Source of the DNA: Gammaproteobacteria bacterium 50_400_T64 | Lineage (GTDB): Bacteria; Pseudomonadota; Gammaproteobacteria; Pseudomonadales; Porticoccaceae | Direction: 5' to 3' | DNA length: 64,000 bases | Assembly: GCA_002162755.1 (NCBI GenBank) | Contig: MAAS01000019.1 | Span: 124,001-188,000 of the forward strand | Shown here: in pieces, positions 1 through 64,000 of the stretch | Layout of the letters: each line of letters starts with the position of its first letter | Position numbering within the stretch: position 1 is the stretch's first letter | Notes under the pieces: generated by a model | The model's input: only the letters and a program-made list of their open reading frames with translations | The model's database searches: none | What the model was told of the DNA's origin: nothing | Translations under genes and position numbers: made by a program

Positions 1-22
1 AATAAATCTACATCGTAATCGC

Positions 23-1453
23 TCACTCTGGCGTCTCCTGCTCTGTATGTTCAGTATTAAACCAGGCGAGTTTTTTGTGCAAACTCACCACATGACCAAT
101 AATTAATAAGGTTGGCGCTCGGACGTTAAGCCCTGCCACTTTATCGGCGAGATTAGCGAGATCACTAATCACCACACGCTGCTCAGGCGTGGTGCCTTTT
201 TCAACTAACGCTGCTGGCGTATCGCTGGGTAAACCATGCGTCACTAACTCAGCACAAATATCACCGAGGCTCACCAGGCTCATGTAAAAAACCAGGGTCT
301 GATTGGGCACCGCTAAACTCGGCCAGTTTAAATCAAGTTTATAGTCTTGCTTGTGGCCGGTAATAAATTGTACCGACTGGGAAAAGTCCCTATGGGTAAG
401 GGGTATTCCGGCATAACTGGCACAGCCTGAGGCGGCGGTAATACCCGGCACCACCTGAAAAGGCACGCCCTCTTCTGCCAACCGTTCAATCTCTTCACCA
501 CCGCGACCGAAGATAAAGGGGTCGCCACCCTTGAGACGCAATACACGCTTACCCTGTTTCGCCAGGTCGACCAGCAGGCTATTAATATTCTGCTGGCTAA
601 CGGCATGATCACCAGCACGTTTGCCGACATAAATACGCTCGGCATCGCGGCGCACCATGGCCAATACCTTAGGTGAGACCAAGCGGTCGTGTAAGACGAC
701 ATCGGCCTGCTGCATTAAACGCAGGGCGCGAAAGGTGAGCAAGTCAGGATCACCCGGCCCGGCACCCACCAAATAAACCTCGCCGCTGGATTGAGCCTCT
801 GAATCCGCATCAGCTACCATCACTTCAAGCTGAGCCAATAACTGCTGGTCAGCCAGCGCGTCATTACCGGCATAAACCGACTCAGCCACTTCGCCGTCGA
901 GCACTGTTTCCCAAAAGCGACGCCGCTGGTTTTCGCCCGCCAACATCGATTTAACTTTACTGCGATAACGTGCCGCCAGTTTCGCGAGCGCACCTAAATT
1001 ACCGGGTAAAAGGGATTCAATACGGCCCCGCAATAGGCGCGTCATTACCGGGCTAGTGCCGCTGGAGGTAATGGCGATTTGAATCGGTGAGCGGTCGACG
1101 ATGGCTGGAAAAATGACACTACACAGCGCGGGATTGTCGACCACATTGACGGGGATATTACGCTGTTGGGCTTCGGCAGAAATAGCGGCATTTAAAGGCT
1201 GATCGCTAGTCGCGGCAATCACCAGCACAACATTATCGAGATCACTCTTAGCGTACGCCCGCTCACACAAGGTCAGCAGCGTCGGGTATTCCATCGCCAT
1301 ATCGGCAATGCCCTGGCAAATAGCCGGCGCAATAACACTGATATGGGCACCCGCTTCACACAGGGTGCGCACCTTTCGAAGAGCGACATCACCACCCCCG
1401 ACAACTAAACAGGGCCGGGCGGCGATGCGATGAAATAGCGGTAAATAATCCAT
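23..1453 (-). CDS. cysG: Siroheme synthase CysG (fused dehydrogenase/ferrochelatase and uroporphyrinogen-III methyltransferase)
   Basis: Makes siroheme, the cofactor of sulfite and nitrite reductases, from uroporphyrinogen III in the cytoplasm. At 476 residues it has the full fused length. The N-terminal NAD-binding half shows [11 protein letters not shown] (residues 17-27), a DNP motif with the likely catalytic Asp near 107, and SGTSP near 131, where the family carries a phosphoserine. The C-terminal methyltransferase half begins near 225 with [15 protein letters not shown] and continues with a LHDRLVS stretch and [16 protein letters not shown]. The ATG at 1453 gives the standard N-terminus. 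It lies 13 nt downstream of serS on the same strand, so it is probably the last gene of a serS-cysG unit, an order also known in Pseudomonas. Function is secure from the motifs. Confidence 0.97.
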
Positions 1454-1466
1454 AGGTTAACGCCCC

Positions 1467-2759
<1,293 letters not shown>

Positions 2760-2765
2760 TTAAAC

Positions 2766-3137
2766 CTAAATAAGGCGTGTTAGCGCAAGCCCGGTAAGCG
2801 TGCCGCCGAGGCACAAAAACAAGGTAATCACGACATAAAACAGCGCCAGCGCAAGGTGGCCATTTTGCCACAAAGCCAGGGCGTCGAGGGAGAAAGTCGA
2901 GTAGGTGGTAAAGGCACCAAGAAAACCGATCATCAGCAGTTCGCGCCACTGCCCACTCAACAGTGATTTTTCAACAATAACCACGTACAACACGCCCATT
3001 ATTATTGAGCCGAGCACGTTCACCACCAGCGTCGACAAGGGGAAGCGACTGCCCTCTACGGGGAAGAGTATTGAACCCACGCCATAGCGGCCCATTGCTC
3101 CCAACGCGCCACCCAGGGCTACGGCTAACCATTGCAC
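2766..3137 (-). CDS. crcB: Fluoride exporter CrcB (Fluc family)
   Basis: Small inner-membrane fluoride channel that protects against cytoplasmic fluoride; members work as antiparallel dimers. 123 residues with four hydrophobic segments. Family signatures are visible: GGALGAMGRYG at residues 8-18, an Asn in the VVNVLGSIIMG helix, and GFLGAFTTYSTFS. The start is GTG at 3137-3135, which overlaps the rarA stop (TAG at 3139-3137) by one base, so translational coupling is likely. No fluoride riboswitch is expected or seen, since the gene sits inside an operon. Confidence 0.95.
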   Translation of the reverse strand: MQWLAVALGGALGAMGRYGVGSILFPVEGSRFPLSTLVVNVLGSIIMGVLYVVIVEKSLLSGQWRELLMIGFLGAFTTYSTFSLDALALWQNGHLALALFYVVITLFLCLGGTLTGLALTRLI

Positions 3138-4525
3138 TAAGCGCTCTCCTCATGACTTTTCTTGGCTGTCTTATTTTCAGCATAGCGTTGCTGTGGGCTA
3201 TTTTCATCCAGCGTGCGTAGATGCCGCAGCTTTTCAGCGATCTTCAGCTCCAGACCCCGTTCGACGGGGTAGTAATACTGCTTGTCCTTCAACGCTTCGG
3301 GAAAATAGTTTTCACCAGCGGCAAAGCCCTCTGGCTCATCGTGGGCATAGCGGTACTCAGCTCCGTAGTCCTGCTCTTTCATCAGTTTGGTCGGTGCATT
3401 GCGCAAATGCAGGGGCACCTCGTGACTGGGCATAGATCTAACATCTGCTACCACCGCATTAAAAGCCGTATACAGCGCATTACTTTTTGCCGCCGCTGCC
3501 ATATAGGCCAGGGCCTGAGCGATGGCCAGCTCGCCCTCGGGGCTGCCGAGACGCTCCTGCACCTCCCAGGCATCGAGGGCGATACGCAGAGCGCGGGGGT
3601 CGGCATTGCCGATATCTTCACTGGCCATGCGCACCACGCGGCGGGCAATGTACAGTGGATCACAGCCGCCATCGATCATTCGTGCATACCAGTACAGCGC
3701 ACCATCGGGCGATGAGCCGCGCACCGCTTTATGCAGGGCGGAAATCTGGTCGTAAAAATATTCCCCGCCTTTATCGAAGCGCCGCGTGTCGGTGGTGATC
3801 ACCTGTTCAACCTGGGCGCGCTCGATAGTTTTTGCCTCACCCTCAGCGGACACAGCAACAAAGTCACTGGCAATTTCGAGCAGATTGAGGGACTTGCGGG
3901 CATCGCCATCGGCGGCATTGACCAATAACTGCAGGGCGTCATCACTAATGCTTAATTGACCGGCAAAGCCACGCTCGGTGTCGAGCAGGGCCCGCTGAAT
4001 CACACCGGCAATTTGCTCATTATCCAGTGCCTGTAAAACATAAACTCGACAGCGGGAAAGAAGCGCATTATTTAATTCAAAGGAGGGATTTTCGGTGGTT
4101 GCACCGACTAGAACAATGGTGCCGTTTTCAACAAAGGGCAGAAAGGCATCCTGCTGGGATTTATTAAAGCGATGCACTTCATCGACAAATAAAATGGTAT
4201 TGCGCCCGTACTGTGCGCGCTCCATTTCGGCCTGCTGAATCGCTGCACGAATATCTTTCACCCCAGACAAGACCGCCGATATCGATTGAAAACTGGCGTC
4301 GGTGGTTTCGGCAATCAGTCGTGCCAGTGTGGTTTTACCCACCCCCGGCGGCCCCCAGAAAATCATTGAGTGCAACTTGCCACCAGCGATGGTATCGCGC
4401 AGGGGTTTGCCCGGTGCCAGCAAATGTTGCTGGCCAAAAAAGTCGTCAAGTTTGCGCGGTCGCATGCGCGCCGCTAGCGGTTGATAAGACTCTTCAACAG
4501 GGGATGAAAAAAGGGATTCAGTCAT
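3137..4525 (-). CDS. rarA: Replication-associated recombination protein A (RarA/MgsA), AAA+ ATPase
   Basis: Clamp-loader-like AAA+ ATPase acting at stalled replication forks. From the chosen ATG at 4525 the protein has 462 residues and begins MTESLFSSP. Upstream in-frame codons are open to 4573, but that extension lies inside lolA and does not look like the family. Walker A GPPGVGKT is at residues 58-65, Walker [11 protein letters not shown] near 112, sensor 1 [11 protein letters not shown] follows, and the C-terminal MgsA tetramerisation region includes [11 protein letters not shown]. Its start overlaps the lolA stop by 8 nt. The lolA-rarA order is a known gammaproteobacterial arrangement. 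Confidence 0.95.
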
Positions 4526-5204
4526 CTTGCAAGATGTCGACACCAGGCGGCGGAATAAAACTGAACAGCGCATCTAGCGTCTCAGCATCCATCGCCACGT
4601 TGCGCTGTACATTACTGAGGATAATTTCTGTGCGCTGGGCGAGGGAGTCGACAATCACTATTTGCGTCGGTGTCTCGCCCTCGAAAACCAGACCGATTTG
4701 CTCGTAGAGGCCGGTCGATGCAATGGGTTTCAATACATAAGTGGCTGCGGTATCTGTGCGACTAACACTAACGGTATAACTTTGTTCGAGCTGATCTGCT
4801 CCGCCGCTAAACAACATCGCCGGTGTATCGGCAACGCTTTGCTGAAAGGGTCGAATAATCACCTGTTCAAGATCGGGGTCGTAGAGCCATAGGGTGCTGC
4901 CATCGCTAATCAGCCACTGCTCCATGGGTGGGGCGATAATCCAGCGCAATTTACCCGGTCGAGCCACCTGCATTTCGCCCTGACTATTTTGTATTTCATA
5001 GCCATCGGCAGCGAAAATACGCTGACGGAAATCCGCTCGCAAAGTGATGAGTGGCTGCAACAATGCTTTTAATTGTGCGGCAGCGACCTCTTCGGCAAAG
5101 ACTGCCGGTGGTAACAGGCAAGCCAGCATCAGGCAGAGTGAACAGGCAAGGCGACTTTGTTGTAAAGCAAAAAAACTTGGTCGTGACACAACAAACGTAC
5201 TCAT
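4518..5204 (-). CDS. lolA: Outer-membrane lipoprotein carrier protein LolA
   Basis: Periplasmic chaperone that carries lipoproteins from LolCDE to LolB in the outer membrane. From the ATG at 5204 it has 228 residues. A signal peptide runs through the hydrophobic SRLACSLCLMLACLLPPAVFA segment, cut before EEVAAAQLKALL. Mature-domain features match LolA: LRADFRQRIF, SQGEMQVARPGKLRWIIAPP, QWLISDGSTLWLYDPDLEQV. A longer frame opens at 5249 inside ftsK, but it would put a non-signal stretch before the signal peptide. The gene starts 4 nt after the ftsK stop and overlaps rarA, so ftsK-lolA-rarA is very likely one transcript. Confidence 0.95.
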   Translation of the reverse strand: MSTFVVSRPSFFALQQSRLACSLCLMLACLLPPAVFAEEVAAAQLKALLQPLITLRADFRQRIFAADGYEIQNSQGEMQVARPGKLRWIIAPPMEQWLISDGSTLWLYDPDLEQVIIRPFQQSVADTPAMLFSGGADQLEQSYTVSVSRTDTAATYVLKPIASTGLYEQIGLVFEGETPTQIVIVDSLAQRTEIILSNVQRNVAMDAETLDALFSFIPPPGVDILQDD

Positions 5205-5208
5205 CAAC

Positions 5209-7578
5209 TTAACCCCCACGCTCTGGCACCAGCACTTCGCGACTGCCATTAGTATTCATGCCACTAACAACGCCAGCAGCTTCCATTGCTTCAATCAAGC
5301 GAGCGGCACGGTTGTAGCCCACTCGCAATTTGCGCTGCACGGAGGAGATCGACGCCCGACGGCTGGTCAACACATAATCGACGGCTTCATCGTATAGGGG
5401 GTCCGCTTCAGCGTCGCCACTCCCTTCACCCTCCGTGCTATAGCCCGGCACAGGAATAGAGTTGGTGGTGGCCTCATCGGTAATCTGGTCGATATATTCT
5501 GGTTCACCCCGGGCCTTCCAGTCGGCAACCACTTTATGCACTTCGTGATCATCAACAAAGGCACCGTGTACACGCGTCGGCACGCTGGTGCCCGAGGGCA
5601 AATACAGCATGTCACCATGGCCGAGTAGTTGCTCCGCACCGCCCTGGTCAAGAATAGTGCGCGAATCAATTTTGGACGAAACCTGAAAGGCCATCCGCGT
5701 CGGCACATTAGCTTTAATCAGACCCGTAATCACATCAACCGAGGGGCGCTGGGTGGCAAGTATTAAATGAATGCCTGCCGCCCTCGCCTTCTGTGCGATG
5801 CGGGCAATCAACTGCTCGACCTTCTTGCCGACGATCATCATCATGTCGGCGAACTCGTCGATCACCACCACAACGTAGGGCAGTTTCTTCAACGCGGGCG
5901 CTTCCGTTTTCGGCTCAGTAAAAAGTGCCACGTTCTCATCAGGCTGCCATAAGGGGTCACTGATAGGCTCACCGGCTTTTTCAGCCTCTTCTACTTTACG
6001 GTTATAACCTGCCAGATTTCTCACCCCCAGTGCGGCCATCAATTTATAGCGCCGCTCCATTTCACCAACACACCAACGCAGGCCACTGGCCGCATCGTTC
6101 ATATCGGTAATCACCGGGGTCAGAAGGTGGGGAATACCGTCGTAAACAGACAGCTCAAGCATTTTCGGGTCGACCAATATCAATCGCACTTCTTCCGGGG
6201 TGGATTTAAACAGTAAACTCACCAACATGGCATTAATGCCCACCGACTTACCCGAGCCGGTGGTTCCCGCCACCAGCAAGTGAGGCATTTTGGCGAGATC
6301 GGCAATCACTGGTTCGCCAGAGATATCGTGCCCCAGGGCCATAGACAGCGGTGACTTTGCCTCATCGAAAACCCGCGATGACAGCACATCACCGAGCATT
6401 ACCATTTCACGGTGCTCATTGGGTATTTCAATACCGATCACCGATTTGCCGGGAATAACCTCAACGACGCGCACGCTGATCACTGCCAGAGAGCGCGCCA
6501 AATCTTTCGACAGGCCGCTAATACGACTGGCTTTAATACCCGCAGCAGGCTGTACTTCAAAACGGGTAATCACCGGGCCGGGCAACACTTCGACCACCTC
6601 GGCACCAATGCCAAAGTCGAGCAATTTTAATTCGAGCAAGCGGGACATTGCCTCAAGTGCTTCCCGAGAGAAACCCAGGTTATTACTCTCAGAGGCTTTA
6701 TCGAGAAGGTTTAACGGCGGTAGCAAACCACTGGGCACATCCTTAAACAATGGCACCTGCTTTTCAGCCTCGACACGCTTGCTCGGCGCGGGGGCAATAA
6801 GGGGCTTAGAAATAACCGGCTCTTTGCGCTTTTCCAGCTTTTGTTTTTTCTGCTGGAACACTTCCTCGCGAGACTTTGCTGCGGCCTCCGAATTGCGCTT
6901 ATCACGGCGCTTATCGTAAAACTCAACAATCATAGGCCGCAGTTTATTGTAGAGCAGCAGGCTTAAACGGCCACAATTATCAACCAGAGCCAGCCATGAC
7001 AGGTCGGTAAAGACGGTCACACCAAAGAGGAAAATGGCCAGTAATAACAAGGTACTGCCAAGATAGCTAAAGGCAGATGCCGCCGCCACGCCCACACTAC
7101 TACCCAATATACCGCCCACACCATGGGGCAGAGCCGACTCACCGCCGTGGTGAATCTCCATCAATGCCGTGGCCGAAATCATCACCAGTACCAGGCCGAT
7201 GAAACGCAAAATAAAGGTCACACCGTCAAAACCGGCGTCTTCAATTTTTCGCTGCTGAAAAACATTCCAGGCGCGAACGGCAAGTAACAGGGGGAAAAGA
7301 TAGGCAACATAACCACTGAGCGAAAAGAAGATGTCGGCGAGCCAGGCACCCGCGGGGCCAGCTGCGTTAGTGGTAATACCGCCGACTGCCCCGGTATAGG
7401 AAAAGCTGGCGTCATCTTTTGAATAAGAGCTGAAGGCAATCATCAAATAGGCACAGAGTACAATCCAGCCAATTAACGCACCTTCCTGCCTCAAAAGACG
7501 CTTACGAAAAGACATCTTCTCTTGCTCTTCCGTTTTCGTGCGGGAGCCAGTTTTACTTTTAGTGGACGCTTTACTCAA
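5209..7578 (-). CDS. ftsK: DNA translocase FtsK
   Basis: Septal DNA motor that clears the terminus and activates XerCD recombination at dif. 789 residues, a compact FtsK with a short linker. The N-terminal ~200 residues have four to five membrane segments. A charged K/E-rich linker follows (around 225-270), then the RecA-like motor with Walker [14 protein letters not shown] near 440 and Walker [14 protein letters not shown]. The C-terminal gamma winged helix, which reads KOPS sequences, is present ([20 protein letters not shown] to the end). The start ATG at 7578 begins [13 protein letters not shown]. It is the first gene of the minus-strand run. Confidence 0.97.
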
Positions 7579-8740
<1,162 letters not shown>

Positions 8741-8776
8741 AGCACTTGTTAAAAGAGAAAGGGGCAAACTGAAGCC

Positions 8777-9532
8777 GTGGAACTACCCCTGCTCGACCCA
8801 GCTCACCCACTGTTTCCCGACCCCGCCACTGCGTTAAGCGAGCCCGACGGCTTGCTTGCCGCCGGTGGTAACCTGTCTGTCGCGACCCTGCTCAGCGCGT
8901 ATCAACAGGGCATCTTCCCCTGGTACGAAGAGGGGCAACCCATCCTCTGGTGGAGCCCCAACCCTCGCGCCGTTATCGTCCCCGAGAAAATCCATATTTC
9001 AAAGAGCCTGGCCAAAACCTTGCGCCGGGGCGGCTACCGCGTCACCACTGACCAGGCCTTTGAGCGTGTTATCAACGCCTGTGCAGAACCCCGCCCCGAG
9101 CACCTGGAAAGACCCGGCGAAAGCCACACCTGGATTAGCCCCGAAATGATCGCCGCCTACATTCGCTTGTTCGAAGCAGGCCATGCCCACTCCGTTGAAT
9201 ACTGGCTAGACGATCAACTCTGCGGTGGGCTTTATGGCCTGGCGATGGGCAATGTATTTTGTGGTGAGTCGATGTTCAGTCGCGCCAGCAATGCCTCAAA
9301 AATTGCCTTTAGTCACCTTGCCAAAGGTCTCGAAAAAGCAGGCTTTGTACTGATTGATTGCCAGGTAGAAAACGATCACCTTAACTCCCTTGGCGCACAG
9401 GCAATGGCCCGCGAGGATTTTATCGCCATACTTAACGAAGCCGCCGACATTACAATAGACTGGCCTACCAAGCTGATTTCAACTAAGGTCAGCACTGAAG
9501 AAGATCCACACCTCTATAAAGCCAACAATTAA
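8777..9532 (+). CDS. aat: Leucyl/phenylalanyl-tRNA--protein transferase
   Basis: Adds Leu or Phe from aminoacyl-tRNA to proteins with N-terminal Lys or Arg, making N-degrons for ClpS-ClpAP. 251 residues. Family motifs: DGLLAAGGNLS near residue 25, QGIFPWYEEGQPILWWSPNPR, HSVEYWLDDQLCGGLYGLAMG, and FCGESMFSRASNASK. The start is GTG at 8777 (MELPLLDPAHPLFPDP), which gives the usual N-terminus. It lies 36 nt after trxB and upstream of bpt, whose product adds Leu to N-terminal Asp/Glu. clpA and clpS lie about 2-5 kb further on. Confidence 0.96.
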   Translation: MELPLLDPAHPLFPDPATALSEPDGLLAAGGNLSVATLLSAYQQGIFPWYEEGQPILWWSPNPRAVIVPEKIHISKSLAKTLRRGGYRVTTDQAFERVINACAEPRPEHLERPGESHTWISPEMIAAYIRLFEAGHAHSVEYWLDDQLCGGLYGLAMGNVFCGESMFSRASNASKIAFSHLAKGLEKAGFVLIDCQVENDHLNSLGAQAMAREDFIAILNEAADITIDWPTKLISTKVSTEEDPHLYKANN

Positions 9533-9594
9533 CAAGAACGCAACGGGATCACAAACACGCCGTTATTTGCAAACCACCCTCTATAAGGCGGAAG

Positions 9595-10314
9595 ATGAGC
9601 AGAGATATCACACCGGATTTGCACAAAATCCAGCTCTATTTGACCGAGGCCCACCCCTGTAGTTATCTCGACGATAAACAGGCCACCACTGCCTTTGTCG
9701 ACCCGAAACACCCGCTGGATACGGCAACTTACAGCCACCTTTCAACAATGGGCTTTCGCCGTAGCGGGCAATATATTTACGCGCCGCGTTGTGCGTCCTG
9801 CAAATCTTGTATTCCGGTGCGCGTCCCGATCAGCGGTTTTAAACCCACGCGCAGCCAGAAGCGCTGCCTGAAACGCAACGTTGATATCAGCGCTAATATC
9901 GAACCAAATATCGACCCCGATGAGCATTACGCGCTCTACCAAAAATATATCGATACCCGCCACAGTGATGGCGACATGTACCCCGCCACCATGACTCAGT
10001 ATCGCGACTTCATCGGCAAGCCCTGGGAATGTACCCGCTTTATTGAATTTCGACTCGATGAAAAGCTAATCGCCTGCGCCGTTAGTGACTGGCTCGATGA
10101 TGGCCTCTCAGCCATTTATACCTACTACGATCCCGACCTGTCAGAGCGCAGCCTGGGTACTCTCGCCATCCTTCGACAAATTGAAATGGCCCGGGAACAA
10201 GAGCTCGACTATCTCTATCTGGGCTACTGGATCAGAGATAGTGCAAAGATGACGTATAAGTCGAAGTTTCGCCCCAGCGAGCTATATATTGAGAACCGCT
10301 GGCTAAAAATTTAG
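9595..10314 (+). CDS. bpt: Aspartate/glutamate leucyltransferase Bpt (arginyl-transferase family)
   Basis: Transfers Leu from Leu-tRNA to N-terminal Asp or Glu, the second branch of the bacterial N-degron pathway. 239 residues. The N-terminal region carries HPCSYLDDKQATTAFVDP, then RRSGQYIYAPRCASCKSCIP with the clustered cysteines of the ATE family, then RSQKRCLKRN. The C-terminal acyltransferase fold includes SAIYTYYDPDLSERSLGTLA and YLYLGYWI. The ATG at 9595 follows a GGCGGAAG ribosome site. Older annotation calls this family arginyl-tRNA transferase (ate); in bacteria next to aat the leucyl donor is the characterised activity. Confidence 0.94.
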   Translation: MSRDITPDLHKIQLYLTEAHPCSYLDDKQATTAFVDPKHPLDTATYSHLSTMGFRRSGQYIYAPRCASCKSCIPVRVPISGFKPTRSQKRCLKRNVDISANIEPNIDPDEHYALYQKYIDTRHSDGDMYPATMTQYRDFIGKPWECTRFIEFRLDEKLIACAVSDWLDDGLSAIYTYYDPDLSERSLGTLAILRQIEMAREQELDYLYLGYWIRDSAKMTYKSKFRPSELYIENRWLKI

Positions 10315-10442
10315 CTTCAGCCCAGCCGCCATAAGCCAGTCGAGATACATCAAATCACGCCTTTTTAGCCCACACAAAGTCAAAAAACAGGCATCGACTA
10401 TGGTAAAATTTTTCGACTCTCATTGCTCTTAAGGAATACACG

Positions 10443-10955
10443 ATGCTCAGCGACGACCTCACAATAAAACTGAATTCGCAAATAAACAGCGAAGCCTCTT
10501 CAGTGGTTCTGTATATGCAAATGAGCGCCTGGTGTTCAAGTAAGGGGTATGACGGTTGCGCCGATTTCTTTCGCTTACAGGCAGATGAAGAAAAAATGCA
10601 TCTGGAAAGACTCTTTGATTACATGCTTGAAACGGGTGCCTTGCCTCAGCTTGGCCAAATCGATGCACCACAAACCACATGGAAGGACGTCAGAGAACTT
10701 TTTTCAGTCACCCTTGAGCATGAGCTTCAGATATCTCACGATATCAGCACTCTAGTAGAAGTCGCTCTTGCTGAAAAAGACTTTTCAACACACAATTTCC
10801 TCCAGTGGTATGTAGCCGAACAACATGAGGAAGAGCATAAGTTCAGAACGCTTCTCGACCGCATTGACCTGATTACAGCCGAGGGCCATGGCTTGTATAC
10901 AATTGACCGCGAAGTAAGCCGACTGACAACTGGCGGCAAGCCGTCCGTAAAGTAA
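10443..10955 (+). CDS. ftnA: Non-haem ferritin (FtnA type)
   Basis: 24-mer iron store that oxidises Fe(II) and holds the mineral core. 170 residues, close to E. coli FtnA along its whole length: LNSQINSEASSVVLYMQMSAW near the start, ADEEKMHLERLFDYML (E-E-x-x-H ferroxidase ligands), and LQWYVAEQHEEEHKFR (Q/E ligands). No haem-ligand Met of the bacterioferritin kind is evident. The ATG at 10443 has AAGGAA 8 nt upstream. The gene has its own spacer upstream and a terminator downstream, so it is probably monocistronic. I see no Fur box upstream. Its place between bpt and infA breaks the order known from Pseudomonas. Confidence 0.94.
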   Translation: MLSDDLTIKLNSQINSEASSVVLYMQMSAWCSSKGYDGCADFFRLQADEEKMHLERLFDYMLETGALPQLGQIDAPQTTWKDVRELFSVTLEHELQISHDISTLVEVALAEKDFSTHNFLQWYVAEQHEEEHKFRTLLDRIDLITAEGHGLYTIDREVSRLTTGGKPSVK

Positions 10956-10985
10956 TTACTGATTGAAAATTGTCGCACCCTCTGA

Positions 10986-11017
10986 GAGCCGCCTACACCA
11001 GGGCGGTTCTTTTTTTG
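10986..11017 (+). terminator. Intrinsic terminator after ftnA
   Basis: An 8-bp stem (GAGCCGCC 10986-10993 with GGCGGTTC 11002-11009, one G-T pair) and an 8-nt loop, followed by eight T residues at 11010-11017. It sits 30 nt after the ferritin stop. Confidence 0.9.
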
Positions 11018-11086
11018 CCCAGCGATTATTAATAGTGCATAATGCCGCCCCGATGTTTACAAGCAAAGTTGGAGTCAGGCAATAGC

Positions 11087-11305
11087 ATGGCGAAAGAAGA
11101 ACATATTGAAATGGACGGCGAGGTCATTGATACCCTGCCAAATACCACATTCCGCGTAAAGCTGGAGAACGGTCATGTCGTGACCGCACATATCTCTGGC
11201 AAGATGCGTAAAAACTATATTCGTATTTTGACCGGCGATCAGGTCAAAGTTGAGTTGACGCCCTACGATTTGAGCAAAGGCCGAATCACCTACCGGGCAC
11301 GCTAA
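11087..11305 (+). CDS. infA: Translation initiation factor IF-1
   Basis: Binds the 30S A site during initiation. 72 residues from the ATG at 11087 ([19 protein letters not shown]), exactly the family length. The open frame reaches back to 11042, but those 15 residues are not part of the family. The S1/OB fold is visible: [26 protein letters not shown] and [23 protein letters not shown] ribosome site lies at 11071-11074. Placement beside aat-bpt and clpA matches other gammaproteobacteria. Confidence 0.98.
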
Positions 11306-11316
11306 ACAATCGACAT

Positions 11317-11347
11317 AAAAAAACCGGGCAAATGACCCGGTTTTTTT
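11317..11347. terminator. Bidirectional terminator between infA and clpA
   Basis: A-run, CCGGG (11324-11328), 7-nt loop, CCCGG (11336-11340), then seven T residues. With the A/T tracts pairing, the stem reaches 12 bp. The symmetry allows it to end both infA (plus) and clpA (minus, stop at 11428). Confidence 0.93.
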
Positions 11348-11427
11348 ATGTTCGCATTTCTGTTTATCCAGCGATTTTTTCTTTCATCAGCACAGTTTTT
11401 AAGCCCTGTGAACAAAACCCGAAAGGC

Positions 11428-13701
11428 TTAGGCTGACGCAACAACCTCAATCGCTATTTCCCCATCCACAAGCGTAACTTTCACCGTACCGCCACCGCTG
11501 GATAGCTCGCCAAATAACACGGCTTCGGCCAGTGGCTTCTTCAGCTTTTCCTGAATCAGTCGGGCCATGGGGCGAGCGCCCATATCTTCATCGTAGCCAT
11601 TCTCGGCGAGCCACAGACGCGCATCGTCATCAACCTCCAGACCGACAGATTTATCATCGAGCTGAGCTTGCAGTTCAACCAGAAACTTGTCGACCACAGT
11701 GCCAATAATATCGCTGCCCAATGACTTGAACTGAATAATAGCGTCGAGACGATTGCGAAACTCGGGGGCAAACATCTTCTTAATGCTTTCCACACCGTCA
11801 CTGCTATTGTCCTGCACAGTAAAGCCCATCGACGTGCGACTCATTTCGCGAGCACCCGCATTGGTGGTCATAATCAAAATAACATTGCGGAAATCCGTTT
11901 TGCGGCCGTTGTTGTCGGTGAGCGTGCCGTGGTCCATCACCTGCAGCAGCAGGTTGAATACATCTGGATGGGCTTTTTCAATCTCATCGAGTAGCACCAC
12001 ACAGTGAGGGTGCTGAGTTACAGCATCAGTTAATAGCCCACCCTGATCAAAACCGACATAGCCCGGAGGCGCGCCGATCAAGCGTGAAACGGTGTGCCGC
12101 TCCATGTACTCCGACATATCGAAGCGTTGCAATTCAACACCCAATGTCAGCGCCAATTGGCGAGATACTTCTGTTTTACCCACACCCGTTGGCCCAGCAA
12201 ACAGAAAGGAACCTATCGGCTTAGTCGCCTCACGCAGGCCGGCACGGGCAAGCTTGATAGCGGAATCGAGGGATTCAATGGCTTCATCCTGACCGAAAAC
12301 AACCCGTTTCAACTTGTCGCCAAGATTACGTAGCTGCTCTTTATCGGAGGAGGAAACACTCTTCGCCGGGATACGGGCAATTTTGGCGATGGTATTTTCA
12401 ACATCGACCACACCAATGGTTTTCTTGCGTTTCGAGGCAGGTTGTAACTGCTGAAAGGCACCCGCTTCATCAAGTACGTCTATGGCTTTATCGGGCAGGA
12501 AGCGATCGGTAATGTATTTTGCTGACAATTCTGCCGCTGATTTCAGCGCACCCTGGGTGTAACGCAAACCGTGGTGCTCTTCAAAGCGAGACTTCAGACC
12601 TTTAAGAATATCGACGGTCTCCGCAACCGAGGGCTCGGGTACATCAACTTTCTGGAAGCGGCGCGACAGAGCTCTGTCTTTGTCGAAAATACCCCGGTAT
12701 TCCTGATAGGTGGTTGAGCCAATGCAGCGCAGCTGACCAGAAGTGAGTAGAGGCTTCAGTAAATTGGAAGCATCCATCACCCCACCCGATGCGGCACCCG
12801 CACCGATAATAGTGTGAATTTCATCAATAAAAAGAATGGCGTGCTCTTCATTTTTTAACTCGGCGAGCAATCCTTTAAAGCGTTTTTCAAAGTCGCCACG
12901 GTATTTTGTACCGGCCAGCAAAGCGCCCATATCAAGGGAATAAATAACACTATTGGCCAACGGTTCTGCCGCTTTGCCCTCAACAATCAGCTTCGCCAGA
13001 CCTTCGGCAATGGCTGTTTTACCAACACCAGACTCACCCACCAACAGCGCGTTATTCTTACGGCGGCGCAGTAAGATTTGACCCACTCGCTCCAGCTCGG
13101 CACTACGCCCCACCAGTGGATCGATATAACCCTGTTCTGCCTGATGGTTTAAATTACTGCTGAACTGCTCCAGCAAGGTCGCTTCTGGGGCCGCGCTCTC
13201 TCCGGCAGGCGTATCGGCATTGGCCGAGCTATCCACATCACCTTGTTCGCGCTCAGACTCGTTGGCATATTTAGCAATGCCGTGGGAAATAAAATTAACC
13301 AGATCAATGCGCGAAATATTCTGTAAACGCAGAAAGTAAACCGCCTGGCTTTCTTGCTCGCTGAAAATAGCCACCAGTACATTCGCGCCCTGCACTTCAT
13401 TTTTACCCGAAGACTGAACGTGAAAAATAGCGCGCTGAATCACCCGTTGAAAACCCAGGGTTGGCTGGGTTTCTCGCTGTTCGTCATCCTCGGGTAACAG
13501 CGGTGTGGTGGACTCAATAAACTCACCCAAGTCATTGCGCAATACGTCTAAATCAGCGCCGCAGGCATTGAGCACATCGACTGCCGACCCATTGTCGAGT
13601 AACGCCAGCAATAAATGCTCAACGGTAACAAACTCATGGCGCTTGGTATTAGCGCCCTGAAAGGTTGTATTTAAGGTGCTTTCTAAATCTCGACTTAGCA
13701 T
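11428..13701 (-). CDS. clpA: ATP-dependent Clp protease ATP-binding subunit ClpA
   Basis: Unfoldase that feeds substrates to ClpP, including N-degron proteins handed over by ClpS. 757 residues. The N-domain is a double Clp repeat (residues 1-145), followed by a short acidic linker. D1 has Walker A GESGVGKT at 222-229 and Walker B AILFIDEIHT. D2 has Walker A GPTGVGKT near 505 and VVLLDEIEKAHPDV. The C-terminal D2 small domain has GARPMARLIQEKLKKPLAEA. No ClpB-type middle domain is present, which separates it from the disaggregase. It lies 12 nt downstream of clpS on the same strand. Confidence 0.97.
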   Translation of the reverse strand: MLSRDLESTLNTTFQGANTKRHEFVTVEHLLLALLDNGSAVDVLNACGADLDVLRNDLGEFIESTTPLLPEDDEQRETQPTLGFQRVIQRAIFHVQSSGKNEVQGANVLVAIFSEQESQAVYFLRLQNISRIDLVNFISHGIAKYANESEREQGDVDSSANADTPAGESAAPEATLLEQFSSNLNHQAEQGYIDPLVGRSAELERVGQILLRRRKNNALLVGESGVGKTAIAEGLAKLIVEGKAAEPLANSVIYSLDMGALLAGTKYRGDFEKRFKGLLAELKNEEHAILFIDEIHTIIGAGAASGGVMDASNLLKPLLTSGQLRCIGSTTYQEYRGIFDKDRALSRRFQKVDVPEPSVAETVDILKGLKSRFEEHHGLRYTQGALKSAAELSAKYITDRFLPDKAIDVLDEAGAFQQLQPASKRKKTIGVVDVENTIAKIARIPAKSVSSSDKEQLRNLGDKLKRVVFGQDEAIESLDSAIKLARAGLREATKPIGSFLFAGPTGVGKTEVSRQLALTLGVELQRFDMSEYMERHTVSRLIGAPPGYVGFDQGGLLTDAVTQHPHCVVLLDEIEKAHPDVFNLLLQVMDHGTLTDNNGRKTDFRNVILIMTTNAGAREMSRTSMGFTVQDNSSDGVESIKKMFAPEFRNRLDAIIQFKSLGSDIIGTVVDKFLVELQAQLDDKSVGLEVDDDARLWLAENGYDEDMGARPMARLIQEKLKKPLAEAVLFGELSSGGGTVKVTLVDGEIAIEVVASA

Positions 13702-13713
13702 GCGCTACTCCGG

Positions 13714-14136
13714 CTAAAGGTCGTCATCGTCATTATCTTCAGAAGGTTCAATTTCGCAAAGTAGCGGGTGCTCTTTTTCCCGCGCATAGCCATTCACCAT
13801 GCCCGCCTTTGTTTCAGCGACCTCCCGCGTATAAACCCCACAAATACCCCTGCCTTCTGTGTGCACTTTAAGCATCACCTGAACAGCAAATTCTTTGTCG
13901 AGGGAGAAAAAAAGCTGCAGCACTTCAACCACAAACTCCATCGGCGTGTAGTCATCGTTAAGCAAAAAGACCTTATACATAGGGGGTTTTTTTAACCTGG
14001 GCTTAATCGCGTCGACAACGGCGGTGGTGTCACCTCCCGTGTCATTATTAGCGTCGTCATCCCTTTGCAGGTGTGTGCTTTTAATACGTTGCATTACTAT
14101 TTCTGTCGTTGTTTGTTGAGCTTTATACATAGGCAT
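13714..14136 (-). CDS. clpS: ATP-dependent Clp protease adaptor ClpS
   Basis: Recognises N-terminal Leu, Phe, Trp and Tyr and delivers those proteins to ClpA. The core is complete: [20 protein letters not shown] (contains the N-degron pocket Asn-Asp-Asp), [20 protein letters not shown], and [20 protein letters not shown]. At 140 residues it is longer than the usual ~105: there is a polar N-terminal extension of about 50 residues and an acidic tail ending EDNDDDDL. A start at the internal ATG at 14094 (MQRIKSTHL) would give 126 residues and cannot be excluded. It is the first gene of a clpS-clpA unit. Confidence 0.95.
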
Positions 14137-14226
14137 AGCATACGCCGCTTGCGAATAACTTTCATCACTGGGGCGGGGATTTTGTCGACCGCCCTACACA
14201 GAGATACGCTCGATCAGCGACAACAC

Positions 14227-14255
14227 TTGACATATCATGCCTTAGGGATTGAAAT
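14227..14255 (+). promoter_or_regulatory. Candidate sigma-70 promoter for cspD
   Basis: A perfect -35 TTGACA at 14227-14232, a 17-nt spacer, and a -10-like TGAAAT at 14250-14255. This would give a 5' UTR of about 115 nt before the cspD ATG, plausible for a cold-shock family mRNA. Prediction only. Confidence 0.45.
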
Positions 14256-14378
14256 AAAGCAGATAAGTCAGTTGTGTTCTTATACGGCGAAGGAATAGCA
14301 CGGTAGGAATTACACGACCCGACGGGTTCAACGGCTTAAAAAATTATAAAAATAAATGCATTAAGGAGACATCTAGTT

Positions 14379-14654
14379 ATGCCGCAAGGTACTGTAAAGT
14401 GGTTCAACAACGCCAAGGGTTATGGCTTTCTACTGGCCGAAGAAACGGGTGACGATATTTTCGCCCACTATTCTGCAATAGAAATGGAGGGCTACAAAAC
14501 GCTCAAAGCCGGACAGAGTGTTACCTTCGATCTCATCCAGGGCAGCAAAGGTATACATGCTGCCAATATTCGCTCGAACACGACAAGTAGCGATCAACCC
14601 CCAACCGGTAATCATGAAGCGCCGGTAAGTGCGGTCGAAAACTTTAATCATTAA
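14379..14654 (+). CDS. cspD: Cold-shock-domain protein, CspD-like
   Basis: Single cold-shock domain that binds single-stranded nucleic acid. The first 65 residues are the domain: GTVKWFNNAKGYGFLLAEE (RNP1) and DDIFAHYSAIEM (RNP2), then GYKTLKAGQSVTFDLIQGSKG, which resembles CspD more than CspA. A polar tail of about 25 residues follows. AAGGAG lies 12 nt before the ATG. Placement next to and divergent from clpS is the common cspD position in gammaproteobacteria, which supports the CspD name. CspD in E. coli inhibits replication in stationary phase; whether this holds here is inference. Confidence 0.9.
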   Translation: MPQGTVKWFNNAKGYGFLLAEETGDDIFAHYSAIEMEGYKTLKAGQSVTFDLIQGSKGIHAANIRSNTTSSDQPPTGNHEAPVSAVENFNH

Positions 14655-15150
14655 TCCAGCACATTAGCCACGGCTAATGACCTCACTCGCTACCGGATAC
14701 TGAGCCAGGGCAGACCAAACCCGGCTCATTTGTATTCGCACTCAACGACAGGTTTACGTAAGGGCTGCATGACGGTCGACGGCTAAATTTCAGGCCTGTG
14801 AAGGACTCGGTAAAAACCAGTGCCGTTCGACCATCAATACTGACCCAGCATTACATCTTCAACCTTCTCCACTCTACAAAAATCGCGTGTATAAGTCCCT
14901 TCAGACTGTGCTATTGCGTTTAGTCGCATCCTCCCTAAGGGGAGCTCCAAATATTTCGCCCTAAAACGTGGCATGTCTAAGCACCCGGCATTCGTCACAA
15001 CTTCAACGATTACCTCTTTGAGGCACAGACCATTGCGTCAGCGCAACTCTGAAAACATGCGCTGATCATCACTTCTCATTTGTGGCTAATTATCTTTATT
15101 GCTTAAAATAAATCGCGCAAAACACCTTATGATTTAAATATTGGATTTTC
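14655..15150. other. Long intergenic region upstream of the giant repeat gene
   Basis: 496 bp with no open frame that looks coding. A short ATTAGC / GCTAAT inverted repeat at 14663-14678 follows the cspD stop. A second hairpin at 14701-14728 may end cspD. The rest has no tRNA or riboswitch I recognise. The last 100 bp are AT-rich and include TTTAAATATTGG just before the next ATG, probably the promoter/leader of the 15151 gene. Nothing else is visible. Confidence 0.5.
14701..14736 (+). terminator. Possible terminator after cspD
   Basis: TGAGCC-A-GGG (14701-14710) pairs with CCCGGCTCA (14720-14728) with one bulged A and a 9-nt loop, followed by a weak T-rich TTTGTATT. The imperfect T tract makes it a moderate call. 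Confidence 0.5.
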
Positions 15151-18100
15151 ATGAAAGCCCTACTACGCATACTCTTTTTGTCTTTTTTTTCTTTACCTGC
15201 ATTGGCAGCATTAAACACATCCGTAACACTGGTTACGGGACAGCCAACCGCTATTTACCCCGGCGGACAAACACAGTTAGAAATTACGCTCAGCAATAGT
15301 AATCCCGGCGCCGAACTCACTAGCGTTGCATTTAATTCAGCATTGCCTGCAGGGTTTCCCGATGGTTTGAGAATTTCTGGCGCTGCAACTTATCAATGTA
15401 CTGATCCCTCAGGTCCATCAACGGGAGCAGGTGGAGGAAGCCTCACTGCAGCCCTCAATACACAGGCCATAAACCTCTTAGGCGGTACTATTCCCGCTAA
15501 TGCAAATAGTACAGATGGTACTTGTACTATCATCATTCCCATCACAGCAGGAACCTCGAGCGGTAGTAGCGCAACGTATACCTATACCATTGCAAGTGGA
15601 GCCGTAACCGGTAATGACGGTAACGCGGTTTCAAACGCCGGAGCCGTGAGCCAGAGTTTTGACGTCCTGGCGTTTAACAAGCCAACCATCAGTAAAACCT
15701 TTTCATCGTCGACCGTACGGCTTGGCGATAATCCCGCTACATTAACGATTACCGTGTCTAACAGTAATAGCGTTGCAATCCCTAATTTTAGTATCACCGA
15801 TACATTCCCGGCACTCAACGGTACTGCCATAATCAACGTGGCATCTGCGCCCAACGCTTCTGGCAGCTGTAACAACGGTGGCGGTGCTCCGACTTTTAGC
15901 CCCTCAGCAGGCGCTTCCAGTGTTTCAGCAACAGGTACCATTCCCGCAAAGTCAGGTGCTACCAATGGTACTTGTACCTTCACTGTCGATATCGAAGCAG
16001 CCAGTAGTAATGGCAGTTTTTCAACCGGGTCTCAAACAAACCGAATTCATAGAAGCAGTGATTTTACCAATGACCTGGGGATACCCGCCGCCAGTGATGC
16101 AACGAGAAATATAACGGTTCAATCGCCCCTCACTGTTTTAAAATCTTTTGCCCATGGAACGGTGTCTAGTGGAGAGTCCGACAGTTTTACGATTACGCTG
16201 TCTAATACCGCTAACGCCGACTTAACGGTCACTACATTCACCGATAGCCCTATTGATGGGGTGGTGGGCATAGGTGGCGGTGCAGGTGTGCTAGGTTCGG
16301 GCCTTGTTGCAACGGGTGGCTCCACAAGCTGCGCGGGTGGTTCGGTTAATACCATTAGCAGTGGTGACGGTATCACCTTAACTGGCGGTACTATTCCCGC
16401 TAATGGTTTCTGCACGATCACGGTTAATTTTACTGCTGCTGCACAGACAACACAGGTACCGGTGAGTTACACAAATACCATCGCTCAAGGCGCTGTAGGT
16501 GTGTCTACTGCCGGTATTGTTAGTCAGTCACGTTCCGCATCTGTATTAGTCGCCGATGAATTACGTGTGCTGAAAACAGCATCACCGTCCCAGGCGGCGC
16601 CTGGTAACCCAGTCACTTATTCAGTGACAGTGCAGAACTTTTCGAGCTCTGCTATTAACAATGTCACTATTAATGACTCACTGCCGACAAACTTCACCTA
16701 TTTAACAGGCAATATTAATGGCAATAATTTTAACCCCAGCTTACCTGGAAGCTGTGGTGCGCTTACAGAAACAAGCGCCTTAGGCGCTAGCTCAGCGCAG
16801 TTTACTATTGGCACATTGCCGGCCCGCGCTGGCATTAATTCGCCGGGAGTTTGTACCGTAACTTTCTGGGCAATGGTAGATCCCAATGCCGCAGACAATG
16901 TATCAACGGTTAACACCATCAACGCCAATGAGGTTTGTTACAACGGCGGTGCGACTTGTAATGGTTCGAGCACCAGCTCTAGTCCGAGCAGTACACGGAC
17001 TGAAGCAACGGTATTTTCTGCGACTAAGCAATTTAATGGCACAACGAGCACCGTTACTCTGTCTGAGGGAACCATCGCTACCTTAAGCGTGACCCTGGCA
17101 AATATCTCTGCAAACCCTTTAACGAATGTGACCTTGTCGGACACATTCCCCATAGATGGTACTGGGCAATTACAAGTTGCCAGTCCGGCTAATGCCTCAA
17201 CCACCTGTGGCGGTACAATCACCGCCGTAGCCGGAACCACTTCACTGGCATTAAACGGGGCGACGGTTCCAGCGCGGGCTAATAACGGCACAGGTGCCAG
17301 TGGTAGCTGTGTGTTAAATGTCGATGTAATTGGTCCAGCGGGCACCTACAACAATGTCGCCCAGCTTGCCGCTACACAGACATTTGCCAACGACACGACC
17401 GGCGCTATCAACCCGTTTAATACTAATAATGCGCGCCTGGTGTATTTGTCGTCCTTAGCTGCGACAAAAAGTTTCACTCCCTCGAGCGTGTCTACCGGGG
17501 GGCAATCCCGCGTTACGGTGCGCCTGTCAAATTCTGGCGCGGTGGCGCTCACCAATGTTTCGGTAACGGATCCACTGCCAGGGGGGATGGTGCTAGCCAA
17601 CCCGGTCAACGCCAGTACTACCTGTGCGGGGTCACCGGTTTTTAGCGCTGCAACGGTAGGGACGAGCAGTCTTACTCTGCAAGGTGCGAACATTGCGGGC
17701 CTTGGTTCATGTGATGTGTTGTTTGATGTTGTCGCCACTGGTGGCGCCAATTGGACCAACACCATACCCAGCGGCAGTATTACCGCCGACGGTGGTGTGC
17801 GTAATGTCGCGGCCATCAGTGCTGTATTAAGTAATCAGTCGCCAACGGCTATTAGCGTTGCTAAAGCAACCAACCCGAGCACCTTAACTTTTCCCGGTCA
17901 AACTAGTGAGCTGACGCTGACTTTTATCAACGGTAACCTGGCGGTAACCAATTTGTCGGTAACAGATTTCTTTACCGTAGATGGACGTTCTGGCAGCCCA
18001 TTGAATGGCATGGCCATAGCGGCAACACCTAATGCGAGTACCACCTGTGTGGGCGGTGTGGTATCTGCCGTTGCCGGCGGTACTGAAGTATCACTTAACG

Positions 18101-21100
18101 GCGTCACTATGGCCGCTAATGCTTCGTGTACGGTCGCACTCAATGTAACGTCAACGGCTGTTGGCGGTATTACTAATTTCATCCCGGTCAGTGCAATTAC
18201 CACCGACCAGGGTTTAACGAACAGTGGTCAGGCAACGACCAGCTTAACCACACAGAGCAATATCGGCGTGGTTAAGAAGTTCACGCCAAATGTTGTGAAG
18301 CCGGGACAACGCTCGCGCTTGCGAATTACTTTCTTCAACCCAACAACCCTGCCAATGGCAAATGTGTCTGTCATAGATACCTTACCGGCGGGTGTCACTG
18401 TGCCAGGTGGTGCAAACCCAACAACAACCTGTACGGGTGCGACGGTAAGCTCTCCCTCTACCAACCAGGTACACATTAGCGGCGGCAATATCATTGCCTC
18501 GTCGGGAAGCACCGCAGAATCTTGTTACGCAGAGATAGACGTTACCGTTGCAGCGCAAGGTGAATATACCAATATTATTCCCGCCGGCAGCGTGACTGCG
18601 CTGGCGGGTGGTGAATCGGTGAGCAATTCCCAGCCCAGCAGTGATACGTTACTGGCAAAAGCACCACTGACTATTCATACAGCCTTTACCAATAAAACCC
18701 TGGATAGCGGCAACCCCGTTAGTTTTACCACCGGCTCAGATTCTGCCAATCCGGGTGATCCCGTAACGATGACCATCCGCCTGGATAACCCCAACGTTCA
18801 ACAGTTAACCGGCACCACCTTCCTCGATGCCTTACCAACAAATTTAGTGGTCGCGCAAACAGCCAATGCCAGTACCACTTGTGTTGGTGGTTTTGTTGAT
18901 GCCCTGGCTTCGGCAACAACGGTCCGCCTGGCGAACGCAATTATTCCTGCTGGCGGCTTTTGTACGGTGAGTGTGGATGTACTGAGTAATATTTCGGGTA
19001 GCTATATCAATACCATTACGGGCGCTGCGGTGACGACCAATGAAGGGGTCAGCAATGAGGAACCCACGTCGGCTGAGCTGGTTATCGCCACACCTCCCGG
19101 TATCGATAAGCAATTTTCGCCAGCGGTTATCCCCGTGGGTGGAACCTCAACACTGACTATTATTTTTGACAACAGCAACAGTAGCGATATTACTTTAACA
19201 AGTTTGTTTACAGACATTCTGCCAACTGCGCCGGGCAATATTGTCGTCGCAGCCATACCCAATATTGTCAAGACTTGCCCGGGTGCAGTGACTGCTGGAG
19301 CAGGATCTGCAACGGTGCGCTATGCCAATGGCGCAACGATTCCGGCTGGCGGTTGTACGATTAGTGTTGATGTGACCGGCAATACAGCGGGTGAACATAT
19401 CAACAACATTCCCGCTGGCAACCTACGAACTACTGCAGGTGACAACCAACAACCCGCAAATAGCAGCTTGCTAATTAGCCCCCTTGGGTTTATTTCAGGC
19501 AAGGTGTTTGAAGACAACAATGTGACACCCAATGGCAGTTTTAACAGCGGCACCGACACCCCCGTTGCCGGTGTTTCCATCGAGCTTCACGCCGGTGTAG
19601 ATTGTACGGCCCCCCTCTTTTCTGCTGCAGGCTTAACGAATCCGGCGACCACCGACAGTCAGGGCAACTACCTGTTTGCGAAGTTGCCCGCGGGCAGCTA
19701 TTCCGTTTGTCAGCCACAGCAACCCGTTAACACCACCAATGGTACGACAACTGCTGGCCCAATTAACGCTATTAACAGTAGTACAGGTTCAGTTGGTAGC
19801 GCATCTAATCCAACAGCGAGCAGTAGCCAGGTTATTAATATCGTACTCAACGGCGATGGCTTGAGCAGTGAAATAAGCGGTAGCGGCGGCAATAATTTCG
19901 CAGAAATTGTGCCGTCAAGTATTTCGGGTATCGTCTTTATCGATGCCAATAACAACGGTGTTCAGAATGGTTCTGATGCAGCTATAGCAGGTGCTAGCAT
20001 CGAATTACTGAATAGTGGAGGCACAGTGATTAGCACTGCGACAAGTGATGCTAATGGCGCCTACAGTTTTAGCGGCTTGGCTCCGGGCACTTATTCGGTT
20101 CGCGAGCCGACTCAGCCCGTCAATACCGCCAATGGCCAAACTACTGCTGGTGCCGTAGGCAGTGGTGGTACTGCGGGAACGGCAAGCAATATTGCCACTT
20201 TACCCAGTGTAATTGCCGGTATTATTTTGCCGCCGAATACACTCGCGACCGGAAATAATTTTGCAGAAATTCCTTTTACCCGTCGTATTTCTGGCACTAT
20301 TTTTCTCGACTTTGATAATAACGGCACGCTGAATACACCCGATCACGGCATTGGTGGGCAAACCATTAACCTCACCGGCGCCGACATTAACAGTAACGCC
20401 GTTAGTTTAACGACCACCACAAGCAACGACGGCACCTATAGCTTTAGCACCTTACCGGAAGGCACTTACACCTTAACGCAGCCAACTCAGCCCACTGGCA
20501 CGACCAGTGGCATTACCTCTGCGGGTACTCTGGGTGGCACGGCGACAAATATCGCGACCACGCCCAGTGTTATTGCCACTGTCCTTCTAACCGGAAGCGA
20601 TACCGTGTCGGCAAATAATAATTTTGCCGAAATGCCCAATTCAGCTGTCGACCTGGCAATCAGCAAGACTCACAGCCCAGCGAGTTTTGGCGCCGATTCC
20701 AATACCGGATTCTACATCCTGTCCCCCAGTAATATAGGCACCCTGGATTCATCGGGTACGATTACGATTGTCGATACCTTACCTGCGGGAATGAGCGCTT
20801 TTCACTGGCCGACATCAGGCGCATGGATTTGCCAGGTTGCCAGCCAGACTGTCACCTGTACCAGTGAGCAGGTAATTACTGGTAGCGGCGGTACAGGCAG
20901 CGATATTGTTTTGAGAGTAGCCGTAGACAGTGGTCTCGAAGGTCAAATCTTAATTAACAACGTCGTCATTGCAGGCGGTAATGAACCACCCGGCTTTGAA
21001 GGTAATAACGACGATAGCGACCCGACCACGATTGCAGCGGCAGCCGCACTTGAGGGCAACGTGTGGCGCGATGCCAATCACAATCGCATAAAAGACTCGG

Positions 21101-22869
21101 GGGAAAACCTTGTTGCCGACTGGGTTATTGAGCTGCTGCTAGAAGGCCATCTCATCTCGTCAACAACGACTGATGCCAATGGCCACTATGAATTTACGGG
21201 GCTGGCACCGGGTTCAGGGTATCGACTCAGGTTTATGGAACCGATAACACGCGCCGCCCTTGGCCAACCGGTTCCCAATGAACAGGGGGGTACGTCCACC
21301 AGCGGTGTTGTCCACGCCTCACACAACCCAGCAGGTGCAGAACATACTGACGGAAGCCTCAACAAACTGACGTTGTTAGCGGGAACCACAACGCTAGAAC
21401 AGAGCTTGCCACTAGACCCATCGGGTGTTGTTTATGATTCGATTACCCGCGACCCTATTCCCGGTGCCACGGTCACCTTGTTAAGTGGTGGCGTACCCAT
21501 CGCCAATAATTGCCTGGTCGGTGCGAATAATAACCAGGTGACGGGAGCATCCGGGTTTTATGAGTTTTTGTTAGTCAACCCCGCCCCCGTAGGCTGTCCC
21601 GGTAGTACAACATACACGCTACAAGTGACTGAACCGGCGGGGTATCTACCCCCACCCTCGGCCATTATTCCTGAAACAGCAGGTGGCCCTTACACCCCTG
21701 TTGCAGATGTCGCGCCCAATATTGATGCGATTCAGAGCCAACCCGAAGCCCCCTCAGGCTCTCAGGCAACGACCTACTATTTTGACGTTAACCTGACTCT
21801 TGCGGGCGTGGGCATCGTCAATAACCACCTACCCATCGACCCTATTTTGGAAGGCGCCATTACGATTTCCAAAACAACGCCGAAGAAAGACGTGGTACGT
21901 GGCGAACTCGTGCCCTACACCATTACGGCCACCAATACGCTGACAGCAACACTCACCAACATCGCGCTGCAGGATCACATCCCCCCTGGCTTTAAATATG
22001 TCAAAGGATCAGCCAGCGTGGATGCGGTCAAACTGGAACCCCTCGCCACAGGTCGCAACCTCACCTGGAGCGGTTTAACCTTTACACAGGCCGAAACAAA
22101 GACGATTCAACTGATCTTAATTATCGGTTCCGGCGTCAATGAGGGCGAGTTTGTAAACCAGGCCTGGGCCAACAACACCGTCGCTGATGCCAGAGTGTCC
22201 AATATTGGCTCTGCAACCGTCAGGGTTATTCCTGATCCGCTATTCGACTGTTCAGACCTGATTGGCAAAGTATTTGACGATGCCAATATCAATGGCTATC
22301 AGGATAACGAAGAACCCGGTTTAGCCGGTGTCCGAGTGGCAACGGTTCGCGGTTTACTGGTCACCACTGACCAACACGGTCGCTTTCACATAGCCTGCGC
22401 CGATGTGCCCAATGAGCTGCACGGCTCCAACTTTATAATGAAGCTTGACGAGCGAACTCTACCCTCGGGCTATCGAGTAACCACCGAAAACCCCCGTGTC
22501 GTTCGCATGACTCGCGGTAAGTTGGTCAAGCTCAACTTTGGTGTCGCTTTGCATAGAGTCGTACGCGCCGATCTCAACGCCTCTCACTTTAATCAGCAAG
22601 GTAGTGAGCTGAGTTCAGCCGCTGTACGGCAACTCAAGAACCTCGTTGATCTCCTCAAAGATAAACCATCGATACTGCGTTTAACCTACGTTATGTCTAC
22701 AAAGGAGGATCAATCTGAAGCTCAACAACGGCTGCAATTATTTGTCGATGAAACAACAGCCGCATGGCAACAGTGCGATTGTGAAAACTACGAATTGACT
22801 ATTGAGCAAGAACTCTTAAATAGGCGCATTAGTAACACCCTTCAACAAGCCATAAAAGGAGCGAAATAA
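15151..22869 (+). CDS. Giant exported repeat protein (DUF11-like and SdrD-B-like repeats, C-terminal OmpA-like region)
   Basis: 2572 residues. A signal peptide (MKALLRILFLSFFSLPALA) is followed by about ten DUF11/TIGR01451-like Ig-fold repeats of roughly 130-150 residues (to ~1440), each with a segment such as NASTTC and a GGxCTVxVDV strand. Then come SdrD-B/Cna-B-like modules at about 1450 (GKVFEDNN), 1590 (GIVFIDANNNG), 1712 (GTIFLDFDNNG), 1965 (GNVWRDANHN), 2088 and 2367 (GKVFDDANINGYQDNEEPG), with further DUF11-like units near 1830 and 2232. Residues ~2473-2572 resemble a degenerate OmpA/MotB fold. There is no LPXTG, autotransporter barrel or RTX motif. The Asp/Asn-rich turns of the B modules suggest Ca2+ binding. 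The stop overlaps the next gene's ATG, so the two products probably act together, this one as a surface stalk or adhesin. That role is inference; no family gives an exact function. Confidence 0.85.
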   Translation: MKALLRILFLSFFSLPALAALNTSVTLVTGQPTAIYPGGQTQLEITLSNSNPGAELTSVAFNSALPAGFPDGLRISGAATYQCTDPSGPSTGAGGGSLTAALNTQAINLLGGTIPANANSTDGTCTIIIPITAGTSSGSSATYTYTIASGAVTGNDGNAVSNAGAVSQSFDVLAFNKPTISKTFSSSTVRLGDNPATLTITVSNSNSVAIPNFSITDTFPALNGTAIINVASAPNASGSCNNGGGAPTFSPSAGASSVSATGTIPAKSGATNGTCTFTVDIEAASSNGSFSTGSQTNRIHRSSDFTNDLGIPAASDATRNITVQSPLTVLKSFAHGTVSSGESDSFTITLSNTANADLTVTTFTDSPIDGVVGIGGGAGVLGSGLVATGGSTSCAGGSVNTISSGDGITLTGGTIPANGFCTITVNFTAAAQTTQVPVSYTNTIAQGAVGVSTAGIVSQSRSASVLVADELRVLKTASPSQAAPGNPVTYSVTVQNFSSSAINNVTINDSLPTNFTYLTGNINGNNFNPSLPGSCGALTETSALGASSAQFTIGTLPARAGINSPGVCTVTFWAMVDPNAADNVSTVNTINANEVCYNGGATCNGSSTSSSPSSTRTEATVFSATKQFNGTTSTVTLSEGTIATLSVTLANISANPLTNVTLSDTFPIDGTGQLQVASPANASTTCGGTITAVAGTTSLALNGATVPARANNGTGASGSCVLNVDVIGPAGTYNNVAQLAATQTFANDTTGAINPFNTNNARLVYLSSLAATKSFTPSSVSTGGQSRVTVRLSNSGAVALTNVSVTDPLPGGMVLANPVNASTTCAGSPVFSAATVGTSSLTLQGANIAGLGSCDVLFDVVATGGANWTNTIPSGSITADGGVRNVAAISAVLSNQSPTAISVAKATNPSTLTFPGQTSELTLTFINGNLAVTNLSVTDFFTVDGRSGSPLNGMAIAATPNASTTCVGGVVSAVAGGTEVSLNGVTMAANASCTVALNVTSTAVGGITNFIPVSAITTDQGLTNSGQATTSLTTQSNIGVVKKFTPNVVKPGQRSRLRITFFNPTTLPMANVSVIDTLPAGVTVPGGANPTTTCTGATVSSPSTNQVHISGGNIIASSGSTAESCYAEIDVTVAAQGEYTNIIPAGSVTALAGGESVSNSQPSSDTLLAKAPLTIHTAFTNKTLDSGNPVSFTTGSDSANPGDPVTMTIRLDNPNVQQLTGTTFLDALPTNLVVAQTANASTTCVGGFVDALASATTVRLANAIIPAGGFCTVSVDVLSNISGSYINTITGAAVTTNEGVSNEEPTSAELVIATPPGIDKQFSPAVIPVGGTSTLTIIFDNSNSSDITLTSLFTDILPTAPGNIVVAAIPNIVKTCPGAVTAGAGSATVRYANGATIPAGGCTISVDVTGNTAGEHINNIPAGNLRTTAGDNQQPANSSLLISPLGFISGKVFEDNNVTPNGSFNSGTDTPVAGVSIELHAGVDCTAPLFSAAGLTNPATTDSQGNYLFAKLPAGSYSVCQPQQPVNTTNGTTTAGPINAINSSTGSVGSASNPTASSSQVINIVLNGDGLSSEISGSGGNNFAEIVPSSISGIVFIDANNNGVQNGSDAAIAGASIELLNSGGTVISTATSDANGAYSFSGLAPGTYSVREPTQPVNTANGQTTAGAVGSGGTAGTASNIATLPSVIAGIILPPNTLATGNNFAEIPFTRRISGTIFLDFDNNGTLNTPDHGIGGQTINLTGADINSNAVSLTTTTSNDGTYSFSTLPEGTYTLTQPTQPTGTTSGITSAGTLGGTATNIATTPSVIATVLLTGSDTVSANNNFAEMPNSAVDLAISKTHSPASFGADSNTGFYILSPSNIGTLDSSGTITIVDTLPAGMSAFHWPTSGAWICQVASQTVTCTSEQVITGSGGTGSDIVLRVAVDSGLEGQILINNVVIAGGNEPPGFEGNNDDSDPTTIAAAAALEGNVWRDANHNRIKDSGENLVADWVIELLLEGHLISSTTTDANGHYEFTGLAPGSGYRLRFMEPITRAALGQPVPNEQGGTSTSGVVHASHNPAGAEHTDGSLNKLTLLAGTTTLEQSLPLDPSGVVYDSITRDPIPGATVTLLSGGVPIANNCLVGANNNQVTGASGFYEFLLVNPAPVGCPGSTTYTLQVTEPAGYLPPPSAIIPETAGGPYTPVADVAPNIDAIQSQPEAPSGSQATTYYFDVNLTLAGVGIVNNHLPIDPILEGAITISKTTPKKDVVRGELVPYTITATNTLTATLTNIALQDHIPPGFKYVKGSASVDAVKLEPLATGRNLTWSGLTFTQAETKTIQLILIIGSGVNEGEFVNQAWANNTVADARVSNIGSATVRVIPDPLFDCSDLIGKVFDDANINGYQDNEEPGLAGVRVATVRGLLVTTDQHGRFHIACADVPNELHGSNFIMKLDERTLPSGYRVTTENPRVVRMTRGKLVKLNFGVALHRVVRADLNASHFNQQGSELSSAAVRQLKNLVDLLKDKPSILRLTYVMSTKEDQSEAQQRLQLFVDETTAAWQQCDCENYELTIEQELLNRRISNTLQQAIKGAK

Positions 22870-25800
22870 TGAATCGCTTTTTAGCTGTATTGTTGATGGC
22901 ATCACCCCTTGTTTTTAATACTCAAACACTGCTTGGCGACGACGCTTGCCCAGCGTCCGGGGATGCCACTGGTGCTGAAAACTGCCAGCACCCCGAGTGG
23001 CGTAAAGAAGCGGCCTACAGTGACCACAGCGATGTACGCTTGTCGTCATTGGGCGAGAATACCGAGCGCCAGTTAATGTCTGAAAAAGTGACATTGTGGT
23101 CCCTGCCCTCGCTACCACTGGTCGAAGAGCAAGGTTATTCGAATGACGATCTGGAACAGGTGAAAGTCAACATTTCATCAGCGCACTTTCACTCTGCCAG
23201 TGCTGATTTCGACCCCGAAAAAGTGGATCGTATAGAAAAGTTACTGGAACATTTACACGATAAAAAAGACCTGTCACTGACAGTGGTTGGCCATACCGAC
23301 AACCAGTTATTGTCTTTGAAAGCGCAACGTTGGCATAAAGATAATCAACAACTCTCTCTGGCCCGAGCACAAGCGGTCGCCTTGTTTATTAAGCAGCAAT
23401 TAAATTTATCAGATGAAGCTATCAGCGCAGTTGGCAAGGGCAGTAAAGAACCCATAGCCAGTAATGCGACACCTCAAGGCATGGCTAAAAATCGCCGCGT
23501 AGAAATCCTATTGACCTATCGACAAGCTGATGTGCCCGTTAATTCACACAGTACCGGGATGGCGATGAACCGGCAGTTAATTTGCCAGGGTGACGCTAAA
23601 CCACGAACTGTATCGGCGGAGGGTTTCAACATTAGTATTGATGGTGAACCCCTGGATCAATCGACAAAAGATGGCGAAAACACACAGCGCTGTACCGATG
23701 TCGAATTATCTAAAGCAAATATACGCATGCAGTACGACAATCTGTCGGCACAGCCTATGCTCGATGTCAGCGCATGGCCTGCCACCTTTACACCCGGACA
23801 GCGCGTAAAGTTCATCGGCTATAGTAATTACTTTGCCTGGATAGCGCGTGCGGAAGTCCGCGTCTTCTCTGACAACGCATCGTCACTGGGCAAACCGCTG
23901 GCCGTCATCTCATTAAACGATGCCCTTGAGGGGCAATGGGTCGCACCAACAGAGCACGCCCTGAAGTTACATTATCGTCTGCGTGTTTACGATAACGAAG
24001 GGCGTTTTGATGAAACCACGAGCTTGCCCCTGTGGCAGGTGATTGAACACAAAATACCCGTGGATGATCAACTCAGCGCCACACAGGGCGAGCTAATCGC
24101 TTACGGTAAATCCCGGCTGGCAAAACAAACAATACCTGTACAGGGCGGTACGGTAACGGTAAGCGGTGACACCGTACCCTCAGGGCACGCTGTTTATTTT
24201 ATGGGAACGCAGATTCCTGTTGATAAGAATGGGCAGTTTGTAGCGCAGCAAATCGTACCAAATGGTCATCATACGATTGAAGTGGCAACCCTCGACGAGC
24301 AAAAGAATGGCGCGCTTTACTGGCGACAAATCGAATTTAAAACCCAGGATTGGTTTTATGTCGGCCTGGCCGACATCACCGCCGGAAGCTACAAAGCTGA
24401 CAGTAACGCGGCCCTGGTAACAAAAGATGAACAGCACCTCAACGACCACAGTTTTATTGATGGCCGCTTAGCTTTTTATACCAAAGGTAAATGGCGCAAT
24501 AAATACACAGTAACAGCGAGCGCTGATACCCGGGAACAAGCTCTGAATGATATTTTCTCGACCATTATGGATAAAGATCCGCGCAGTTTACTGCGTCGCC
24601 TTGATGACAGCGCCTATTATCCAACCTATGGTGATGACAGTACGCTGATAGAAGATGCGCCAACGCAGGGTAAATTCTACGCAAAAATTGAAGATGAACG
24701 CTCCCATGCTATGTGGGGCAACTTCAAAATTGTTCAGCAGGAAACCGATTTAGCACAAATTAATCGAGGCCTGTACGGCGCCGTTGTCGACTGGAATAGC
24801 GCGTCATTTAACACGCAAAGTGAAAGTAATACACACTTGAATGTCTTTGCCGCAGAGCCGGGTACGCAAGCTACACGCGAAGAATTTCGTGGCACCGGTG
24901 GTTCGCTTTACTACCTTGAGCATCAAGATATTGTCACCGGCTCAGAACGTATTCAGGTAGAAGTTCGGGACAAAGATTCGGGCATCGTGGTCAGTGTTAA
25001 CACCTTGGTTGCTGGTCAGGATTATCAGGAAGATGCTATTCAGGGACGAATTCTATTAACCCGCCCTCTTCCTTCTACCGCAGATGATAGCCAACTGGTA
25101 CGTGCTGGAAGTTATTCGGGGCATCCGGTCTATCTCGTCGTCGATTACGAATATGTCGGTAATCTCACAGACTTTAGCGACCTGGCTGTTGGCGGACGAG
25201 GCACCCACTGGATCAGTGATTCGGTGAGGCTCGGTGTCACCGGTTCCCATCAACAGCGCTTCCAGGATGATCAGAACCTCGCCGGTATCGATGTGCTTTA
25301 TCGCCATACTCCTGAAACCTATATTCGCCTGGAGGCCGTTAAAACGGAAGGCCCCGGTGTCAGTGCCAGCAGTTCACTAGACGGCGGTTTGAGCTTTTCG
25401 CCAACGGGTATTAGCACCGTCAATAATCAATCGGCGAATGCCTATCAACTAGAAAGCGGCTTTCAATTAACAGATCTCGGTTTTGAGACGGACGGTAACG
25501 GTGGCGTTTATTTACGCAATCGACAGAAATATTTTTCTGCTCCCGGTCAGCTAACCAACGTCGACACCCGGCAACTGGGCGGCAACTTGAGCGTACCGCT
25601 CGGCGACAGTGATGACCTGAATTTGAAAATCGATATCACCCGACAAAATGACGGTATTGACCATGAAGTTGGCGAGGCCAATTTACGCCATCGCATAGAC
25701 GATATGTGGAGTCTTGGTGCAGGTCTGCGTGCAGAAAGCCGCGAAGATAACGCGGGCATAGTCACATCGAGCAACCATAACAGTGGTAACCGTGCCGATT

Positions 25801-27014
25801 TAGCCCTTCAGCTTGATTACGGCTTTGATCAAGATTGGGGTATTTACGGCTTTGGCCAGGGCACCATCCTGCGCACGGGTGATCGCAATGACAATAATCG
25901 GGGTGGTCTGGGCGGGCACTATCAGCTGAATGATCGCGTTGGATTAAAGGGCGAAGCCTCTTCCGGCAGTGGTGGATTTGGTGCATTGCTCGGCGGGGAT
26001 TATCGCTTATCCGACCGCACCACCACTTATATTAACTATGCCCTGGACCCCGATAATGCCAATACGGGTATTGGCAACCGGCAGGGTAAACTGGTTTCTG
26101 GCGTACGCTCTCGCTATTCCGACTGGGTGAGTGTGTATGGTGAAGAACAGCTACTCCACGGCGATAGTGGCGATGGTCTAACCCATGCCTACGGCGTTGA
26201 TTTAACGCCCAGTGAACAGTGGAGTTTTGGTTTAGCCATCGAAAATGGTCGCATCAACACTGAAACTAGCGAGGTTAAACGTCAAGCGGCTAGCCTCTCA
26301 GCCGACTATGTTTACGATGACATTAAATATGGCGGCAATCTGGAATTTCGCCGCGACGATAGTGATGGCACGGTGCGCCGCAATTGGCTAGTACGAAACC
26401 ATTTGGCCTATATGATGAACCCCGACTGGCGAATGCGTTTACAACTGGATTTAGCCCTCAGTGACAGCAGCGACGGCAGTACATTTGATGCCGATTTTGT
26501 TGAAGCCATTATGGGATACGCTTATCGCCCCATCGATAATGATCACTTTAATGCCTTGATCGAATATAAATACCTGGCAGATCAAGCACCATCCGATCAA
26601 TTCACCGCGAGTGGTTTGCAAAATGAACTGGAACAACGCAGCCACGTATTAGCCTTCGATGCGACCTATGACCTAACACCGCGCTGGTCGATCGGTGGCA
26701 AATACGCCACACGTATTGGCGAAATCCGTACTGGCAGAGGCACTGGCGATTGGTTTAAAAGCACTGCCCAGCTGGGTATAGTGCGCCTCGACTGGCACGT
26801 CATCAGACATTGGGACGCATTAATCGAAGCCCGTATACTCGATGTTAAGGAAGCTCAGGATCGCAAAACAGGCTTTCTGACCGCGATTTATCGCCACTTC
26901 GGTGATAATGCTAAAGCTGGCATAGGTTATAACTTTACTGATTTTTCAGATGACCTGACCAATCTCGATTACGATAGCCATGGGGTGTTTTTCAACGTCA
27001 TCGGCAAATGGTAA
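22869..27014 (+). CDS. OmpA-domain protein with large predicted C-terminal outer-membrane beta-barrel
   Basis: 1381 residues with a signal peptide (MNRFLAVLLMASPLVFN). Residues ~97-215 are a canonical OmpA/MotB peptidoglycan-binding domain: HFHSASADFDPEKVDRIEKL, VVGHTDN (Asp144) and KNRRVEILLTYRQ. Two beta-sandwich-like segments follow (to ~490), then a GKFYAKIEDERSHAMWGNF stretch near 600. From about 760 there are alternating amphipathic strands with aromatic girdles, ending in VFFNVIGKW, consistent with an outer-membrane barrel of many strands. An OmpA domain before the barrel is the reverse of OmpA itself. AAAGGAG lies 6 nt before the ATG, and the ATG overlaps the upstream TAA (TAATG), so translation is coupled to the giant repeat protein. 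I infer an anchor or export pore for that partner; no precise family name can be given. Confidence 0.82.
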   Translation: MNRFLAVLLMASPLVFNTQTLLGDDACPASGDATGAENCQHPEWRKEAAYSDHSDVRLSSLGENTERQLMSEKVTLWSLPSLPLVEEQGYSNDDLEQVKVNISSAHFHSASADFDPEKVDRIEKLLEHLHDKKDLSLTVVGHTDNQLLSLKAQRWHKDNQQLSLARAQAVALFIKQQLNLSDEAISAVGKGSKEPIASNATPQGMAKNRRVEILLTYRQADVPVNSHSTGMAMNRQLICQGDAKPRTVSAEGFNISIDGEPLDQSTKDGENTQRCTDVELSKANIRMQYDNLSAQPMLDVSAWPATFTPGQRVKFIGYSNYFAWIARAEVRVFSDNASSLGKPLAVISLNDALEGQWVAPTEHALKLHYRLRVYDNEGRFDETTSLPLWQVIEHKIPVDDQLSATQGELIAYGKSRLAKQTIPVQGGTVTVSGDTVPSGHAVYFMGTQIPVDKNGQFVAQQIVPNGHHTIEVATLDEQKNGALYWRQIEFKTQDWFYVGLADITAGSYKADSNAALVTKDEQHLNDHSFIDGRLAFYTKGKWRNKYTVTASADTREQALNDIFSTIMDKDPRSLLRRLDDSAYYPTYGDDSTLIEDAPTQGKFYAKIEDERSHAMWGNFKIVQQETDLAQINRGLYGAVVDWNSASFNTQSESNTHLNVFAAEPGTQATREEFRGTGGSLYYLEHQDIVTGSERIQVEVRDKDSGIVVSVNTLVAGQDYQEDAIQGRILLTRPLPSTADDSQLVRAGSYSGHPVYLVVDYEYVGNLTDFSDLAVGGRGTHWISDSVRLGVTGSHQQRFQDDQNLAGIDVLYRHTPETYIRLEAVKTEGPGVSASSSLDGGLSFSPTGISTVNNQSANAYQLESGFQLTDLGFETDGNGGVYLRNRQKYFSAPGQLTNVDTRQLGGNLSVPLGDSDDLNLKIDITRQNDGIDHEVGEANLRHRIDDMWSLGAGLRAESREDNAGIVTSSNHNSGNRADLALQLDYGFDQDWGIYGFGQGTILRTGDRNDNNRGGLGGHYQLNDRVGLKGEASSGSGGFGALLGGDYRLSDRTTTYINYALDPDNANTGIGNRQGKLVSGVRSRYSDWVSVYGEEQLLHGDSGDGLTHAYGVDLTPSEQWSFGLAIENGRINTETSEVKRQAASLSADYVYDDIKYGGNLEFRRDDSDGTVRRNWLVRNHLAYMMNPDWRMRLQLDLALSDSSDGSTFDADFVEAIMGYAYRPIDNDHFNALIEYKYLADQAPSDQFTASGLQNELEQRSHVLAFDATYDLTPRWSIGGKYATRIGEIRTGRGTGDWFKSTAQLGIVRLDWHVIRHWDALIEARILDVKEAQDRKTGFLTAIYRHFGDNAKAGIGYNFTDFSDDLTNLDYDSHGVFFNVIGKW

Positions 27015-27095
27015 CCACCTGTAACCCCAGGTGTTGGCCCAGCGAAAGTCACCACTAAAAGCCCGCAAAGGCAACAACAGGATCAAACACACGTT

Positions 27096-27713
27096 ATGGC
27101 GACATTGGTTCTGCTCAACAAACCCTTTGGTATTCTCAGCCAGTTCACTGCGGCTGATGGGCATGCAGGACTGGCTGACTATATTGACCTGCCTGGCGTT
27201 TACCCAGCAGGCCGCCTTGACCGTGACTCCGAAGGTCTACTGCTGTTAACCGACGATGGTTCTCTGCAGGCACACATCAGCAACCCTCGCTTCAAACTGG
27301 AAAAAACCTACCTCGCTCAAGTCGAAGGTGATGTCACAGAACTCTCGCTGGAGCAATTAGCGGCTGGAGTCGCGCTCAAAGACGGCCCCACCCTTCCCGC
27401 TAGAGCGCGCCGAGTCGATGAGCCCGATATTTGGCCCCGCGTACCGCCCATTCGCGAACGCAAAAATATTCCAACAAGCTGGATAGAACTAACGATTCGT
27501 GAGGGCCGCAACCGGCAGGTGCGACGCATGTGCGCCCATGTTGGCTTTCCGGTGCTGCGACTGGTGCGCATTCAAATTGGCGAATGGTCTATAGAGCGGC
27601 TCAAACCTGGGGAGCATCGGCAGATGAATGTCGCCTCGCCCAAAGCCAAACCCCGACGCAGCCACTCCGCAAAACGCAAGCTGAGACCCGCAAGAAAAAG
27701 ACCCTCCTCTTAA
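27096..27713 (+). CDS. rluE: 23S rRNA pseudouridine synthase, RluE-like
   Basis: Isomerises a uridine of 23S rRNA (U2457 for E. coli RluE). 205 residues. The RsuA/RluB/E/F signatures are present: LNKPFGILSQFT at the start, the catalytic motif PAGRLDRDSEGLLLLTDDG (Asp in GRLDRDSEG), YLAQVEGDVTE, and REGRNRQVRRMCAHVGFPV. There is no S4 domain, as expected for RluE rather than RluB/RluF. The C-terminus is a basic tail rich in Arg, Lys and Pro. It begins about 80 nt after the barrel gene and is followed by nudJ, mnmA and hflD, an order known in gammaproteobacteria. Confidence 0.92.
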   Translation: MATLVLLNKPFGILSQFTAADGHAGLADYIDLPGVYPAGRLDRDSEGLLLLTDDGSLQAHISNPRFKLEKTYLAQVEGDVTELSLEQLAAGVALKDGPTLPARARRVDEPDIWPRVPPIRERKNIPTSWIELTIREGRNRQVRRMCAHVGFPVLRLVRIQIGEWSIERLKPGEHRQMNVASPKAKPRRSHSAKRKLRPARKRPSS

Positions 27714-27749
27714 AATGCTGGCCTTGCCGACAAACGAAGGGACATTGAT

Positions 27750-28196
27750 ATGCCTAATCAGATCCACTTAACTGTCGCCGCACTCGTACCCGGCGAGCGA
27801 GGCTTTTTATGTGTAAAAGAAAAGGATGGTGAGCGCATTGTTATTAACCAGCCGGCAGGGCATGTCGAGCCTGGCGAAGGATTGATTGAAGCCGTCAAAC
27901 GGGAAAACTTTGAAGAAACGGGCTGGCGAGTTGAACCCAGCCACCTACTCGGCATGAGTATTTACACCTCCCCTCACAATAAAGTCACCTACTACCGCAT
28001 GGCTTTTCTCTGTGACGCTATAGAAGAAGATAAACAGGCGGTGCTCGACAGCGATATTATCGAAGCACTGTGGCTTAGCGAAGCTGAATTACGCGCTCGG
28101 CAAACTGAGATGCGTAGCCCAATGGTTATAAAAACACTCGATGATTATTGCAAGGGCAAGCGCTATCCATTAGAGATCATTAACGATTATCGGTAG
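27750..28196 (+). CDS. nudJ: Nudix hydrolase NudJ (phosphatase with HMP-PP/nucleotide activity)
   Basis: 148 residues with a complete Nudix box, G-x5-E-x7-REUxEExGU, in PAGHVEPGEGLIEAVKREN followed by FEETGW; REN replaces the more usual REL. E. coli NudJ hydrolyses (d)NTPs and the thiamine intermediate HMP-PP. The family call rests on the box, the length and the position directly upstream of mnmA, the standard nudJ-mnmA-hflD-purB order. GAAGGGA lies just before the ATG at 27750. Confidence 0.92.
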   Translation: MPNQIHLTVAALVPGERGFLCVKEKDGERIVINQPAGHVEPGEGLIEAVKRENFEETGWRVEPSHLLGMSIYTSPHNKVTYYRMAFLCDAIEEDKQAVLDSDIIEALWLSEAELRARQTEMRSPMVIKTLDDYCKGKRYPLEIINDYR

Positions 28197-28240
28197 AATG
28201 GCTTTTTTGTATTTAGCCTCTCAGGTCAGCATTCAAATTC

Positions 28241-29368
28241 ATGTCAAACAGTCAAACCCCCGCTACCAATAAAGCCAGAAAAGTCATCGTCGGCATGTCC
28301 GGCGGCGTCGACTCCTCCGTTAGCGCCCTGCTATTACTGCAACAGGGCTACGAGGTTGAGGGGCTGTTTATGAAAAACTGGGACGAAGACGACGGCACCG
28401 AATACTGCACCGCGAAAGAAGATTTGAGTGACGCGGAAAAGGTCTGCAACACCCTGGGCATTCCCCTGCACAGCGCGAACTTTGCCGCTGAGTATTGGGA
28501 TAACGTTTTCGAGTACTTTCTCGACGAATACCGTGCTGGGCGCACTCCCAATCCCGACATCCTCTGCAACCGGGAAATCAAGTTCAAGGTTTTTCTCGAA
28601 TACGCCGAGTTGCTGGGTGCCGATTTTATTGCCACCGGCCACTACGTGCGCAAAGGTCTTGAGAACGGCCGCACCCTGCTGCGTAAAGGCCTCGACAGCA
28701 ACAAAGACCAAAGCTATTTTTTGCATGCCGTTGAAGAACAGGCGCTGGCAAAAACGCTTTTCCCCGTGGGTGAGTTAGAGAAGCCGGAAGTGCGGCGACT
28801 GGCTGAAGAACACGGCCTAATTACTCACAATAAAAAAGACAGTACCGGCATTTGCTTTATCGGTGAACGCCGCTTTAAAGATTTTCTTGAACAGTACATA
28901 CCCGCACAACCCGGGCCGATGAAAACACCCGAGGGCATTCTACTTGGCGAGCATCAGGGTTTAATGTTTTATACCCTCGGGCAACGCGGGGGCCTGGGTA
29001 TTGGCGGCGTTAAAACAGCCGACGAAGCGCCCTGGTATGTGGTCGCCAAAGATCTACCGAACAACACACTGATTGTTGCCCAGGGTAATAACCATCCACT
29101 ACTGTTCACCTCTGTCATCAAGGTTGGCCAGCTACACTGGATCAACCCCCGACCCGCTAGCGCAACGTTTTCCTGCATGGCAAAAGTGCGCTACCGCCAA
29201 AGTGACCAGGCCTGCCATATTGACGTCAGCGAGGATGGCGACACCTGCATTGCCACCTTCGACGAACCACAACGGGCAGCAACACCCGGACAATCGCTGG
29301 TCATGTATCAGGGCGATATTTGCCTCGGTGGTGGCGTTATCGAAAGCAGCTGGAACCCAGAATGTTAA
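28241..29368 (+). CDS. mnmA: tRNA-specific 2-thiouridylase MnmA
   Basis: Thiolates U34 of tRNA-Lys, Glu and Gln. 375 residues. PP-loop [15 protein letters not shown] near residue 18; catalytic cysteines in [13 protein letters not shown] and [17 protein letters not shown]; the acceptor-stem binding region has [12 protein letters not shown]. The ATG at 28241 gives a 15-residue polar leader before the PP-loop. Its stop overlaps the hflD start by 7 nt. Confidence 0.97.
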
Positions 29369-30006
29369 ACACCCCAACACGAGACCAGGCCATTGCGCTG
29401 GCGGGCGTCTTCCAGGCCTGCCAGTTAGTCGACAATTTAGCGCGCACCGGCAGCATCCCCAGCGAACAGCTGAGTATTGAAATCAACAGCTTACTGGAAC
29501 AGAACCCGGCATCGACCGAGGCCGTTTTCAACTACGGCGAACACAACGCTGCCAGCAATCTCAGCACGGGTATAGAAACCATTCAGCAGTTGTTTCGAGA
29601 CAAGACCAAAAGCCGCCGTCCCGACACCCTGCGCTATGTGCTTGGGGTGATGCATTTACAACGCAAAGTGGCTAAAAACCCGGCCATGCTCGAACAAATT
29701 GGCCAAGGCATTGAACGCGCCAAAACGCAATCTGAACATTTTTCAATAAACCACGAAAATGTTATCGCCAATATTGCCGATGTCTATCAAAACACCATCA
29801 GCACCCAACGCTATCGCATTCAAGTTAGCGGCCAGGCTGGCCACCTGCAGCAAACCTCGGTCGCTAATCGCGTGCGTTGTCTATTATTCGCAGCGATACG
29901 TTCCGCCATACTCTGGCACCAGCTCGGTGGTCGACGCTGGCATTTCATTGTTTATCGCGGCCATATACTCAAGCACCTTGAGACTTTAAGCCAGGAGGCC
30001 CGCTAA
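29362..30006 (+). CDS. hflD: High-frequency lysogenization protein HflD homolog
   Basis: 214 residues from the ATG at 29362 ([20 protein letters not shown]). Family features: [44 protein letters not shown], and [20 protein letters not shown]. HflD of E. coli is a peripheral membrane protein that binds lambda CII, but its conserved cellular role is not settled. A frame reaching back to 29320 lies inside mnmA and is not conserved. It overlaps mnmA by 7 nt and lies upstream of purB, the classic trio. Confidence 0.93.
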
Positions 30007-30065
30007 GCGCCCAGCGCTCAGCAAACAGAGCGCGGCAAAATCCGCTAAAATAGCCCTCGCATTAA

Positions 30066-31517
<1,452 letters not shown>

Positions 31518-32714
31518 ATGCCGGACCTGGGCGAGCATTCAATGTCTGAACAGTGGTTTGCCGACTGCGGCGGACTCGACAATTTTCTTGCCGAGTACTG
31601 GCAGCGCAAACCCCTGTTAATTCGCCAGGCCTTGCCCGGTTTCAGCTCTCCCCTCGAGGCTGACGAATTAGCTGGGCTGGCGCTGGAAGAAGATATTGAA
31701 TCGCGACTGATTGTTGAGAGTAAGGCCTCGCCCTACTGGACACTGCAGTGCGGGCCTTTTGCCGAAGAGTCCTTTCAGTCGCTGCCCGCCAGTCACTGGA
31801 CACTGCTAGTACAAGCCGTCGACCAATGGGTGCCCGAAGTTCACGATCTGCTCCGCCATTTCGACTTTCTACCCCAGTGGCGCGTCGACGACATAATGAT
31901 CAGCTACGCCGCCGACCAGGGCAGCGTCGGCCCTCACTTCGACCAGTACGATGTGTTTTTACTGCAAGCAGACGGTCAACGACGCTGGCGACTTGGCCAA
32001 CACTGTGATGCCAATACCCCTTTATTAAAGGGCCCAGCGCTAAGCATTATCGACAACTTTGAACAAAGTGAAGAGTGGCTGCTTGAACCCGGCGACATGC
32101 TCTATTTACCCCCGGGCCTCGCCCACTGGGGTATTGCCGAAGGCGAGTGCATGACCTACTCCGTCGGCTTTCGCGCGCCCCGCGCCAGCGAATTAATCGG
32201 CGACCTTGCCACGGAGCTGCTCTCTAAAAGCAGCGGCAACGGTAGCGGCACAGGCGAACTGATTTACCGTGACCCTACGCTCACCGCAACAATGGCGAAG
32301 GGTGTTATTGACGATAGCTTTATTGATGAAGTCAAAAACCTGCTACTGCGCCAGCTCGATGACAAAGAACAATTAGCCCAATGGTTTGCTCGCTTTATGA
32401 CAACGCGGAAGTATCCCGACCTTGACTTAGAAACTGAGCCTGACGATGACGCCGAAGAACACAGCCCATCCAGTATCCATTTCGACGGCGATACACTACT
32501 CACCCGCCATCCCGCTTCGCGCTTCGCTGCGCTAGCTGGTGATCCTGCAAACCTGGCTGTGGACGGTGAGCTCTATCCCTGCTCCCAGGCATTTGCCACA
32601 AGACTTGCCGATTCCCGCAGCCTACAAATAAGCGAGCTGGGAACGCTTGAAGTCCAGGATCAAGCTTTGCTCGACACCCTGCTCGACAATGGCTCTTTGC
32701 TAATCGACGGTTAG
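31518..32714 (+). CDS. roxA: Ribosomal protein uL16 arginine 3-hydroxylase RoxA (YcfD), JmjC-type oxygenase
   Basis: Fe(II)/2-oxoglutarate oxygenase that hydroxylates Arg81 of ribosomal protein uL16. 398 residues from the ATG right after the purB stop; an alternative ATG at 31542 (MSEQWFADC) matches known N-termini better and would give 390. JmjC features: GSVGPHFDQYDVFLLQ (H-x-D metal ligands), the second His in PPGLAHWGIAEG, and DELAGLALEEDIESRL as in YcfD. The C-terminal winged-helix/dimer part is present. It sits downstream of purB, as in other gammaproteobacteria. Confidence 0.93.
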   Translation: MPDLGEHSMSEQWFADCGGLDNFLAEYWQRKPLLIRQALPGFSSPLEADELAGLALEEDIESRLIVESKASPYWTLQCGPFAEESFQSLPASHWTLLVQAVDQWVPEVHDLLRHFDFLPQWRVDDIMISYAADQGSVGPHFDQYDVFLLQADGQRRWRLGQHCDANTPLLKGPALSIIDNFEQSEEWLLEPGDMLYLPPGLAHWGIAEGECMTYSVGFRAPRASELIGDLATELLSKSSGNGSGTGELIYRDPTLTATMAKGVIDDSFIDEVKNLLLRQLDDKEQLAQWFARFMTTRKYPDLDLETEPDDDAEEHSPSSIHFDGDTLLTRHPASRFAALAGDPANLAVDGELYPCSQAFATRLADSRSLQISELGTLEVQDQALLDTLLDNGSLLIDG

Positions 32715-32803
32715 CGCTTCCCTTCCCTGCCCCCTCCCCTTTCAAAAACCCAAAAGCTGGCTCAGTAAAACTCCCGAATCAATAACATTGAAGGGACGAT
32801 GAC

Positions 32804-32843
32804 ATTATTGAATAATGTAAGCCTATTTACATTATTCAATAAT
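32804..32843. repeat. Perfect 17-bp inverted repeat with nested palindromes
   Basis: Left arm 32804-32820 and right arm 32827-32843 are exact reverse complements around the 6-nt loop GCCTAT. Each arm contains its own palindrome ATTATT-S-AATAAT (centres at 32810 and 32837, 27 bp apart). It lies 19-58 nt upstream of the preferred ATG (32862) of the acyl-CoA ligase. The nested symmetry fits two operator sites for a dimeric repressor such as a TetR-family protein, or a strong mRNA hairpin in the leader. No regulator gene is adjacent. Confidence 0.75.
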
Positions 32844-32861
32844 AATCAATCGAGCCAACTC

Positions 32862-34538
32862 ATGAGCATCACACCCTTTCTCTCTCAGCAACGCATTGAC
32901 GAAATGACCGCCGCCGGTCATTGGAAAAATAAGACTTTACTCGACCATTTTGATCGCCACGTCAACGAACGTCCCGAGCACATTGCCGTTGTCGACCACA
33001 ATAGCGAAACCGGGCTACGCACCGTACTGTCTTACCGCCAGTTAAATACCACCGTTACGCGCATGGCTCTGGGTTTACTCAAACTTGGCATTCATCGCGG
33101 CGATGTCATTTCTTGCCAGCTGCCCAATTGGTGGGAATTTTTAGCGATTCATTTGGCGGCCTTAAGAATTGGCGCGGTGACAAATCCGATGATGCCCATT
33201 TTTCGCCACCGTGAAGTCGCTTACATGATGGGTTTTGCGGAAACCAAAATTGCCATTGTGCCGAAGTCGTTCAGAGGTTTTGACTACCCGGCCATGATGG
33301 CCGAGATCAAACCCGAGTTACCGCAGCTGGCTCATACACTCGTTATTGGTGGCCCCAGCAATCCCGACTCTTTCGAAGAGGCCCTGCTCAACACCCGCTG
33401 GGAAGATGAAATGGATGCCCAAGTCTGCCTCGAAGGCCTCGCCGCAACGCCCAATGAAGTGGTGCAGTTAATGTACACCTCCGGCACCACCGGCTCACCC
33501 AAAGGCGTAATGCACACCTCTAACACCCTGCTTTCATGCACCGAGACCTTTATCTCGAGTTATCACCTGAATAAAGATGACAACCTGTACATGGGCTCAC
33601 CCCTGGCCCATCAAACCGGTTTTCTGGTCGGTATATTGATCGGTATGTATCTCGGCTCAAAAGTGGTTTACAGCGATATTTGGGAAGCGAGCAAGGCTCT
33701 GCAAATTGTTCAGGACGAGCACATTACCTTCACCATGGGCGCGACCCCCTTTGTCGCCGATATGAGTTATTCCCCAGACGTGAGTAAATACGATACCCGC
33801 CACTTCCACACCTTTGTCACTGGCGGCGCGCCCATTCCTCGCGTTGTGGCAGAAGATGCACGCAAAGCGCTCGGCTGTGGCGTCTATGGTGCCTACGGCA
33901 TGACCGAAAGCTTAATCGCCTGCATTTGTGTGCCTGAAGACGCCGACGACAAAATATTTAATACCGACGGCAGTGTGCGCATGGGTGTAAAGCTACGCCT
34001 CGTCGACAGCGAGGGTAATGAAGTCGCTCAGGGAGAGGAAGGCGAAGTGCAAACCGCCGGCCCCTTTAATTGCTGTGGCTATTTAAAGCGTAAAGACCTG
34101 ACCGATGAGGCTATCGACAGTCAGGGCTGGCTAAGTTCGGGGGACCTGGCCCGGAAAGATGAAGACGGTTATATTCGAATATCGGGTCGTTCAAAAGATA
34201 TTATTATTCGTGGTGGCGAAAATGTCCCCATCGTCGAAGTTGAGCAATTTCTCTACAAACATCCCGCCATTCAGGAGTGTGCACTGGTCGGTATGCCTGA
34301 TCCCCGTATGGGCGAAAGAGGCTGCCTGTTTGTAACGCTAACACCCGGCAGTGAATTTGACGAAAATGAATTACAACGCTACCTCGGCGACGCTAAAATG
34401 GCCAAACAGTACTGGCCCGAGCGGCTGGAAATAAGAAGTGAGCTACCGCGCACGCCGAGTGGTAAAATCCAGAAATTCAAATTGCGTGAAGAGGCCAAAG
34501 CCTTTGGTGAAGAAGGCGACGGGCTGGCTTATGGCTAA
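32862..34538 (+). CDS. AMP-dependent acyl-CoA synthetase/ligase (cyclohexanecarboxylate-CoA ligase-like)
   Basis: Activates a carboxylic acid to its CoA thioester through an acyl-adenylate. 558 residues from the ATG at 32862 (MSITPFLSQQRIDEM), which matches relatives. An upstream ATG at 32799 with a nearby AAGGGA would add 21 residues encoded by an inverted repeat, so I prefer the shorter form. Motifs: MYTSGTTGSPKGVMHT, GAYGMTES, SSGDLARKDEDGYIRISGR, and the A10 lysine in RTPSGKIQKFK. Neighbours are a Nudix hydrolase and two crotonases on the same strand, so the substrate is probably a fatty, alicyclic or branched acid. The exact acid cannot be read from sequence. Confidence 0.88.
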   Translation: MSITPFLSQQRIDEMTAAGHWKNKTLLDHFDRHVNERPEHIAVVDHNSETGLRTVLSYRQLNTTVTRMALGLLKLGIHRGDVISCQLPNWWEFLAIHLAALRIGAVTNPMMPIFRHREVAYMMGFAETKIAIVPKSFRGFDYPAMMAEIKPELPQLAHTLVIGGPSNPDSFEEALLNTRWEDEMDAQVCLEGLAATPNEVVQLMYTSGTTGSPKGVMHTSNTLLSCTETFISSYHLNKDDNLYMGSPLAHQTGFLVGILIGMYLGSKVVYSDIWEASKALQIVQDEHITFTMGATPFVADMSYSPDVSKYDTRHFHTFVTGGAPIPRVVAEDARKALGCGVYGAYGMTESLIACICVPEDADDKIFNTDGSVRMGVKLRLVDSEGNEVAQGEEGEVQTAGPFNCCGYLKRKDLTDEAIDSQGWLSSGDLARKDEDGYIRISGRSKDIIIRGGENVPIVEVEQFLYKHPAIQECALVGMPDPRMGERGCLFVTLTPGSEFDENELQRYLGDAKMAKQYWPERLEIRSELPRTPSGKIQKFKLREEAKAFGEEGDGLAYG

Positions 34539-34604
34539 TAAATAAGCCAAACTTTATTCTACAAATAATCGGTATCCAATAATCGACAACCCAGGGGAAA
34601 AGCC

Positions 34605-35417
34605 ATGAATAACCCAGAACTACTCTATGCCGCCACCGTTATTCTGCTAAGAGACTCCCCCAATGGCGTCGAAGTATTACTGCAGGAACGCAGTGGTAAA
34701 TCGGAATCCTTTGGCGGTGCCTTTGTTTTCCCCGGCGGCAAAGTCGATTTACACGACGCCGACAAAGAATACGAAGCCCTCTATTCCGGCCACACCGACA
34801 AAGACGCCAGCGCCATACTCGGCATGCCCAAATATGGTCTGGCCTACTGGATGGGTGGTATTCGCGAATGCTTTGAAGAGGCCGGTATTTTACTGGCCTA
34901 CGACAAGAGCGGGAAAATCGTCAGCTTTAATTCCCCCGAGGTTAAACAACGCTTTGTCGACTATCGGGAGGCTTTAAACAAAGGCGAAATGAGCCTGCTG
35001 GAAATATGCCGCAAAGAAGAATTAACCCTCGCCACCGACCAAATGTTCTACTACAGCCACTGGGTAACACCCATCGTCATGCCCCGCCGCTTCGATACCC
35101 GCTTCTTTATTTGCCGCGCTCCCGCTGAGCAGGAGCCGATTATCGACAATCATGAAGTGGTCTCCCAATGCTGGGTAAATCCCGCTGAAGCGCTGCGCAA
35201 ACGCAAGGAGGAAGGCTTCCAAATTTTCTTCCCCACCATCAAAAATATTCAGGGTTTAACGGGGCATGAGCAAAGCCAGAGCCTACTCGATGCGGTGGCA
35301 CAGTTTCGCGATCTACCAAGAATCCTGCCCATTAAAGCAGAAAAAGAAGGCGCTCCACCGCTGATACCCGGCGATGAAGGCTATGAACACCACGAAGTCG
35401 CCACTCCCCATTATTGA
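34605..35417 (+). CDS. Nudix hydrolase of the NUDT19-like type
   Basis: 270 residues. The Nudix box is split: GGKVDLHDADKE at about residue 45, and MGGIRECFEEAGILLAY about 45 residues later. This long insertion in the box is the hallmark of the NUDT19 (RP2p) branch, whose mammalian members hydrolyse CoA and acyl-CoA esters to 3',5'-ADP and phosphopantetheines. HWVTPIVMPRRFDTRFFI follows, also typical. It sits between an acyl-CoA ligase and two crotonases with short spacers, so CoA or acyl-CoA turnover is a reasonable inference. The ATG at 34605 follows AGGGGAAAAGCC. Confidence 0.87.
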   Translation: MNNPELLYAATVILLRDSPNGVEVLLQERSGKSESFGGAFVFPGGKVDLHDADKEYEALYSGHTDKDASAILGMPKYGLAYWMGGIRECFEEAGILLAYDKSGKIVSFNSPEVKQRFVDYREALNKGEMSLLEICRKEELTLATDQMFYYSHWVTPIVMPRRFDTRFFICRAPAEQEPIIDNHEVVSQCWVNPAEALRKRKEEGFQIFFPTIKNIQGLTGHEQSQSLLDAVAQFRDLPRILPIKAEKEGAPPLIPGDEGYEHHEVATPHY

Positions 35418-35433
35418 TTGGACGCAATAAAAG

Positions 35434-36264
35434 ATGAGTGACAAAGCTGCCTGGTACGCCCGTTTAAGTGACAAAATTGTTGAGGGGACTCCACAGACTG
35501 ACAAGCCCCAACACGCATTAATTGGACAAATTGTTTTTAATCGCCCCACCAATCGCAACAGTCTGACACCCGACATGCTTGAGGCCTTGAAGGAGGCGAT
35601 AGACGACGCGAAAAAAGACACTGATATTCGCTGCCTTATTATTACCGGCACCGGGAAAAACTTTTGCGCCGGTGGTGACTTTACAGGCGGCGCTGAAAAC
35701 TCAAAAATACCGTTTACCCAACAAGGCTTAATCGACACCTACAGCACGTGCATGGAACTGCTGAATATCAAGGTACCGGTGATCGGCGCACTCAACGGCC
35801 ACGCCATTGGTGGTGGTTTCGGTGTTGCCCTGCTGAGTGATATTCGCGTCGCCAACAGCGATGCCCTCTACGGTGCCAACTTCGCCCGCCTCGGCATGCA
35901 CTCCGGCATGTCCCTGTCCTACATTCTGCCCCGCCTTATTGGCCTGGTAAAAGCCAATGAACTGATGTTCACCGGACGGCGCTTTAGCGGCAGTGAAGGC
36001 GAAAAGATCGGTCTCTTTAACTATGCCCTGCCCGACGAACAAGTATGGCCCAAAGCCCTGGCATTAGCGGAAGAGATCGCCGCCTGCGCGCCCAATGCCG
36101 TGCAATTAATGAAGCAGTCGATCATTAAAAATCTCGACTGGGATCCCCATTCGCGGCTAGCGGAAGAGGCTCTTCATCAATCGGCAACCTTTAATTCTAA
36201 TGATGCCCACGAAGGTATTGCCGCGATGATGGAAAAACGCGAGCCGGTATTTAAGGGCACATAA
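35434..36264 (+). CDS. Crotonase-superfamily protein lacking both hydratase glutamates
   Basis: 276 residues of the enoyl-CoA hydratase/isomerase fold. CoA and oxyanion-hole motifs are intact: NRPTNRNSLTPDML, ITGTGKNFCAGGDFTGG, and GALNGHAIGGGFGVALLSD. Aligned by eye with E. coli FadB (Glu119 and Glu139), the first catalytic position is Gly130 and the second Phe150 (ALYGANFARLG). A normal syn-hydration is therefore unlikely; isomerase, thioesterase, decarboxylase or other crotonase chemistry is possible. It starts 16 nt after the Nudix gene and is followed at 80 nt by a second crotonase that keeps both Glu. Confidence 0.87.
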   Translation: MSDKAAWYARLSDKIVEGTPQTDKPQHALIGQIVFNRPTNRNSLTPDMLEALKEAIDDAKKDTDIRCLIITGTGKNFCAGGDFTGGAENSKIPFTQQGLIDTYSTCMELLNIKVPVIGALNGHAIGGGFGVALLSDIRVANSDALYGANFARLGMHSGMSLSYILPRLIGLVKANELMFTGRRFSGSEGEKIGLFNYALPDEQVWPKALALAEEIAACAPNAVQLMKQSIIKNLDWDPHSRLAEEALHQSATFNSNDAHEGIAAMMEKREPVFKGT

Positions 36265-36343
36265 CAATGTATAAAAGCCAGAAACTATTTAATGCTTTTT
36301 AAGCCATTTTAATTTTACAAAACATCAATACAGGACTTGTGTA

Positions 36344-37156
36344 ATGAGTAGTACACCCGAGCAAAACGAACGCCACCCCGACGGACAAATCAGTACTGAA
36401 GTGCGCGGTAACATCTTTTTAATCGGCATCGACCGCCCCGAAAAATACAACGGCTTTACGCCAAAAATGTTTGGCGAACTGGCCGATGCCTACGCCGAAC
36501 TGGAAAACAATAGTGAGCTTTGGGTCGGCGTACTTTTCGCCCACGGCAAACATTTTACCGCCGGTCTCGACCTGCCAAAATTTGCCGACGCCATGAAGAA
36601 TGGCGAAGCTATTTTACCCACCAATGGCATTGACCCCTTTTCACTCAAGCCCCCTTTCCGCACCAAGCCCGTGGTCGCCGCCATGAACGGCATCTGCTAC
36701 ACCGCCGCCATTGAATTAATGCTGGCAACAGAAATTGTTGTATCAGCGAAAAGTGCGCGCTACTCTCAGCTTGAAGTGGGTCGCGGTGTAATGGCCGCAG
36801 CCGGTGCCACCTTCCGCATGGTTGAACGTGCGGGCTGGGGCAACGCCATGAAGGTATTGTTAACGGGCTATGAATTTAATGCCGAAGAAGCCCTACGCTA
36901 TAACTTTATTCAGGAAATCGTCGACGATGGCGAAGAGTTTAATCGCGCCCTGGAACTGGCAGAAGAGATTGCCAAACAGGCTCCTCTCGCCGTGCAAGCC
37001 ACTCTGCAAAGCTCTCGCGCCTACTACTTCGACAGCCCCAAAGCCGCCGTTGATGAATTTATTCCAGTGATGAAAGCGCTAGCCAATACCGACGATGCCG
37101 CCGAGGGTGTGCAGTCCTTTATAGAAAAGCGGCCACCGGTCTACAAAGGCAAATAA
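36344..37156 (+). CDS. Enoyl-CoA hydratase/isomerase family protein (crotonase)
   Basis: 270 residues. NIFLIGIDRPEKYNGFTPKM is the substrate-side start, FAHGKHFTAGLDLPKF the oxyanion hole. In the second motif, MNGICYTAAIELMLATE, Glu124 and, in RYSQLEVGRG, Glu144 align with the two catalytic glutamates of enoyl-CoA hydratase, so hydratase activity is plausible. The usual GGG of this motif is replaced by TAA, which is atypical. It is the last gene of the acyl-CoA cluster. The ATG at 36344 follows AGGACTTGTGTA. Confidence 0.88.
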   Translation: MSSTPEQNERHPDGQISTEVRGNIFLIGIDRPEKYNGFTPKMFGELADAYAELENNSELWVGVLFAHGKHFTAGLDLPKFADAMKNGEAILPTNGIDPFSLKPPFRTKPVVAAMNGICYTAAIELMLATEIVVSAKSARYSQLEVGRGVMAAAGATFRMVERAGWGNAMKVLLTGYEFNAEEALRYNFIQEIVDDGEEFNRALELAEEIAKQAPLAVQATLQSSRAYYFDSPKAAVDEFIPVMKALANTDDAAEGVQSFIEKRPPVYKGK

Positions 37157-37236
37157 GTAGTAATCAGGCTAGGAGATATGGCTTGATAATTATCACTTAC
37201 TTGAGCCAAGCACTGCCTTAGCATAAGGCTTATAAA

Positions 37237-37258
37237 CAGGGCCCGAGAATAGGCCCTG
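37237..37258. terminator. Hairpin between the crotonase and cytochrome genes
   Basis: CAGGGCC (37237-37243) and GGCCCTG (37252-37258) form a perfect 7-bp GC-rich stem with an 8-nt loop. On the plus strand it is followed by TAAAAAATT, not a T run, so termination there is doubtful. Confidence 0.4.
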
Positions 37259-37307
37259 TAAAAAATTGGGGACGTATTTAGCGCCCCCAAAAAGAAGAGT
37301 AAATAAG

Positions 37308-37811
37308 ATGAAAATGCCTATAAAAACGATCATCACCCTTGCCGCTTTGTCAGTAAGCACCCAGTTAATTGCTAGTGAACATAGCAATTCTGCCGGTAGC
37401 GCTGAAGCCAACAGCGAAGCTAAAGCCCTGTTTGAAAACCATTGCCTGGCCTGTCATCAGCCCCACAAAGGCAGCAAGGGTAAGCATTCGGGAGAAAAGT
37501 CCGGTGGCGGCAAGCAGGCTCACGGTGATGGTGGCCATCCTAAGCGTCTGGCGCCACCCATGGCGATGGTGAAGAAGCATTACCTGAAAACCTATCCAGA
37601 TCGTGATCAGTTTATTGAAAAAATCTCAGCCTGGGTGAAGGCCCCCGACGCTGATGCGGCCATGCTGCACCATGCGGTTGAAAAATTTGGTGTAATGCCA
37701 CCGCAATCCATCAATGAATCAAGCCGCCAGCAAATTGCGGGCTATATCTACGATGTCCTGCCTTCCGGGCACGGTAAGAAAGAAGACTGCAAGAAAGGTG
37801 GCAAGCACTAG
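37308..37811 (+). CDS. Small periplasmic c-type cytochrome
   Basis: 167 residues from the ATG at 37308 (MKMPIKTIITLAALSVSTQL, signal peptide cut near LIASEH). The single haem site is CLACH inside LFENHCLACHQPHKG. A Lys/Gly/His-rich insertion of about 30 residues follows. Then come RLAPPMAMVKKHYLKTYPD and, near the end, GVMPPQSINESSRQQIAGYI, where the Met is the likely axial ligand in class I cytochromes. It has its own terminator. The redox partner is unknown; neighbours (crotonases, exported MsrA) do not decide it. Confidence 0.85.
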   Translation: MKMPIKTIITLAALSVSTQLIASEHSNSAGSAEANSEAKALFENHCLACHQPHKGSKGKHSGEKSGGGKQAHGDGGHPKRLAPPMAMVKKHYLKTYPDRDQFIEKISAWVKAPDADAAMLHHAVEKFGVMPPQSINESSRQQIAGYIYDVLPSGHGKKEDCKKGGKH

Positions 37812-37823
37812 CAGTGCTGTAAC

Positions 37824-37848
37824 AACGCTGAACACTTCAGTGTTTTTT
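37824..37848 (+). terminator. Intrinsic terminator after the cytochrome gene
   Basis: AACGCTG (37824-37830), 7-nt loop, CAGTGTT (37838-37844; one G-T pair), then a T run to 37848. It lies 13 nt after the stop. Confidence 0.8.
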
Positions 37849-37860
37849 GGGTATTTCATT

Positions 37861-37896
37861 CAACACCTGGGCTCAATCATTTCAGCCCAGGTGTTG
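37861..37896. repeat. Perfect 13-bp inverted repeat
   Basis: CAACACCTGGGCT (37861-37873) and AGCCCAGGTGTTG (37884-37896) are exact reverse complements with a 10-nt loop. It overlaps the 3' end of the decayed minus-strand gene, whose TGA falls in the loop (37877-37879). There is no T run on either side, so it may be the remains of a terminator or a structured repeat. Confidence 0.8.
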
Positions 37897-38231
37897 CATC
37901 CATCCATTGCCGCTTTTGTTTCGCTCGCTCACTCACTTCATCAGGAATGACTAAGTCTGGCCCGCCTAACCCTCTGCCAGTAGCACCCTGTGATAGAGGT
38001 AAAAATCGCACCGGGCAAACGTCCACTCGCCATCGACACGTCGATAAACACCATCGTAATGACCACTGGCAGTAAAGGCCTTGCACTCTTCAACCAGACA
38101 AATTTCAACAACACTGTTACCTGTAACAAAATTAATCATCTACGAAAGTGGTACAAGATCAACTTCACCGTAAGTTCACGAATAGCATTTTTGTCTTCAA
38201 GTACCTGCATGTGCGCTTCGAGAGAAGTCAT
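37877..38231 (-). pseudogene. Decayed NTF2/SnoaL-like gene
   Basis: Three pieces in order on the minus strand look like one broken gene. A good ribosome site (AAGGA) and ATG at 38231 open MTSLEAHMQVLEDKNAIREL, as in SnoaL-like proteins, ending in a stop near 38136. A second piece in another frame reads NSVVEICLVEECKAF, GHYDGVYRRVDGEWTFARCD and FYLYHRVLLAEG, the typical last strands of the fold. A third frame then gives GLGGPDLVIPDEVSERAKQK to the stop at 37877. The middle of the usual ~140-residue domain is missing and there is at least one further frameshift. The fold call is by pattern only. Confidence 0.6.
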
Positions 38232-38483
38232 ATTTATTCCTTTTTTATTGCATTTATTATTTGAATCCAAGTTGTTTTTAAATATCAGGGAAAATACAAA
38301 GCGCACAAGCCATGCAGCCGTATAGTAACGTACCCGGGTTTATTATCTTGCTGCGGTCAATCAAGCGGGTCTTTATGAAAGTGATAAATACAGCTCCCAT
38401 CGGGAACGAATTAGAGAAGTGCTCATCGAACCTATAACCGACCCGTTGATCAAGACCCTATGAATATGAGAAGGAAAAGCAAA
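38232..38483. other. Intergenic region upstream of exported MsrA
   Basis: About 250 bp, AT-rich at first. The only structure seen is a 44-codon stop-free stretch at 38329-38463 without a start codon (it contains AGLYESDKYSSHRERIREVL), which could be the tail of a lost gene. GGGTCTTTATGAAAG and ACCCGTTGATCAAGACCC form an imperfect inverted pair. No clear promoter. Confidence 0.35.
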
Positions 38484-39110
38484 ATGAGCAATAGATTCAA
38501 ACAAACACTGAGGCGCTTATTCGCCATTCTTGCGCTGACCTGCTTAATAACACCCGCGCTGTACGCACAGCCCGACACTCAGAAAGCAATCTTTGCCGGT
38601 GGTTGCTTCTGGTGCATGGAGCCACCCTTTGATGCCCTGGACGGCGTTATTTCTACCACCTCGGGGTATATCGGCGGCACGGTGGTCGAGCCCAGCTACA
38701 ATCAAGTATCCAGCGGCAAAACGGGACATACCGAGGCCCTGCAGATTGTCTATAACCCTGACAAAATCTCTTACGAGAAGTTACTCGCAATTTTCTGGAA
38801 AAACATTGATCCCACCGATGGCGGTGGGCAGTTCTGCGACCGGGGCAGCCAGTATCGCAGTGAGGTTTTTTACACCAGCGATCAACAGCGCAAGTTGGCT
38901 GAAAAAAGTAAGCAACAGCTCAATGACGGTGACGCACTACCCACGCCGGTGCAAACGGCGATCACCGCCGCAAGTCCGTTCTATTCCGCCGAGGACTACC
39001 ACCAGAATTACTACCAAAAGAATCCCAAGCGCTATAAGTTTTACAGCTGGAACTGCGGACGCGCACAACGACTACTGCGACTTTGGGGCAAACCCTACGA
39101 TTCGCACTAA
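38484..39110 (+). CDS. msrA: Peptide-methionine (S)-S-oxide reductase MsrA, exported form
   Basis: Repairs Met-S-sulfoxide. The catalytic motif is GGCFWCMEPPFDALDGV, with ISTTSGYIGGTVVEPSYNQV and TGHTEALQIVYNPDKISYE following, then GSQYRSEVFYTSDQQ and the C-terminal HQNYYQKNPKRYKFY. A hydrophobic segment, LFAILALTCLITPALYAQ, precedes the domain, so the enzyme is probably periplasmic, unlike cytoplasmic E. coli MsrA. I chose the ATG at 38484 because GAAGGAAAA lies about 8 nt upstream; in-frame ATGs at 38460 and 38466 are alternatives. It lies beside a c-type cytochrome, but a joint role is only a guess. Confidence 0.93.
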   Translation: MSNRFKQTLRRLFAILALTCLITPALYAQPDTQKAIFAGGCFWCMEPPFDALDGVISTTSGYIGGTVVEPSYNQVSSGKTGHTEALQIVYNPDKISYEKLLAIFWKNIDPTDGGGQFCDRGSQYRSEVFYTSDQQRKLAEKSKQQLNDGDALPTPVQTAITAASPFYSAEDYHQNYYQKNPKRYKFYSWNCGRAQRLLRLWGKPYDSH

Positions 39111-39127
39111 GGGCCTGAAAGTCGACC

Positions 39128-39997
39128 TTAGTTAACCACCAGCATATCCGTCTTCATACCGCGCAGAATACGCTCTGCGGTATTGCCGATTAATAAACCC
39201 TTCAGGCCTTTATTAGCGGCATTACCAATCACCAGCAAGGCATTTTCCTGTGAAGCCCTCTGGCTCACCACCTCTTCAACCCGCCCGGTCACCACCTCAA
39301 TGGCCTGGGGACTAATGCCCAAATGCTCGACCAGTGCCTGCGTTTTTTTCTCAGCAATGGCCACGGTATCGAGTAAAAAGTCACCACTCATCGGCGCATT
39401 AGCAATACCGGCATAAACCAGAGCGGGATCGGGCACCACACTTAAAACCTTGAGGGGAACACCTTCGGCCTTGGCCAGGGCAGCCGCACTGTCGAGCAAG
39501 CGCGCAGTGAGTTGCTGATGGGCCTCTTGATTATCCAGTGCATCAATCGCCGCTATCACTTGCTGACAAGCTTTTCGGTCTTTGACCATCGCCAGCACCG
39601 GGCAAGGCGTATCGCGGAACAGGTGCCAGTCATCCGGGGTATGAATGAGTACCGATAACAGCGGATCGTGGCTCGCCATCATGACGATTAAACCGGCGCC
39701 ATAATTCTGAGCTTTTTCAACAATAGTGGCATGTACTTTTGTCGTCCATTCCACATGCAGGCGATAGTCTTTATCCGCGCACAGACTCTCAAGGCGCGTT
39801 CTTTCAGCTGCGACGATTTCTCCCTGCAACTGGCTAAAGTCCTGCCAGTTAAGATACTTACTTAACTCACCGAGCTGGTCATGCACTGGCACTAAAACTT
39901 CAAGACCAGTATGTAATCGTGCAGCAAGCTTTTCAGCTTCGCCAAGAACAGCCTCGGCATCATCCCAGTGGGTTATCACAGCCAGTATATTTTCCAT
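39128..39997 (-). CDS. uspE: Universal stress protein, tandem-domain UspE type
   Basis: 289 residues made of two Usp domains. The first starts MENILAVITHWDDAEAVLGE, the second near residue 150 with ACQQVIAAIDALDN and ends ENALLVIGNAANKGLKGLLIGNTAERILRGMKTDMLVV, which has the G-x2-G-x9-G(S/T)-like nucleotide loop. The true start is the ATG at 39997, with GGGAG upstream; the codon before it is TTG. A near-perfect FNR-like site lies 141 nt upstream, in the region shared with the HemN-like gene. UspE-type proteins are often under FNR/Anr control, which fits. Confidence 0.9.
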   Translation of the reverse strand: MENILAVITHWDDAEAVLGEAEKLAARLHTGLEVLVPVHDQLGELSKYLNWQDFSQLQGEIVAAERTRLESLCADKDYRLHVEWTTKVHATIVEKAQNYGAGLIVMMASHDPLLSVLIHTPDDWHLFRDTPCPVLAMVKDRKACQQVIAAIDALDNQEAHQQLTARLLDSAAALAKAEGVPLKVLSVVPDPALVYAGIANAPMSGDFLLDTVAIAEKKTQALVEHLGISPQAIEVVTGRVEEVVSQRASQENALLVIGNAANKGLKGLLIGNTAERILRGMKTDMLVVN

Positions 39998-40137
39998 CAA
40001 TCACTCCCTTTATTATCGCTTGAATATTGAATGCTAAGGGTTAATAAAAGTGCCTAAATCACTGCGTATAACTGATCAGGCTTTAAGTGTGAGCATATCA
40101 AGTAAAGCCATTTAATATAGCAACGACAGAATGCTGT

Positions 40138-40151
40138 TTGATACAAATCAT
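40138..40151. promoter_or_regulatory. FNR/Anr-like binding site
   Basis: TTGATACAAATCAT matches the FNR consensus TTGAT-N4-ATCAA at 9 of 10 defined positions. It lies in the 238-bp divergent spacer, 141 nt from the uspE ATG and 84 nt from the HemN-like ATG. An fnr gene lies 1.4 kb downstream. Binding is predicted, not shown. Confidence 0.7.
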
Positions 40152-40235
40152 ATGCCACACCATTGATGCGCTCTAGAGTCAGCACTCATATTATTACGGT
40201 AAAAGAGCCGCTTGATGGCCCGCCCAGCAATCTAG

Positions 40236-41420
40236 ATGACAAACTTTAGTAACTCTCACATTCAGCATTCCCTCACGACGGGTTTTAAATCTTCGCTTTT
40301 TCCTCTCTACGAAAGCATTGCCGAAGAGTCTTCAGCCGTAGAGCCAAATGGTGCGGAGTTAAGTAGTATCACGCCAATTGGCATCAATATTTACTGCCCT
40401 CTGCAGCGAGTCGACGACTACGAGCATTTAATTTGTCAGGAGGTGACGCTGCGACGTTCGCTCTACAAGCGACATCAACCGGTGGCATCTGTTTGGTGGT
40501 TAGGCAGCCCCTTACAACAGTTTTCACCCGAGGCCATCACCGAGTTATGTTTTCGTCTCAGCAGCCACTTCATTCATCATCAAGAGGGTTCAACACGGGG
40601 CATGGCGGTGACGCCGATGGAGTTGAACAAAAACAATCTCGCCCTGATTAAAGGTTTAAATTTTAACGCCATTCAATTAAATATTGATGCCAGTATCGCC
40701 AGCTGTGATCGTAGCCTGTCAAACATTGAAACCGCTCTGCAAATGCTCGCCGATTACAAGTCCTTCGATCTGAGCTGCGTGATCAAACTTAGCGACCAGA
40801 CTCACCCCGACTTTATCGACCGGCTATTTAACTTACTGAAAAACTCCCATTGCACCCACATAGAGGTCTTGAGTCAGAAAAACGGCCCGGAGTCTCTACA
40901 AGACAGGTTCACCAGTCAAAACCAGCTGGCCCGTATCAATGCATATTTCGACGATTGTGGGTGGCGCGTTTGCGGCAATAACAGCTTCTTTGCCCCCTCT
41001 CACCCCATTGCCCGTTTGCCTAAGAGAGCAAAACTTGAAGCGACGCCCTGGGGCTATCTGGCCAAGCCAATCCCCCTTTGGTTGAGCTTCGGTGTCGCGG
41101 CACTGAGCCTGCGCGCAGATAACTATCAATACAATACGCCGTCCAGCGAACAGTACGTGTCTATGCTGGGTGATAGGACATCGCCAGTACAAAATCACTT
41201 TTGCTTACCTGCCAAAAACAAAACTAACTTCCAACTTATTCAGCAATTCCTTTGCCAGCACGCTATTACCTCCATCGATCCCAGTCTACATCGGCAACTA
41301 AGCGCGCTAATTCCCAAAGAATGGTTACAGAGCGAAGCCAACAGCCTGGCATTAAACTCAGAGGGTATCGTCAACCTTTCAACTATCTGCGATAAGCTGC
41401 TCGGCGTCCTACCGGCCTAA
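40236..41420 (+). CDS. HemN-derived protein without the radical-SAM cluster motif
   Basis: 394 residues that follow oxygen-independent coproporphyrinogen III oxidase (HemN) in order. GINIYCPLQRVDDYEHLICQ replaces the strand with CxxxCxxC; VWWLGSPLQQFSPEAITEL replaces WGGGTP; GMAVTPMELNKNNLALIKGL matches the IEVDP strand; WGYLAKPIPLWLSFGVAALS matches the GYTTQ...GMGVSAIS segment. A C-terminal winged-helix-like part follows. Only Cys54 and Cys67 lie in the first 100 residues and cannot form the 4Fe-4S site. The HemN start YTSYPTA is also gone. hemN next to fnr/anr is a known order in Pseudomonas-like genomes, so this is probably a former hemN turned non-catalytic. A new function (haem or porphyrin binding?) is speculation. 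Confidence 0.75.
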   Translation: MTNFSNSHIQHSLTTGFKSSLFPLYESIAEESSAVEPNGAELSSITPIGINIYCPLQRVDDYEHLICQEVTLRRSLYKRHQPVASVWWLGSPLQQFSPEAITELCFRLSSHFIHHQEGSTRGMAVTPMELNKNNLALIKGLNFNAIQLNIDASIASCDRSLSNIETALQMLADYKSFDLSCVIKLSDQTHPDFIDRLFNLLKNSHCTHIEVLSQKNGPESLQDRFTSQNQLARINAYFDDCGWRVCGNNSFFAPSHPIARLPKRAKLEATPWGYLAKPIPLWLSFGVAALSLRADNYQYNTPSSEQYVSMLGDRTSPVQNHFCLPAKNKTNFQLIQQFLCQHAITSIDPSLHRQLSALIPKEWLQSEANSLALNSEGIVNLSTICDKLLGVLPA

Positions 41421-41514
41421 TTAGCACCCTCAAGCAGCCGCTCACAACAGGCTACGTGAAAGTATAAAAAACGGGTTACAATGGGCAACTGAGCAGATTA
41501 GCAGAGGGTTGACC

Positions 41515-42231
41515 ATGTCACAGCGATGTCCACACAGTGCCGAAATCAATTGCCGGGATTGCCGCATGAATGCGCTCTGCCTGCCCATTGCCCTGGAACT
41601 CGATGAAGTTGACCGTCTCAATGATATCGTCCAACGCGGCCGCCCCCTGCATAAAGACAACTACGTCTACAATTGTGGCGACGAATTCCGCTCCGTTTAC
41701 GCGGTTCGCAGCGGCTCGATAAAAACCTACAGTGTTAACGACCAGGGCGTAGAACAAGTCACCGGGTTTTATCTACCCGGCGAAATTTTCGGCATGGACG
41801 GCATCGCGCACACCCACCACATCAGCTCAGCTGTGGCCATGGAAACAGCGGCCATTTGCGAAATCCCCTTCGAGCGCATGGAGGACTTGAGCATGACCCT
41901 GCCCTCGCTACAACGCCACTTCTTCAAGTTGATGAGCAAAGAAATTACCAATGACCAGCAGCTGATTGCCCTGCTCAGTAAAAACAGTGCAGAAGAACGT
42001 GTCGCCACTTTGTTACTGAGCATTTCCTCCCGCAATGCCAAACGCAGCCTGTCAAACGTTCGCTTTCGCCTGCCCATGTCCCGCGCTGACATCGGTAATT
42101 ACTTGGGCCTAACTGTCGAAACAGTAAGCCGGGTTTTCAGCCGCTTTCAAAAACAAAATATTCTTGCTGTTGATAAAAAAGAAATTGAAATTCTGGATAT
42201 CCCCGGATTACAGCAGCTAGCCAATACCTGA
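41515..42231 (+). CDS. fnr: Oxygen-sensing transcription regulator Fnr/Anr
   Basis: CRP-family regulator that holds a 4Fe-4S cluster without oxygen and activates anaerobic genes. 238 residues from the ATG at 41515; a TTG at 41509 is in frame but less likely. The N-terminal cysteines are in CPHSAEINCRDCRMNALC (positions 13, 16 and 22 are the usual three), and the fourth is in AICEIPFERM, as Cys122 in E. coli. The helix-turn-helix is RADIGNYLGLTVETVSRVFS, with the TVSR recognition residues of FNR. It follows the HemN-derived gene by 94 nt. The FNR-like site at 40138 may be one of its targets. Confidence 0.96.
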   Translation: MSQRCPHSAEINCRDCRMNALCLPIALELDEVDRLNDIVQRGRPLHKDNYVYNCGDEFRSVYAVRSGSIKTYSVNDQGVEQVTGFYLPGEIFGMDGIAHTHHISSAVAMETAAICEIPFERMEDLSMTLPSLQRHFFKLMSKEITNDQQLIALLSKNSAEERVATLLLSISSRNAKRSLSNVRFRLPMSRADIGNYLGLTVETVSRVFSRFQKQNILAVDKKEIEILDIPGLQQLANT

Positions 42232-42464
42232 TAGGGCACTGACTTTTTCTTTCTTTTTTGGAGAGGGGAAGTAAAACCTTCATTCGAGTTAACACTCAAT
42301 ATTAAAATTGGCACGTTAAACGTATATATGCCTTCAAGCGACCATCCAATCTCGCAACCGCCTGGCTGTTCTTTTATCAAAAAACGCTTTCCCATTTATG
42401 CGATGAGTCCGGGTAGTGTAAAATTCGATACGCTACCTATCCATTACTTCAACAAAAGAAAAGT
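42232..42464. other. Intergenic region fnr-tamA
   Basis: 233 bp with no coding signal. It is T-rich just after fnr (CTTTTTCTTTCTTTTTTGG) without a clear stem. Probably carries the tamA promoter; I cannot point to one. Confidence 0.4.
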
Positions 42465-44396
42465 ATGTTTCAAGTCAATCTTCGCCACGATTGCACCCGA
42501 TTAGTGAAGCGAAGCCATTCACCCTCAATTCATGCGAGGCGCACCAACGCAGTAAAGCAGGCTCTGCCATTAATCTATGCTTTCTTCAAAGCTCACACCC
42601 GCAGGGGTCTTTCACACAGTACGCAGCGACCAGGCTCGCTTATCACCCCCAAAATCACCTCAGCCCTTCTCACTCTCTTTTTACTCACCAGCACTATTGA
42701 GTGTTATGGCAGCACATTAAACTATTCGCTAAATGGGCTTTCGACTGAGCTGAAAAAAAATGTCAAAGCCTGGCTGGGAGAGAGCCCAGAAACACCTGAA
42801 GAGCGTTCGTACTTTCTTGCAAACCTGAACAATAGAGTCACGAAGAGCCTACAGGCACTCGGCTATTACCAACCCCATATAGTCATTAATACCGAACGCA
42901 GTGAGCCAACCTGGAAACTCACTATCAGCGTCACCCCAAATCAGCCCGTACTGATTGGCAATATAGACATTCAACTTATGGGCGATGCCCTTGATGACCC
43001 GGCTTTTACAGCCTTAATCTCATCAACGCCCATAAACGAAGGCGATATTCTTCACCACGGCAGGTATGAAGCTTACAAAAAATCCTTGATGCACCTTGCT
43101 CAGCAACGCGGTTATTTTACCGCCAGCATCACTAAAAGCCGTATTAATGTTAATACCGGCGCAAACACAGCCCAGATACTTGTATACTTTGACAGCGGGC
43201 CGCGATACCGTTTCGGCGCAGTCCGCTTTGATGAAAACATGCTCGATGCCGCACTTGAAGAGTCCCTCCAAACCTTCAAAGAAGGTGATTATTTTGATTT
43301 AGCACAAATCCAGGAGTTTCAGGCCAACTTACAACGTACCCAGTATTTCTCCAGTATTATTTTCAAGCCCTTGATTACTGAAGCTGAAGATAATCAAGTG
43401 CCTATCGAGCTGGGTCTTTTCCCGGCAAAACGCCACAGTATTGATATCGGCGTTGGCTACAGCACTGACACTGAAGAACGCACGTCCCTGATCTGGCGAA
43501 CACCGCGCATTAATAGTCATGGCCATAGCCAAGAAACTCGCCTGGAATATTCGCGCGTAAACCCCAGTGGGCGCGTGACCTATAAGATCCCCCTAACACA
43601 TCCGATAAACGACACGTTGCTACTGAGTGCTCGCAAGGAAGAAAATGAGTTCGGCGACCTCGATAGTCAACAGAAAGAACTGTCGATACGTCGAGAAACA
43701 CTAGTAGACGGTAACTGGATACGTAGCTATTCCCTGCGTGCTCTCGATGAAAGCTGGGATGCAGAGAGCTTGAAAACACAGAGTATTTATCTACTGCCAG
43801 GCCTGACTTTTTCTCATAAATTCAGGACAGGGCCTTTCGCCGATCCCCTCAGTGGCTTCAGTCAGTTTTATCAGCTCGAGGCCGGTGGTGAAGATCTCGG
43901 CTCCGATATTGATTTACTGCGTGCTTACGGAAAATTCACCTATGTCACCACTCTGAAAGCCCGGCACCGTGTGGTGACACGAGCAGAGCTGGGCGCAGTA
44001 TTTATTGATGGTAATGATCGTAAACATCTCGCACCCTCTCTGGGATTTTTTGCCGGTGGAGCACAGAGTATCCGTGGCTTTGCCTACCAGGCAATCGGCA
44101 ACAAAATAAGTGGCGTATTACCCGATGGCAAACAGACAACACTGGTGGTGGGTGGCGACCGTTTAATGACCGCCAGTATGGAATACCAATATTATTTTTC
44201 TAAGCAGTGGCGTGGTGCCTTGTTCAGTGATTTTGGTGATGCCTTCGACGAAGGTGATTTTGACGCCCATTACAGTGCCGGCTTTGGTGTTCACTACCTG
44301 ACCATAGCCGGGGCTATTAAAATTGAACTGGCCAACAGCTTAAGTAACGACAATCCCGATTGGCGGCTGCACCTCAATATTGGGGCAGAATTTTGA
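42465..44396 (+). CDS. tamA: Translocation and assembly module subunit TamA
   Basis: Omp85-family outer-membrane protein that works with TamB in outer-membrane assembly or lipid transport. 643 residues: three POTRA domains from about residue 90 (NYSLNGLSTELKKNVKAWLG, PVLIGNIDIQLMG, RYRFGAVRFDENML), then a 16-strand barrel with the Omp85 signature FFAGGAQSIRGFAYQ and a C-terminal strand ending LHLNIGAEF. The signal peptide (ITSALLTLFLLTSTIECYG) only begins near residue 65, so the first ~60 residues are an unusual polar, basic leader. No other ATG, GTG or TTG gives a normal start. It overlaps tamB by up to 37 nt. Confidence 0.93.
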   Translation: MFQVNLRHDCTRLVKRSHSPSIHARRTNAVKQALPLIYAFFKAHTRRGLSHSTQRPGSLITPKITSALLTLFLLTSTIECYGSTLNYSLNGLSTELKKNVKAWLGESPETPEERSYFLANLNNRVTKSLQALGYYQPHIVINTERSEPTWKLTISVTPNQPVLIGNIDIQLMGDALDDPAFTALISSTPINEGDILHHGRYEAYKKSLMHLAQQRGYFTASITKSRINVNTGANTAQILVYFDSGPRYRFGAVRFDENMLDAALEESLQTFKEGDYFDLAQIQEFQANLQRTQYFSSIIFKPLITEAEDNQVPIELGLFPAKRHSIDIGVGYSTDTEERTSLIWRTPRINSHGHSQETRLEYSRVNPSGRVTYKIPLTHPINDTLLLSARKEENEFGDLDSQQKELSIRRETLVDGNWIRSYSLRALDESWDAESLKTQSIYLLPGLTFSHKFRTGPFADPLSGFSQFYQLEAGGEDLGSDIDLLRAYGKFTYVTTLKARHRVVTRAELGAVFIDGNDRKHLAPSLGFFAGGAQSIRGFAYQAIGNKISGVLPDGKQTTLVVGGDRLMTASMEYQYYFSKQWRGALFSDFGDAFDEGDFDAHYSAGFGVHYLTIAGAIKIELANSLSNDNPDWRLHLNIGAEF

Positions 44397-47300
44397 GAAA
44401 AACGGGGCTCTGGCACGCCGCAATATTTATCACTTGCGTACTGCTATTACTTGTAACAGTGGTGATAACGGTGGCGTTTACCGAAGCGGGTAGCCGAACG
44501 CTATTAAATACACTGAGCAAAACCACGCCTCTCGAAATTCAGCACACCAAAGGCACCCTGCTGGGCAAACTACACCTCTCCCATTTACGCCTCAGTAATG
44601 AAAATATCACCCTTGAACTCAGTGACATCAACACCGAATTGACGGCGAGTTGCCTATGGTCAGGCCAGCTCTGTTTTAAAAATATTGCCGCAGCGCAACT
44701 GGAAGTACACGCACTGCCTGCAGATGATGTGAGTACAGATAAACCCGATATGATTAACAAAGCGGCAGTCGCAGCGTTAATCGTCTTTCCATTAAACATA
44801 AAAATAGAGCACTTGAGCATCGCTAACACCAGCGTCCACTGGCAAGGGGGATCGTGGCGTCACGGACAAACCCGTGCTCAGGTCAGCATTAGCGGCTCAC
44901 GAATCAGGGTTAATGGGGCCAGTATTGAAAATACTTTTCTGGAATTGCATGAGCTGTCGTTCGACGACAAGCTCACCGGCGATCTGCCCACTAATAACGC
45001 CTCATCCGCTAAACTCGTAACATCGAATAACATCGCCCTGCCAAGTATCGATTTGCCACTGGAGCTTGTCGTTAACCAGCTCTCGCTGCAACAGCTGCAC
45101 TGGGACATTTACGGTTTCAAATTTCAACAGCAAGCGCTGAGTCTGACCGCACACTGGGTCAACACGCAGCTACAAATAAGCCAGGCTGCCATTAATGATC
45201 TTCCGCGAGCAAATGTCCGATTAAAAGGCAGCCTTGAATTCATCGATAATTGGCCCCTGACGGTTGATACCCAGCTTGAACTGGCACAGCCTTCAATTTG
45301 GCAAGGCCTTCATCAGCGTACATTCGATGTGGCGGTCTCCGGCGACTTAGCCGCGCTGAACCTCAATGCACAGCTGCACGACAATCAACCAATCAATCTG
45401 CAGGGCAAGCTAAACACTCTCGACCCACTGCTCCCTTTTGAACTACAGGCCAGCGCCCAATGGTCCGACACGTTGCCATTGCGAAACCTGCCGGGGCTGC
45501 CTAAAGACTTGCCGGAAGAACTACTTCAAAGCGACTTGCTGAGCCCTGTGCAGCTCTCTGCTGAAGGCACACGACATAGCCAATCCTTTACCTTGCAAGC
45601 GGCAGCACGGGGACTTGATTACAAGGCTCTGCAGCTATCCCTGCAAGGCCGACATGAGCAATCCCATCTCTTCATCGAACAGGCCAAGCTACGCAATATC
45701 GCCAATGACCCTATTGAAAACAGTACGGTACAAGACGACGCTGCTGAAAACCGCTCTGTAGCGGATAGCGACCTGACTCTAAGCGGCAGCCTGTTTTACG
45801 ACGAAGAGCTAAAGTGGACACTGGCAGCCCTTTCCCCCGGTTTTACATTGCCCGCCATCAATCAACAAATATCCGGCCGCCTGGCGGGAAGCTTGCAGGC
45901 CAGTGGTAGCGCCAATAAGAATGACTGGCTATTCACACTTGATAAAGTGGACTTGCACGGCGACGTTAATGGTCTACCCGCCATCATTAACGGTTACGCT
46001 AACATCGACAATGACCTGCGTATTACACACAGTAAATTACGCGCCGAACTGAACAATGCCAAATTGCTTCTCATCGCCGATGACAGTCTCAAGCAAAGTC
46101 CTCAGTTTACTCTCACTATCGATGATCTAAGCCATTGGCATACTGACGCTGCGGGTTCTCTGATACTAGCGTCGAGTATGAGCGCCGATACTCAGCAGAT
46201 TGTCTTTAAAGGCACAGGCCAAAGCTTGCAATGGCAGAATATAACCATTGGGCAAACAAGCATTGAGGGTGACTATAACCTGTACGGCTTACACGCCTAC
46301 GCGCCAAACACTGCCGCATTAAAACCTTTTACTTTAGACCTGCATCTCGACAACGTAGACCTTGGCTCAAGCCAACTCCGTGAGCTGAGCATCGTCGCCA
46401 GAGGGAATGAGCAGGGGCAATCTCTTAGTGTGAGCAGCCATGGTGATATCGAAGGCACACTGGAATTCAGGGGTAAAGCCGCCAGTGCTGCCATCAATAA
46501 CAATGGGGGCTGGCGTGGCCAACTACTACCCACTCAGCTAGCAACACCCCTCGGGCAATGGCAACTGGCTCAACCGGTGGAACTTAACGGGGAGGCCGCA
46601 ACCCCACAATTTAAAATTGCAGCCCATTGCTGGCAAGGAAATAATGTCCAGCTCTGCCCCGGGGCCTTTATTCTTGGCACAGAAGGTGGGGGGAGTCTTG
46701 AGCTAAACGGTGACATCAGTTTTCTCGAAAAGCTCTTACCAACCCATATCGCGATGCGGGGCCAACTACTGCTCTCGCTAGAAAGTCACTGGTCTGTCGA
46801 GGAAGGCCCTCATGTACAGGGGGAATTAACCCTGCAGTCAGGGCAAATAGCCCCCTCGCGTGACGAGCATGAGCCAGCATTTCTGCACTGGGATAAAGCG
46901 GATGCTAACTTCACGCTAAATTCGCAAGAAATACAGTGCGTGGCTAACCTTGAACAAGCGGGCAACAAAACCATTAGCGCCGACTTAAAACTGCCTCGTG
47001 ATAAAGATACCGCTATAGATGGAAAACTCATTTTTAGCCAGCTACAGCTCTACGCGTTCAAGCCATTTTTGCCAAAACTATCGCAACTACAGGGCCAGAT
47101 CAACGGCACTGTCGAGCTGTCGGGTAGTACTGAAAAGGCCCTGGGCCATGGCTCTGTCCATATTACCGATGGACAATTTGCAGCTCTCAGTAACCCCAGT
47201 GAAATTAAAGCGATGGATCTTGAACTTAGTCTGCACGGTGACTGGGCTGAATTAAAGGGCAAGGGCAAGATGGGTGAGGGCGAATTCAACATCAACGGTA

Positions 47301-48298
47301 AACTGGTATCTCAACCCGCGCTAGCCATCACACTGAATGTAGAAGGCAGTCAACAGCGTATTCTAATGCCCCCCAGCACGACACTGCTTGTTTCAGAGAA
47401 CATTAATCTACGCGCAAGAGAAGGCCTGCTAAAACTCGACGGTCAACTCATCTTGCACGAGGGCCTTGTGGAATTTGACCAGCTCCCCGAAGGCGGCGTT
47501 GCCCTGTCTGCTGATGCGATAGAGATTGATGCACAGGGAAAGCCACTCCAGCAGGAGCGCCCCTTTGATATGGCCATAGACCTGCACGTGGCCATTAAGA
47601 ATCAGCTCGCCGTCGTTGGCCATGGCTTAAATGTACTTGTGGGCGGCGATCTTCACCTCCGACAGAAGGTACAACACCCTTTGCAACTGTTTGGCGATTT
47701 AAAGGTACTCGACGGCGAGTTTCATGCCTACGGGCAACGCTTAGCGGTGAAACGAGGCACCGTCAGTTTCACCGGTGACCTGAATAACCCCCGACTCAAT
47801 GTCCGTGCCGAACGCCACGTCGGTTATGAAAAGATCACTGTGGGTGTCGAGGTACAGGGCAATCTCGCCACACCCCAGCTACAAATTTACTCCGACCCCA
47901 CCATGCCGCAAGCTGAAGCCCTGTCATACCTAACCCGCGGCAAAGGTTTGACCCGCGACAGTGGTTTAAGTAACAGCTCCGACGCGGAGGGGGATGGTAC
48001 AGCCATGGCGCTGTCTCTTGGCACAAGCATTGTCAACCAGAGCGGTTTATTAAACCCCATAAACCAGCTCCCCGGTCTTAATAACATTACGTTGGGGACT
48101 GAAGAATCCGCTACTGGCACCCGAGCCACTGTCAGCGGATATATCGGCGACAAAATTTATCTGTCCTACGGTGTCGGCCTGCACGAACCCATTGACGTGC
48201 TGACCACCCGCCTCTATCTACGCACACGCCTGTGGCTGGAGTTAGTCACTAGCCTGGAAAATAGCCTGGATCTCTACTACTCATTTGATCTTGATTAA
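44360..48298 (+). CDS. tamB: Translocation and assembly module protein TamB (AsmA-like/DUF490)
   Basis: 1312 residues. One N-terminal membrane anchor (LWHAAIFITCVLLLLVTVVITVAF) is followed by a very long periplasmic beta-helix-like region made of repeated strands (HLSHLRLSNENITLELSDIN type), and the conserved C-terminal DUF490 domain (VVGHGLNVLVGGDLHLRQKV, GTVSFTGDLNNPRLNVRAER, ALSYLTRGKGLTRDSG), ending SLDLYYSFDLD. TamB-like proteins bridge inner and outer membrane and are linked to phospholipid transport. The first ATG at 44360 lies inside tamA; a TTG at 44393 overlapping the tamA stop could be the real start. Confidence 0.93.
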   Translation: MAAAPQYWGRILRKTGLWHAAIFITCVLLLLVTVVITVAFTEAGSRTLLNTLSKTTPLEIQHTKGTLLGKLHLSHLRLSNENITLELSDINTELTASCLWSGQLCFKNIAAAQLEVHALPADDVSTDKPDMINKAAVAALIVFPLNIKIEHLSIANTSVHWQGGSWRHGQTRAQVSISGSRIRVNGASIENTFLELHELSFDDKLTGDLPTNNASSAKLVTSNNIALPSIDLPLELVVNQLSLQQLHWDIYGFKFQQQALSLTAHWVNTQLQISQAAINDLPRANVRLKGSLEFIDNWPLTVDTQLELAQPSIWQGLHQRTFDVAVSGDLAALNLNAQLHDNQPINLQGKLNTLDPLLPFELQASAQWSDTLPLRNLPGLPKDLPEELLQSDLLSPVQLSAEGTRHSQSFTLQAAARGLDYKALQLSLQGRHEQSHLFIEQAKLRNIANDPIENSTVQDDAAENRSVADSDLTLSGSLFYDEELKWTLAALSPGFTLPAINQQISGRLAGSLQASGSANKNDWLFTLDKVDLHGDVNGLPAIINGYANIDNDLRITHSKLRAELNNAKLLLIADDSLKQSPQFTLTIDDLSHWHTDAAGSLILASSMSADTQQIVFKGTGQSLQWQNITIGQTSIEGDYNLYGLHAYAPNTAALKPFTLDLHLDNVDLGSSQLRELSIVARGNEQGQSLSVSSHGDIEGTLEFRGKAASAAINNNGGWRGQLLPTQLATPLGQWQLAQPVELNGEAATPQFKIAAHCWQGNNVQLCPGAFILGTEGGGSLELNGDISFLEKLLPTHIAMRGQLLLSLESHWSVEEGPHVQGELTLQSGQIAPSRDEHEPAFLHWDKADANFTLNSQEIQCVANLEQAGNKTISADLKLPRDKDTAIDGKLIFSQLQLYAFKPFLPKLSQLQGQINGTVELSGSTEKALGHGSVHITDGQFAALSNPSEIKAMDLELSLHGDWAELKGKGKMGEGEFNINGKLVSQPALAITLNVEGSQQRILMPPSTTLLVSENINLRAREGLLKLDGQLILHEGLVEFDQLPEGGVALSADAIEIDAQGKPLQQERPFDMAIDLHVAIKNQLAVVGHGLNVLVGGDLHLRQKVQHPLQLFGDLKVLDGEFHAYGQRLAVKRGTVSFTGDLNNPRLNVRAERHVGYEKITVGVEVQGNLATPQLQIYSDPTMPQAEALSYLTRGKGLTRDSGLSNSSDAEGDGTAMALSLGTSIVNQSGLLNPINQLPGLNNITLGTEESATGTRATVSGYIGDKIYLSYGVGLHEPIDVLTTRLYLRTRLWLELVTSLENSLDLYYSFDLD

Positions 48299-48299
48299 T

Positions 48300-48316
48300 T
48301 GACAGCAGCGCTGTCA
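48300..48316. terminator. Short hairpin between convergent tamB and the small RR-rich gene
   Basis: TGACAGC (48300-48306), AGC loop, GCTGTCA (48310-48316). Perfect 7-bp stem, no T run on either side. A weak, possibly shared, terminator. Confidence 0.35.
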
Positions 48317-48336
48317 TTCAGAAAATGCGAGCGAGA

Positions 48337-48660
48337 TTAATCGTGATCAGACTCGCCCGGGTGAAATAAACCGGCAAGCATCGCCTTCTCATCTGTCGTT
48401 AAGATATCTCGAGCGTTATTTTTATTGACTGCGGGCTGACGCTTTGTGAATACCTCCGTAGACTGCCTTCTGGAAAGATGACGTCGCTCGAGAGCCCGCC
48501 TGTCAAGAGCCCGCCTATCCATGCGCGGCCACATCAAGTATTGCGTCTCAATATTCTGACGCCATTCGGTACTGCCAAATAGAAAACCGATAAGCCGTCT
48601 TTCATCCAAACGACGCTCACAGTCTCTGCGCTTACTTTGCCTAAAATCCTCGGCAGCCAT
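48337..48660 (-). CDS. Small Arg-rich protein of unknown function
   Basis: 107 residues from the ATG at 48660, which has GGAGG 5 nt upstream; the frame also opens at GTG 48666. No signal peptide or membrane segment. Repeated arginine pairs at a regular spacing stand out: KRRDCERRLDERRL near the start, then MDRRALDRRALERRHLSRRQ. The C-terminus has LTTDEKAMLAGLFHPG. I recognise similar short 'ERR' proteins in gammaproteobacteria but no assigned function. It is convergent with tamB. Good ribosome site and coherent composition argue that it is real. Confidence 0.65.
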   Translation of the reverse strand: MAAEDFRQSKRRDCERRLDERRLIGFLFGSTEWRQNIETQYLMWPRMDRRALDRRALERRHLSRRQSTEVFTKRQPAVNKNNARDILTTDEKAMLAGLFHPGESDHD

Positions 48661-48789
48661 ACCCACCTCCCTATCTCAGATCAAGTGATGCATAAAGTAA
48701 CATCTGCATATTCGCGGGCGTGATTATACGTAAAAATACACTTTTGCGTGATACTTTAAATTATTTAATAGACCATTATCGGCCAACTA

Positions 48790-49266
48790 TCAAGCGCCAT
48801 AAATTTTTTTAAAACGCGCTGAACTAAAGCCGTTCATCCTCTTTTTACCAATAAAAATAATCGGTACACCACGGCCTTTCATCCGCAGAAAGTCTTTTCT
48901 TCCTTTTTCCGATGTTTCAACATCGTACTCCCTGAAGCCAATTTTATTGGCTCTAAAATACTGCCTTGCACGCTTACATACACCACACCAAACGGCGCTA
49001 TACATCACTACAGAAGGGCGGTTAAGGCGTGCTTTTTCTCGTCTATCGGCATCTCGTTGGCCAAGAAATTGTGACGTTGTGACCTCGGTGCCCTGGTAAG
49101 AGTTAATCCTTAATTCATCACCAATGGATTCGGCCACAACCGTCTCTGGTGCTTTGTCTGAAAAATGTACCTGACCCTGTTCATCGGTCCACTTATAAAT
49201 TTCGCCATGGGCAGATAGCCCTATCAGTAAAAGACAAAAAACCAGCAACCTCGTAGGACCAAGCAT
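48790..49266 (-). CDS. Exported DUF4124-glutaredoxin-like protein
   Basis: 158 residues from the ATG at 49266 (MLGPTRLLVFCLLLIGLSAHG, signal peptide); GTG at 49305 is an alternative. DUF4124 follows at once: EIYKWTDEQGQVHFSDKAPE. The second half is a glutaredoxin fold: PSVVMYSAVWCGVCKRARQYF with the CGVC active site, then KIGFREYDVETSEKGRKDF and the cis-Pro strand GRGVPIIFIGKKRMNGFS. A periplasmic thiol-disulfide role is likely. It lies between the small Arg-rich gene and a dehydrogenase on the same strand. Confidence 0.85.
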   Translation of the reverse strand: MLGPTRLLVFCLLLIGLSAHGEIYKWTDEQGQVHFSDKAPETVVAESIGDELRINSYQGTEVTTSQFLGQRDADRREKARLNRPSVVMYSAVWCGVCKRARQYFRANKIGFREYDVETSEKGRKDFLRMKGRGVPIIFIGKKRMNGFSSARFKKIYGA

Positions 49267-49307
49267 ACCTCTACCATTAATTTTATTTATGACCTTAATA
49301 ACCACAA

Positions 49308-50279
49308 TTAATTATCGCGACAATCATGAGCATTAACACAATTCACCGGCATTTCAGCCCTCCCCACACGGCGAATATTTTCTGCTACTTTATTGGCGAT
49401 ACCCTTAAAGCTCAAATCTGTTGCACCGCCAATATGGGGGGTGCCAATCACGTTCTGATCGAAGAGAGGATCAGCAGGGTCGACGGGCTCCTGCCAAAAC
49501 ACATCAAGCCCGGCACCCATGATTTGCTTGTTATTTAAGGCGTCTAACAGGGCCTGGTAGTCAATCACGCCACCACGTGCCACATTGACCACAAAGGCTG
49601 TCGCCTTCATCAGAGTGAATTCTTCCGCAGCCATCAAGCCTCTAGTATCGTCATTCAAGGGTGGCGCGAGGATGACAAAGTCCGCCCGGGGCAACAGCTT
49701 GTGCAAGGCCTCGCCACTGACGTGCTGGGCAAGCGGGATAGCCTGCTCTTGCTCGGTGTTTTTTGGCCCACTACGCGATACAGCAAGCACCTCCATTTCA
49801 AAACCACTAAGCCTACGCGCCACTTCTCGCCCGATACCGCCATAACCAACGATCAGCGCCGTACGCCCCTTTAGCGACCAACCCGTTGGCCCAGCCACTA
49901 CACCATCGCGAATATTCTGCTGCGCTTTGGGGAATTGCCGAGCCAGGGTCAGCATTAACATTACCGCGACCTCCGCAACAGATTCAGCATTACCGGTACC
50001 AGCAGCGGGCACATTGGCAACGTAAACACCGTTTTTACTGGCAGCGGGAATATCAATAGCATCAAGCCCCGCACCAAACTGTTGTACCAACTTGAGTTTA
50101 AGCAAAGACAATTCAGCGTCACCAAGGGCCGTAATAGCTGGAATCAGAACATCGGCATCACTACCCAGCGAACAGATTTCATCAGGTGCGCAACAAACAA
50201 TCTCGTCGTCGGGCAAAAGAGCCTTCAACATATTGTGAATGGCACTAAAGCCTTGGCTGCATAATACTATTTTCATCAT
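49308..50279 (-). CDS. D-isomer-specific 2-hydroxyacid dehydrogenase
   Basis: 323 residues. The catalytic N-terminal half has LVQQFGAGLDAIDIPAASKN. The NAD site is LIVGYGGIGREVARRLSGFE with an acidic/Ser-Arg stretch (AVSRSG) after the second strand that suggests NADP is possible. The catalytic Arg is in VVNVARGGVIDYQALL, Glu in ...FWQEPVDPADPLF, and His in GTPHIGGATDL. The ATG pair at 50279/50276 follows AAGGGA. The substrate is unknown; glyoxylate/hydroxypyruvate reductase or phosphoglycerate-like activity is possible. A 14-bp palindrome lies just upstream. Confidence 0.85.
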   Translation of the reverse strand: MMKIVLCSQGFSAIHNMLKALLPDDEIVCCAPDEICSLGSDADVLIPAITALGDAELSLLKLKLVQQFGAGLDAIDIPAASKNGVYVANVPAAGTGNAESVAEVAVMLMLTLARQFPKAQQNIRDGVVAGPTGWSLKGRTALIVGYGGIGREVARRLSGFEMEVLAVSRSGPKNTEQEQAIPLAQHVSGEALHKLLPRADFVILAPPLNDDTRGLMAAEEFTLMKATAFVVNVARGGVIDYQALLDALNNKQIMGAGLDVFWQEPVDPADPLFDQNVIGTPHIGGATDLSFKGIANKVAENIRRVGRAEMPVNCVNAHDCRDN

Positions 50280-50297
50280 TCCCTTCCCCTGTTATTA

Positions 50298-50311
50298 CAC
50301 TATGTATAGTG
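50298..50311. promoter_or_regulatory. Palindrome upstream of the 2-hydroxyacid dehydrogenase
   Basis: CACTATGTATAGTG, a perfect 14-bp palindrome 19 nt upstream of the dehydrogenase ATG, in the divergent spacer to the SurE-like gene. It may be an operator; no matching regulator gene is in sight. Confidence 0.4.
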
Positions 50312-50457
50312 CTAATTATTTTTTTCATGATAAAAGCATTAACGAATGTTAAACAACATGAGCACCTGACACACATCAGATTCTCTATAAATTATTACGC
50401 ATAAACGGCTCAATTTCTGGCAAGGGCTTATTAGTAACTTGTAATAAAGTAGTTGCG

Positions 50458-51438
50458 ATGCGAGCATTAATCAAAGACAAGAAAACAGGGCTAATAATGG
50501 GAACGCTTATTCGAACCGGTATCACCGTCTTCTTTCTATTAACCAGCTTATTACCCTTGGCCGCCACAGGTGGAACAGGTTTATCGCCACCAAACAATAT
50601 TAGCGAAACCTGCAATAGCCCGCTGAACATACTTCTAAGTAATGACGACGGCTTTAATAAACCGGGCATTGTCGCCCTGCAACAGGCCCTCAGCCAAGCC
50701 AAACACCGTGTTGTGCTCGCTGCTCCGGCCAAAAATGCCAGTGGTAGCAGCGCCTCCATTACTTTTGCCCCGGTAAACGTCGAGCAAGTTGAGGCCAATA
50801 TTTATGCCATTAGTGCGAGCCCGGCAACATCTGTAGTCCTCGCTGTTAGCGCCCTTTACCTACCAGGAAATCCACCTGACTTGGTGATTTCGGGAATTAA
50901 CAAAGGCGCTAATCTCGGCCCTGCCACGGGTATATCCGGTACGGTGGGTGCGACCACGGCGGCGATACAAGTTATCAACCCGCCGATCCCCGCCATTGCT
51001 ATTAGCACAGACCCTCTCGGCCCAAATTTTAGCGAGAAACAAAACACTGAACACTTGCAGCGTATTTCAGCCTTTATCGTCAAGCTTGTCGACAGACTCT
51101 TACAGGAGCGGTGTAAAAACGGCGAACTGTTACCCAAAGGTCTGGCATTAAATATTAATTATCCACCACTTCCGCCCGAGAAAATCAAAGGCATTGTGAT
51201 GAAAGAGCAGGGGCAGGCGCCCTATTTTAAAATTGCTTATGCACCATCCAAAGATGATGACAAGATCTATTTACCGATCTTTAAAACTCAGTCTGTCACC
51301 AATGACATTGCACAGTCGGACACGCTTGCCTATCGTCAGGGCTTTATCACTATCGTGCCTCTGGATGGTAATTACACGAGGAAAGGCCCTGAAATGAAGA
51401 CTCTTCTCGAGCCTTTGATAGTCAATATACAACCCTGA
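50458..51438 (+). CDS. SurE-family 5'-nucleotidase/phosphatase with N-terminal export signal
   Basis: 326 residues. SurE features: NILLSNDDGFNKPGI (metal Asp63/Asp64), AAPAKNASGSSASITF, ISGINKGANLGPATGISGTVGATTA, and a C-terminal part ending FITIVPLDGNYT. Ahead of it, GTLIRTGITVFFLLTSLLPLAATGG is a clear signal peptide, so the enzyme is probably periplasmic; classic SurE (next to pcm, rpoS) is cytoplasmic and ~250 residues. The ATG at 50458 has no good ribosome site; an internal ATG at 50497 (MGTLIRTG) puts the signal peptide at the very start and may be the true one. It stands alone on the plus strand. Confidence 0.85.
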   Translation: MRALIKDKKTGLIMGTLIRTGITVFFLLTSLLPLAATGGTGLSPPNNISETCNSPLNILLSNDDGFNKPGIVALQQALSQAKHRVVLAAPAKNASGSSASITFAPVNVEQVEANIYAISASPATSVVLAVSALYLPGNPPDLVISGINKGANLGPATGISGTVGATTAAIQVINPPIPAIAISTDPLGPNFSEKQNTEHLQRISAFIVKLVDRLLQERCKNGELLPKGLALNINYPPLPPEKIKGIVMKEQGQAPYFKIAYAPSKDDDKIYLPIFKTQSVTNDIAQSDTLAYRQGFITIVPLDGNYTRKGPEMKTLLEPLIVNIQP

Positions 51439-51471
51439 GCAATGGCAAAGGGCTATATGTTCTGTTGACGA

Positions 51472-52611
51472 TTAAGCGAAAACTGAACGGGCAATAATCT
51501 CTTTCATGATTTCAGAGCTACCGGCATAAATACGCGAGATACGCGCATTGGTATAAAGCCGGCAAATCTCGTATTCATCCATATAGCCTGCACCGCCGTG
51601 TAGCTGTACGCCTTCGTCCATCATCCGCCCTTCTAGCTCACTGCAATAGAGCTTGGCCTTGGCAGCCATATCACCGGTGAGACGCCCCTGGTTGTGCATT
51701 TGCACGCAGTGGTCGATATAGACTTGGGCCATATCAATTTCAGTACTGAGCTGGGCCAACTTAAAGCGGGTATTTTGAAAATCCGCAATGCGCTGACCGA
51801 AGGCTTTACGCTCAACCACAAAGTCCCGGGTGACTTCAAAAGCCCGTTTGGTGCAGGCGACGTAGCCAACGGCACCGATTAAACGCTCCTCCGCCAGGCC
51901 CTGCATTAAGTAGTGAAAGCCTTTGTGAGCATCGCCCAGCACATTGGCCTTGGGGACTTTAACATCATTGAAAAATAGCTCGGCTGTGTCCTGCGCTTTG
52001 AGGCCCATTTTTTTCAGGTTGCGCCCCCGTTCAAAACCTTCCATGCCTCGCTCAATAACGAAGAGACCAATTTGTCGGGGGTTATCGGGATTTGTTTTTG
52101 CCGCGACGATCACCAGGTCGGCATTAATACCGTTGGAAATATAGGTCTTCGAACCATTCAGCAACCAGTGGTCGCCCTTGTCCTGGGCATTGGTTTTCAT
52201 TCCCGCCAGATCACTACCGACATCGGGCTCGGTCATGGCAACAGCGAGAATACTCTCCCCCGATACCGCACCGGGAATAAAGCGAGCATGCTGTTCAGCG
52301 TTGCCAAAGTGCTTTAAATAAGGTCCAACCAGGCGGCTGTGCAAAGTATGAAAGAAACCCGCCTCGCCATAGGTGGCATCTTCTTCCATCATAATTTGCT
52401 GGTAGCGGAAGTCTTCAATACCCAGGCCACCGTGTTGCTCATCAGCCCAGGTCAACAAGTAACCTTGCTCGCCCATTTTTTTAAACATTTCCCGAGGCAC
52501 AATACCCGCTTCGCGCCAACCCTCACGATGGGGTTCAATTTCATTGATCAAAAATTTACGGTAAGAATCTCGAAATATTGCCTGTTCTTCGTTAAATAAA
52601 TCACGCTCCAT
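51472..52611 (-). CDS. Acyl-CoA dehydrogenase
   Basis: FAD enzyme that makes trans-2-enoyl-CoA. 379 residues, full length. ILAVAMTEPDVGSDLAGMKT contacts FAD, DHWLLNGSKTYISNGINADL is the beta-domain strand, the C-terminal helix bundle has RIADFQNTRFKLAQLSTEID, and the likely catalytic Glu lies in GGAGYMDEYEICRLY, followed by ISRIYAGSSEIMKEIIA. The position of the Glu is as in short/medium/long-chain types. AGGAG lies 9 nt before the ATG at 52611. Substrate length cannot be read. It stands apart from the acyl-CoA cluster at 32.8-37.2 kb. Confidence 0.92.
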   Translation of the reverse strand: MERDLFNEEQAIFRDSYRKFLINEIEPHREGWREAGIVPREMFKKMGEQGYLLTWADEQHGGLGIEDFRYQQIMMEEDATYGEAGFFHTLHSRLVGPYLKHFGNAEQHARFIPGAVSGESILAVAMTEPDVGSDLAGMKTNAQDKGDHWLLNGSKTYISNGINADLVIVAAKTNPDNPRQIGLFVIERGMEGFERGRNLKKMGLKAQDTAELFFNDVKVPKANVLGDAHKGFHYLMQGLAEERLIGAVGYVACTKRAFEVTRDFVVERKAFGQRIADFQNTRFKLAQLSTEIDMAQVYIDHCVQMHNQGRLTGDMAAKAKLYCSELEGRMMDEGVQLHGGAGYMDEYEICRLYTNARISRIYAGSSEIMKEIIARSVFA

Positions 52612-52688
52612 GTTTAGCTCCTCTTATTTTATTGTGCAAGGGAATTTAAGGTGTACTGTCATCAATCATAATCATGCGTTTTTCATCC

Positions 52689-52705
52689 ATAGCCGCTACG
52701 GCTAT
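52689..52705. repeat. Short hairpin between cvfB and the acyl-CoA dehydrogenase
   Basis: ATAGCCG, CTA loop, CGGCTAT: a perfect 7-bp inverted repeat in the 193-bp spacer. No T run. Could be a terminator for cvfB or an operator. Confidence 0.35.
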
Positions 52706-52804
52706 ATAAGGCCATTCTATTCTTTACCGATACCAAAAGTGAGGCAGGATTTACTCATTAATAGTTATAGATGACTCTTATTGAATGTATGAGAAAAGTA
52801 CTAT

Positions 52805-53644
52805 TTACGATTCGTCAACGAGATAGATGCCATCCTTTTCAATACGGATTACTCGCTGCTTATAGAGGCCGCCTATCGATTTTTTAAAAGCACCTTTGCT
52901 CATACCAAAAATATCGGCAATCAATTGTGGGTCAGACTTATCATGTACGGCTGCGAAACCACCTTGTTCCTGCAAGTGGTTCAAAATAGTTTGGGTGTTT
53001 TTATCACGAGCCTCTTGACCTCCCTGCAGGCTCAAATCAATCTTTCCATCGGGGCGAATGTATTTAATATAACCTTTTATTGACTGACCAAAACTTAAAC
53101 GCTGATAGACCTCATTTTTATACAACACACCCCAGTGGCCATGATTAACGATGGCCTTATAGCCCAGCTCAGTACTATTGGCGATAATCAAATCAACCGG
53201 CTGCTGAGGATTGTAAGAATGGGGTTCGTCATCACTAAGGAAGCTATCAATTTTCGATGAAGCGACAATCCGCCCATCAACCCTGTCGACATATAAATAG
53301 ACCAGGTAAGAACTACCTACCTCCATAGGTCGATGCTGTTCAGCAAAAGGTACCAGCACATCTTTTTCCAGCCCCCAGTCCAAAAACGTACCGATACCAG
53401 TACTGTCCACCGCCTTCAAATACGCAAACTCACCGACACAAGCCTTTGGCTTCTGCGTAGTGGCCAAGGGTCGATCTTCAGAATCAAGATAGAGGAAAAC
53501 CTCAATAGAATCGCCGATAGCGAGACCATCCGGTGCATATTTGCTCGGTAACAGGACATTGTCCAGCTCCTCCGCATCCAGATAAAAGCCAAAAGCCACC
53601 TCTTTAACCACATCTAAAACACACGTCTTGCCAATATTAATCAT
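52805..53644 (-). CDS. cvfB: S1-domain RNA-binding protein, CvfB/YitL family
   Basis: 279 residues. Two N-terminal S1/OB-like units: GKTCVLDVVKEVAFGFYLDA with VLLPSKYAPDGLAIGDSIEVF, and GIGTFLDWGLEKDVLVPFAE with YLVYLYVDRVDGRIVASSK. A further S1 unit (GYKAIVNHGHWGVLYKNEVY) is followed by a C-terminal winged helix (FGMSKGAFKKSIGGLYKQR). CvfB binds RNA and affects virulence-factor expression in Staphylococcus; the role in gammaproteobacteria is not established. It has a 270-bp spacer upstream. Confidence 0.9.
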   Translation of the reverse strand: MINIGKTCVLDVVKEVAFGFYLDAEELDNVLLPSKYAPDGLAIGDSIEVFLYLDSEDRPLATTQKPKACVGEFAYLKAVDSTGIGTFLDWGLEKDVLVPFAEQHRPMEVGSSYLVYLYVDRVDGRIVASSKIDSFLSDDEPHSYNPQQPVDLIIANSTELGYKAIVNHGHWGVLYKNEVYQRLSFGQSIKGYIKYIRPDGKIDLSLQGGQEARDKNTQTILNHLQEQGGFAAVHDKSDPQLIADIFGMSKGAFKKSIGGLYKQRVIRIEKDGIYLVDES

Positions 53645-53914
53645 TCTTTCTTCACACTCATTTATGCTTTGTGGCCCATTATAACGGCCAAACTCAGCTG
53701 TTTGAAAAGTCCTTACCTTATACCTAATTTTAAACGCCAGTATTTCTTATATTAGCGGCAATAGCCCTATGGCCTACGGTGTATAAGTCTATTCCCACAC
53801 TTTACCAACTTAAACGGAACCAGATAACAAAACAGAGCTAAAGGAAAGCAAGAATCGACTGGAAACAACTAGAATGGCTGTAAGTATTTATTAAACTATC
53901 TGGCCAGGGCGGTA
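53645..53914. other. Divergent spacer cvfB / HD-GYP gene
   Basis: 270 bp, AT-rich, no gene, hairpin or repeat that I can support. It must contain promoters for both flanking genes. Confidence 0.4.
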
Positions 53915-55018
53915 ATGGAATCAAGTAATTCGGCAAAAATCGAATCCAGTAGCATGGGTCTAAGCGATCTAAAATCAATGAATATTCTGATTGTCGATGA
54001 CGAAGCAGCCAACATCCAGCTGCTCGAGACACTGCTCGACCTCTCCGACTATAAACAAGTGCTTTCAACGCAAGATCCTCGAGACACCCTCACGCTTTGC
54101 ACAGATAACACCATTGACCTGTTACTGCTCGACATCAACATGCCCCACATGGATGGCTATGAGGTCATGGAACAGCTTGAAACCCTGGAAGGTGACAAGC
54201 CCGTTGTGCTCGTATTAAGCGCTGAGCCAGACCGTAAACATCGCCACCAGGCATTGGATAGCATTGCCCTGGATTATGTCTCAAAGCCTTTTGATACCCA
54301 TGAGCTATTATCGCGTATACGCAATTTACTCGAAGTTCGCCGTGCTCAAACGTACATGCGCGATCAAAACAGCTTGCTTGAAAGTGAAATTAACAAGCGT
54401 ACCCAGGAGCTCAGTAATTCACGGCTTGAGGTTGTACGTCGCCTAGGTCGCGCTGCGGAATACCGGGACAACGAAACCGGCCTGCATATTATTCGTATGA
54501 GTAAAATTGCCGCATTGATTGGCGAAGCCAGTGGTATGAATAAGGCTGATTGCGATCTGCTACTCAATGCCTCACCTATGCATGATATCGGCAAGATTGG
54601 CATTCCCGATCACATTTTACAAAAGCCAGGGAAGCTCACGGCTGCAGAATGGGAAATAATGAAATCCCACTCCCTCATAGGTGCCGAAATTCTGGAAGGT
54701 GATGAATCCCGCTTACTGCTAACGGCAAAAGAAATTTGCCTAACGCATCATGAAAAATGGGACGGTAGTGGCTACCCTTACGGCCTTAAGGGCGAAGCCA
54801 TCCCCGTAATGGGCCGCATCACGGCACTGGCCGATGTTTTTGATGCGCTCACCTCGGTTCGCCCCTACAAAAAAGCCTGGTCCGTGCCCGATACACTAGA
54901 GCTAATTCGTACCGAAAGCGGCAAACACTTTGACCCAAAACTAACCGGACACTTCATGTCTGTCGTACCTGAAATTATCGACATTATGGGCCAGTATGCC
55001 GACCCGCTGATCCTTTAA
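53915..55018 (+). CDS. Response regulator with HD-GYP domain (probable cyclic-di-GMP phosphodiesterase)
   Basis: 367 residues. A CheY-like receiver (residues ~22-140) has NILIVDDEAAN, phospho-acceptor Asp73 in LLLLDINMPHMDGYEV, and Lys in DYVSKPFDTHE. A coiled-coil linker (EINKRTQELSNSRLEVV) leads to the HD-GYP domain: HD at 223-224 in PMHDIGKIGIPDHIL, then LTHHEKWDGSGYPYG with GYP at 286-288, and ITALADVFDALTS. All catalytic residues of active c-di-GMP phosphodiesterases appear present. Start ATG at 53915. The partner kinase is not in the neighbourhood, so it is an orphan regulator. Confidence 0.93.
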   Translation: MESSNSAKIESSSMGLSDLKSMNILIVDDEAANIQLLETLLDLSDYKQVLSTQDPRDTLTLCTDNTIDLLLLDINMPHMDGYEVMEQLETLEGDKPVVLVLSAEPDRKHRHQALDSIALDYVSKPFDTHELLSRIRNLLEVRRAQTYMRDQNSLLESEINKRTQELSNSRLEVVRRLGRAAEYRDNETGLHIIRMSKIAALIGEASGMNKADCDLLLNASPMHDIGKIGIPDHILQKPGKLTAAEWEIMKSHSLIGAEILEGDESRLLLTAKEICLTHHEKWDGSGYPYGLKGEAIPVMGRITALADVFDALTSVRPYKKAWSVPDTLELIRTESGKHFDPKLTGHFMSVVPEIIDIMGQYADPLIL

Positions 55019-55042
55019 TCAGCGGCCAAGCAGGTATTACCT

Positions 55043-56581
55043 TCAGGTCTTTTTCTTCATCAATGGCGACAAGCCATCATTAACAAGTGATGCACCTTCA
55101 TTTCCTTCTGAACCCGCCCTCTTAGCTTTGCGCTTACCCTTGTTTTTTGTATTGCGATGACGACTCGCGCTCTTATCCTGCCCTTTAATTTTTTTCTTCT
55201 TGCCCGCCGCCTTGCCATTGGATTTTAGTTTTTTCGGCCCAGTAAATTTTGCCTTTAAACTTTTCACCGTGCGTCGTTCAAAAGCCGTTTCGGTATAACG
55301 TTCAATCGCCGCCATTAAATTCCAGTCATTGGCACTAACAAAAGATATCGCCAGACCCTGTCGCCCCGCTCTACCCGTGCGCCCTACGCGGTGAATGTAG
55401 TCATCAACACCTCGAGGGAAATCAAAGTTAATCACGGTATCAATATCTTTAACGTCAAGACCTCGCGCCGCCACATCACTGGCAACCAGTACGTTTATTT
55501 TCCCCTCAGTAAACTGAGTGACCATAAAATTACGTTCTTCCTGGCTCAATTCGCCGTGCAGTACCCCGGCACGAAATTTATGATAACGAAGTAATGCACT
55601 CAGTTGGCCAGCGGTAATGCGCTTGTTAGTAAAAACCAGGGTTTTTCTGGATTGGCCCGGTGCGGGACTCGCGTCCAATACATCAGTTTGTTCATCGGCA
55701 CTTTCCTCGGGGTCAACTTGTCGGGGCCTGACTCTCACCTTGGCCTGCCCCCAGGGCGATTTCGCGGGGCTTTCATCAGTAGAAGGCTCTACCTCGGCTG
55801 CGACAGTTTCTACCGGTGGAATCGGGGTTTTTTCACGCCCCTGGTCAACATCGGCATTAGACTTCAGTAGATGAACCAATAGTTTTTCTTTGTGGCTCTT
55901 ATCGTCGCTGAGTATCACCTGTTGATGAATATGCACATGTCGGCTGCGCTCACTACCCACGGTGATCTGCGTGGCATCATTAAGAATTTCACTGGCAATA
56001 CTCGTCACGCCGCTATGGCGTAAAGTCGCTGAAAGCAATAGCGTTTGTCGATCGGGCGTACAAGCTTCAACTATCGACAAAACATCCCCACGAAAACCCA
56101 TATCGAGCATATGGTCGGCCTCGTCAATCACCAGTGTTTGCAATGAATTTAAATCGACACTACCGATTTTAATTAATTCGACCAGACGCCCCGGTGTGGC
56201 AATAATAAATTCGGGATTTTTTCGCAGAATCGATTTTTGATATTTAAAATCGCTGCCGCCAATAATCACCCCCGCTTGCAAGCCCGTATTTTTACCCAGC
56301 TGAGCAAAGTGTTTTTCGACCTGTCGCGCAAGCTCGCGTGTCGGCACCAAAATCAGCACCAAAGTACCGGCATTCGCCGTCTGTTTTTCAGACAGAATTC
56401 GCTGCACGCTGGGGATGAGATAGGCCAGGGTTTTACCACTACCGGTCTTGGCACTGACCAAAAGATCTCGTCCCTTTAATGCCTCTGGAATTACCTGCCC
56501 TTGCACATCCGTCGGCTCGACCAATTTAAGCGCCTTCAACGCACCCTGTAAGCCGTGATGTAAACCCAGTTCTTCTAACAT
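55043..56581 (-). CDS. DEAD-box ATP-dependent RNA helicase
   Basis: 512 residues. Q motif at the start (PTDVQGQVIP), Walker A SAKTGSGKT at 43-51, PTRELARQ, DEAD at 153-156, SAT at 184-186, then RecA2 with TLVFTNKR, VLVASDVAARGLDVKDID and YIHRVGRTGRAGRQG. Between the two RecA domains is an acidic, Pro-rich insertion (about residues 242-311) that is absent from RhlE/SrmB/RhlB. The C-terminus is a Lys/Arg-rich tail, as in RhlE-like helicases acting on ribosomes or mRNA. Start ATG at 56581. Convergent with the HD-GYP gene, with a 24-nt gap. Confidence 0.93.
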   Translation of the reverse strand: MLEELGLHHGLQGALKALKLVEPTDVQGQVIPEALKGRDLLVSAKTGSGKTLAYLIPSVQRILSEKQTANAGTLVLILVPTRELARQVEKHFAQLGKNTGLQAGVIIGGSDFKYQKSILRKNPEFIIATPGRLVELIKIGSVDLNSLQTLVIDEADHMLDMGFRGDVLSIVEACTPDRQTLLLSATLRHSGVTSIASEILNDATQITVGSERSRHVHIHQQVILSDDKSHKEKLLVHLLKSNADVDQGREKTPIPPVETVAAEVEPSTDESPAKSPWGQAKVRVRPRQVDPEESADEQTDVLDASPAPGQSRKTLVFTNKRITAGQLSALLRYHKFRAGVLHGELSQEERNFMVTQFTEGKINVLVASDVAARGLDVKDIDTVINFDFPRGVDDYIHRVGRTGRAGRQGLAISFVSANDWNLMAAIERYTETAFERRTVKSLKAKFTGPKKLKSNGKAAGKKKKIKGQDKSASRHRNTKNKGKRKAKRAGSEGNEGASLVNDGLSPLMKKKT

Positions 56582-56618
56582 TTAAAAACACCTTGCATAT
56601 CAGTACACATTGAAAAGT

Positions 56619-57182
56619 TTAGGAATTAATTTTCGCCAACAGGGCTCGCCAAAAATCAGCGCCTTTAGCGCGTGCTAGCTGTTGGTTGCGCTCGGGAATT
56701 TGGTCAACATTGGGGTCGCTAGCGACAGCCCGATCAATACTGCTTTCGCGCAGTAGATGTAACAACGGTAGCGGCGAGCGATTGGTGTAATTAGCGGCAT
56801 CATCTGCGGCTTCACCCTCAAACATATAATCGGGGTGAAAACTCGCCAACTGATAAACCCCTTCATAACCGGCATTTTCCAGGGCTTGCTGAGCACTATC
56901 GAGTAAGGCCAAATACTCATAAAAATCACGCCAGCCATCAGCGAGTATCAACAGTGTCGTTTCAATCTCTTCGTGCTCATCAAGGAAGGCCAATTCCTCA
57001 AGTAATGTAACAATGACAGCCTTACTTTTGCGGCCCGCTAAGACCTGATAACGCACTCGACCTGCATCAACTTCGCGCTTTGCAAAGGGACAAAAGTTGT
57101 AGCCAATCACCACATCAAGCAGCCATCGCCTCACGCTGTCGATTAGCGCGGCGTGTTCCTGGTTCTGCAGATCATTGTTCAC
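56619..57182 (-). CDS. DUF1415 family protein
   Basis: 187 residues from the GTG at 57182 (VNNDLQNQEHAALIDSV), which is the family length. The frame is open to 57314, but that extra stretch is not family-like. Conserved: VIGYNFCPFAKREVDAGRVR, ETTLLILADGWRDFYEYLAL, YQLASFHPDYMFEGE, and NRSPLPLLHLLRESSIDRAV. Biochemical role unknown; the CPFAK cysteine and several His are candidates for metal or redox work, which is a guess. It lies downstream of caiB-like and upstream of the helicase on the minus strand. Confidence 0.85.
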   Translation of the reverse strand: MNNDLQNQEHAALIDSVRRWLLDVVIGYNFCPFAKREVDAGRVRYQVLAGRKSKAVIVTLLEELAFLDEHEEIETTLLILADGWRDFYEYLALLDSAQQALENAGYEGVYQLASFHPDYMFEGEAADDAANYTNRSPLPLLHLLRESSIDRAVASDPNVDQIPERNQQLARAKGADFWRALLAKINS

Positions 57183-57323
57183 GTCATTGCCCGGCCTGTT
57201 TAGCGACGGGCATTTTAACTGATTACAGGCGTACAACCGAGCCTGAATATGCAAGTGGTGTAAAAAGGGCTCAGCAGCCGTCGGGAAACCGCCGCCGAGC
57301 TGAGGGGTCACCATTTCAAACGA

Positions 57324-58508
57324 CTAAGCAATAACCCCCGCTTTACGCAAACTCGCGAGTTCCTCAGTGCTACAGCCAACAGAGGCCAGTAGCTCATCCG
57401 TGTGCTCACCCAAAGCCGGTGATGGCAGACGCACACCGGCGGGCTCATCATTGAATATGGCCGGTGGACGGGCCTGGCGCATACGCCCACCACGGGGATG
57501 GTCATATTCGATAATGGAACCGGAATGGGCAACACGGGGATCATCCAGCACGTCGTCAAAAGTATTAATCGCACCACAGGGCACACCTGCAGCTTCCATG
57601 CGAGCGACCAGATCGGCGGTGCTGATAGACACGGCTTTTTTCTCGATGACATTCAACATCAAACCGTAATTGGTGAAGCGCTCCATCAAGGTGTTGAAGC
57701 GCGAGTCTTCTAATAGCTCGGGCATATCGAGGGCCTCACAGGCGGCTTTGAACTCGACATCACCGACAATAATCGTGGTGATATAGCTATCCGCCGTTTT
57801 TACCACGCGATAAAATTCAGAAATCAGCGGTTTCGGCTGAAAGCCCTCGTCACCAACAAAGCTGTGGTTCCAGTACACGTCGGCCCACAAAAAGGCGAGG
57901 CTGGCATCGAGCATAGACACATCAATTTTATGCCCACCCACTGTGCCGCGCTCACGGGCAAACAGTGCCGATGATATGGCCTGCGCTGCGGTGTACGCGG
58001 CAATTTTGTCACTGGCAATGGTCTTGACCAGTTCAGGCGCGTCGCCACCCACACCCTGGGCATAGGCAAAGCCTGACGTACCCTGAATAATCGGATCATA
58101 AACACGCAGGCCCGCAGCAGGGCCGTCAGGACCAAAACCTGAAATAGACAGATAGATAAGATCAGGATTCACTTTGTGTAATTCATCGAAGCCGTAGCCC
58201 GAGCGTTCCAACGCACCGGGGCGCGAATTCTGCACAAAAACGTCAGCGGTTTTTATTAAGTCATAGATCAAAGGCCGCACACCCTCGTCCTTTAAATCGA
58301 CAGCGATAGAGCGCTTATTGCGATTCATGTAGCCGTTGTAACCCGTGACACCGCCGCGCACACCACCCACATGGCGAGATGGGTCACCGACATCGATAGT
58401 TTCCAGCCGAATCACATCGGCACCCTGGTCAGCCAGCAGTCCGGTCGCCAGTGGCCCGGAGGCATTGGTTGTCACTTCAATAATTCGAACACCTTCTAAC
58501 GGTTGCAT
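57324..58508 (-). CDS. CaiB/BaiF family CoA-transferase (family III)
   Basis: 394 residues. Family III features: PLEGVRIIEVTTNASGPLA at the start, LLADQGADVIRLETIDVGDP, NRNKRSIAVDLK, a GGHKIDVSMLDASLAFL stretch with the catalytic Asp, and PRVAHSGSIIEYDHPRGGRMR near the end. It transfers CoA between acyl-CoA and a free acid by a non-ping-pong mechanism. The substrate is not evident; alpha-methylacyl-CoA racemases share the fold and cannot be excluded. A GTTGAAT-N5-ATTCAAC palindrome lies 68 nt upstream of the ATG. Confidence 0.88.
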   Translation of the reverse strand: MQPLEGVRIIEVTTNASGPLATGLLADQGADVIRLETIDVGDPSRHVGGVRGGVTGYNGYMNRNKRSIAVDLKDEGVRPLIYDLIKTADVFVQNSRPGALERSGYGFDELHKVNPDLIYLSISGFGPDGPAAGLRVYDPIIQGTSGFAYAQGVGGDAPELVKTIASDKIAAYTAAQAISSALFARERGTVGGHKIDVSMLDASLAFLWADVYWNHSFVGDEGFQPKPLISEFYRVVKTADSYITTIIVGDVEFKAACEALDMPELLEDSRFNTLMERFTNYGLMLNVIEKKAVSISTADLVARMEAAGVPCGAINTFDDVLDDPRVAHSGSIIEYDHPRGGRMRQARPPAIFNDEPAGVRLPSPALGEHTDELLASVGCSTEELASLRKAGVIA

Positions 58509-58575
58509 ATTAACGCCCCTAAAATAGTTGTTATTGTTCCGCCGGCTCTTTTTGAACAGAGAGGCGATATTAATT

Positions 58576-58594
58576 GTTGAATGGCTTATTCAAC
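58576..58594. promoter_or_regulatory. Inverted repeat upstream of the CaiB-type gene
   Basis: GTTGAAT (58576-58582) and ATTCAAC (58588-58594) with a 5-nt centre. It lies in the spacer between the CaiB-type gene and the thiamine operon end. Possible operator. Confidence 0.4.
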
Positions 58595-58668
58595 CTGCTG
58601 AACTGGGAATATGCAATGTTTGTATACAAAGGGGGTACCAGCACCTAAAGCCGACAGACGCCTAGAAA

Positions 58669-59454
58669 TTAACGTAAGTGCTGCCAGGCCAGCTCATAGA
58701 AATCAACAATATCACCCGCTAATTTCAAGGCTTCGCTCTCTTCATCGTGCTCGAGTATGCGCTCGCTAAAAGCAATATTCTGCCAATAGCGGCTGGCGCC
58801 GATGGCCTCAATTAAAGGCAGACCAGCACCGGCGTATTCCCAATCGAGGACGATTAATTGGCCCTCAGAATTTTCAATAATATTGGCTGGCGTTAAATCG
58901 TGGTGGCAGAGCACAGGCTGTTTAATTGCCGCCTGAAAAGCCGATAGCCGAGATTCAATACTGCGGTACAGGCGCTGGGCACTCATCGGAAAGGGCTGGT
59001 CGCTATCTAACAAACGCTGCCAGTAATTACGCACATGGGCACTGTAATCAAAGAGGGGGATACCCGTACTCACCGTGTGAATTTGGGCAATAAGTTCAAG
59101 CAACATATCGATTTTAACGGGGTTATCCAAACTATCTGGCTGCCACTGCGTGCCCTCCACATATTCGGTCACCAGCACCCCTTGCTGGGGTTCGCAGTAA
59201 AAAACGGCGGGGGCGAAAGCTTTGCCATTAATCTTTTCGAGAATTTTTTGTTCCCGCTGCCGATTAATACCCAGGCGTGCCGCATCGGGATTATTGATAC
59301 GCATCACCACGCGCAAACTACCGGCTTTGAGCACGTAATGCTGATTGGTCAAACCACCGGGCAAACGGCGAATAATGGTCGGCGGACAATCCAGTGCCAG
59401 GTGCCATTGGGGCCAGGTATCGAAGGCAGTACGAGCAGCTTCAGAAAGAGGCAT
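58669..59454 (-). CDS. Phosphotransferase, probable thiamine kinase
   Basis: 261 residues of the aminoglycoside/choline-kinase-like fold. IIRRLPGGLTNQHYVLKAG forms the ATP loop, GVLVTEYVEGTQW the hinge, CHHDLTPANIIENSEGQ the catalytic H-x-D-x4-N loop, and IVLDWEYAGAGLPLIE the metal-binding Asp. It is the last gene of the operon headed by the TPP riboswitch, after pnuT, so phosphorylating imported thiamine (ThiK-like) is likely. A choline or homoserine kinase would not fit the context. The ATG at 59454 gives MPLSEAARTAFD. Confidence 0.85.
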   Translation of the reverse strand: MPLSEAARTAFDTWPQWHLALDCPPTIIRRLPGGLTNQHYVLKAGSLRVVMRINNPDAARLGINRQREQKILEKINGKAFAPAVFYCEPQQGVLVTEYVEGTQWQPDSLDNPVKIDMLLELIAQIHTVSTGIPLFDYSAHVRNYWQRLLDSDQPFPMSAQRLYRSIESRLSAFQAAIKQPVLCHHDLTPANIIENSEGQLIVLDWEYAGAGLPLIEAIGASRYWQNIAFSERILEHDEESEALKLAGDIVDFYELAWQHLR

Positions 59455-59513
59455 TTATTATTTTTATCCTGGTTCTCCGACAAGCTTCCATCGGCAATTA
59501 ACGTCCCGTGTTA

Positions 59514-60164
59514 TCAGCTCTGTACAACCAGGCCCTCTGGTTCGCCCACAGACATACGCCTGCGCCAGGCGAAAAAGCCGAACACCACAATAATCACATA
59601 GGCGACAAATAAAAGCGACGTCAAATGCAGGCCCCGGTCGATATAAAGAAAGATGGAAACACCGTCGATAACGATCCAGTAGAGCCAGTTTTCAAGAATT
59701 TTTCGGGTCACCATCCAGGTCGTCAAAACACTGCCCCAGGTGGTAAAGGAATCGAGATAAGGCAAGGCTGCAGTGGTTTTACTGGCCAGTAAACTACCGG
59801 ATACCAGGGTCAGCACTGCAATCACAGCCCAGGCCAAAAAATGCTTTTGCAGTGGCCAGCGGCTTATTTCGATGGCATTTTTATTGGGGTTTATTGCACC
59901 CTCCCCTGACTTATTTTCTCGCCACTGCCACCAACCATAAACTGCCATAGCCATGTAATAGACATTGAGCCCCGACTCCATCAACAAACTAACGTCCCAA
60001 AATAAGCCGGTGTAAATAGCGGTACTGGCCAGAGCGCAATACCAGCACAAGCTGTTTTCCCGCAGTGCTAATAATAGATAGGCAAGGGCCAGTAGCACTG
60101 CCAGCAATTCCCACACCGACGTGGCGAGCAATTGCTGTTGCGCCGTGACGAGAAAGTCGAGCAA
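59514..60164 (-). CDS. pnuT: PnuC-family vitamin transporter, probable thiamine transporter PnuT
   Basis: 216 residues with about seven membrane segments. PnuC-fold signatures: WELLAVLLALAYLLLALREN, LNVYYMAMAVYGWWQW, TTWMVTRKILENWLYWIVID, and VFGFFAWRRRM near the end. The start is TTG at 60164, directly after the stop of the upstream gene (TAATTG). In a TPP-riboswitch operon with a TonB receptor and a kinase, PnuC members import thiamine rather than NMN-derived nicotinamide riboside; this was proposed from comparative genomics. Energy-free facilitated transport coupled to phosphorylation fits the kinase next door. Confidence 0.88.
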   Translation of the reverse strand: MLDFLVTAQQQLLATSVWELLAVLLALAYLLLALRENSLCWYCALASTAIYTGLFWDVSLLMESGLNVYYMAMAVYGWWQWRENKSGEGAINPNKNAIEISRWPLQKHFLAWAVIAVLTLVSGSLLASKTTAALPYLDSFTTWGSVLTTWMVTRKILENWLYWIVIDGVSIFLYIDRGLHLTSLLFVAYVIIVVFGFFAWRRRMSVGEPEGLVVQS

Positions 60165-60413
60165 TTAAAGCGCCTCGTAATCGAGAATAAATTTGGTGAC
60201 GAAAATAGCCTTACCGTATTTTTCATGGCTCCAGGCCATGGCGTCTTGCAGTACCTCCATCACCTTTTTCTGCTCACCCATAATCACCGTGCAGGTGGGA
60301 AAGGTTTCGACTTTTAATTCGGCGTAACTATTTAATTTCTCAATAAACCCATCAATCGGCGGAATATAACTTTCCGCCAGGGGATACATACTGATTTCGG
60401 CACTGAGTAACAT
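60165..60413 (-). CDS. Small thiamine-binding-fold protein (YkoF/MTH1187 family)
   Basis: 82 residues. LLSAEISMYPLAESYIPPID at the start and FIEKLNSYAELKVETFPTCT match the YkoF/MTH1187 alpha/beta fold, whose members bind thiamine or its pyrimidine part. VIMGEQKKVMEVLQDAM and KAIFVTKF complete it. No signal peptide, so cytoplasmic. AAGGAG lies upstream of the ATG at 60413, 14 nt after the TonB receptor stop. Its stop abuts pnuT. It may buffer or deliver imported thiamine; that role is inference from context. Confidence 0.85.
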   Translation of the reverse strand: MLLSAEISMYPLAESYIPPIDGFIEKLNSYAELKVETFPTCTVIMGEQKKVMEVLQDAMAWSHEKYGKAIFVTKFILDYEAL

Positions 60414-60427
60414 AGGGATTAAACTCC

Positions 60428-62578
60428 TTAAAAGCGGTAAGTGGCGTTGGCACCAAAAACTCTTGGCTCGCCGTACTGAACGTATTCTTCATCGGCATAA
60501 AATTTACGCGGGTCGTTGCCAAAATAGAAGCCGCGAGTGGCGTAATCTTCATCGGTCAGGTTGCGCGCCCAAAGTGTAATATCCCAGTGCAAACTCTGGT
60601 AACCCAGGCTGGCATTGAATAGCTCGTAGCTATCCGACTGCTGGTCATGACTGTCGGAAAAGTAAAAGGAATCTTTGCCTTCCGCTTCAAGTCGGGCATA
60701 AAAGCCATCGCCAAAATCATAACGTCCGCCAATATTAAACTGGTAGTTCGGCGCATGCGCTTGTTCGCGACCGCTTTTATCAATCAATCCACTACTGCCC
60801 TTGACAATAAAATTGTCGATTTCAGTATCGAGCCAGCCAAGGTTGGCGAACACTGTTAGCTGCTGTGTCAGCTGCCACACGGTTTCAAATTCAATTCCCC
60901 AGTTTTCACCACTAGCGGCATTGTCGATATAATCGACAAAGGTAGGCCCCTCGTTATACCAGCCTTTCAATTGCATATCGTCGCGATCCATAAAGAAGGC
61001 AGCGACGCGCAATTGCAGAGTATCGTCGAGATAAGAACCCTTCAAACCGATTTCATAATTAAGCAACGTTTCAGTATCAAATTCTAAACGCTCATTAAGA
61101 AAAGCGATGACCGATGGCGTAAAACCATTGCTCGCCGCTCGCCCTACGGCCTCACCATTAACGCCACCCGCTTTATAGCCCCGCGATACCAATCCATAAA
61201 CCAGGGTGTTGTGATCGACACTGTATTCAAGGCTAATCTGTCCACCCCAAAGGTCATCATCGGGAGAAGCTTTTACTGCACGACTGTCTTTATAGTCGGC
61301 GTCGAAACGCTCCCAGCGGCCACCAACGGTAAGGGTTAAACGCTCACTCAAAGGCTTCGATAGCTGACCGTACAGCGCGATGTTTTCACTTTCATAACGG
61401 CTATCAAACTCTGCCGGGGTATAAAGTACCCAGTCGTAGAATTTACGGCTTAAGTCTTCATCTTTCTGGTCATAATAAACACCGGCTACCCAGTCGATAG
61501 TGCCCGCCAATTGACCCGCTTCCGTTGAAGTGAGGCGCAGCTCAACGCGGCTAGCTTCGCGGTCACGAATATAGTTATCGGTAGAAGAGTATTCCCCACC
61601 CGCACAGGGAGTGCCCGTACATAAGCCGTTGTAGCTCCAGTCTTCATCGTAACCGTATTCCAGATTGGAGTCGGACCAGCTGAGCATTGTTTTAAGGGTA
61701 AAGGCCCGATGCCCTGTCCAGGTGCTGGTCAGGCCAAAGGCTATCGTTTCCTGGGAGTCATGCCCCGGCTGATCGGACAAAGTATGACGCGTATTGTCGA
61801 GCGAAAAAGCATCGTAGCCATTGTCGATATCAACATACATGCCGGTGAGGTCAAAACTCAGGTCATCACTGGCCAGCCAGCGCAATTTGCCCCGGGTGCT
61901 CAACTCGTCGATGTTATTGGTGTCATCCCGACCCAGATAATCGTTATCGATATAACCGTCACTGCGCTTTTGTTGAACGGCCAGGCGACCTAACAGGCCC
62001 TCGCTTAGCGGCCCGCTAATCACGCCACCCATATTCCAGCTATCGTAGTTGCCGTAGCCCGAACTCAACGCTGCTTCAAAATCTTCTGTCGGATCATTGG
62101 AGCGAATATTCACCATACCGGCCAGTGCATTAGCACCAAAACGCGTGCCCTGTGGGCCACGAAGAATTTCCACCTGTCGCACATCAAACAGTGTCGCCGC
62201 ATTGCCCATGCCGCTAACATCAATGTCATCAATCAACATACCCACTGAAGGATTGACTGGATCAACAAACTGACTGCGCTCACCAATACCGCGAATTTGC
62301 AGGTAACGACCCCGCGAGGCACCGCCGGCGAAATTCACATTGGGTGCAGCGTTGAGCACATCTTGCAGATGCTCTGCCCCGCGCTCGGCGATGACCTGCT
62401 GGTCGAGTACGCTCAAACTGGCGGGTACGGTGAGGATGTCGAGATCGCGAAAGGTCGCAGTAACGACGACTTCCTGCAGCGAGCCCGCGTTGGAATCATC
62501 TGCGACAGCAGATAGAGAATTAAGGCTAATAAAACTGAGGGAAGTGACCAAAAGGCCGGTAAAACAAGTGTTTTTCAT
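60428..62578 (-). CDS. TonB-dependent outer-membrane receptor, probable thiamine receptor
   Basis: 716 residues. Signal peptide (MKNTCFTGLLVTSLSFISLN), TonB box LQEVVVTATF near residue 34, a plug domain (VLDQQVIAERGAEHLQDVLN, GRYLQIRGIGERSQF, VEILRGPQGTRFGANALAG), then a 22-strand barrel ending PRVFGANATYRF. It is the first gene after the TPP riboswitch and lies upstream of a thiamine-binding-fold gene, pnuT and a kinase. This marks it as a vitamin B1 receptor and not a siderophore receptor. Known as omr1 in riboswitch surveys. Confidence 0.93.
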   Translation of the reverse strand: MKNTCFTGLLVTSLSFISLNSLSAVADDSNAGSLQEVVVTATFRDLDILTVPASLSVLDQQVIAERGAEHLQDVLNAAPNVNFAGGASRGRYLQIRGIGERSQFVDPVNPSVGMLIDDIDVSGMGNAATLFDVRQVEILRGPQGTRFGANALAGMVNIRSNDPTEDFEAALSSGYGNYDSWNMGGVISGPLSEGLLGRLAVQQKRSDGYIDNDYLGRDDTNNIDELSTRGKLRWLASDDLSFDLTGMYVDIDNGYDAFSLDNTRHTLSDQPGHDSQETIAFGLTSTWTGHRAFTLKTMLSWSDSNLEYGYDEDWSYNGLCTGTPCAGGEYSSTDNYIRDREASRVELRLTSTEAGQLAGTIDWVAGVYYDQKDEDLSRKFYDWVLYTPAEFDSRYESENIALYGQLSKPLSERLTLTVGGRWERFDADYKDSRAVKASPDDDLWGGQISLEYSVDHNTLVYGLVSRGYKAGGVNGEAVGRAASNGFTPSVIAFLNERLEFDTETLLNYEIGLKGSYLDDTLQLRVAAFFMDRDDMQLKGWYNEGPTFVDYIDNAASGENWGIEFETVWQLTQQLTVFANLGWLDTEIDNFIVKGSSGLIDKSGREQAHAPNYQFNIGGRYDFGDGFYARLEAEGKDSFYFSDSHDQQSDSYELFNASLGYQSLHWDITLWARNLTDEDYATRGFYFGNDPRKFYADEEYVQYGEPRVFGANATYRF

Positions 62579-62655
62579 TTGAGTCGCCGTAATGCATAAA
62601 AATGGAGACCCGGAGGTGCGTAAAGAAAAAGTGCGTAAAAAGGCAAGATTGTGAC

Positions 62656-62778
62656 AACCCTATTCCTACGCCGGCACTACCCGGATCAGGTTCAAGGGTC
62701 CATCAACTCTTTCACATAATGTTCACATAATGCGCCAGAATTGTTGTCTCAGGCCGTAGCCACCCCTTAGGAGTTCGC
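62656..62778 (-). ncRNA. TPP (thi-box) riboswitch
   Basis: Read on the minus strand from about 62778. ACTCCTA (P1, 62774-62768) is followed by AGGGGTGGC, the CTGAGA box after GGCTACGGCC, a long variable P3 extension, ACCCTTGAACCTGATC, and CGGGTAGTGCCGGCGTAGGA closing P1 with TAGGAAT (62668-62662). These are the conserved thi-box elements. It lies about 80 nt upstream of the TonB receptor ATG. Binding TPP should shut the operon off, by termination or translation block; I cannot tell which. A tandem 11-bp repeat sits in the variable loop. Confidence 0.95.
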
Positions 62779-62780
62779 AA

Positions 62781-63014
62781 GTGTTATTTGCGAGGCGCGT
62801 ATTCTAAACCAGTTTATCAATAGCGCAACGAACAAATTATCACGGACAATCTAAGCTTATGGTGATTTGACCATTGGCAATGGAAAATAGTCGTCGGTAT
62901 AATTGCGCGCGCCTTATCTGTAGGTCATGAATTTATCGACTGAGAAGCGCACATCAAAAGGCTCTATTAATCGGCCCTGGCACCCCTCATTTTAATCAAC
63001 AGAAGGCATTGCTC
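62781..63014. other. Spacer between TPP riboswitch and ppa
   Basis: Divergent spacer with the riboswitch promoter on the minus strand and the ppa promoter on the plus strand. AGAAGG at 63001-63006 is the ppa ribosome site. Nothing else is clear. Confidence 0.45.
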
Positions 63015-63551
63015 ATGAGTTACAACAGTATTCCCGCTGGTAAAGATCTACCCAACGATATCAACGTCGTCATTGAAATCCCCGCCAACCACGCGCCGAT
63101 CAAATACGAAGTTGAGAAAGACTGTGACGCACTGTTCGTCGATCGTTTTGTTGCCACGCCCATGTTCTACCCCGCCAACTACGGTTACATCCCCCAGACT
63201 TTGTCTGAAGATGGCGATGCCCTCGACGTACTGGTTGTTACCCCCTACCCCGTGGTACCCGGTGCTGTGATCCGCAGCCGCGCCGTTGGCATCCTCAACA
63301 TGACCGACGAGTCGGGTGTTGACGCCAAGCTGATCGCCGTACCCCACAGCAAGCTAACCACTATCTATAACGATATTGAAGAAGCCACCGATCTGCCCGA
63401 GCTGCTGCTCAAGCAAATCCAGCACTACTTTGAAAACTACAAAGATCTCGAAGCTGGCAAGTGGGTAAAAGTTAGCGGCTGGGGCACAAAAGAAGACGCC
63501 TACGCTGAAATCTTATCTTCACGCGAGCGCTACCTGAAAGACGAAGCCTAA
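63015..63551 (+). CDS. ppa: Inorganic pyrophosphatase (family I)
   Basis: Hydrolyses PPi to phosphate in the cytoplasm. 178 residues from the ATG at 63015; a TTG at 63009 is in frame, but AGAAGG is 8 nt before the ATG. Active-site features: [33 protein letters not shown], and [15 protein letters not shown], the DGDALDVLV metal-binding signature. C-terminal [20 protein letters not shown] is also conserved. Monocistronic, with its own terminator. Confidence 0.97.
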
Positions 63552-63594
63552 TTTTTTAAAGGCTAACGCTTCATTGGCCTTTATAGGCTGATGT

Positions 63595-63627
63595 AAAAAA
63601 ACCCGGTGATTGCCGGGTTTTTTTATG
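63595..63627. terminator. Bidirectional terminator between ppa and the glycosylase gene
   Basis: A run, ACCCGG, short loop, CCGGGT, then seven T. It lies between two convergent genes and can serve both. Confidence 0.9.
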
Positions 63628-63646
63628 CCTGCGATTTCCCCCCAGC

Positions 63647-64000
63647 TTAATTTTGCGGCTGTAAACTCAGCGCCATAATGCGACTGATATGTGACAGCGG
63701 ATAGCCACTGTCCTGCTGAAAGCGATTAAATATCGCCTGCACTTTGAGTAAATCCCGCTTTGAATTGGGGCTTAAAGTATCCAGCAACTTATGGTTCAAC
63801 AGCACAGCGCTGACATCTTTGCTGAGCATAAAGGTATCTTTACCCATCAGCCGTAAAAAGCCCGGCCCGGTATTGCCACCCAAACGGCTGCCACGCTTTT
63901 TCAGTTCAAACCACAACTCAACGATGGACTCTTCGGGCCAGTCGGCAATATAGCTGGCAAAGCTGCCGTGGCTCTGTTGAATATCGCAAATATACAGAGC
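63647..64000 (-). CDS. DNA-3-methyladenine glycosylase I family protein (5' end outside window)
   Basis: C-terminal ~117 codons only; the frame is open to the window edge. The sequence reads ...SHGSFASYIADWPEE, then LWFELKKRGSRLGGNTGPGF, LRLMGKDTFMLSKDVSAVLL, TLSPNSKRDLLKVQAIFNRF and PLSHISRIMALSLQPQ. This matches the long Pseudomonas-type proteins annotated as DNA-3-methyladenine glycosylase I, with the helix-hairpin-helix and the GKDTF-LS-DV signature. They differ from classical Tag. It would excise alkylated bases. Confidence 0.82.
   Translation of the reverse strand, partial: ALYICDIQQSHGSFASYIADWPEESIVELWFELKKRGSRLGGNTGPGFLRLMGKDTFMLSKDVSAVLLNHKLLDTLSPNSKRDLLKVQAIFNRFQQDSGYPLSHISRIMALSLQPQN

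Follow-up and report, generated by a model that had tools for sequence, protein, structure and literature searches.

The window, i.e., the whole 64,000-nucleotide stretch of DNA that was analysed, harbours on its forward strand an uninterrupted open reading frame of 394 codons (positions 40236 to 41420; ATG at 40236, stop codon at 41418 to 41420), which we term pseudo-hemN; it is followed on the same strand by fnr and preceded by a divergently oriented universal stress protein gene. The features of the locus are as follows.

39128 to 40000, reverse strand: universal stress protein, divergent neighbour (Pfam), seen in the flanks of some relatives only
40138 to 40151, forward strand: FNR-type box TTGATACAAATCAT (pattern scan), beginning 98 bases upstream of the ATG
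40236 to 41420, forward strand: cluster-less HemN-derived protein, a predicted pseudoenzyme of 394 amino acids (open reading frame, TIGR00538, HHalign, AlphaFold model, Foldseek, VIA)
40398 to 40403, forward strand: codons 55-56, site of the missing HemN CxxxCxxC stretch (profile comparison, alignment)
40494 to 40511, forward strand: codons 87-92, WWLGSP, opposite HemN H-x-GGGT; W87 in 28/30 members (alignment)
40863 to 40865, forward strand: codon E210, new conserved residue in 29/30 members; HemN has Ser/Ala (alignment)
41046 to 41054, forward strand: codons P271-W272-G273, opposite HemN Phe-Gln-Gly; P and W each in 29/30 members (alignment)
41515 to 42231, forward strand: fnr, with four cluster cysteines (NF008365, 292 bits), approximately 95 bases downstream of pseudo-hemN

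An earlier note on this DNA had described the gene as aligning with HemN along its length in a frame intact over 394 residues, and had proposed profile searches against HemN, HemW and ChuW; the frame was confirmed, and among these three families HemN alone was matched by the window protein (TIGR00538, E 5.9e-11, 41.8 bits, residues 58 to 344), at a score well under the curated cut-off of 324.95 bits, i.e., outside formal HemN membership. TIGR00539 (HemW; cut-off 205.4) and TIGR04107 (ChuW/HutW) gave no match at E <= 1, which places the protein outside both of these families, and a scan of NCBIfam at this threshold likewise returned only HemN. No Pfam model matched at E <= 1, the radical-SAM and HemN C-terminal domains included, nor did any of 30 members of the pseudo-hemN family match Pfam at E <= 0.01. 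At the latter threshold, TIGR00538 was matched by 29/30 members, TIGR00539 by 3/30 and TIGR04107 by 4/30. The top sequence match of the window protein was PDB 1olt (E. coli HemN), but with an E-value of 0.0017; HHalign of the pseudo-hemN family profile against an intact-HemN profile gave E 6e-39 over 355 columns, and the match to HemN spans approximately residue 36 to 388 of the window protein, leaving only a divergent arm N-terminal to it. The window protein is homologous to HemN, beyond chance, and alignment along its length holds. A plasmid search returned two places with ~19-21% identity to the window protein, both taken for ordinary HemN relatives.

Structure prediction is consistent with this relationship. 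An AlphaFold model built from 30 members, with HemN rows excluded (pLDDT 87.4, pTM 0.87), had 1olt as its top Foldseek match (E 2e-21, TM 0.74/0.68), and its VIA comparison with 1olt gave Z 30.5 and an rmsd of 3.2 A over 367 residues; the subsequent VIA rows were other radical SAM enzymes, with Z of 11.1 and below. As modelled, the HemN fold is retained, including the C-terminal domain and the radical-SAM-type barrel.

The chemistry residues of HemN are, by contrast with its scaffold residues, largely gone. The CxxxCxxC cluster motif, the GGGTP SAM motif and the YTSYPTA start, reported as absent in the earlier note, could not be found in the window protein on alignment with intact HemN, and at the positions of the four N-terminal HemN cysteines all 30/30 aligned members, the window protein included, show gaps; with the entire cysteine stretch gone in all 30, an active HemN with other ligands was ruled out. 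In an alignment (A3) of 30 members with 35 intact HemN sequences, eight of the latter from the window's taxonomic family (L140 was left out, as the chosen ATG cut off its N-terminus), a HemN position was considered near-invariant if identical in at least 33/35 intact HemN and kept if present in at least 20/30 members. By this measure 19/113 near-invariant positions are kept: Cys 0/5, basic 0/14, acidic 2/9, polar 1/23, Gly/Pro 8/23, aromatic 5/20 and aliphatic 3/19. Retention thus amounts to 3/51 chemistry residues vs 16/62 scaffold residues (Fisher p 0.005, from one alignment in which columns are not independent, with ancestry and alignment error ignored), such that the loss appears concentrated in the chemistry residues of HemN. 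The best-retained basic position is an arginine that is still Arg in 11/30 members, with others kept in 4 to 7 of 30.

New near-invariant residues have arisen at G122 (29 of 30), W87 (28), E210 (29), P271 (29), W272 (29) and W363 (27); P271-W272 lie opposite the HemN Phe-Gln, which we take to touch the second SAM. Among charged and polar residues near-invariant across the group, E69, E103, T102, N300 and C340 are common to HemN (C340 and Y307 of the window protein both being found there), and E210 is the sole new one. A near-invariant His, Lys or Arg was sought across all 30 members and not found; H256 is His in 23/30. Subgroups have invariant residues of their own: the window's clade (12 rows) has N51, R107, R121, D151 and R159 among others, and g4 (12 rows) has such positions with Lys, Arg and His.

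The cluster-less gene has a narrow taxonomic distribution. An initial search of 58 relatives yielded 27 genomes with a match: 18 of these, the window's own included, are cluster-less (L001-L018) and all lie within the window's family, and for the remaining nine, of the order (L019-L027), the best match has the cysteine motif. A profile (A1) made from the 18 cluster-less sequences and run on 112 genomes of the family detected carriers in 31/112, across 7 of 14 genera, at 243-560 bits, vs no more than 108 bits for intact HemN in family genomes; Cellvibrionales bacterium NORP45 and two Gammaproteobacteria bacteria are among the carriers. The loci of 30 of the 31 were fetched (L094-L123), with CxxxCxxC in 0/30 and an intact frame in 30/30. 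Internal stops had been flagged at six places; in L112, L119, L121, L122 and L123 the flagged stop is taken as terminal because the frames are open (384-411 amino acids) and the profile scores nearly the same, and the sixth place is the unfetched carrier, G115. Outside the family, A1 matches reached no more than 165 bits in an order-wide search (390 genomes), in which 74 genomes matched at E 1e-25 and 24/24 fetched loci have CxxxCxxC; a class-wide search (369 genomes, E 1e-40) gave the window's own genome and one 140-bit match, whose locus has the cysteine motif, with few candidates scored per genome in both searches, so that rare outliers may be missed. In an unrooted tree the cluster-less members form one group with support of 100/100, at the end of a branch to the HemN side of 3.0 changes per column, a length at which fnr-linked and other HemN were not discriminated as nearest; G115 and an extreme form from G008 (L080) are in neither A2 nor the tree. 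L080 itself is shortened (341 amino acids, 57 bits), lies upstream of fnr and carries an FNR-type box; an intact hemN is present in G008 as well.

Linkage to fnr is a constant of these loci, fnr lying directly downstream on the same strand in 30/30 fetched pseudo-hemN loci as well as at L080, so that relatives do share the same loss beside fnr, as the earlier note had asked. The earlier note also stated that hemN often adjoins fnr or anr: outside the family, intact hemN lies directly upstream of fnr in 24/24 fetched loci, a selected, best-scoring sample (among L023-L027, one alone is fnr-linked). Within the family, fnr was sought in the flanks of intact hemN from 12 genomes and not found. The simplest history would be one in which the cluster-less gene descends from the fnr-adjacent hemN, with intact hemN located elsewhere in part of the family. 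All four Fnr cluster cysteines are present in 32/33 loci looked at. At the exception, L118 (G112), an open fnr frame without the N-terminal cysteine region could reflect a frameshift, a sequencing error or a cluster-less Fnr.

A putative promoter element accompanies the gene. The pattern TTGAYnnnnRTCA, relaxed after the strict consensus TTGATnnnnATCAA had been scanned for, occurs near the start of 31/31 pseudo-hemN loci (30 plus L080) vs 0.23 expected from mononucleotide shuffles; the strict consensus is weaker per locus (p 0 to 0.86) and significant in some loci only. The box does not belong to the stress-protein neighbour alone, because it is also found in all 13 loci without that neighbour in the flank. 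Counted without shuffles, it is present at 11/12 intact hemN loci of the family and at 15/28 fnr-linked intact hemN loci. On these sequence grounds, pseudo-hemN is probably under Fnr control. The pattern was sought, and not found, in G001 and G030, which have lost the gene and kept fnr; in G001 the promoter stretch can still be aligned (73%, 123 bases), and its box is altered. In this member of the window's genus (L069, ~1160-1370), there is also weak similarity (E 0.026) between a 33-base stretch, a possible relic, and the 3' end of pseudo-hemN. The pseudo-hemN box is also asymmetric: its final four bases are TCAT, not TCAA, in 30/31 loci, which sets it apart from 10 of the 11 intact hemN loci of the family that have a box.

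Substitution patterns (dN/dS by Nei-Gojobori counts) point to purifying selection on pseudo-hemN. In all 16 pairs with dS under 0.6, dN/dS is 0.06-0.17: 0.059-0.158 in the 15 pairs of the g4 close set (dS 0.09-0.49) and 0.173 for the window and its nearest relative (dS 0.56), compared with 0.009-0.145 and 0.055, respectively, for fnr over these pairs. The g4 pairs show roughly equal constraint on both genes; in wider pairs the pseudo-hemN protein diverges several times faster than Fnr, and genus g12 is looser, with dN/dS of 0.25-0.41 where dS is finite. In many wider pairs synonymous sites are saturated with the frames still open. The close pairs rule out a decaying pseudogene, the neutral decay that the earlier note had named as a refutation, and its central proposal, i.e., that a former hemN beside fnr lost its radical-SAM residues and was retained as an intact, selected gene, is supported. 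With an open frame, purifying selection and absent catalytic residues, pseudo-hemN bears the marks of a pseudoenzyme, and this predicted status is well supported. The gene is nonetheless dispensable, because two lineages, G001 and G030, have lost it, with fnr and the stress protein gene kept and pseudo-hemN missing between them.

An Fnr match (E 1e-40) is present in 31/31 carriers vs 34/81 non-carriers (Fisher p 9e-10, with ancestry and genome completeness ignored), and none of the 47 family genomes without an Fnr match carries pseudo-hemN. Intact hemN scored over the cut-off in 27/112 family genomes, 19 of them among the 31 carriers; in the other 12 carriers it was sought and not found, two of these genomes (G058 and G059) being only 76-84% complete. 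The window's genome is one of the 12, no intact hemN having been found elsewhere in it, as the earlier note had suggested checking, nor in any of the seven genomes of its genus, its own (95% complete) included. The role of pseudo-hemN is therefore independent of HemN, because 12/31 carriers show no intact hemN, and an obligatory HemN partner was ruled out on the same count. The window's genome also has HemF, and a HemW (G000:C30, 378 bits) on a contig other than that of fnr.

Pseudo-hemN probably now serves a new function without catalysis, and the reading that we favour, with a confidence slightly above even, is that of a HemN-fold pseudoenzyme under Fnr control that acts by binding, most probably of a protein, as an adaptor or modulator. 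In the ancestor of the family, a hemN copy beside fnr would have become pseudo-hemN; at low oxygen, Fnr would turn on pseudo-hemN and, given co-transcription, fnr as well. Neither SAM nor coproporphyrinogen would be served by the former active site any more, the conserved new Trp and Pro residues presumably occupying positions of former active-site residues, and the protein would instead bind, most probably to another protein, modulating or adapting the low-oxygen response, a role that we infer from what is missing. Binding is favoured because basic residues have been lost family-wide, few new polar ones have been gained and the locus is tied to Fnr and low oxygen. Fnr itself is one candidate partner. 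The idea of a dead HemN turned signalling protein, controlled by Fnr, encoded with fnr and feeding back on Fnr or on the low-oxygen supply of heme or iron-sulfur clusters, is a tentative one to which we lend limited credence. An outright Fnr partner, which would bind Fnr or its cluster-loading machinery and tune the oxygen switch in a one-operon feedback loop, is in our estimation unlikely: the place of the gene directly upstream of fnr on the same strand (30/30 fetched loci), the box (31/31), the Fnr match in all 31 carriers with the gene in 0/47 Fnr-less genomes, and an invariable fnr linkage when fetched that intact hemN (12 family genomes) lacks would all accord with it; however, G001 and G030 keep fnr without pseudo-hemN, and the neighbourhood may be plain inheritance, as intact hemN outside the family adjoins fnr too.

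Alternatively, the protein could be a porphyrin or heme binder, whether sensor or chaperone, comparable to the heme-binding HemN-like proteins HemW and Campylobacter CgdH2, an option that agrees with the fold and C-terminal domain retained in the model, with H256 (23/30) and with R107, R121 and R159, invariant in the window's 12-row clade; such subgroup-invariant basic and polar residues would also be expected from a ligand site. Basic residues are the natural partners for coproporphyrinogen carboxylates, and their family-wide loss argues against the holding of a tetracarboxylate porphyrinogen: 0/14 near-invariant HemN basic residues are kept in at least 20/30 members (best 11/30), no His, Lys or Arg is near-invariant family-wide, and C340 and Y307 are common to HemN. 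The porphyrin sensor that the earlier note had raised is thereby weakened, with the subgroup arginines still speaking for it. There is precedent for HemN-like proteins as heme chaperones, and E. coli HemW is said to bind heme independently of its cluster, although the cluster is required for heme transfer, according to PMC10320005; the window's genome, moreover, already has HemW, and we consider a heme binder doubtful. An emptied barrel with a new, SAM-independent chemistry might account for the new conserved W87, E210, P271, W272 and W363 and for purifying selection, but is improbable, few near-invariant charged or polar residues being present and E210, the sole new one, leaving too few for an obvious catalytic set; this paucity argues against new chemistry. 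Slow decay of a non-functional remnant, finally, is hardly credible: quick protein divergence in wider pairs and the losses in G001 and G030 would fit, yet dN/dS is 0.06-0.17 in close pairs, 0/30 fetched frames are broken, and frames remain open despite synonymous saturation in many wider pairs.

Among known systems, the pseudo-hemN protein resembles HemN (1olt/TIGR00538) in predicted fold over 367 residues, C-terminal domain, place upstream of fnr and FNR-type box (found at 15/28 fnr-linked intact hemN loci), and differs from it in having no cluster cysteines, GGGTP or YTSYPTA arm and, family-wide, 0/14 near-invariant basic residues. ChuW/HutW (TIGR04107) have the cluster motif and are distant sequence relatives, with 4/30 members matching at E <= 0.01, but the profile leaves the window protein unmatched at E <= 1. 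HemN uses a cluster and two SAM, as described in PMC10548856. HemW and CgdH2 share with the favoured reading a HemN-like fold used otherwise than for coproporphyrinogen oxidation, but both have Fe-S clusters, according to PMC10320005, and the window protein has no TIGR00539 match. In some Pseudomonas, hemN flanks anr and an Anr box precedes hemN, as stated in PMC6588701; there, unlike at the window's locus, hemN is intact and downstream of anr, in some species with one gene between. A literature search for a cluster-less, still selected HemN descendant, covering open-licence papers and thus weak, found none. Pseudo-hemN has an evident relative, arose once according to the tree, is spread over 7 genera and has carriers in which intact hemN was found and others in which it was not; together with natural losses for comparison, and a box absent where the gene was lost, this makes the role of a dead HemN directly testable. 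The gene has no Pfam match, and lax annotation might take it for hemN in genome-based predictions of anaerobic heme synthesis. If the tentative signalling reading is true, an oxygen regulator would have put to its own use the shell of an enzyme that is among its classic targets.

Two genomes have additional Fnr-like genes. In G109, a second Fnr-like gene lies divergent to an intact HemN gene (contig C6, ~12791-14928), with the pseudo-hemN/fnr pair on C50; this second pair could be real or contamination. G005 has a second fnr (contig C72, 160817-161530) that is 86% identical to that of the window, with its lone pseudo-hemN match on another contig.
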